Source of the DNA: a virus
DNA length: 25,119 nucleotides
IMG/VR virus record: IMGVR_UViG_3300020436_000087
Location: 1 to 25,119 of that record
Direction: 5' to 3' (one strand)
The notes beneath the pieces were generated by a model, which worked only from the letters and a program-made list of their open reading frames with translations, made no database searches and had not been told where the DNA came from. Position 1 is the first letter of the stretch, and each line of letters begins with the position of its first letter. Below, piece by piece: positions 1 to 25,119 of the stretch. The position numbers and the translations under genes were made by a program.

Positions 1-1
1 T

Positions 2-733
2 GTGCATAGGACAAGATTTGATGACGTTGTTCATCAAATAGATTTAGAGTCAGGTACAGATACAACTTCAGGCTCTATCTTATTAGAGTCTGGTACTTTA
101 AAAGATAAACAAGGTACTACTAGAATACAGTATGCAACTTTTGATAGTGGATATATTAGATCAGAAGAAGCAACTTTAAGTACATATGCAAGTAGACCTA
201 AAGAAGGTGATTTAGTATTTCACCCTGTATTAAAAAAATTATTTGAAGTATCTTTTGTAGATCATGATGAACCATTTCATCAATTAGATAATAATCCTGT
301 TTATAAATTAAGATGTAAACAGTTTGAATATTCAAGCGAAGTTTTAGATACTGGTGTTACAGATGTTGACGCAATTGAAGACGCATTAACAAGTGATAGT
401 TTAGGACACCAATTTACTTTAGAGGCAACTTCTGCTTACAATGAAAGTATTGCGTTAGAGTTCTTTACAAATGGAACATATACAGACTCAGTACTAATGG
501 AAGATAACGACACACTAGTTCACGAAGATGACGAAAGATCTATCGGCACAAACATACTTCTTGAAAATCCTGCTGATAGTGGAGTGGATAGTTATATATT
601 ACAAGAGACATATATAGTAGGAGATATGTCAACTGATAAGACAGCTCAAAACGAGTTGTTTGAAGAACAAGACGACACAATTCTAGACTTTACCGAAAGT
701 AATCCTTTTGGTGATGCTGGACAGAAAGGTTAA
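2..733 (+). CDS. 14: Neck protein gp14 (5' end cut by window edge)
   Basis: This is the T4 gp14-type neck (head completion) protein, which closes the filled head and forms the docking surface for the tail together with gp13 and gp15. The frame is open to the left edge and the first codon in the window is GTG, so the true start is probably upstream. 243 residues are visible, against about 256 in T4. Residues 70-125 carry the conserved signature of the family: a stretch resembling FHPVLKKLFEVSFV, then FHQLDNNPVYKLRCKQFEYS, then SSEVLDTG. The C-terminal half is acidic. The stop lies 2 nt before the gp15 start, so the two are probably translated together. The assignment rests on recognised sequence pattern plus synteny with gp15; confidence is high. 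Confidence 0.9.
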   Translation: MHRTRFDDVVHQIDLESGTDTTSGSILLESGTLKDKQGTTRIQYATFDSGYIRSEEATLSTYASRPKEGDLVFHPVLKKLFEVSFVDHDEPFHQLDNNPVYKLRCKQFEYSSEVLDTGVTDVDAIEDALTSDSLGHQFTLEATSAYNESIALEFFTNGTYTDSVLMEDNDTLVHEDDERSIGTNILLENPADSGVDSYILQETYIVGDMSTDKTAQNELFEEQDDTILDFTESNPFGDAGQKG

Positions 734-735
734 CA

Positions 736-1554
736 ATGTTAGGACAACAATTTTACCACGAAACAATTAGAAGAATGGTTGTGACATTCGGTACAATATT
801 TAATAACATTCATCTAGTTAGAAAAGATAACAATGGTAATGTTGTACAAAAAATGAAAGTGCCGTTGGCATATGGCCCACAACAAAAATTTATTAGACGA
901 TTAGATCAAGACGCAAGTTTAGATTCTAAAGTTGCAATTACTTTGCCACGTTTAGGATTTGAAATACAAAACTTAGCATATGATCCTGCTAGAAAATTAA
1001 ATAGAGTACAAAAATTTAAGAAGACTAAAAATGCTACAACTAAACAAGTTGATAGTCAATTTATGCCTGTACCATATAATTTAGATTTTGAATTATATGC
1101 AATGGCAAAACAGTCGGATGACGCTCTACAAATTATTGAGCAGATAGTTCCTTATTTCCAACCTGATTATACAGTAACAATAAACGATATGTCAGATATG
1201 GGAATAAAAAGGGATGTACCTATTATTCTTAATTCAATTAATTACGAAGATAGTTACAGAGGTGACTTTAACGAAAGAAGAGCAATTATCTATACATTAA
1301 ACTTTACTTGTAAATTTTACTTGTATGGTCCTGTTACTTCTGATAAAGTTATTAAACAAGTTCAAGTGGATCAATATACAGATTTACCTGTTAATGCTCC
1401 AGCAAGAGAACAAAGGTATACAGTTACACCATCACCTTCAACTGCAACCGCAGCTGATGTTGACTCAGATGATTTTGGTTTTAATGAAACAACTAGTTTC
1501 TTCCAAGACGCAAAATCTTTTGATTCTGAATCTGGTGAAGACGAAAACGTTTAA
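736..1554 (+). CDS. 15: Tail sheath stabiliser and completion protein gp15
   Basis: This matches T4 gp15, the hexameric terminator of the tail, which caps the sheath and tube and joins them to the neck. At 272 residues it is essentially the T4 length. The N terminus (MLGQQFYHETIRRMVVTFGT) and the central segment VPLAYGPQQKFIRRL, near residues 43-57, are family hallmarks. The C-terminal about 50 residues are Ser/Thr/Asp-rich and look disordered. The start is 2 nt after the gp14 stop, with an AAAGG ribosome-binding sequence just upstream inside gp14. It precedes an accessory gene rather than gp16 directly, which differs from T4. Confidence is high. Confidence 0.92.
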   Translation: MLGQQFYHETIRRMVVTFGTIFNNIHLVRKDNNGNVVQKMKVPLAYGPQQKFIRRLDQDASLDSKVAITLPRLGFEIQNLAYDPARKLNRVQKFKKTKNATTKQVDSQFMPVPYNLDFELYAMAKQSDDALQIIEQIVPYFQPDYTVTINDMSDMGIKRDVPIILNSINYEDSYRGDFNERRAIIYTLNFTCKFYLYGPVTSDKVIKQVQVDQYTDLPVNAPAREQRYTVTPSPSTATAADVDSDDFGFNETTSFFQDAKSFDSESGEDENV

Positions 1555-1575
1555 TAACTAAACATTTTTTTTGTT

Positions 1576-2448
1576 ATGTTAGATTGTAGTAAAGAGATAA
1601 ACTTAGATATTACTTATAGATGTACATTACAATGTAAAGGTTGTAATAGACAAGACGAAGATTATACTATCGTCAAACAAGAAATGTGCATGGATGAGTT
1701 CCTAAAAGTTCTTGATGAGTATGATAAGATTATGTTCTGTGGTGGTCAATCAGATCCAATATTTCACACACAATTTATAGACTTTCTAAAAATCTGTTAC
1801 GAAAGAAATAAGTTAGCAATAGTTCACACAGCCGCAAGTCATAAGAAAAAAGAATGGTATGAAAAAGCGTTTGACGCCAATCCCAAAGCACAATGGAAGT
1901 TTGGAATAGATGGTCTACCTAAAGATAGTCACAAATACAGAATAAATCAAGATGGTCAAAAGTTATTTGATATGATGTTGATGGCACACAAAAAAGGATT
2001 GGATGTTGAATGGCAATATATTATTTTTGATTATAATGAAGACACACAATTAGACGCATACAAACTAGCAAAAGATAATGGTATAAGATTACAATTACTA
2101 GAAACTAATACAGACGTTGATGGTAATAATATTAAATTAAATTATAATTTAACAAGCGAAGTTGTTCCAAGATGTTTAAATAAAACAACTCCAATGTATT
2201 ATGCAGCTGGAGGTCACATACTACCTTGTTGTTGGTTAGATTCTCATAAAGAAGAAGTAAAAGAATTATATGATCCTACACTAACACTAAATAAAAATAG
2301 CATAAAAGAAATAATTAATTCTAATATATGGAAAGAGTTTAATAATAAAATTAAAACTGATCCATATACAATATGTCGTAAAAGATGTGGAATAAATCAT
2401 AGTCAACAAGACGCAAAAATGAAAAGGACTTTTTTAAATGCGAAATAA
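1576..2448 (+). CDS. Radical SAM/SPASM-domain enzyme, copy 1
   Basis: The radical SAM motif CX3CX2C is at Cys16-Cys20-Cys23 (CTLQCKGC), immediately after the first beta strand (EINLDIT). A C-terminal SPASM/twitch-like cysteine set is at Cys200, Cys218, Cys219, Cys267 and Cys271, suggesting at least one auxiliary Fe-S cluster. Family members generate a 5'-deoxyadenosyl radical and modify peptides, sugars or small molecules; the substrate cannot be read from sequence. It is a clear paralogue of the gene at 2856-3764, sharing HTAASHK, FGIDGLP, NQDG, WQY and YNED. It has no obvious Shine-Dalgarno and starts after a run of eight T (1565-1572). Its 3' end overlaps the gp16 start by 11 nt, so it sits inside the packaging operon. 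The fold is certain; the function is unknown. Confidence 0.85.
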   Translation: MLDCSKEINLDITYRCTLQCKGCNRQDEDYTIVKQEMCMDEFLKVLDEYDKIMFCGGQSDPIFHTQFIDFLKICYERNKLAIVHTAASHKKKEWYEKAFDANPKAQWKFGIDGLPKDSHKYRINQDGQKLFDMMLMAHKKGLDVEWQYIIFDYNEDTQLDAYKLAKDNGIRLQLLETNTDVDGNNIKLNYNLTSEVVPRCLNKTTPMYYAAGGHILPCCWLDSHKEEVKELYDPTLTLNKNSIKEIINSNIWKEFNNKIKTDPYTICRKRCGINHSQQDAKMKRTFLNAK

Positions 2449-2863
2449 AGAAGACGTGGATAAAATAATAGAAGATGCTTTAGGTGTTGTAGATAATACA
2501 CCAAGAGTTCCTACAGTAAAAAAAGAAGAACCAATAGTTCCTGTGCCGAAAGAAGGTGATGATATTGATAAAGATTATGTTTATCAAAGAGATAATTTTT
2601 ACAAGTTAATTGAAAAAGGACAAACGGCAGTTCAAGGTATTCTTGATCTTGCTCAAGAGTCAGATCATCCACGTGCATATGAAGTTGCTGGTAATATGAT
2701 TAAGAATGTTGCAGACGTTACTGAAAAGTTAGCATTACTACAAGAGAAAATGAAAAAATTAAAAGAAGTGCCTGGTAAAGCTCCTAAGAATGTAACAAAT
2801 GCTTTGTTTGTCGGATCTACTGCCGAGTTACAAAAAATGTTGAAAAAGAAAAAGGATGATTAA
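2438..2863 (+). CDS. 16: Small terminase subunit gp16
   Basis: This is the T4 gp16-type small terminase, which assembles as a ring, recognises DNA and stimulates the gp17 ATPase/nuclease during headful packaging. At 141 residues it is somewhat shorter than T4 gp16 (about 164). The N-terminal about 45 residues are charged and Pro-rich. The central part (about residues 47-110) is helical, with the typical YVYQRDNFYKLIEKGQTAV and a following coiled-coil stretch of Lys/Glu/Leu. The C terminus is very basic (KMLKKKKDD). The ATG is preceded by AAAAGGA and overlaps the upstream radical SAM gene by 11 nt. The stop overlaps the second radical SAM start by 8 nt. Position directly before gp17, apart from that insertion, supports the call. 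Confidence 0.87.
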   Translation: MRNKEDVDKIIEDALGVVDNTPRVPTVKKEEPIVPVPKEGDDIDKDYVYQRDNFYKLIEKGQTAVQGILDLAQESDHPRAYEVAGNMIKNVADVTEKLALLQEKMKKLKEVPGKAPKNVTNALFVGSTAELQKMLKKKKDD

Positions 2864-3764
2864 TTATAAAGTAAATAGATTTAAAGAAGTAGATATAGAT
2901 CTTACAAATAAGTGTACACTAAAATGTTCAATGTGTGCAAGACAATCGTTTGAACATCCTAATCAAATACCTGGTGGGGATGCCTCTATAGAAGACTTAC
3001 AAAAAATTTTAGATTATTTTGATACAGTATATCTTTGTGGTACTTATGGCGATCCTATATTCAGTCCTAACTTTATACCGTTTTTAAAAATGTGTCATGA
3101 ACAAAACAAACAAGTTCAAGTACACACAGCTGCGTCACATAAACCTATGCGTTTTTATGAAGAGGCATTTGAAGCAAATCCTAACGCAGTATGGTACTTT
3201 GGTCTAGACGGATTACCATATCAAAGTTTTGCATACAGAGTTAATCAAGATGGCGAGTATATATTTGATGTTATGTTAAAAGCAAGAGACATGGGTGTTA
3301 AAGTAGTATGGCAGTATCTAGTATTTAAATACAATGAAGATAAGATTGATCTTGCAAAAAGACTAGCATACAAACATCAATTTGATATTGAGATACATCA
3401 CACATCAAGACATGGTGATAAACCACATCTTAAACCAACAATAGAAAAAGTTGTAGAAGATACAGAAAAAAAAGTATTTGTACCTAAGTGTTTAACAGAA
3501 GGTCAAAGGAAAGTTCCTTACTTAGCCGCAACAGGTCAGATGTATCCTTGTTGTTGGTTAGATCACAATCAAACAAAAGACCCTGAGTATTCAACATTAC
3601 AAGATGAACGTCTAAATATAAAACACAATACAGTAGAAGAAATTATTAAAAGTGATACATGGCAAACTTTCTATGATAATTTATTTACTGATAAGTGTCC
3701 TAGTTATTGTAAAAAGAAATGTACAACTAGTTTACGTAATCCTACAAGAGTGGTAGAAACATGA
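2856..3764 (+). CDS. Radical SAM/SPASM-domain enzyme, copy 2
   Basis: This is a second radical SAM enzyme of 302 residues, with CX3CX2C at Cys20-Cys24-Cys27 (CTLKCSMC) and C-terminal cysteines at 212, 232, 233, 281, 285 and 289 that fit SPASM-type auxiliary cluster ligands. It shares HTAASHK, FGLDGLP, NQDG, WQY, YNED and the PCCWLD block with the 1576-2448 gene, so the two are paralogues or partners. It lies exactly between gp16 and gp17: its start overlaps gp16 by 8 nt and its stop overlaps the gp17 start in ATGA fashion (4 nt). The AAGG just before its ATG is too close for ideal initiation, which suggests translational coupling to gp16. SPASM enzymes are known in RiPP maturation and in sugar or cofactor modification; no precursor peptide is visible here. 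Confidence 0.85.
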   Translation: MINYKVNRFKEVDIDLTNKCTLKCSMCARQSFEHPNQIPGGDASIEDLQKILDYFDTVYLCGTYGDPIFSPNFIPFLKMCHEQNKQVQVHTAASHKPMRFYEEAFEANPNAVWYFGLDGLPYQSFAYRVNQDGEYIFDVMLKARDMGVKVVWQYLVFKYNEDKIDLAKRLAYKHQFDIEIHHTSRHGDKPHLKPTIEKVVEDTEKKVFVPKCLTEGQRKVPYLAATGQMYPCCWLDHNQTKDPEYSTLQDERLNIKHNTVEEIIKSDTWQTFYDNLFTDKCPSYCKKKCTTSLRNPTRVVET

Positions 3765-5401
3765 AACAAGATGAACATTATTTAGGTAATCCCTTACTAA
3801 AAAAAGCAAATCAACCTATTGAGTGGACAGAGGAACAAGTCCTAGAATATCAAAAGTGTATGAGTGATCCTAATTATTTTATATCAAACTATATTAAGAT
3901 TGTATCACTAGATAAAGGATTGATAGATTTTAAAATGTATTCTTTTCAAGAGAAAATGTTAGAAACATTTCATAAAGAAAGATTTACTATTTGCAAACTT
4001 CCTAGACAGTCAGGTAAATCTACTATCATGGTATCTTACTTATTGCATTATGCATTATTTAATCCTAACGTTAATATTGCTATTTTAGCAAACAAGGCTT
4101 CTACTGCAAGAGATTTATTAGGAAGATTACAACTTGCATATGAAAACTTACCTAAGTGGTTACAACAAGGTGTTCTATCATGGAACAAAGGATCACTTGA
4201 ATTAGAAAACGGAAGTAGAATACTTGCGGCTTCAACTTCTGCGTCAGCAGTTCGGGGTAGTTCATTTAATATTATATTCTTAGACGAGTTTGCTTTCGTA
4301 CCATCTACTATTGGTGAACAATTTTTTAGTTCAGTTTATCCTACAATATCTTCTGGTAAGTCAACAAAAGTAATTATTGTATCTACACCTATGGGTATGA
4401 ACATGTTCTATAAATTATGGAATGACGCAATACACAAAAGAAATAGTTATGTACCAATAGAGGTACATTGGACAGAAGTACCTGGTCGTGATGAAAAATG
4501 GAAAGAGGAAACTATTGCAAATACAAGTGAACAACAATTTGCCTCTGAGTTTGAGTGTGAGTTTTTAGGAAGTACAAATACACTTGTCAATGCTTCTAAA
4601 CTTAGAAATTTATCTTATAAAGAACCATTACAAAAAAGTGCTGGATTATCTGTTTACGAAAAACCAAAAAAAGATCATACTTACTTTATGACTGCTGATG
4701 TTGCAAGAGGAACAAACAAAGACGCAAGTGCCTTCATAGTATTTGATGTGACTACAGTACCATATAAAATTGTTGCAGTATTTAAAGACAATGAAATTAA
4801 ACCTTTACTATTTCCACAAAAAATAAATCAAGTTGCAAGAGCATATAATCATGCATATGTTCTTACAGAAGTTAATGACATAGGTCAACAAGTTGCTGAT
4901 ACATTACACTATGAGCTTGAATATGATAATATTGTTATGTGTTATATGCGTGGACGTGCAGGTCAAATTATGGGCGGTGGATTTTCTGGTACTAAAGGAC
5001 AGTTAGGAGTTAGAACAACAAAGGCAGTTAAGAAGATAGGTTGTTCTAATATGAAACAAGTTATAGAAAGTGATAAAATAATAATAGAAGACTTTGATAT
5101 AATAAATGAGTTATCTACTTTTATTGTTGTTGGTAATCAGTTTCAAGCAGAACAAGGTGCCAATGATGATTTAGTTATGTGCATAGTATTAATGTCTTGG
5201 GCTATGGATCAAAAGTATTTTAAAGAATTAACAGACGTTAACATGAGAGCAAACATGTTAAAAGAACAGCAGAAACAAATAGATAGTGATATGTCACCGT
5301 TTGGATTTGTAGATGACGGAATAAATGATCCAAACGATATAGATGAATATGGTACCACATGGTCACCTGTAAAGATTAGAGATTATGAAACAGATTGGTA
5401 A
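3761..5401 (+). CDS. 17: Large terminase subunit gp17 (packaging ATPase-nuclease)
   Basis: This is the packaging motor: an N-terminal ATPase pumps DNA into the prohead and a C-terminal RNase H-fold nuclease cuts the concatemer. The Walker A is PRQSGKST at residues 81-88, Walker B IIFLDE at 171-176, and the coupling motif VSTP at 207-210. In the nuclease half the probable metal-binding acids are Asp313 (TADVARG), Glu370 (LTEVND) and Asp470 (GANDDLVM), in the same order as in T4 gp17. At 546 residues it is slightly shorter than T4 (610). It is coupled to the upstream radical SAM gene by an ATGA overlap, and its 3' end overlaps the next gene by 17 nt. No intron or frameshift is visible. Confidence is very high. 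Confidence 0.97.
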   Translation: MKQDEHYLGNPLLKKANQPIEWTEEQVLEYQKCMSDPNYFISNYIKIVSLDKGLIDFKMYSFQEKMLETFHKERFTICKLPRQSGKSTIMVSYLLHYALFNPNVNIAILANKASTARDLLGRLQLAYENLPKWLQQGVLSWNKGSLELENGSRILAASTSASAVRGSSFNIIFLDEFAFVPSTIGEQFFSSVYPTISSGKSTKVIIVSTPMGMNMFYKLWNDAIHKRNSYVPIEVHWTEVPGRDEKWKEETIANTSEQQFASEFECEFLGSTNTLVNASKLRNLSYKEPLQKSAGLSVYEKPKKDHTYFMTADVARGTNKDASAFIVFDVTTVPYKIVAVFKDNEIKPLLFPQKINQVARAYNHAYVLTEVNDIGQQVADTLHYELEYDNIVMCYMRGRAGQIMGGGFSGTKGQLGVRTTKAVKKIGCSNMKQVIESDKIIIEDFDIINELSTFIVVGNQFQAEQGANDDLVMCIVLMSWAMDQKYFKELTDVNMRANMLKEQQKQIDSDMSPFGFVDDGINDPNDIDEYGTTWSPVKIRDYETDW

Positions 5402-6035
5402 TGTTTGTGTAGATTATAATGGCGGTCAGTTTGGAGATTTAATTAGATTATTTATTTCTCAACATGATGGTTTTGAAAGATTTGCAGAACATAGAAATTA
5501 CGGAAACATATTTCCTTTAATACAGTTATACCCTGGTAAGTGTATGGAGTTATGGAAACCGTTACAAGAACAATTAGATAAATTAAATCCTAAACATAGA
5601 CACGTATATAAAATACTTTCTAAACAAACTAATTTAGGAATAGATACAAGAGAACATTCTACTCTTGGTGTGCAATGGGCAAGAAGTAATTATATTGATG
5701 ATTATAATAAACTAAGAGAAACAAAAGATTATATAATATTCTTAAAACTAAATCCCATGTCAAAATATAAGGACACGTATTTAGAACGTCATCAAGTTTG
5801 GAGTAATAGAAAAGCAAACTCAGATATACATTTAAAAGAGTGGACATGGCAATACTTTAACAGAGAATATCCACAACATAAATTAAACTTAGAATTAGAT
5901 GTAGATGAAATACTTGATCTAAATGAAGACGCATACATAGAGTTATGTAAGTTTATAAAAGTGAAACCCTTAATGAATTGGAGAGACTATATTAATGAAT
6001 ACAAAGATTACGTCAAAATTGGAAGAACACTTTAG
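5385..6035 (+). CDS. Hypothetical protein, possibly sulfotransferase-like
   Basis: This 216-residue protein is not recognised with certainty. Residues 5-27 (beginning GNVCVDYNGGQFGDLI) have the shape of a beta strand, Gly-rich turn and helix, followed by a short H-D-G-F motif. This layout is seen in phage sulfotransferase-like proteins, but the canonical P-loop lysine is absent. The C-terminal 50 residues (LELDVDEILDLNEDAYIELC, then a Trp-containing helix) resemble the C-terminal part of such proteins. It starts inside the terL 3' end (17 nt overlap) and ends 41 nt into the methyltransferase gene, so it is part of the same polycistronic chain. There is no signal peptide or membrane segment. 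It could act with the P-loop protein at 7897-8490, but that is inference only. Confidence 0.6.
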   Translation: MKQIGNVCVDYNGGQFGDLIRLFISQHDGFERFAEHRNYGNIFPLIQLYPGKCMELWKPLQEQLDKLNPKHRHVYKILSKQTNLGIDTREHSTLGVQWARSNYIDDYNKLRETKDYIIFLKLNPMSKYKDTYLERHQVWSNRKANSDIHLKEWTWQYFNREYPQHKLNLELDVDEILDLNEDAYIELCKFIKVKPLMNWRDYINEYKDYVKIGRTL

Positions 6036-6522
6036 AAATAATTGGAAACCTGATTATAGTAAATTTAAACATTCAGGTTGGAAGTTATTAGATGAGATTG
6101 ACAAAAATGAACATATCTTAGATATAGGATGTGGATACAACTTATTCAAAGAACATTTTCCTAATTTATATGGAATAGATCCCTACAACAACAAAGCAGA
6201 CGAAGAGATACACTTTGAGGACTACAAACCTCATAAGAATTTTGACGTGTTTCTGGCGTTGGGGAGTTTGAATTTTGGCACCAAAAAAACGGTTGACAAT
6301 CAGATAAAACATCTGTATGATATAACGAAAAAAGGTGATGTCATATATTGGCGTCAAAACCCTGGGGTAAGTGACCACCCATGGCAATCAGTTAAGGAAG
6401 TAGTATTCTTCCCATGGTCACTAAAATGGAATGAGTATTTTACTGAAAAGTATTCATTTAAAATTATTAATTTTAAAAAAGATAGTGGGAGTAGATTATA
6501 TGTCAAGTGGATTAGGTCTTAG
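5995..6522 (+). CDS. SAM-dependent methyltransferase (class I)
   Basis: This is a compact 175-residue Rossmann-fold methyltransferase. Motif I is ILDIGCGYN at residues 41-49, the acidic post-I ribose-binding position is in YGIDP (59-63), and a motif IV-like segment FDVFLALGSLNF spans 83-94. The substrate is unknown; the lack of an NPPY/DPPY motif argues against an amino-DNA methylase. The start overlaps the preceding gene by 41 nt and has GAGAG upstream. The 3' end overlaps the symporter start by 23 nt. Near its middle (6293-6321) lies a good TTGACA-N17-TATGAT promoter-like sequence reading toward the symporter. Methyltransferases of this kind often sit in surface-sugar or natural-product modification clusters, which would fit the neighbouring radical SAM, oxygenase and sulfotransferase-like genes. 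Confidence 0.8.
   Translation: MNTKITSKLEEHFRNNWKPDYSKFKHSGWKLLDEIDKNEHILDIGCGYNLFKEHFPNLYGIDPYNNKADEEIHFEDYKPHKNFDVFLALGSLNFGTKKTVDNQIKHLYDITKKGDVIYWRQNPGVSDHPWQSVKEVVFFPWSLKWNEYFTEKYSFKIINFKKDSGSRLYVKWIRS
6293..6321 (+). promoter_or_regulatory. Candidate sigma70-type promoter inside the methyltransferase gene
   Basis: A perfect -35 box TTGACA (6293-6298) is followed after exactly 17 nt by TATGAT (6316-6321), five of six matches to the -10 consensus. It lies 179 nt before the symporter ATG and reads in its direction. It overlaps coding sequence (the FGTKKTVDNQ region), so it may be fortuitous, but this protein segment is not under obvious motif constraint. If active it would let unmodified host RNA polymerase transcribe the symporter and downstream genes early. 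Confidence 0.4.
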
Positions 6523-7918
6523 TGTATTAGCAATATATGGTTTATTTGCTTTTGCAATGACGTATTACTTTTCAAGAGGATACGATAAAAATAAAACATC
6601 TTTCTTAGTGGCCAATAGGGAATTAAATACCTATCAAGGAAGTATGTCAGTAGCGGCCGCATGGTTATGGGCACCAGGATTGTTCATATCAGCACAACAA
6701 GCATACGTAAATGGATTTAACGGATTATTTTGGTTTTGTTTGGGAAACTTTTTAACGTTAGGTGCATTTGCATATTTTGCCAAGAGAATTAGAGACGATA
6801 AACCTCAAGGGTTTACATTCTCAGGTTATTTAAAAGAAAAATTTAGTGGAAGAGTACAATCAGTTTTCGTAGTGGAAATGATGATACTTGCAATATGTGC
6901 CTTTGCAATTAATTTACTTGCAGGGTCTAAAACAGTTGAAGTGTTAACAGGATTAAATTATAATCTAGTTACATTTTTAATGGCAGGTATTGCTATATTA
7001 TATTCTTTCAGAACAGGATTGAAAGCGACAGTTATAACTGAACAAATTAAAATTGTCGTAGTATGGTTAGGTGTACTTATCTTAGTGCCTTGGGTTATTG
7101 TTAACGCAGGTGGTTGGGAAACTGTAACTGCTGGATTTAGTGGAATAAAAGATCCGTCAATGTTAAGTATCTTTTTAGGATTTGGTGCAGCCGCATTCTT
7201 AGGACACATGGGTGGACCTTGGGGTGATAACTCTTTCTATCAAAGAGCATTTTCAATTAAGAAGAAATCTATTATACCTTCTTTTGTACTTGCGTCATTT
7301 ATCTTTATAGTAGTTCCAATAATGATGGGTCTATTAGGATTTGTCGGAGCAGGTGCTGGATTAGATATAACGGATGTTGGAACAACTAACGCTCAAGTAA
7401 TTGCACACTTCTTACCAGGGTTTGCGTCTGTAATCTTTATGTTTATAGTCTTCTCAGGTTTGATTGCAATTCTAGATAGTCAGTTTGCCTCTATTGCAAA
7501 CATGACAGGTCATGATGTTTATAATAAATTTAAAACAAAGACTGCAAAAGGAAACGAAATAGTTTGGGCAAGATACGGAATGATTGCTCTTGCAATCGCT
7601 GGATTAATTATTGCAAACATACCAGGTATGACACTATTATACTTGTTCTTATTCTTTGCAGTATTAAGAGCATCTGTATGGTTGCCTTCAATGATTTCTA
7701 TACTTAAACCTCATTGGGTAAATGAAAGAGGTATGTTTTGGGGTATAGTAATCGCCGCAACTATTGGAGAAGCGTTGTTTGTTTATGGTAAATTAGGATA
7801 TGGTAATACTGCGTTTATAGGAACAATGATTGCTATATTTGGATCTCCAATATTAACTTTGTTAATATCTAATTGGAAACCATATTCATCTGACCAATGG
7901 AAAAAAGTAAACTATTAA
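6500..7918 (+). CDS. Sodium:solute symporter family transporter
   Basis: This is an integral inner-membrane protein of 472 residues with about 13 hydrophobic helices, the usual topology of the SSS family, which imports a solute with Na+. Residues 32-90 (beginning SFLVANREL, then WLWAP, YVNGFNGLFWF) resemble the first core helices of the family, and to my eye the urea/DUR3-like branch. The helix at about 310-335, with IAILDSQFASIA, corresponds to the Na+-site helix with its Ser residues. The chosen ATG at 6500 has GGGAG at 6487-6491. A start at 6431 would add 23 residues but lacks this support and deepens the overlap with the methyltransferase. The gene looks intact. The substrate is not determinable by eye. 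A phage-borne host-like transporter suggests nutrient uptake during infection. Confidence 0.88.
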   Translation: MSSGLGLSVLAIYGLFAFAMTYYFSRGYDKNKTSFLVANRELNTYQGSMSVAAAWLWAPGLFISAQQAYVNGFNGLFWFCLGNFLTLGAFAYFAKRIRDDKPQGFTFSGYLKEKFSGRVQSVFVVEMMILAICAFAINLLAGSKTVEVLTGLNYNLVTFLMAGIAILYSFRTGLKATVITEQIKIVVVWLGVLILVPWVIVNAGGWETVTAGFSGIKDPSMLSIFLGFGAAAFLGHMGGPWGDNSFYQRAFSIKKKSIIPSFVLASFIFIVVPIMMGLLGFVGAGAGLDITDVGTTNAQVIAHFLPGFASVIFMFIVFSGLIAILDSQFASIANMTGHDVYNKFKTKTAKGNEIVWARYGMIALAIAGLIIANIPGMTLLYLFLFFAVLRASVWLPSMISILKPHWVNERGMFWGIVIAATIGEALFVYGKLGYGNTAFIGTMIAIFGSPILTLLISNWKPYSSDQWKKVNY

Positions 7919-8490
7919 TTCTTACTGGCCCACAAGGATCGGGTAATCACTTATGGGCCAAAATACTTAGTCGTCATCCATTCGTTTATGGTTGGAAGAT
8001 GAAAAAGTATTGGGAAGGTCATCACCTTGAGCCCTTTAGTCACTGGTGGGATGATCCAAGTAAGATTGAGGATACACAAACAAAGTATAACTTTACCTCA
8101 ATCTCTTGCCCTTACTTTAGAGATAATAAACCTTGTATTCCAAAATACGAAGAGTTTATATCTAAGGCGTCAAAAATATTTGACGTTAAAGTTGTTGTCA
8201 TAGGAAGAGATCAATCAATTCTCAAAGCACAACAAGAAAGAGTTAGGGGAATGCATACAACTCCGTTGTTTGAAAATGAGATAGCAAAATTGCCTAATCC
8301 CTATTTCGTTTCAATGGAGTTGTTGTATCTTTACAAACAAAAATATCTAGAACACATAAGAGAAAAATTAGAGTTTCCTATTGATGTTGACTATAAAGAT
8401 TTAGTTGATACAAACGAAAAATATATTAAAGGTAGAAACATTTTTCAACCATTAGATAAAGAAGTAAAAAAAGCGTGTGAGGAATCATGA
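7897..8490 (+). CDS. Sulfotransferase-like P-loop protein
   Basis: This 197-residue protein begins with a beta strand and a P-loop-like turn GPQGSGNHLW at residues 11-20, the form typical of PAPS-dependent sulfotransferases (5'-phosphosulfate loop) rather than kinases, since Asn-His replaces Lys-Ser/Thr. A second motif, VVVIGRDQSI around Arg104 and Ser107, is placed like the 3'-phosphate-binding Arg/Ser of that family. The protein is shorter than typical sulfotransferases and the acceptor is unknown. It starts within the last 22 nt of the symporter gene and ends in an ATGA overlap with the oxygenase gene. An alternative reading is a P-loop nucleotide kinase. Family-level confidence is moderate. 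Confidence 0.65.
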   Translation: MEKSKLLILTGPQGSGNHLWAKILSRHPFVYGWKMKKYWEGHHLEPFSHWWDDPSKIEDTQTKYNFTSISCPYFRDNKPCIPKYEEFISKASKIFDVKVVVIGRDQSILKAQQERVRGMHTTPLFENEIAKLPNPYFVSMELLYLYKQKYLEHIREKLEFPIDVDYKDLVDTNEKYIKGRNIFQPLDKEVKKACEES

Positions 8491-9137
8491 TCTCAAATTG
8501 GGAAGACGCAAAGAAAAGAAGTAACTATCATTTCAATAAAAAAATAAAAGATACTGATAATGTAAAACATATTGGTAGATTTGTAGGAACGTGGAAAGAT
8601 GAGGTAGATAATGTTATCAATGATACTAAAAAAATTAATTGGAGTAATAGAAGATTATCTACTGATAGACCTAACAATGATGTTGAGGCAGAAGAAAATG
8701 ATTTAATAAAAGCAGGTGCCAATCCTAAGATGACAATCTACAGAGGATTAACTGATTTTAGTAAATGTCCTACAATACAAAAGATGATAGATTATTTTCA
8801 GTTTAAATCATGTAAAGCAAAATTACATGTTCAGTTTACTGGCGATGTATTAAATATGCATATAGATAAACTCTATGATTTAGACGAAGATCCAAATAAC
8901 GTAATTAGAATAATGGTTATGTTAGATGATTGGGAACCAGGTCAATTTTTGATATACGGAAATCAAATATTTGATAGATGGCAAAGTGGGGATATACATT
9001 ACTTTGATTGGCAGAATATACCTCATGCAACGGCAAACGCAAGTATGACACCTAGACCAATGTTAGTAATTACAGGTGTTATGAGTTTGGAAACAAAGGA
9101 TATTACAAAAGTTCAATTAGATCGTTATCTAACTTGA
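8487..9137 (+). CDS. 2-oxoglutarate/Fe(II)-dependent oxygenase-like protein
   Basis: This 216-residue protein has a C-terminal double-stranded beta-helix pattern. The iron facial triad is probably His125-X-Asp127 (NMHIDKL) with distal His180 (IPHATANAS), and Arg190 (PRPMLVITG) is in place to bind the 2-oxoglutarate carboxylate. Residues 112-195 resemble the aspartyl/asparaginyl beta-hydroxylase-like group. Such enzymes are common in marine T4-like phages and hydroxylate proteins, nucleobases or small molecules; the substrate here is unknown. The start overlaps the sulfotransferase-like gene by 4 nt (ATGA). The 3' end meets the minus-strand HNH-like gene tail to tail with a 35-nt overlap and no terminator between them. 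It is the last gene of the accessory chain before the sheath gene. Confidence 0.78.
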   Translation: MISNWEDAKKRSNYHFNKKIKDTDNVKHIGRFVGTWKDEVDNVINDTKKINWSNRRLSTDRPNNDVEAEENDLIKAGANPKMTIYRGLTDFSKCPTIQKMIDYFQFKSCKAKLHVQFTGDVLNMHIDKLYDLDEDPNNVIRIMVMLDDWEPGQFLIYGNQIFDRWQSGDIHYFDWQNIPHATANASMTPRPMLVITGVMSLETKDITKVQLDRYLT

Positions 9138-9402
9138 TCCAACAATTATGACAAAGGATTTTAGAAGTTTGTATTAATTTTAGTATATCTTCTCTGCCTT
9201 CTGTATTGATACCTGTAACTTTAGACTTTTTACGGATATCTGCGTCATGTGGATGAAACTTTAAACATATAGTTTCAGACTCACCACATTGTTGACAAGA
9301 TAAATTAGATAGATGTTTATTGATCCATGAGACACGTTTTGAGTAGTTTCTTCGGGCAACTTTCTTAATTGTTTCTTTATATTTTTGATAATGTGTCTGC
9401 AT
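9103..9402 (-). CDS. HNH-like zinc-ribbon protein, possibly a degenerate endonuclease
   Basis: This is the only convincing minus-strand gene. It has 99 residues from the ATG at 9402; an ATG at 9438 adds 12 hydrophobic residues and neither start has a Shine-Dalgarno. The core has two metal-binding knuckles, CQQC and CHNC, flanking KFHPHDADIRKK. This is the layout of short HNH endonucleases of T4-like phages, with a first His-His-Asp cluster and a later Asn in CHNC. The final His that usually follows (as in NCH) is Trp here, so catalysis may be lost and the protein may only bind DNA. The N terminus is basic (KKVARRNYSKR). It sits alone between the convergent oxygenase gene and the sheath promoter, as expected of a mobile homing-type gene or its remnant. 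Confidence 0.65.
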   Translation of the reverse strand: MQTHYQKYKETIKKVARRNYSKRVSWINKHLSNLSCQQCGESETICLKFHPHDADIRKKSKVTGINTEGREDILKLIQTSKILCHNCWIKLDNDLIELL

Positions 9403-9458
9403 ATGGATATTTATATATAGTATAGCATATAAAAACATGATGTTGAAATATATGTTTC

Positions 9459-9466
9459 TATAAATA
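9459..9466 (+). promoter_or_regulatory. T4-type late promoter upstream of gp18
   Basis: A perfect TATAAATA octamer, in the context CTATAAATAC, lies 60 nt before the gp18 start in a non-coding stretch. This is the single-element promoter read by T4 gp55-type sigma factors, and gp55 is encoded at 23131-23679. It should drive the sheath, tube and portal genes late in infection. Confidence 0.7.
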
Positions 9467-9526
9467 CATGTATAAAAAGAAGTATTATTGCAATAATTAT
9501 TAGAATATTCAAATAGGAGAACAACA

Positions 9527-11545
9527 ATGGCATTTTTAGTTTCACCTGGCGTACAGGTAAAAGAAACCGATTTAACGAATGTCGTACCAGCGGTAGCAAC
9601 ATCTATTGGTGCAATTGCAGGTGCATTCGCAAAAGGCCCTGTTTCCAGCGTGACAACAATTAGTTCTGAAGAGGACTTAGTAAAAATTTTCGGTAAACCA
9701 GGTACTACAAGTGCTAGTTATGAAAACTGGTTTTGTGCTGCAAACTTCTTGCAATACGGAAATTCACTAAGGGTAGTAAGAGCTGAGAGTGCAGTCCTTA
9801 ACGCAGGTGCAAACAGCGGAATATTAATTAGGGATGACGATCATTACGAGCAGTCATTCAGAGGTGGAGAAGGCTCTCACGGTGAGTGGGCTGCAAGAAC
9901 AGCAGGAACATGGGGTAACTCTTTAGGAGTTGACATCTGTGCTACAGCAACAGCATATGAACAAGTAATTTCATCTTCATCTTTAACAGTAGGCGAAGAC
10001 GCAGCTGGATCTACAGAAATCGCAGTTGACGATATAGACTTAGCAGACAACGTAATCGCCGTTGGTGATATCGTATCATTCTTTACAAACTCAGCAGGTA
10101 CAACAGCAGTTGCAGGTGAGGCAGGTAAAGAGTACGAAGTTACAGCAGTTAACACATCAACAAACGTTATGACTATCAGAAAATTAGATGATCCTAACGG
10201 TGGCGGAACACACAACATTATACCTGACAACTCATTCGTAAAAAGAAAATGGAGATTTTACGATTTATTTGACTCAGCTCCTGGTACATCACCATGGTCT
10301 ACTCAAAACTCAAAAGGTACAGCAGACGAATTGCATGTAGTAGTTTATGACAAGACTGGTGCGATTACAGGTTTTGATGTTGACGTTGCAGGTCAAAGAA
10401 CATCAGCAGTTATAGAAAGATTTGCTGCCATGTCAAAACATCCAAACGCAAAAACACCACAGGGTAATTCAAACTTCTACCCAGATGTTATATTTGCAAA
10501 CTCAGAACAAATATATTGGTGCGATCACCCATCAGCAGCTTCAAATTGGGGTACTGATATATCTTCAGGTACTGCATTTACAGCAATTGACGCTCCAATC
10601 GTTGACGCATTAACAGGTGGAACGGATGACTATGCTTTGACAAACGGCGAGTTATCAATCGCATATAATAAGTTTGATGATTCAGAAATCAATGATGTAA
10701 ACTTAATCATTGGTGGATCATCTTCAATTGCGGCAGATACACAAGCAAACTATGACACACATGGTACTATGTTAATTACTCTTGCAGAAGCGAGATTAGA
10801 TGCTATTGCATTTATATCACCTCACAGAGCTGCAACAGTAGGAGTAGCAGCTTCAAATACACAAAAGACAAACGTAGTAAACGCAGCTGCAACATTACCA
10901 AGTTCTTCTTATGCAGTTCTTGATAGTGGATACAAATACATGTATGACAAATATGCTGACGTTTATAGATACGTACCACTTAACGGTGATATCGCTGGAT
11001 TATGTGCGAGAAACGATGCAGTTGCAGAAGTCTTTTTCTCACCCGCTGGATTTAACAGAGGTGTATTAAGAGGTGCAATCAAACTTTCTTTCAATCCTAA
11101 TCAAGCAGAAAGAGACGATCTTTATCAAGCAAGAGTTAACCCAGTTGTTAACTTTCCAGGCCAAGGTGTAACACTATTCGGTGATAAAACTGCCTTGACA
11201 ACTCCTAGTGCGTTTGATAGAATAAACGTTAGAAGATTGTTTATAGTTTTAGAGAAAGCAATCTCTACTGCTTCTAAATTTCAATTATTTGAAGTTAACG
11301 ATGCATTTACTAGAGCAAGATTTAAAAATCTTGTTGAACCATTCCTAAGAGACATACAAGGACGAAGAGGAATAGAGGACTTTCAAGTAGTGTGTGACGC
11401 AACAAACAATACAGGCGAAGTGGTAAACAGAAACGAGTTCGTAGCAGATGTTTTTGTTAAACCTAATCGTTCTATTAACTTCATATCGCTAAACTTTATA
11501 GCAACAAGATCAGGCGTTGCCTTTAGTGAAGTAGGAGGAGCGTAA
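9527..11545 (+). CDS. 18: Tail sheath protein gp18
   Basis: This is the contractile sheath subunit. The 672 residues compare with 659 in T4. The N terminus MAFLVSPGVQVKETDLTNVV is the classic sheath start. The variable, Thr/Ala/Asp-rich middle (about residues 100-450) corresponds to the surface-exposed domains, and the C-terminal about 200 residues (AFDRINVRRLFIVLEKAIS, then a segment starting FEVNDAFTRARFKNLVEPFL) form the conserved sheath fold that links neighbouring subunits. AGGAG lies 10 nt before the ATG and a late promoter lies at 9459. The stop is followed after one base by gp19, so they are cotranscribed. Codon use here is richer in C-ending codons than in the accessory block, as expected of a highly expressed structural gene. 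Confidence is very high. Confidence 0.97.
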   Translation: MAFLVSPGVQVKETDLTNVVPAVATSIGAIAGAFAKGPVSSVTTISSEEDLVKIFGKPGTTSASYENWFCAANFLQYGNSLRVVRAESAVLNAGANSGILIRDDDHYEQSFRGGEGSHGEWAARTAGTWGNSLGVDICATATAYEQVISSSSLTVGEDAAGSTEIAVDDIDLADNVIAVGDIVSFFTNSAGTTAVAGEAGKEYEVTAVNTSTNVMTIRKLDDPNGGGTHNIIPDNSFVKRKWRFYDLFDSAPGTSPWSTQNSKGTADELHVVVYDKTGAITGFDVDVAGQRTSAVIERFAAMSKHPNAKTPQGNSNFYPDVIFANSEQIYWCDHPSAASNWGTDISSGTAFTAIDAPIVDALTGGTDDYALTNGELSIAYNKFDDSEINDVNLIIGGSSSIAADTQANYDTHGTMLITLAEARLDAIAFISPHRAATVGVAASNTQKTNVVNAAATLPSSSYAVLDSGYKYMYDKYADVYRYVPLNGDIAGLCARNDAVAEVFFSPAGFNRGVLRGAIKLSFNPNQAERDDLYQARVNPVVNFPGQGVTLFGDKTALTTPSAFDRINVRRLFIVLEKAISTASKFQLFEVNDAFTRARFKNLVEPFLRDIQGRRGIEDFQVVCDATNNTGEVVNRNEFVADVFVKPNRSINFISLNFIATRSGVAFSEVGGA

Positions 11546-11546
11546 G

Positions 11547-12077
11547 ATGGCTAGTATAGACGATTTTAAAGCACAATTAAAAGGTGGTGGTGCAAGACCC
11601 AATCAGTTTAGAGTAACGATTGTACCGCCAATTGGTATTGTAACAGGACTAAACGTAGCAAACTCATCATTTCTATGTAAGGCTTCTAAATTACCAGGTC
11701 AAACACTTGGAGAAATAGAAGTACCTTTTAGAGGAAGAAAAATTTATGTAGCAGGTGATAGGGAGTTTGAAACTTGGAATAGTACATTTTTAAATGATAC
11801 AGACTTTAATATCAGAAACGCAATAGAGCGTTGGATGAATGGTATTAATGATCTTGCTGATAATACAGGTACAATTGTTTCTAGTGACTATCAATCAGAC
11901 TTAACAGTTGAACAATTAGATAGAGACGGAACAACAATTAAATCTTATATTTTCAGAAATGCTTATCCATTAACATTAGCAGACATTGAGTTATCTTACG
12001 AAACTGTTAATGCATTGGAAGAGTTTGAGGTGACATGGAGATATCAACACTTTGAAGCAAGTGGTGTAAACTTCTAA
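11547..12077 (+). CDS. 19: Tail tube protein gp19
   Basis: This is the inner tail tube subunit on which the sheath assembles. It has 176 residues, compared with 163 in T4. The signature includes RPNQFRVTIVPP near residues 17-28, SKLPGQTLGEIEVPFRGR near 48-65, and the C-terminal MEVTWRYQHFEA-like block (EFEVTWRYQHFEASGVNF here). The start is one base after the gp18 stop, with GGAGG just upstream inside gp18. A related protein with the same pattern (LPG, LGE, P, GD and a Trp helix) occurs at 19967-20545. The next gene, portal gp20, has its own promoter-like octamer. Confidence is very high. Confidence 0.95.
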   Translation: MASIDDFKAQLKGGGARPNQFRVTIVPPIGIVTGLNVANSSFLCKASKLPGQTLGEIEVPFRGRKIYVAGDREFETWNSTFLNDTDFNIRNAIERWMNGINDLADNTGTIVSSDYQSDLTVEQLDRDGTTIKSYIFRNAYPLTLADIELSYETVNALEEFEVTWRYQHFEASGVNF

Positions 12078-12085
12078 TTTACCTA

Positions 12086-12093
12086 CATAAATA
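12086..12093 (+). promoter_or_regulatory. Late promoter-like octamer upstream of gp20
   Basis: CATAAATA differs from the T4 late consensus only at the first base. It lies in the 38-nt gap between gp19 and gp20, 22 nt before the gp20 start, and is followed by a TAGGAG ribosome-binding sequence at 12104-12109. Confidence 0.55.
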
Positions 12094-12115
12094 TTAAGAA
12101 ACGTAGGAGTATATA

Positions 12116-13711
12116 ATGGCAGAGCTATTCGGATTTAGATTCGAAAGAATAAAAGATATCAGACCTGAGGACAAATTTGTTCAGAAGTCGCCAGATGACG
12201 GAACAGTAGAAATATCTGGTGGTGGACACTTTGCCCAGGTCTTAGATATTGACGGTAAAGACAGAAACGATCTAGATCTTATTCGTAGATATAGAGACAT
12301 TGCCCAACAACCAGAATGCGATAGTGCGATAGAGGATATCGTAAACGAAGCTATTGTATCAGATGAAAGAGATACCTCAGTAGAAATAGTTTTAGATAAT
12401 CTAAAATATTCTAACAAAATTAAAAACAGTATGAGGGAAGCTTTTGCTGATATAAAATCTTTGTTAGACTTTGATACTAAAGGACATGATATCTTTAGAC
12501 GTTGGTATGTTGATGGCAGATTATTCTATCATAAGATTATTGATTCAAAAAATCCTAAACTAGGTATTCAAGAAGTAAGATATATTGATCCTAGAAAAAT
12601 CAGAAAAGTAAAAGCAGTTCAAAAAGTGCCTGGGCCACAAGGTTCAACAATCGTTAAAGATGAAGAGGATTATTATCTTTACAATGAAAAGATGTTGAAA
12701 GGTATGATGAACCAAGGTATGAGAATTGCCGAAGACGCAATAACTTATTGTCCGTCTGGTTTGATTGACGCAAACAAAAATCAAGTATTATCTTATTTAC
12801 ATAAAGCAATTAAACCTGTAAATCAATTAAGAATGATTGAAGACAGTTTAGTTATTTACAGAATATCTAGAGCACCAGAGAGAAGAATATTTTATATTGA
12901 CGTTGGTAACTTACCAAAACTAAAAGCAGAACAATATCTAAAAGATGTTATGAACAGGTATAGAAACAAACTTGTTTATGACGCAAAGACAGGTGAGATT
13001 AGAGACGATAGAAATCACATGTCAATGTTAGAAGACTTTTGGTTACCTAGAAGAGAAGGTGGAAGAGGAACAGAGATTACTTCTTTACCAGGTGGTTCAA
13101 ACTTAGGTGAGATAGATGACATTACATATTTCCAAAGAAAACTTTACAGAAGTTTAAATGTTCCTATATCAAGATTAGAAGCAGAACAATCTTTTTCACT
13201 AGGAAGATCTACTGAGATTACAAGAGACGAATTAAAGTTTACTAAGTTTATTAAAAGAATAAGAAAGAAGTTTATACCTTTATTCTTAGATATGTTGAAG
13301 ACACAACTTATCTTAAAAGGTATTATCAATATTGAAGAGTGGCCTAGAATAAAAGAACACATTCAATTTGATTTCTTAAAAGATGGTCACTTCTCAGAAT
13401 TAAAAGAACAAGAATTATTAAATGAAAGAATTAATATGTTAGGATCAGTAGAAAACTACATTGGTACTTTCTTTAGTAAAGAGTTTGTTTACAAAAAAGT
13501 ATTGAGAATGAGCGACCATGAGATAGAAGAGATAAGAAGACAGATTAACAAAGAGGCAGGTAGTGAAGTTGATGACGGTGGAGTTGATATTCCAAATACA
13601 GACGGAATTACTAGAGTGCCTTCTTTCGGTGGGGAACCAATGGTTGAACCTACTAAGACACCAGACCCAGATAAACAAGATGGTGATGATGACGATATAA
13701 ATAATACATAA
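12116..13711 (+). CDS. 20: Portal protein gp20
   Basis: This is the dodecameric portal vertex through which DNA is packaged and ejected and on which prohead assembly starts. Its 531 residues match T4 gp20 (524). Recognisable blocks are the N-terminal FGFRFER start, QPECDSAIEDIVNEAIV near residues 62-78, the KIIDSKNPKLGIQEVRYIDP region, RISRAPERRIFYIDVGNLP near 248-266, MLEDFWLPRREGGRGTEI near 305-322, and SRLEAEQSFSLGRSTEITRD near 348-367. These last stretches are the usual cores of marine gp20 phylogenetic markers. The C-terminal tail is acidic and Pro/Asp-rich. The gene has a strong TAGGAG ribosome-binding site. Confidence is very high. Confidence 0.97.
   Translation: MAELFGFRFERIKDIRPEDKFVQKSPDDGTVEISGGGHFAQVLDIDGKDRNDLDLIRRYRDIAQQPECDSAIEDIVNEAIVSDERDTSVEIVLDNLKYSNKIKNSMREAFADIKSLLDFDTKGHDIFRRWYVDGRLFYHKIIDSKNPKLGIQEVRYIDPRKIRKVKAVQKVPGPQGSTIVKDEEDYYLYNEKMLKGMMNQGMRIAEDAITYCPSGLIDANKNQVLSYLHKAIKPVNQLRMIEDSLVIYRISRAPERRIFYIDVGNLPKLKAEQYLKDVMNRYRNKLVYDAKTGEIRDDRNHMSMLEDFWLPRREGGRGTEITSLPGGSNLGEIDDITYFQRKLYRSLNVPISRLEAEQSFSLGRSTEITRDELKFTKFIKRIRKKFIPLFLDMLKTQLILKGIINIEEWPRIKEHIQFDFLKDGHFSELKEQELLNERINMLGSVENYIGTFFSKEFVYKKVLRMSDHEIEEIRRQINKEAGSEVDDGGVDIPNTDGITRVPSFGGEPMVEPTKTPDPDKQDGDDDDINNT
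13696..13703 (+). promoter_or_regulatory. T4-type late promoter at the end of gp20
   Basis: A perfect TATAAATA lies inside the last codons of gp20 (Asp-Ile-Asn), 22 nt before the gp67-like ATG. AAGGAG at 13714-13718 follows. Its distance matches the octamers before gp20 and the gene at 16212. It probably drives the prohead core/protease unit. Confidence 0.6.
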
Positions 13712-13724
13712 AAAGGAGATTATT

Positions 13725-13931
13725 ATGAGTTCAGATAAAGTAGTAGATGCATTAGCAAAAGGAAATCACCTTGACGCTGAAGACGCATTTAAAGATGCTA
13801 TGAAATCTAAAATTGCAGACGCAATAGAAGTCAAAAAAATGGAAGTGGCAAAGGGATTAGTTAATAATCATATAGACGCTACTCCTGCTCAAGAGACTGC
13901 CCCTGCGCCTGAAGATAACAGAGACGAGTAA
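13725..13931 (+). CDS. 67: Prohead core protein, gp67-like
   Basis: This small acidic protein of 68 residues sits directly after the portal gene, as gp67 (PIP) does in T4. The N-terminal 45 residues form an amphipathic helix-rich segment (VVDALAKGNHLDAEDAFKDA, KSKIADAIEVKKMEVAK) that resembles the start of T4 gp67: a short helix, an alternating Ala/Asp segment, then IEEKK-like. The C-terminal tail is rich in Pro, Ala, Glu and Asp (TPAQETAPAPEDNRDE), comparable to the acidic tail of gp67. In T4 the protein is part of the scaffold core and is degraded by gp21. A strong AAGGAG and a late promoter precede it. The assignment is by position and composition; sequence similarity is modest. Confidence 0.72.
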   Translation: MSSDKVVDALAKGNHLDAEDAFKDAMKSKIADAIEVKKMEVAKGLVNNHIDATPAQETAPAPEDNRDE

Positions 13932-13935
13932 TCAA

Positions 13936-14184
13936 ATGATGTGGAATGACCTTTATTCATCTATATTTGAGAAAGATGAACACAAAAAGTCTAGAGAATA
14001 TAGGAAACAATCGCCTAAAATGAAGAAAGCGATTGATGATTTATTCAAAAAGTTAGATTCTAAGGGGTCAAATTTCCTAAATAACTTTGAAAGAACAATT
14101 AAAGACGTTGCAAGAAAAAACAGAGTACCAGAAAAAAAGATCATGGATTACTTTGAAAAAGAGGCAACGGCATTTATGCAATAA
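13936..14184 (+). CDS. Small conserved-position protein in the gp68 slot
   Basis: This is an 82-residue, mostly helical, basic protein (many Lys/Arg/Glu; one Trp at residue 3). It starts 4 nt after the gp67-like stop, with a second in-frame ATG as codon 2. It occupies the position of prohead core gene 68 of T4, between 67 and 21, but is much shorter than T4 gp68 (about 141 residues) and I see no clear similarity. The segment KMKKAIDDLFKKLDSKG is followed by a helix (ERTIKDVARKNRVPEKKI) that looks like a small helical bundle. A role in the prohead core is inferred from context only. It could equally be a DNA- or scaffold-binding accessory protein. Confidence 0.75.
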   Translation: MMWNDLYSSIFEKDEHKKSREYRKQSPKMKKAIDDLFKKLDSKGSNFLNNFERTIKDVARKNRVPEKKIMDYFEKEATAFMQ

Positions 14185-14193
14185 GGACTAACA

Positions 14194-14577
14194 ATGGCAG
14201 TAGTATTACAAACATTAAAAGACTCAGATTTTGAACACGTTGTAAAAGTTACAACAACTGGTACTAATTCTGCGGCTTCAATTGTTGACGCTTCTGCGTT
14301 AGCAGGTGCAGATACAAATCCAAGACTATCAATAGTATCTTGTACGTGGACAGTCGGATCACAAACAGACATTTTATTTGACGCAACTTCAGACGTTGTT
14401 GCATTATCACTAAACGGTAATGGTAACATTAACGGAGCTGCTCAACATATTCCGTCTATCGCAAATAATGCTGGATCAGGTGTAACAGGTGACATTCAAT
14501 TAACCAATTCATCAGCCTCAGTAGGAACAATAATTTTACATTGTAGAAAGGTATCGGGTTACGATAATATAACGTAA
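14194..14577 (+). CDS. Probable structural protein, beta-rich, unknown function
   Basis: This 127-residue protein is rich in Thr, Ser, Ala, Asn, Gly and Val, with alternating beta-strand patterns throughout (residues 15-25, 43-60, 66-75, 95-120) and no membrane segment. The composition is like that of virion surface or decoration proteins. It carries a short opening helix (VLQTLKDSDFEHVVKVTTT) and ends HCRKVSGYDNIT. AAGGA precedes the ATG. Its stop overlaps the gp21 start by one base (TAATG), so it is translated with the protease gene. It has no counterpart at this place in T4. A decoration or head-fibre-like role is an inference; the reading frame itself is well supported by spacing, ribosome-binding site and codon pattern. 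Confidence 0.8.
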   Translation: MAVVLQTLKDSDFEHVVKVTTTGTNSAASIVDASALAGADTNPRLSIVSCTWTVGSQTDILFDATSDVVALSLNGNGNINGAAQHIPSIANNAGSGVTGDIQLTNSSASVGTIILHCRKVSGYDNIT

Positions 14578-15236
14578 TGCAAACAGTAAAACTTATAACA
14601 GAAGCTAACGATTTTGATTCATCTAATTTCTTAATAGAAGAGAAGAATGGTAAGAAGAATTATAAGATCAAAGGTATCTTCATGCAATCAAACATTAAAA
14701 ACAGAAATGGTAGAGTATATCCAAAAGAAGTTTTAATGAAAGAAGTTAAAAACTACACTAGAGACTTTATAGAAAAAAATAGAGCGTTTGGTGAGTTAGG
14801 ACACCCAGACGGTCCAACTGTAAATCTAGACAGAGTATCACATATGATTACATCTTTAAAACAAGAAGGTGATAACTTCATAGGTGAAGCAAAGATTATG
14901 GACACACCTATGGGTAAGATTGTAAAAAATCTTATGGACGAAGGTGCAACTCTTGGTGTATCATCTAGAGGAATGGGTTCATTAGACTCTAGAGGTAATG
15001 CAAATTACGTAAGATCAGATTTTAAATTAGCAACTGCAGGTGACATAGTTTCAGACCCATCTGCTCCTAGTGCTTTCGTAGAAGGTATTATGGAAGGTAA
15101 AGAGTGGGTATGGGATCATGGAAGTTTAATTGAAGCACACGTTGCAGAAGCAAAAGCAAGAATTGAAAAAAGAGCGAAAGTAAAAAGAGATCTAGAATCA
15201 AGTTTAGAGTTCGCAAAGTTTTTAAAACAGTTATAA
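14577..15236 (+). CDS. 21: Prohead core scaffold protein and protease gp21
   Basis: This is the serine protease that matures the T4-type prohead by degrading the scaffold and trimming the capsid protein. It has 219 residues, close to T4 (212). The catalytic His is probably His76 in GELGHPDGP, and the nucleophile Ser129 or Ser130 is in LGVSSRGMGS; both blocks are diagnostic of the herpesvirus-assemblin-like U9/S80 family. The segment KNRNGRVYPKEVL at 41-53 is also typical. A substrate site of the expected (Leu/Ile)-X-Glu form occurs in gp23 at residues 50-52. The start overlaps the preceding stop by one base. Unlike in T4, two foreign genes separate it from the scaffold gene gp22. Confidence 0.94.
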   Translation: MQTVKLITEANDFDSSNFLIEEKNGKKNYKIKGIFMQSNIKNRNGRVYPKEVLMKEVKNYTRDFIEKNRAFGELGHPDGPTVNLDRVSHMITSLKQEGDNFIGEAKIMDTPMGKIVKNLMDEGATLGVSSRGMGSLDSRGNANYVRSDFKLATAGDIVSDPSAPSAFVEGIMEGKEWVWDHGSLIEAHVAEAKARIEKRAKVKRDLESSLEFAKFLKQL

Positions 15237-15248
15237 TTAGGAGAAATT

Positions 15249-16184
15249 ATGAGCATTAAAGTAAATTGGTTGATTGCACACAAACCTGTAAATCTGTTTA
15301 TTAGAACAGCTAAAGCGTTTCAAGAAGCAATCAAAAGTGCAACAAAAGGAAAATACGAAATCGTAATTCACGAAAAAGAAAGTGAAGAACATTTTGAAGC
15401 TGAAACAGGTAAGTTACCTGTAACTGCGTTATCGTGCAATGACTATCAAATGTCACAAACCGAAGTTTATAAAATTGGTAAAATGCATGATGGTGTAAAA
15501 GATTTCCTAGCATTAGATTTACCATTCTTATTTGAATCACACGATCATTGTTCAAAAGCAATGGAAGGTGATCTAGGTGATGAATTAAACTTTAAATTAT
15601 CTCATCATCTAAATGTACAAGGATTAGCATACACATATTCAGGTGGATACAGAAACTTTGGATCTAATACTAAAATTTCAAGTTTGGCTGATCTACAAAA
15701 CTCTAACAAAATTAAAGTTGGTGGAAATCCTGTTTGCCAAGATTACATCAAAGAGCTTGGTGTAGAAACTTCAAAACAAGTTATTCAATCAAATACAGAG
15801 TGGTTGGAAATGTCAGACTTAGAAGCAGAGTCAGTAGAAAATACTTACACTAGATTTCCCGAAGCTAAATATTGGTTGAACACAAACCACAACATGTTTA
15901 TTACAGACATCATGGTATCAAATGATTTCTGGTCAACATTGTCAGACGAAGATCAAGAAATTTTTAGAAAGACAGCTATTGAAGTTGCAAGACTAGAAAG
16001 AAAATGGTCTGAGGAAGATCATGAAAACTATGAGTTAGAAGCAAAGAAACATGGTAAGACTATTACAAAAATTTCTGAAGAAGACAAAATTAAGATGAAA
16101 GAAAAAGCAATTCCTATATATGAAAAATGGGAAAAGATATTTTCAGATTCATTGATTTCTAAAGTTAAGTCATACGCAGCTTAG
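15249..16184 (+). CDS. TRAP transporter DctP-family solute-binding-like protein without signal peptide
   Basis: This 311-residue protein has the DctP/TRAP periplasmic binding pattern across its whole length. The blocks are an opening strand and helix (VNWLIAHKPVNLFIRTAKAF), DLPFLFESHDHCSKAMEGDL near residues 90-109, GLAYTYSGGYRNFGSN near 125-140, a SLADLQNSNKIKVGGNPVCQ hinge near 145-164, and NHNMFITDIMVSNDFWSTLS near 213-232. The C-terminal helices contain DEDQEIFRKTA. It begins where a mature binding protein would begin, with no signal peptide, so it should stay in the cytoplasm or enter the prohead. The conserved ligand-carboxylate Arg in the hinge block appears to be Lys156. A strong TTAGGAGAA ribosome-binding sequence precedes it. 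No DctQ/DctM membrane subunits are in the window. It sits between the protease gp21 and scaffold gp22 genes. Confidence 0.85.
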   Translation: MSIKVNWLIAHKPVNLFIRTAKAFQEAIKSATKGKYEIVIHEKESEEHFEAETGKLPVTALSCNDYQMSQTEVYKIGKMHDGVKDFLALDLPFLFESHDHCSKAMEGDLGDELNFKLSHHLNVQGLAYTYSGGYRNFGSNTKISSLADLQNSNKIKVGGNPVCQDYIKELGVETSKQVIQSNTEWLEMSDLEAESVENTYTRFPEAKYWLNTNHNMFITDIMVSNDFWSTLSDEDQEIFRKTAIEVARLERKWSEEDHENYELEAKKHGKTITKISEEDKIKMKEKAIPIYEKWEKIFSDSLISKVKSYAA

Positions 16185-16190
16185 AAATCT

Positions 16191-16198
16191 TATAAATA
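16191..16198 (+). promoter_or_regulatory. T4-type late promoter upstream of the 16212 gene
   Basis: A perfect TATAAATA lies in the 27-nt gap after the DctP-like gene, 13 nt before the next ATG, followed by TAAGG as ribosome-binding sequence (16201-16205). The short distance means a transcript would have a leader of only a few bases, so it may serve downstream gp22 as much as this gene. Confidence 0.55.
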
Positions 16199-16211
16199 AA
16201 TAAGGTATATT

Positions 16212-16850
16212 ATGTATAGTTGGTTTAACGAGTTGACTCGTATTCAAAAACCAAATCGTGAGAAAGAAGATTATCATCATTATGGATTATATGAAGTAGA
16301 AATATTAAATACTTTATTTCGTAATCATAATGTTGAAACAGTATTGAGTCTAGGGGGAATGAGTAACTTAGATTTTTTTCTAGCGCAATATGATAATAAC
16401 GTCAAAACTGCGATAAATATTGATGAAGCAGAAACTTGGCGGCCTTCAAAAGGAGGCAATGGATTTAATCTTAGAGAGAAACAAAAAGATTATATTCAAA
16501 GATTTAAGTATAATGGGGAATACATCTTTACGAATCAAAAATTAGATTCCTATGATGTTGTTGACAAACGGTATGATGTTGTCTTTTGTAATATAGACAC
16601 ACTAAGAGGAAGTATGAAGGTTTTGCCAGATATCTTCATCAAGATGTGGTCTCATATGGGATTAGTTGAAACTACAAGAGAAAAGATGACAACCGAATAT
16701 GAAAAGATTTTTAGTAATGTGTTGGTCACAACGAATATGACTGTATTCTCTAATTATACTTTAGAGTATGAGAACAATATCGTATCCACCTCCACAAAAC
16801 TAAGAAATAATAGGACTTTTGTTTATCAAGCGGATGATTTACCCCTGTAA
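16212..16850 (+). CDS. Unknown protein, possibly a degenerate Rossmann-fold methyltransferase
   Basis: This 212-residue protein is not recognised. It contains a strand-turn-helix resembling methyltransferase motif I (VETVLSLGGMSNLDFFLAQY near residues 41-60), then an acidic strand end (INIDEAE), and a motif IV-like YDVVFCNID near 120-128. The glycine-rich loop is not canonical, so SAM binding is uncertain. There are no membrane segments or signal peptide. It is isolated between the DctP-like gene and gp22, with late-promoter octamers on both sides, which predicts late expression. Its codon use looks more like the accessory genes (many AT-ending codons, GGG and GCG here and there) than like the neighbouring head genes, consistent with acquisition. 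It could be an internal head protein or a modifying enzyme; neither is shown. Confidence 0.72.
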   Translation: MYSWFNELTRIQKPNREKEDYHHYGLYEVEILNTLFRNHNVETVLSLGGMSNLDFFLAQYDNNVKTAINIDEAETWRPSKGGNGFNLREKQKDYIQRFKYNGEYIFTNQKLDSYDVVDKRYDVVFCNIDTLRGSMKVLPDIFIKMWSHMGLVETTREKMTTEYEKIFSNVLVTTNMTVFSNYTLEYENNIVSTSTKLRNNRTFVYQADDLPL

Positions 16851-16861
16851 ATCACGTGTTT

Positions 16862-16869
16862 TATAAATA
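16862..16869 (+). promoter_or_regulatory. T4-type late promoter 1 of a tandem pair upstream of gp22
   Basis: A perfect TATAAATA lies 53 nt before the gp22 ATG, in a 72-nt non-coding, AT-rich gap. It is the first of two identical octamers 14 nt apart. Confidence 0.65.
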
Positions 16870-16875
16870 AAGTTA

Positions 16876-16883
16876 TATAAATA
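16876..16883 (+). promoter_or_regulatory. T4-type late promoter 2 of a tandem pair upstream of gp22
   Basis: This second perfect TATAAATA octamer is 39 nt before the gp22 ATG. It is followed by an AT-rich leader and the strong ribosome-binding sequence TAAGGAGAG at 16908-16916. The tandem pair suggests especially strong late transcription of scaffold and capsid genes. Confidence 0.62.
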
Positions 16884-16922
16884 TAATTATAATTAAATTT
16901 AACAATTTAAGGAGAGATCCCC

Positions 16923-18350
16923 ATGGCTAATGAATTAGACAAAACCATTGAGGAATTAGAAGCGGAAGTTTTGGCTGAACTAGAGGAAGCCAAGGGTGCA
17001 GACGCTCCTAAACAAGGCAGCATGAAAGCTGAACCAATGGACAAAGCAAAGGTTGACGGAGCTGAGGGCGGCGATGAAGTTCAAGATACAGGTGCTCCTG
17101 TAGTGGACGGAAAACAAGGTGAAGCCCCTGTGAAGAAAGTCGTTGCGAAAGCAAAAGAAATTACTGGTGACCCTGCACAAAAAGGTGAAGGTAAACCAGA
17201 TGCTACTCCAAAACTTAAAGAAGAAGAAGAGAAGAAAGACGAAAAATCAGAAATGATGATGAAAGACAAAGAGAAAAAAGAAATGATGATGAAAGACAAA
17301 ATGAAAAAAGAAGATTCGTCTGAAGAAGTAGCAAAAGAAGAAGTAGAAGAAAAAGTTGACATTGAAGAAATGCAAGGACAAATGATGAAGGCAATGAAGT
17401 CTATGAAAAAAGACGAAATGCAAGAGTTATATGCTTCTTACATGAGAGCCTCTATGAACAAAACAAAAGACGAAATGTATCAAGAGATGGCTAATGGCAT
17501 GAAGAAAATGAATGCTATGAAGATGAAAGAAATGATGAACAAGATGTCAAAAAAAGCAGAGACAGTTGAAGCTGAAAAAGATGCTAAAACAGAAGAAAGA
17601 CTAAAATCAGTTGACGTAAAAGAACACGTAGATGCTCTTTTATCAAATGACTCAAATCTTTCTGATGAGTTTAAAAACAAAGCAGCTACAATTTTTGAAA
17701 CTGCTGTAAAATCTAAAATCAGAACTGAGATCAAGAGACTTGAAGACGAGTACAAAGACGAGTTGATTGAAGCACAAGCAGAAAACAGAAAATCTTTATC
17801 CGAAAAAGTTGACAACTACTTAAACTATGTTGTTGAAGAGTGGATGAAAGAGAACGAACTTGCTCTTGAAAGAGGATTAAAGGGTGAGATCGCTGAAGAC
17901 TTTATTAGTGGTCTGAAAAACTTATTTGAAGATCATTACATAGATGTGCCTAACGACAAGTACAATGTTCTTGAAGCTCAGGCAGATAAAATCTCTACGT
18001 TAGAGAAAAAATTAGAGGAAACTATTCAACAAGTTGTTGAGCAGAAACAATCTAATGCTTCTTTAATAAAAGAGAAAGTTAAAACAGAAGTTACTTCTGA
18101 TTTGACTGAAACAGAAATTGAGAAGTTTAATACTTTGGCTCAGGATGTTGAGTACTCAAACGAAGAAGGTTATGCTGAAAAGCTTAACACAATCAAAGAG
18201 TCTTACTTTCCTAGAAACAAAACTGAAAAGACTTCAAACGTTAATGATGAAGTAGAAACTGGCACCGCTGTACAGGACATTACAGAGGGTTCCCCAATGG
18301 ATAGGTATACAACCGCTATTGGAAAAACTGCTGTAAGACACGGCAATTAA
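16923..18350 (+). CDS. 22: Prohead scaffold core protein gp22, with long N-terminal extension
   Basis: This is the major scaffold, around which the prohead forms and which gp21 then degrades. Residues about 230-400 match the gp22 family: a domain starting VDVKEHVDALLSNDSNLSD, then KVDNYLNYVVEEWMKENELA near 295-314, and LKNLFEDHYIDVPNDKYNV near 332-350. The protein is 475 residues, against about 269 in T4. The extra length is an N-terminal low-complexity region: Ala/Glu/Lys/Pro/Gly at 20-100, then Met/Lys/Glu-rich segments at 105-215, including a perfectly adjacent repeat of MMMKDK at 111-116 and 121-126. Several (Leu/Ile)-X-Glu sites could be cut by gp21. It has a strong ribosome-binding site and twin late promoters. 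gp23 follows 25 nt downstream. Confidence 0.88.
   Translation: MANELDKTIEELEAEVLAELEEAKGADAPKQGSMKAEPMDKAKVDGAEGGDEVQDTGAPVVDGKQGEAPVKKVVAKAKEITGDPAQKGEGKPDATPKLKEEEEKKDEKSEMMMKDKEKKEMMMKDKMKKEDSSEEVAKEEVEEKVDIEEMQGQMMKAMKSMKKDEMQELYASYMRASMNKTKDEMYQEMANGMKKMNAMKMKEMMNKMSKKAETVEAEKDAKTEERLKSVDVKEHVDALLSNDSNLSDEFKNKAATIFETAVKSKIRTEIKRLEDEYKDELIEAQAENRKSLSEKVDNYLNYVVEEWMKENELALERGLKGEIAEDFISGLKNLFEDHYIDVPNDKYNVLEAQADKISTLEKKLEETIQQVVEQKQSNASLIKEKVKTEVTSDLTETEIEKFNTLAQDVEYSNEEGYAEKLNTIKESYFPRNKTEKTSNVNDEVETGTAVQDITEGSPMDRYTTAIGKTAVRHGN
17253..17312 (+). repeat. Two tandem 30-bp repeats within gp22
   Basis: Units 17253-17282 and 17283-17312 differ at only two adjacent bases (GAG versus ATG at codon 7), encoding MMMKDKEKKE and MMMKDKMKKE. 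This looks like a recent in-frame duplication in the low-complexity part of the scaffold gene. Confidence 0.85.
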
Positions 18351-18356
18351 TAAATA
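18349..18356 (+). promoter_or_regulatory. Late promoter-like octamer upstream of gp23
   Basis: AATAAATA, one base off the late consensus, overlaps the gp22 stop codon, 20 nt before the gp23 ATG. AAAGGAGAA follows at 18362-18370 as a strong ribosome-binding site. Confidence 0.5.
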
Positions 18357-18375
18357 TAGATAAAGGAGAAACACA

Positions 18376-19695
18376 ATGTTTCAAACACAACATCTACAAG
18401 AAAAGTGGCAGCCAGTCCTAGAGCACCCTGAATTACCAAAAATTGAGGATGCATACAGACGAGCTGTTACTACTTTAATCTTAGAAAACCAAGAGAAATC
18501 TCTAAGAGAAGACAGAAGCTTCTTAGGTGAAGCTGCACCAACAAACGCAACAGGTGCTAACATTGACAATTGGGACCCAATCCTAATTTCTTTAGTTAGA
18601 AGAAGTATGCCAAATCTTATAGCATATGACATCTGTGGTGTTCAACCAATGACTGGTCCAACTGGCTTAATATTCGCAATGAGAGCAAGAGCTGCTTCAG
18701 GCGATGGCGCAGAGGCACTAGTTGATGAACAAATTCCATTCTTGTCTAACCAAGACGCAGCTGGAGACACAGGTGGCGGAGACCAATCAGGAACTAACCC
18801 TGCGGTACTTAACGACTCGCCTTCTGCTGGTACTTACTCAACTGTAACTGGTATGACAACTGCTCAGGCTGAAACTTTAGGTGACGGTACTGACGAGTTT
18901 GCTGAAATGGCATTCAGTATTGAAAAACATACTGTAACTGCTGTATCAAGAGCTCTTAAAGCAGAATACACAATGGAATTAGCACAAGACCTTAAAGCAA
19001 TTCATGGTCTAGATGCTGAGACAGAACTTGCAAACATACTTTCTGCTGAGATCTTAACAGAGATCAACAGAGAAGTAGTAAGAAATATTTACAACTCTGC
19101 TGTAAAAGGCGCACAAGTAAATACAACTACTGCAGGTATCTTTGACTTAGACACAGACTCAAACGGAAGATGGTCAGTTGAGAAATTCAAAGGACTATTA
19201 TTTGCGATTGAGAGAGATGCTAACGCAATCGGACAACAAACCAGAAGAGGAAAAGGTAACATCATCATAACATCTGCTGACGTTGCTTCCGCTCTTCAAA
19301 TGGCTGGAGTTTTAGATTACACTCCTGCTCTTTCAACAAACCTAAACGTTGACGACACATCAACAACTTTTGCTGGTGTTCTTAACGGTAGATACAAAGT
19401 ATATGTTGACCCATATGCAGCTAACGTTGCAGCGTCACAATACTACGTATGTGGTTACAAAGGAACATCACCTTACGATGCTGGTATGTTCTATTGCCCA
19501 TATGTACCTCTACAAATGGTAAGAGCAGTTGGAGAAAATTCTTTCCAACCGAAAATTGGTTTCAAAACTAGATACGGTATTGCTGCTAACCCATTCCACA
19601 CAGGAACAGTTGGCGCAGGTTCAAATGGTGCAATCACTATTTCTGCAAACAGCAACAAATATTACAGAAGAGTTAAAGTTACAAACTTAATGTAA
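18376..19695 (+). CDS. 23: Major capsid protein gp23
   Basis: This is the T4-type HK97-fold major head protein. At 439 residues it is shorter than T4 (521) but normal for marine T4-like phages. The N terminus contains a cleavable scaffold-side segment ending in FLGE at residues 49-52, followed by AAPTNATG. Leu-X-Glu is the gp21 protease site, so the mature protein probably starts at Ala53. Further family blocks are LIAYDICGVQPMTGPTGLIF near 78-97, SIEKHTVTAVSRALKAEYTM near 184-203, GLDAETELANILSAEI near 213-228, and GMFYCPYVPLQMVRAVGENS near 372-391. It has its own promoter-like octamer and strong ribosome-binding site and is followed by a strong terminator. Confidence is very high. Confidence 0.97.
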   Translation: MFQTQHLQEKWQPVLEHPELPKIEDAYRRAVTTLILENQEKSLREDRSFLGEAAPTNATGANIDNWDPILISLVRRSMPNLIAYDICGVQPMTGPTGLIFAMRARAASGDGAEALVDEQIPFLSNQDAAGDTGGGDQSGTNPAVLNDSPSAGTYSTVTGMTTAQAETLGDGTDEFAEMAFSIEKHTVTAVSRALKAEYTMELAQDLKAIHGLDAETELANILSAEILTEINREVVRNIYNSAVKGAQVNTTTAGIFDLDTDSNGRWSVEKFKGLLFAIERDANAIGQQTRRGKGNIIITSADVASALQMAGVLDYTPALSTNLNVDDTSTTFAGVLNGRYKVYVDPYAANVAASQYYVCGYKGTSPYDAGMFYCPYVPLQMVRAVGENSFQPKIGFKTRYGIAANPFHTGTVGAGSNGAITISANSNKYYRRVKVTNLM

Positions 19696-19718
19696 TCCTA
19701 GTTACGATCAAATATCTT

Positions 19719-19745
19719 AAAGGGGGCTTCGGCCCCCTTTTTTTT
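19719..19745 (+). terminator. Rho-independent terminator after gp23
   Basis: The stem AAAGGGGGC / GCCCCCTTT closes a stable TTCG tetraloop (19728-19731) and runs into an unbroken T tract of eight bases (19738-19745). It begins 24 nt after the gp23 stop. It is the only clear intrinsic terminator in the window and marks the end of the head gene transcription unit. Confidence 0.93.
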
Positions 19746-19761
19746 AGGAATAAATAATACT

Positions 19762-19962
19762 ATGAAAACAATACTTTTTACATTACTAATATTACTATTA
19801 ACATCTTGCTCTGAAGTCAGATACAAGTTTAAAGGTTTGAATGAGAGTATTTGGGATAAGTTTAGTACAAAAATAGAAGAGTTTAAAAAACTATCCAAAG
19901 ACGATCAAGAGAAAATCCAAGAGGCTTCTGACAAAGAATGGCAAGAACTAGATACTAAATAA
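19762..19962 (+). CDS. Small predicted outer-membrane lipoprotein
   Basis: This 66-residue protein has a Lys3 n-region, a hydrophobic core of Ile/Leu/Phe at residues 4-13 and a lipobox LTSC ending at Cys16, followed by Ser17. That predicts signal peptidase II processing and, with no Asp at +2, sorting to the outer membrane. The mature 51 residues are a charged, probably helical segment with one Trp. It lies just after the gp23 terminator and 4 nt before the next gene. Ribosome-binding sequence is weak (AGGA, 12 nt upstream). Possible roles are superinfection exclusion or an outer-membrane spanin half, both known uses of tiny phage lipoproteins, but no inner-membrane partner is adjacent. The function is unknown. 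Confidence 0.75.
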   Translation: MKTILFTLLILLLTSCSEVRYKFKGLNESIWDKFSTKIEEFKKLSKDDQEKIQEASDKEWQELDTK

Positions 19963-19966
19963 TACT

Positions 19967-20545
19967 ATGGCAATCAGAGGTCAACCATCTAATATAGACT
20001 ATGCGTCACCAACGCAGTTTCAATTAACTGTAAATCAGTTGCCTGAAGTAGAGTTTTTTATTACTAGTCTTACATTACCTGGTATCAATCTAGGTGAGAC
20101 TGTTATTCCTACACCTTTAAAACAAATTCCAACAATGGGTGATGAATTAACTTTTGAAAATCTATCATTAAGTTTCTTAGTAAATGAAACGTTTGATAAT
20201 TACATAGAGATACACAATTGGTTAATTGGAATAGGATTTCCACAATCAAATCAACAATTTTCTAATTTTAGAACAAATACAGCAGTAACACCAGAATCAA
20301 CTTTAGGAAAAACTACAGATATAGGTGAAACATCTAGACCAACTCCAACAAAAGGTATGTTCTCAGACGCAACATTAACATTACTTACAAATAAAAACAA
20401 TCCAATTGCAGAGGTTAAATTTCAAGATCTTTACCCTGTATCATTATCTTCATTAGACTTTTCGCAAGAACAAACTACTGTAGATTATCTAAAGGCTCAA
20501 GCCGAGTTTCAATATAAATATTATACAATCAATAAATTTTCATAG
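19967..20545 (+). CDS. 3: Tail tube-family protein, probable gp3 tail completion protein
   Basis: This 192-residue protein shares the gp19 tube pattern by eye: SPTQFQLTVNQLP near residues 14-26, then TLPGINLGETVIP near 36-48, GDELTFENLSLSF near 57-69, and a Trp-containing helix (HNWLIGIGFP). In T4, gp3 terminates the tube, and the tube-initiator gp54 shares the tube fold. In marine T4-like phages the gene between gp23 and uvsY is usually called gp3, which is why that name is favoured here. Residues about 100-130 form a Thr/Ser/Pro-rich loop absent from gp19. The TAG stop overlaps the ribosome-binding site of the following 33-residue gene. The family is likely; the gp3 name rests mainly on synteny. 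Confidence 0.68.
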   Translation: MAIRGQPSNIDYASPTQFQLTVNQLPEVEFFITSLTLPGINLGETVIPTPLKQIPTMGDELTFENLSLSFLVNETFDNYIEIHNWLIGIGFPQSNQQFSNFRTNTAVTPESTLGKTTDIGETSRPTPTKGMFSDATLTLLTNKNNPIAEVKFQDLYPVSLSSLDFSQEQTTVDYLKAQAEFQYKYYTINKFS

Positions 20546-20554
20546 GAGAGAGAT

Positions 20555-20656
20555 ATGAAAAAGGCATGGCAACGTTTCGTTGATTGGCTTTTCGCATGGC
20601 AAAACTATGATGAGATAGTTAGGCCTAGGAAAAAGAAAAAGTCTAGACGAAAATAA
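20555..20656 (+). CDS. 33-residue basic, Trp-rich peptide
   Basis: This short gene has an ATG preceded by an excellent TAGGAGAG (20543-20550) and ends in TAA. The product starts MKKAWQRFVDWLFAWQNYDE and finishes with a run of Lys/Arg (RPRKKKKSRRK). Residues 5-18 form an amphipathic helix with three Trp and two Phe, and the tail carries about nine positive charges. It could bind membranes or nucleic acid; I do not recognise it. It starts 9 nt after the gp3-like stop and ends 3 nt before the promoter region of uvsY, so it closes the upstream transcription unit. The strong ribosome-binding site and tight spacing are the main evidence that it is a real gene. Confidence 0.62.
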   Translation: MKKAWQRFVDWLFAWQNYDEIVRPRKKKKSRRK

Positions 20657-20659
20657 CCC

Positions 20660-20688
20660 TTGACATTTCAAAGGTTATTTGATAGCTT
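20660..20688 (+). promoter_or_regulatory. Sigma70-type extended -10 promoter for uvsY
   Basis: TTGACA (20660-20665) is followed after 17 nt by TAGCTT (20683-20688), with the TGn extension at 20680-20682. The predicted transcription start falls close to the uvsY ATG at 20695, and no Shine-Dalgarno is seen, so the mRNA may be leaderless or nearly so. A matching arrangement precedes gp55. Confidence 0.5.
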
Positions 20689-20694
20689 TACATT

Positions 20695-21126
20695 ATGACT
20701 TTAGAAGAATTAAAAAAAATCGTATATAAAGAACTCCCTATTAATAAAGATCATTTAGATACTGAAGCATTAAGGGGTCAAGAACTATACGCAAAATTTT
20801 TAGATTATAAAACCAACTTTGCCTTCCTAGTTGCGAAGGCAAAGGGGGAATACACAATCTTATATCGTGAGAAGTGGGAATACTATGGTGGAAAAGCTGA
20901 CGCCAAAGTATATGCAACAAAACCATTTGATTTAAAAGTATTAAAAACAGATCTTTCAATTTACATTGAGTCTGACCCCGAAATAATTGAAAAGAAAAAT
21001 AAGATTGTATATCTAGAGGAATGCGTTGACTTTATAGAAAAAACTTTGAAGTCTATTTCTGCTCGTGGATGGGATATTAAAAATTGTTTAGAGGCACAAA
21101 AATTTGAAGCAGGATTAATGGGATAA
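20695..21126 (+). CDS. uvsY: UvsY recombination mediator
   Basis: This is the T4-type recombination mediator, which helps UvsX recombinase displace the single-strand binding protein gp32 and load onto DNA. It has 143 residues, compared with 137 in T4. The diagnostic centre is LYREKWEYYGGKADAKVYAT near residues 56-75, followed by KPFDLKVLKTDLSIYIESD. The C-terminal part carries two helices with the conserved ISARGWDIKNCLEAQKFEAG ending. It is followed 9 nt later by uvsW, and both act in recombination-dependent replication and fork repair. A TTGACA promoter with extended -10 lies directly upstream and the ATG has no ribosome-binding site, pointing to separate control from the late genes before it. 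Confidence 0.93.
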   Translation: MTLEELKKIVYKELPINKDHLDTEALRGQELYAKFLDYKTNFAFLVAKAKGEYTILYREKWEYYGGKADAKVYATKPFDLKVLKTDLSIYIESDPEIIEKKNKIVYLEECVDFIEKTLKSISARGWDIKNCLEAQKFEAGLMG

Positions 21127-21135
21127 TGTTTAATC

Positions 21136-22584
21136 ATGTCAGATATTGTGTGGATAAAAAAAATAAATGATGTTCATCTATACGTTTATTGTGAACCATC
21201 TGTAGCAAAAGAATTATCAACTTATTTTACGTTTGAAGTACCAGGGGCAAAGTTTATGCCTACTGTTAGAAATAGAATGTGGGATGGTAAGATAAGATTA
21301 TTTAACTTACGTAACAATTCAATCTATGTAGGTTTACTTCCATATATCAAAGAGTGGTTAAGTCTAAATGGTATTACATATACTATTGATGATAATCTAA
21401 AACATAATCCTAATGTAACAGAAAAGAATGTTGTAGGATTTATTAACTCACTTAATATTCCTTTAGAATGTAGAGACTATCAATTACAATGTATCATGAG
21501 TGCATTGGCAAAACAAAGAGGTTTATTTGTATCGCCAACTGCAAGTGGTAAGTCTTATATCATTTATGTATTAGTTAGATTTTATAATCTAATGAAAAAG
21601 AAAACTTTAATTATTGTTCCAACAACATCACTAGTAGAACAAATGGCAACGGACTTTGTATCATATGGTTGGAGTCAGAAACATATACACAAAATCTATT
21701 CTGGTCATGATAAAGAAACACATAAACCTGTTGTTATATCTACATGGCAATCATTATACAAAATGCCAAAGAAGTTTTTCAAACCTTACAAAGTTATCTT
21801 TGGTGACGAAGCACATTTATTTAAAGCAAAATCTTTAACTATGATTATGGAAAAACTAGAAGACTGTCCATATAGATTTGGATTTACAGGAACTTTAGAC
21901 GGAACACAAACAAACAGATTAGTATTAGAGGGATTGTTTGGAGCTGCAGAAAACGTAACATCCACAAAGGAACTAATGGATAAAGACACGATTGCCAAAT
22001 TGTCAATCAATTGTTTATTATTAAGACATGATGAGAAGATAAGTAAACAATGTAAAGATTTTAATTATCAAGAAGAAATTCAATATTTAATATCCCATAA
22101 CAAAAGAAATAAATTTATTAGAGACCTTTGCAAGAATGTAAAAGGAAATGTATTGTGTCTCTATCAACGTGTAGAAAAACACGGTGAAGTTTTAAAAGAA
22201 CTATTTAAAGATCTTGATAAAGAAGTTTATTTTGTACATGGTGGAGTAGGAACAGATGATAGAGAACAAATTAGAAGTATTGCTGAAAAAAAAGATAACA
22301 TTATTATACTTGCGTCTTATGGAGTTTTTTCCACAGGTATTAATATTCGTAATTTACACAATGTTATATTTGCGTCACCTTACAAGTCTAGAATAAAAGT
22401 ATTACAATCAATAGGGCGTGGACTAAGACGTACCGAACAAAAGAACGCAGTTAAACTATACGACATTGCTGATGACATATCATATAAAAATAAAAAGAAC
22501 TTTACCCTCTTGCATTTTCAAGATAGAATAAATATCTATAATGAAGAACAGTTTGATTATATCATAGATAGGGTCAACATATGA
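21136..22584 (+). CDS. uvsW: UvsW RNA/DNA helicase
   Basis: This superfamily 2 helicase unwinds R-loops and branched DNA and, in T4, switches replication from origin-dependent to recombination-dependent initiation. It has 482 residues, close to T4 (503). The motifs are in order: Walker A SPTASGKS at 133-140, motif Ia VPTTSLVEQM near 161-170, DEAH box at 224-227, motif III TGTL at 251-254, motif V ASYGVFSTGINI near 393-404, and motif VI QSIGRGLRR at 424-432. The N-terminal about 100 residues carry the small DNA-binding domain of UvsW (MPTVRNRMWDGKIRLFN near 41-57). The stop overlaps a possible 26-residue ORF in ATGA fashion. Confidence is very high. Confidence 0.95.
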   Translation: MSDIVWIKKINDVHLYVYCEPSVAKELSTYFTFEVPGAKFMPTVRNRMWDGKIRLFNLRNNSIYVGLLPYIKEWLSLNGITYTIDDNLKHNPNVTEKNVVGFINSLNIPLECRDYQLQCIMSALAKQRGLFVSPTASGKSYIIYVLVRFYNLMKKKTLIIVPTTSLVEQMATDFVSYGWSQKHIHKIYSGHDKETHKPVVISTWQSLYKMPKKFFKPYKVIFGDEAHLFKAKSLTMIMEKLEDCPYRFGFTGTLDGTQTNRLVLEGLFGAAENVTSTKELMDKDTIAKLSINCLLLRHDEKISKQCKDFNYQEEIQYLISHNKRNKFIRDLCKNVKGNVLCLYQRVEKHGEVLKELFKDLDKEVYFVHGGVGTDDREQIRSIAEKKDNIIILASYGVFSTGINIRNLHNVIFASPYKSRIKVLQSIGRGLRRTEQKNAVKLYDIADDISYKNKKNFTLLHFQDRINIYNEEQFDYIIDRVNI

Positions 22585-22661
22585 TAATGTTAATAACACC
22601 TATCAGCGTCTCGCTAAATTCGTTTAAACAGGGTTATATAGGAGAACCATGTACTACATAA
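22581..22661 (+). CDS. Possible 26-residue ORF coupled to uvsW
   Basis: An ATG at 22581 overlaps the uvsW stop (ATGA) and opens a frame of 26 codons that fills the 64-nt gap and ends 13 nt inside the next gene. The peptide begins MIMLITPISVSLNSF. There is no known family and the length could easily be chance. The ATGA overlap, common in this genome, is the only positive evidence. Confidence 0.22.
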   Translation: MIMLITPISVSLNSFKQGYIGEPCTT

Positions 22662-23083
22662 AACTTACAAATGGTGATGATTTAGTGTGTGATTTAAAAC
22701 CTAATCCAAAGGCAGATTACACTACAGTTATCAATCCAATGAAAATGCAAACATATCCAGCAATGTCAGATAAAGGTCTTGTTGAGACTTTAACTTTGAC
22801 TGCGTGGTTACATCCATATTCAGATGACAATTCTGTACGAATCAATAAACAAAATATACTTACAGTTACACCTGCGTCAAAGGGTTTAATTACGTTTTAC
22901 AAAAGACAATTAAGTGTATTTTTACAACATGAGAAAGCTTTATCACAAAGAGAATGGGAAATAAAAGAGAAACACGAAAGATTTAATAGAAGAGTAAGCA
23001 AAGAAAAGATGAATGAGATATTAGATCAACTTGCTGACCTTGACGACTTTGATCTACCTAGAGATCCCAAAAAACTCAATTAA
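22649..23083 (+). CDS. Hypothetical protein with a possible Sm-like N-terminal domain
   Basis: This is a 144-residue protein. Residues 1-70 form short alternating beta strands (YYIKLTNGDDLVCDLKPN, TTVINPMKMQTYP, LTLTAWLHPYSDD, VRINKQNILTV) in a pattern reminiscent of Sm/Lsm barrels. Residues about 80-144 are a highly charged helix, a likely coiled coil, with an acidic Leu/Asp-rich end. TAGGAGAA lies just before the ATG. It sits between uvsW and gp55, where marine T4-like phages usually have a small conserved unknown gene. An RNA-related role would fit the Sm-like pattern but is not demonstrated. No signal peptide or membrane segment is seen. Confidence 0.78.
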   Translation: MYYIKLTNGDDLVCDLKPNPKADYTTVINPMKMQTYPAMSDKGLVETLTLTAWLHPYSDDNSVRINKQNILTVTPASKGLITFYKRQLSVFLQHEKALSQREWEIKEKHERFNRRVSKEKMNEILDQLADLDDFDLPRDPKKLN

Positions 23084-23086
23084 ACC

Positions 23087-23116
23087 TTGACAACATCTAG
23101 TATATTATGTTAGAGT
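23087..23116 (+). promoter_or_regulatory. Sigma70-type extended -10 promoter for gp55
   Basis: TTGACA (23087-23092) is followed after 18 nt by TAGAGT (23111-23116), preceded by TGT as extended -10 (23108-23110). The expected transcript would start about 8 nt before the gp55 ATG (23131), and no Shine-Dalgarno is present. The design mirrors the promoter before uvsY. Confidence 0.5.
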
Positions 23117-23130
23117 GACACACTATATCA

Positions 23131-23679
23131 ATGGCTAAAAAAGAATTAAAAAAAGAACATTACGTAGATAATAAAAAACTTTTTGAGGAAATGAAAAAGT
23201 TTAAAGCGGAGTGTGTAGATGCTGAAGAATGTGGTGATCCTAGACCACCTGTACCTTCTTATATAGGTGAGTGTTTTCTTAAAATCGCAAACGGATTATC
23301 TTATAGACCTAATTTTGTAAACTATACTTACAAAGAAGAAATGGTATCTGATGGTATAGAGAACTGTTTACAATATCTTTATAACTTTGATCCAGCAAAG
23401 TCTAATAATCCTTTTGCATACTTCACACAAATAATTTATTATGCGTTTATTAGAAGAATACAAAAAGAAAAGAAACAAACGCATATCAAACATAAAATCA
23501 TAGAAAAATCAGCATACATGACACACACACAATTACCAGGTGATACAACCGCATATAGTATTCAAGGTTTTGATCCAACGATTATGTTACCAGATGAACC
23601 CGTAATAAAAACAAAAGAGAAAGTTAAAGATCATGCAAATGAGGGTTTAGAAGTTTTTATGAATGAGGATAAAGAATGA
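23131..23679 (+). CDS. 55: Late-transcription sigma factor gp55
   Basis: This is the T4-type minimal sigma factor that directs host RNA polymerase to TATAAATA late promoters together with the sliding clamp gp45 and co-activator gp33. It has 182 residues, compared with 185 in T4. The N-terminal charged helix is followed by YRPNFVNYTYKEEMVSDGIE near residues 58-77 and a region-2-like segment (CLQYLYNFDPAKSNNPFAYF, then IIYYAFIRRIQKEKKQ to about 115), which contacts the core enzyme and the -10 element. The short C-terminal LEVFM with flanking acids may be the clamp-binding tail. Its start lacks a ribosome-binding site but lies just after a sigma70-like promoter. The stop overlaps gp47 (ATGA). 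The late octamers found upstream of structural genes are its expected targets. Confidence 0.93.
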   Translation: MAKKELKKEHYVDNKKLFEEMKKFKAECVDAEECGDPRPPVPSYIGECFLKIANGLSYRPNFVNYTYKEEMVSDGIENCLQYLYNFDPAKSNNPFAYFTQIIYYAFIRRIQKEKKQTHIKHKIIEKSAYMTHTQLPGDTTAYSIQGFDPTIMLPDEPVIKTKEKVKDHANEGLEVFMNEDKE

Positions 23680-24737
23680 AAGTAGCAATAATAACAGATA
23701 CACACTTTGGTGCAAGAAACGATAATGATAATTTTAACGAATACTTTTATCAATTTTATGAAGGTGTATTCTTTCCATATTTGCAAACACATAATATAAA
23801 AACAGTTTTACATTTAGGTGACCTAATGGATCGTAGAAAATATGTGTCATATAAAACTGCAAAAGATTTTAGAGAAAGATTTATATTACCTTTAAAACAT
23901 TTAAAAGTTGACTTTCATTGTTTGGTTGGTAATCATGATATCTATTTTAAAAATACAAATGATGTAAACTCACTACAAGAATTAATTGGACAAACAAGTA
24001 ATAAGTTTCATTTATATGCAGACGCAACGGAAGTTAATATAGGTGGATTAGATATTTTGTTTATGCCATGGATTAATCAACAAAATTATATTTACTCTAT
24101 GGGTATGATTGATGAAACAAAAGCAAAAGTTTGTATGGGGCATTTAGAAATAAAAGGTTTTCAAATGCACAAAGGACAGATAAACGATCATGGTTACGAT
24201 AAAGAATTATTTAAAAAGTTTCATACAGTATTCTCTGGTCACTTTCACCATAAGAGTGATGACGGACAAATATATTACTTAGGTAATCCTTATGAGATAT
24301 ATTGGAATGACTATAATGACAAAAAAGGTTTTCATATTTTTGATACAGAAACTTTAGAGTTAGAAAGAATAGTTAATCCATTTAGATTACATGAAAAAAT
24401 TTATTATGATGATAGTCAAGAAGATTATGATAAACATGACGTAAAAAAATATTTAAAAAAATACGTCAAGGTTATTGTCGTAAATAAAAAAGATCTGTAT
24501 AAGTTTGATATGTTCATGGAAAGATTGTTAAAAGCAAATGCACATGAAGTTAAAATTGTAGAGAACTTTACAGACGCAGGTGCTGATAATGTATCAGATG
24601 ATATTGTAAAATATGCTGAAGATACTACAACATTATTAGACAAATACATTGATGAACTAGAAATTGATCTAGACAAAGATAGATTGAAAAATACTATGCG
24701 AGGATTATATAATGAAGCCCAAGACCTTGAAATCTAA
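23676..24737 (+). CDS. 47: Recombination endonuclease subunit gp47 (Mre11/SbcD-like)
   Basis: This is the nuclease subunit of the gp46/gp47 complex, which resects DNA ends for recombination-dependent replication and host DNA breakdown. It has 353 residues, compared with 339 in T4. The calcineurin-like phosphoesterase motifs are TDTHFG at residues 7-12, GDLMDRR at 48-54, GNHD at 85-88, GHLE at 155-158 and GHFHH at 188-192, covering the metal ligands of the family. The C-terminal about 120 residues are charged and helical, matching the region that binds gp46. The start overlaps the gp55 stop by 4 nt, and the 3' end overlaps the next gene by 26 nt. gp46 is not in the window but is expected shortly after the right edge. 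Confidence 0.95.
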   Translation: MKVAIITDTHFGARNDNDNFNEYFYQFYEGVFFPYLQTHNIKTVLHLGDLMDRRKYVSYKTAKDFRERFILPLKHLKVDFHCLVGNHDIYFKNTNDVNSLQELIGQTSNKFHLYADATEVNIGGLDILFMPWINQQNYIYSMGMIDETKAKVCMGHLEIKGFQMHKGQINDHGYDKELFKKFHTVFSGHFHHKSDDGQIYYLGNPYEIYWNDYNDKKGFHIFDTETLELERIVNPFRLHEKIYYDDSQEDYDKHDVKKYLKKYVKVIVVNKKDLYKFDMFMERLLKANAHEVKIVENFTDAGADNVSDDIVKYAEDTTTLLDKYIDELEIDLDKDRLKNTMRGLYNEAQDLEI

Positions 24738-25119
24738 ATTTATTGATTGGTTTACGTGGATAAAAAAATCAGAGTTTGTAGAATTAAAAGAAATAGATTG
24801 TTCAGAGGACCCAGTAAGACCTGAACTAGACTTAGAGTTTAGAACTTCTTACGGTCGTAAAATTTATGGATTAAAGTATGATAATAAAATTGAAGGTATT
24901 ATGTGTCTTGCATTTACAAAAGATGTACCCCATACAGTTAGAGAATTAGATTTGATGAGTAAGGTATCTTACTATGAAAAAGATTCTGATACAATCATAG
25001 CATATACAGTTTGGTCTAGAAAAAGAGGTGCAGGTAAAAAGATTATGGAAGAGGCCTTGAAGTTTGCAAAATCAAAAGGATATAAAAGAATAGTTACATT
25101 ATCACCGCTAACTCCCATG
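24712..25119 (+). CDS. GNAT-family acetyltransferase-like protein (3' end cut by window edge)
   Basis: A reading frame opens at the ATG at 24712, 26 nt inside the end of gp47, and stays open for 136 codons to the window edge. The N-terminal half begins MKPKTLKSKFIDWFTWIK. Residues about 66-136 follow the GNAT pattern: strands around GIMCLAFTK and TIIAYTVWSRK, then the acetyl-CoA pyrophosphate loop R-K-R-G-A-G-K-K, a helix (IMEEALKFAKSKGY), and a final strand RIVTLSPL. The loop matches the Arg/Gln-X-X-Gly-X-Gly/Ala motif A. The substrate is unknown. Marine T4-like phages often carry one small gene between gp47 and gp46, and this seems to be it. The frame's length and continuity make it a real gene. 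Confidence 0.72.
   Translation, partial: MKPKTLKSKFIDWFTWIKKSEFVELKEIDCSEDPVRPELDLEFRTSYGRKIYGLKYDNKIEGIMCLAFTKDVPHTVRELDLMSKVSYYEKDSDTIIAYTVWSRKRGAGKKIMEEALKFAKSKGYKRIVTLSPLTPM

Follow-up and report, generated by a model that had tools for sequence, protein, structure and literature searches.

The window, a stretch of 25,119 nucleotides of viral DNA (positions 1 to 25,119 of IMG/VR record IMGVR_UViG_3300020436_000087), encodes on its plus strand a 311-amino-acid protein of the DctP fold (SBP family 7) that lacks a signal peptide (15249-16184, ATG start). The protein belongs to a phage family that is leaderless throughout, has strongly conserved residues, is associated with late promoters and is mobile between genomic positions. 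With a probability of roughly 0.55, it is a phage-specific, late-expressed cytoplasmic Venus-flytrap binder that derives from an exported TRAP protein and would serve as a sponge, buffer, sensor or carrier. Among the options offered in a preliminary description of this DNA, a ligand sponge or sensor acting in the cytoplasm is the best supported. In the textbooks, TRAP binding proteins are exported and serve import, and a large phage clade that has their fold and the pocket signature but lacks export, a transporter and often the carboxylate-selecting Arg would represent a binding protein turned to an intracellular job. If the family binds a ligand, this would hint at a metabolite that has to be retained or sensed by T4-like phages late in infection. 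Such genes should not be annotated as "transport" auxiliary metabolic genes. In the open literature searched, neither a description of a phage DctP nor a report of a large phage DctP family was found.

Fold and start of the window protein

The window protein belongs to the DctP fold family, with a similarity far beyond chance. It matches the Pfam profile PF03480 with an E-value of 4.6e-35 (121.8 bits against a cut-off of 23.4) and covers positions 13-285 of the 286 in the profile, as a full-length member does. The NCBIfam profile TRAP_S1 is matched at 3.1e-25, and DctP chains in the PDB match down to 1.3e-19. An AF2 model based on a 33-row alignment, with bacterial DctPs among the rows, reached a pLDDT of 93.4; on seven phage rows alone, the pLDDT was just 49 and the model was unusable. 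The predicted structure has TRAP binding proteins as its top Foldseek matches (4p47 at 3e-23; 8t9t with a TM-score of 0.85). No other fold scored above DctP in the profile, PDB and Foldseek comparisons, and the fold assigned on first inspection therefore stands.

As had been described, the gene has its own ribosome-binding site, which is read directly as AGGAG at 15239-15243 (plus strand). The stop codon of the preceding gene, encoding the prohead protease gp21, lies at 15236 and excludes an in-frame upstream extension of the ORF. In the AF2 model, β-1 is formed by residues 3-10, so that the protein appears to start where the mature domain of its exported relatives starts. Two features of a TRAP transporter subunit, namely the signal peptide and the hinge Arg, were looked for in the window protein and both are missing. 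It is therefore assigned to the DctP fold family without being counted among the TRAP transporter subunits. The claims that an export signal is lacking and that no TRAP membrane subunit lies nearby are both borne out, the latter for DctQ and DctM within the 25-kb window, phage records being fragments.

The DctP-type TRAP binding proteins HiSiaP, 4p47 and IseP (8t9t) share with the window protein the predicted fold over the whole length (TM-score up to about 0.85), an Arg at a conserved position (R135), the conserved His214 and the full Pfam profile. Unlike the phage protein, they possess the signal peptide and the hinge Arg. The phage family is further set apart by its specific residues W7, F17 and R19 and by late-promoter cores upstream of most of its genes. 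Comparison of the window gene with its relative on contig L006 gives a dN/dS of about 0.11, which indicates purifying selection.

The window of this T4-like phage also encodes an SSF sodium:solute symporter (6431-7918; PF00474 at 6.7e-22, PHROG_20720 at 1e-87), located upstream of the sheath gene.

The signal-less family and its exported relatives

Relatives were searched stepwise in IMG/VR, starting from contigs near the window (L001-L005) and continuing to L006-L009 (82% identity), L010 (72%), and L014 and L016 (60-63%). A second branch was reached via L038 at about 31-34% identity. The pooled alignment then gave at least 133 confirmed relatives, mostly on T4-like contigs, of which 80 were kept; these contigs are metagenomic and redundant, and their ORF calls are rough. 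A signal peptide is absent in all 80, as judged by start positions and hydrophobicity rather than by a dedicated predictor. The start lies 0-14 residues from the motif W-[LV]-[IL]-A-H-x-P or is supported there by a ribosome-binding site. For L190 and L191, export via an upstream ATG and a hydrophobic stretch was considered and rejected, as the GGAG site belongs to the inner start.

A hydrophobic leader is present in 50 of 51 bacterial DctPs that were retrieved likewise, and the remaining one has a mis-set start. TctC/Bug proteins (PF03401) encoded in the same phage loci carry a signal peptide in 31/31 cases, and in phage G761 a signal-less DctP immediately follows an exported one. Thus, phages use signals when export is wanted, and the missing signal is a stable trait of the DctP family, not of phage binding proteins in general. 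The exported TctC/Bug proteins resemble the DctP family in being binding proteins carried by large T4-like phages, but they would feed a transporter and their genes typically lack a late promoter. Cyanophage PstS is another phage-encoded exported binding protein that feeds a transporter.

It has to be weighed whether the signal-less proteins reach the outside of the membrane through a non-classical pathway or when the cell lyses, where they would feed host transporters or bind solute for sibling infections. The neighbourhoods do have a transport theme, with TctC genes in 23 of the 58 non-redundant loci and genes for TctA and an MFS transporter in L096. However, a DctP-type membrane partner is not seen, proteins that these phages do export carry signal peptides of the ordinary kind, and a protein released by lysis would be diluted. 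A function outside the membrane is thus very unlikely. The genes for exported TctC/Bug proteins occur in L090-L099 and others, often several per locus, and the TctA of L096 is a permease.

Several phages have two or three DctP-like paralogues, with up to three intact ones per phage. In four phages (L214, L216, L217 and L218), a DctP is split into two adjacent ORFs, the N-terminal part having 156-159 amino acids and the C-terminal part up to 162. Each of these phages also has an intact paralogue elsewhere in the genome.

No isolate with a member of the DctP family was found among 50,697 phage records, a collection from which entries close to the window may be absent and in which the sole matches resemble contamination and show about 20-29% identity. 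The statement that DctP-like genes have been annotated in some marine phages is therefore not supported by these records. A scan of cellular genome contigs with alignment A1 gave no signal-less relatives. With a mixed alignment, the sole signal-less match labelled as cellular was L038, a viral-looking 3.1-kb contig from a Methylococcaceae bin.

In a tree of 81 rows, the phage proteins form a single clade with a support of 99/95, and their sister in the sampled tree is the exported G185 pair, joined at 100/99. This pair consists of tandem orphan exported DctPs of one alphaproteobacterium, encoded on a bacterial chromosome (L209:7711-10077), and no TRAP membrane genes were seen near it. In an HMM search of 385 + 369 proteobacterial genomes, the exported pair gave the best score with 168 bits and nothing scored above it; for comparison, L038, itself included in the alignment, reaches 524 bits. 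Another 398 genomes yielded no close relatives of the pair, and the bacterial sample is not exhaustive. The pair shares H11, P13, S69, Q70, H98, H100, TYSGG, R202 and T219 with the phage family, but it has signal peptides, keeps the hinge Arg and lacks W7, F17 and R19. Because the exported sister carries the pocket signature, the pocket appears to have been inherited from an exported binder. The simplest reading of these sequences is that the signal peptide was lost once, from an exported binder with the same pocket, before the gene spread among phages.

Pocket signature and hinge position

The first signature of the family, W7-[LV]-I-A-H11-x-P13-..-L16-F17-..-R19, is located at the end of β-1 and the start of helix 1 (15267-15305, plus strand). 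W7, H11, P13, F17 and R19 are invariant in 56/56 phage sequences, and L16 is found in 54/56. The second signature, T129-Y-S-G-G-[YF]-R135 (15633-15653, plus strand), belongs to the hinge strand. Its TYSGG is invariant in the 56 phage sequences and in the exported G185 pair; among 23 other bacterial DctPs, T129, S131 and G132 occur in none and Y130 in one.

The hinge Arg that selects the carboxylate is present in 96.8% of the TRAP binding-protein family (PMC4646407). In the window protein, Lys156 (codon 15714-15716, plus strand) aligns with this position, which corresponds to Arg147 of SiaP, in agreement with the replacement proposed in the preliminary description. The position is occupied by Arg in 23 of the 56 phage sequences, by Lys in 2 and by other residues in 31, compared with Arg in 25/25 bacterial sequences. 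In SiaP, the exchange R147K weakens the affinity from 0.14 µM to 38.7 mM (PMC4646407). A change from Arg to Lys is therefore not trivial, and classical high-affinity carboxylate binding cannot be assumed in the phage family. Columns conserved to at least 95% number 24 in residues 1-139, comprising the first lobe and the first hinge strand, versus 2 in residues 140-207 of the second lobe. This split may be read as a constant and a variable half of the cleft.

Enzymes can be built on a binding-protein fold, as exemplified by MqnA/MqnD and THI5-type proteins. A phage protein of this kind might work in the cytoplasm with the products of the neighbouring 2OG-oxygenase, methyltransferase-like or PP-loop genes, and a cleft surrounded by invariant His, Arg and Gln, combined with a variable second lobe, would suit a catalytic function. 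A pair of 2OG-oxygenase-like and methyltransferase-like genes is kept beside DctP in L010, L014 and L016, and PP-loop-like genes are found in 32/58 loci. However, no neighbour is universal, and profile comparison shows no relationship between the methyltransferase-like neighbours of the two marine groups. Moreover, most of the signature is common to the exported binder G185 and so predates the move to the cytoplasm, which makes an enzymatic function of the phage family unlikely.

The PP-loop-like proteins, which have an SGGxDS motif and almost no Pfam match, are encoded in L150, L092, L038 and others, sometimes in tandem. A beta-keto acid cleavage enzyme is encoded beside DctP in L174 (8970-9881; PF05853 at 1.6e-92), and the same family is present in five non-redundant phage loci.

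Late promoters, genomic context and possible role

The T4-type late-promoter core ATAAATA is located at most 70 nt upstream of 41 of the 58 non-redundant DctP genes, mostly at -26 to -50; these promoter counts are not phylogenetically independent and include no correction for shared descent. The background amounts to 37/277 (13%) of the other genes with a ribosome-binding site in the same loci and to 1.7% of random windows. TctC genes have the core in 1/28 cases and PP-loop-like genes in 4/36. The window gene has no late promoter of its own. Since the nearest upstream site of the late-promoter type, TATAAATA at 13696-13703 (plus strand), precedes the stretch from gp21 to DctP, late expression of the window gene would proceed by read-through. 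The same motif occurs at 16191-16198 (plus strand), just past the DctP stop and upstream of the ORF starting at 16212. The T4 family as a whole probably uses late transcription of the gp55 type (PMC2988020). The window contains a gene assigned as gp55 (23131-23679), whose product is 56% identical to the annotated late sigma factor of the pelagimyophage isolate Mosig, and Gp23 is found in 12/25 long carrier contigs and in 7/7 of those of at least 180 kb. Its promoters suggest that the DctP family is expressed late in infection.

In the window, the gene follows gp21 (14577-15236; PF03420 at 6e-34, Peptidase_S77), and the scaffold gene gp22 (16923-18350; T4_CASP at 1.8e-63) lies downstream, both on the plus strand; gp23 is recognised by a profile match of 1e-144. 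The identities of gp21 and gp22 were correctly given at the outset, but DctP is not alone between them. A 212-amino-acid ORF on the plus strand (16212-16850), weakly methyltransferase-like by eye, lies between DctP and gp22. It matches no Pfam family above the cut-off, shows 79-81% identity in L001 and L005, and adjoins DctP only in the clade of the window. A universal methyltransferase partner was considered and rejected, as this ORF and the neighbour in L010, L014 and L016 are not detectably related by profile.

A comparison of the gp21-gp22 interval among related phages had been suggested and gives a divided picture. The interval holds DctP in L001-L005, and L011 starts inside DctP and runs on into gp22, but in Mosig the interval is empty. 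Other relatives lie beside baseplate-type genes, named by eye (L006-L009), beside the replicative helicase gene (L010), in a cassette with methyltransferase-like and 2OG-oxygenase-like genes (L010, L014 and L016), or with TctC and PP-loop genes (L090-L099). Within the window, sliding identity and mismatch positions delimit a block at about 15219-16265 that is about 98% identical to L002, whereas both flanks are about 82% identical. Between the same two phages, DctP has a dS of 0.075, compared with 0.63-1.43 in six other genes. The block is a recent allele exchange, and DctP is therefore mobile cargo under purifying selection. With at least three other contexts among the relatives and the exchanged block in the window, a capsid-specific role was dropped, and so was the special link to capsid assembly that had been seen in the location. 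The position between gp21 and gp22 is accidental.

That DctP is a functionless gene captured from a host, or has been re-used structurally in head assembly, is extremely unlikely; the structural re-use was one of the initial suggestions. Its position and its full length despite the missing signal would fit such an origin, but the low dN/dS, the residues kept invariant across deep divergence, the dedicated promoters and the many contexts, along with the vacant interval of Mosig, speak against it.

As a virion protein, DctP could be enclosed in the prohead or sit on the particle, and would be delivered to the next cell or bind ligand as a decoration on the outside. The late promoters are compatible with this, as are the location of the window gene in the head-assembly module and the copies beside baseplate-type genes. 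T4 internal head proteins are likewise products of late phage genes, although the head-module location is seen in the window only, and, unlike them, the DctP family has neither a targeting peptide nor a conserved gp21 cleavage site. The proteins start directly at β-1 with no N-terminal capsid-targeting extension, the gp21-type motif [LI]xE is found in just 13/56, and for many members the neighbours are not structural genes but TctC, PP-loop, oxygenase and methyltransferase-like genes. Prohead packaging, also raised initially, lacks support, and a place in the virion is on the whole improbable.

The preferred reading, a cytoplasmic binder, can be put as a sequence of steps. A subfamily of TRAP-type DctP would have undergone a single loss of the signal peptide, followed by spread among large T4-like phages. 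Under gp55-type late transcription of the phage, the protein would be made late in infection and, being leaderless, would remain in the host cytoplasm. The flytrap fold and the pocket (H11, P13, S69-Q70, H98/H100, TYSGG, R135 and R202) would have been kept. Given the retained fold and the inherited pocket signature, the most likely ligand is a small metabolite, probably an anion, around which the flytrap would close. As no TRAP membrane partner is seen, the suggested role is that of a sponge, buffer, sensor or intracellular carrier and not one in uptake.

The phage cytoplasmic sponges Tad1, Tad2, Acb2 and Acb4 offer a working analogy, in that a small cytoplasmic protein may sequester an anionic metabolite. 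Their folds differ from that of DctP, and their function is anti-defence, in which a sponge would sequester an immune nucleotide signal; the proposed likeness to the DctP family is one of mode of action. More speculatively, and with little confidence, the family might consist of cytoplasmic flytrap sponges or sensors of T4-like phages whose paralogues and split forms, alike in the first lobe but divergent in the second, each capture a different host metabolite or alarm or immune signal late in infection.

Two further features of the window were observed. Two radical-SAM/SPASM-like genes (1576-2448 and 2856-3764) flank a terminase-small-subunit-like gene just before the large terminase gene. 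A second tail-tube-like (gp19) gene follows gp23 (19967-20545) and groups with the one at 11547-12077.
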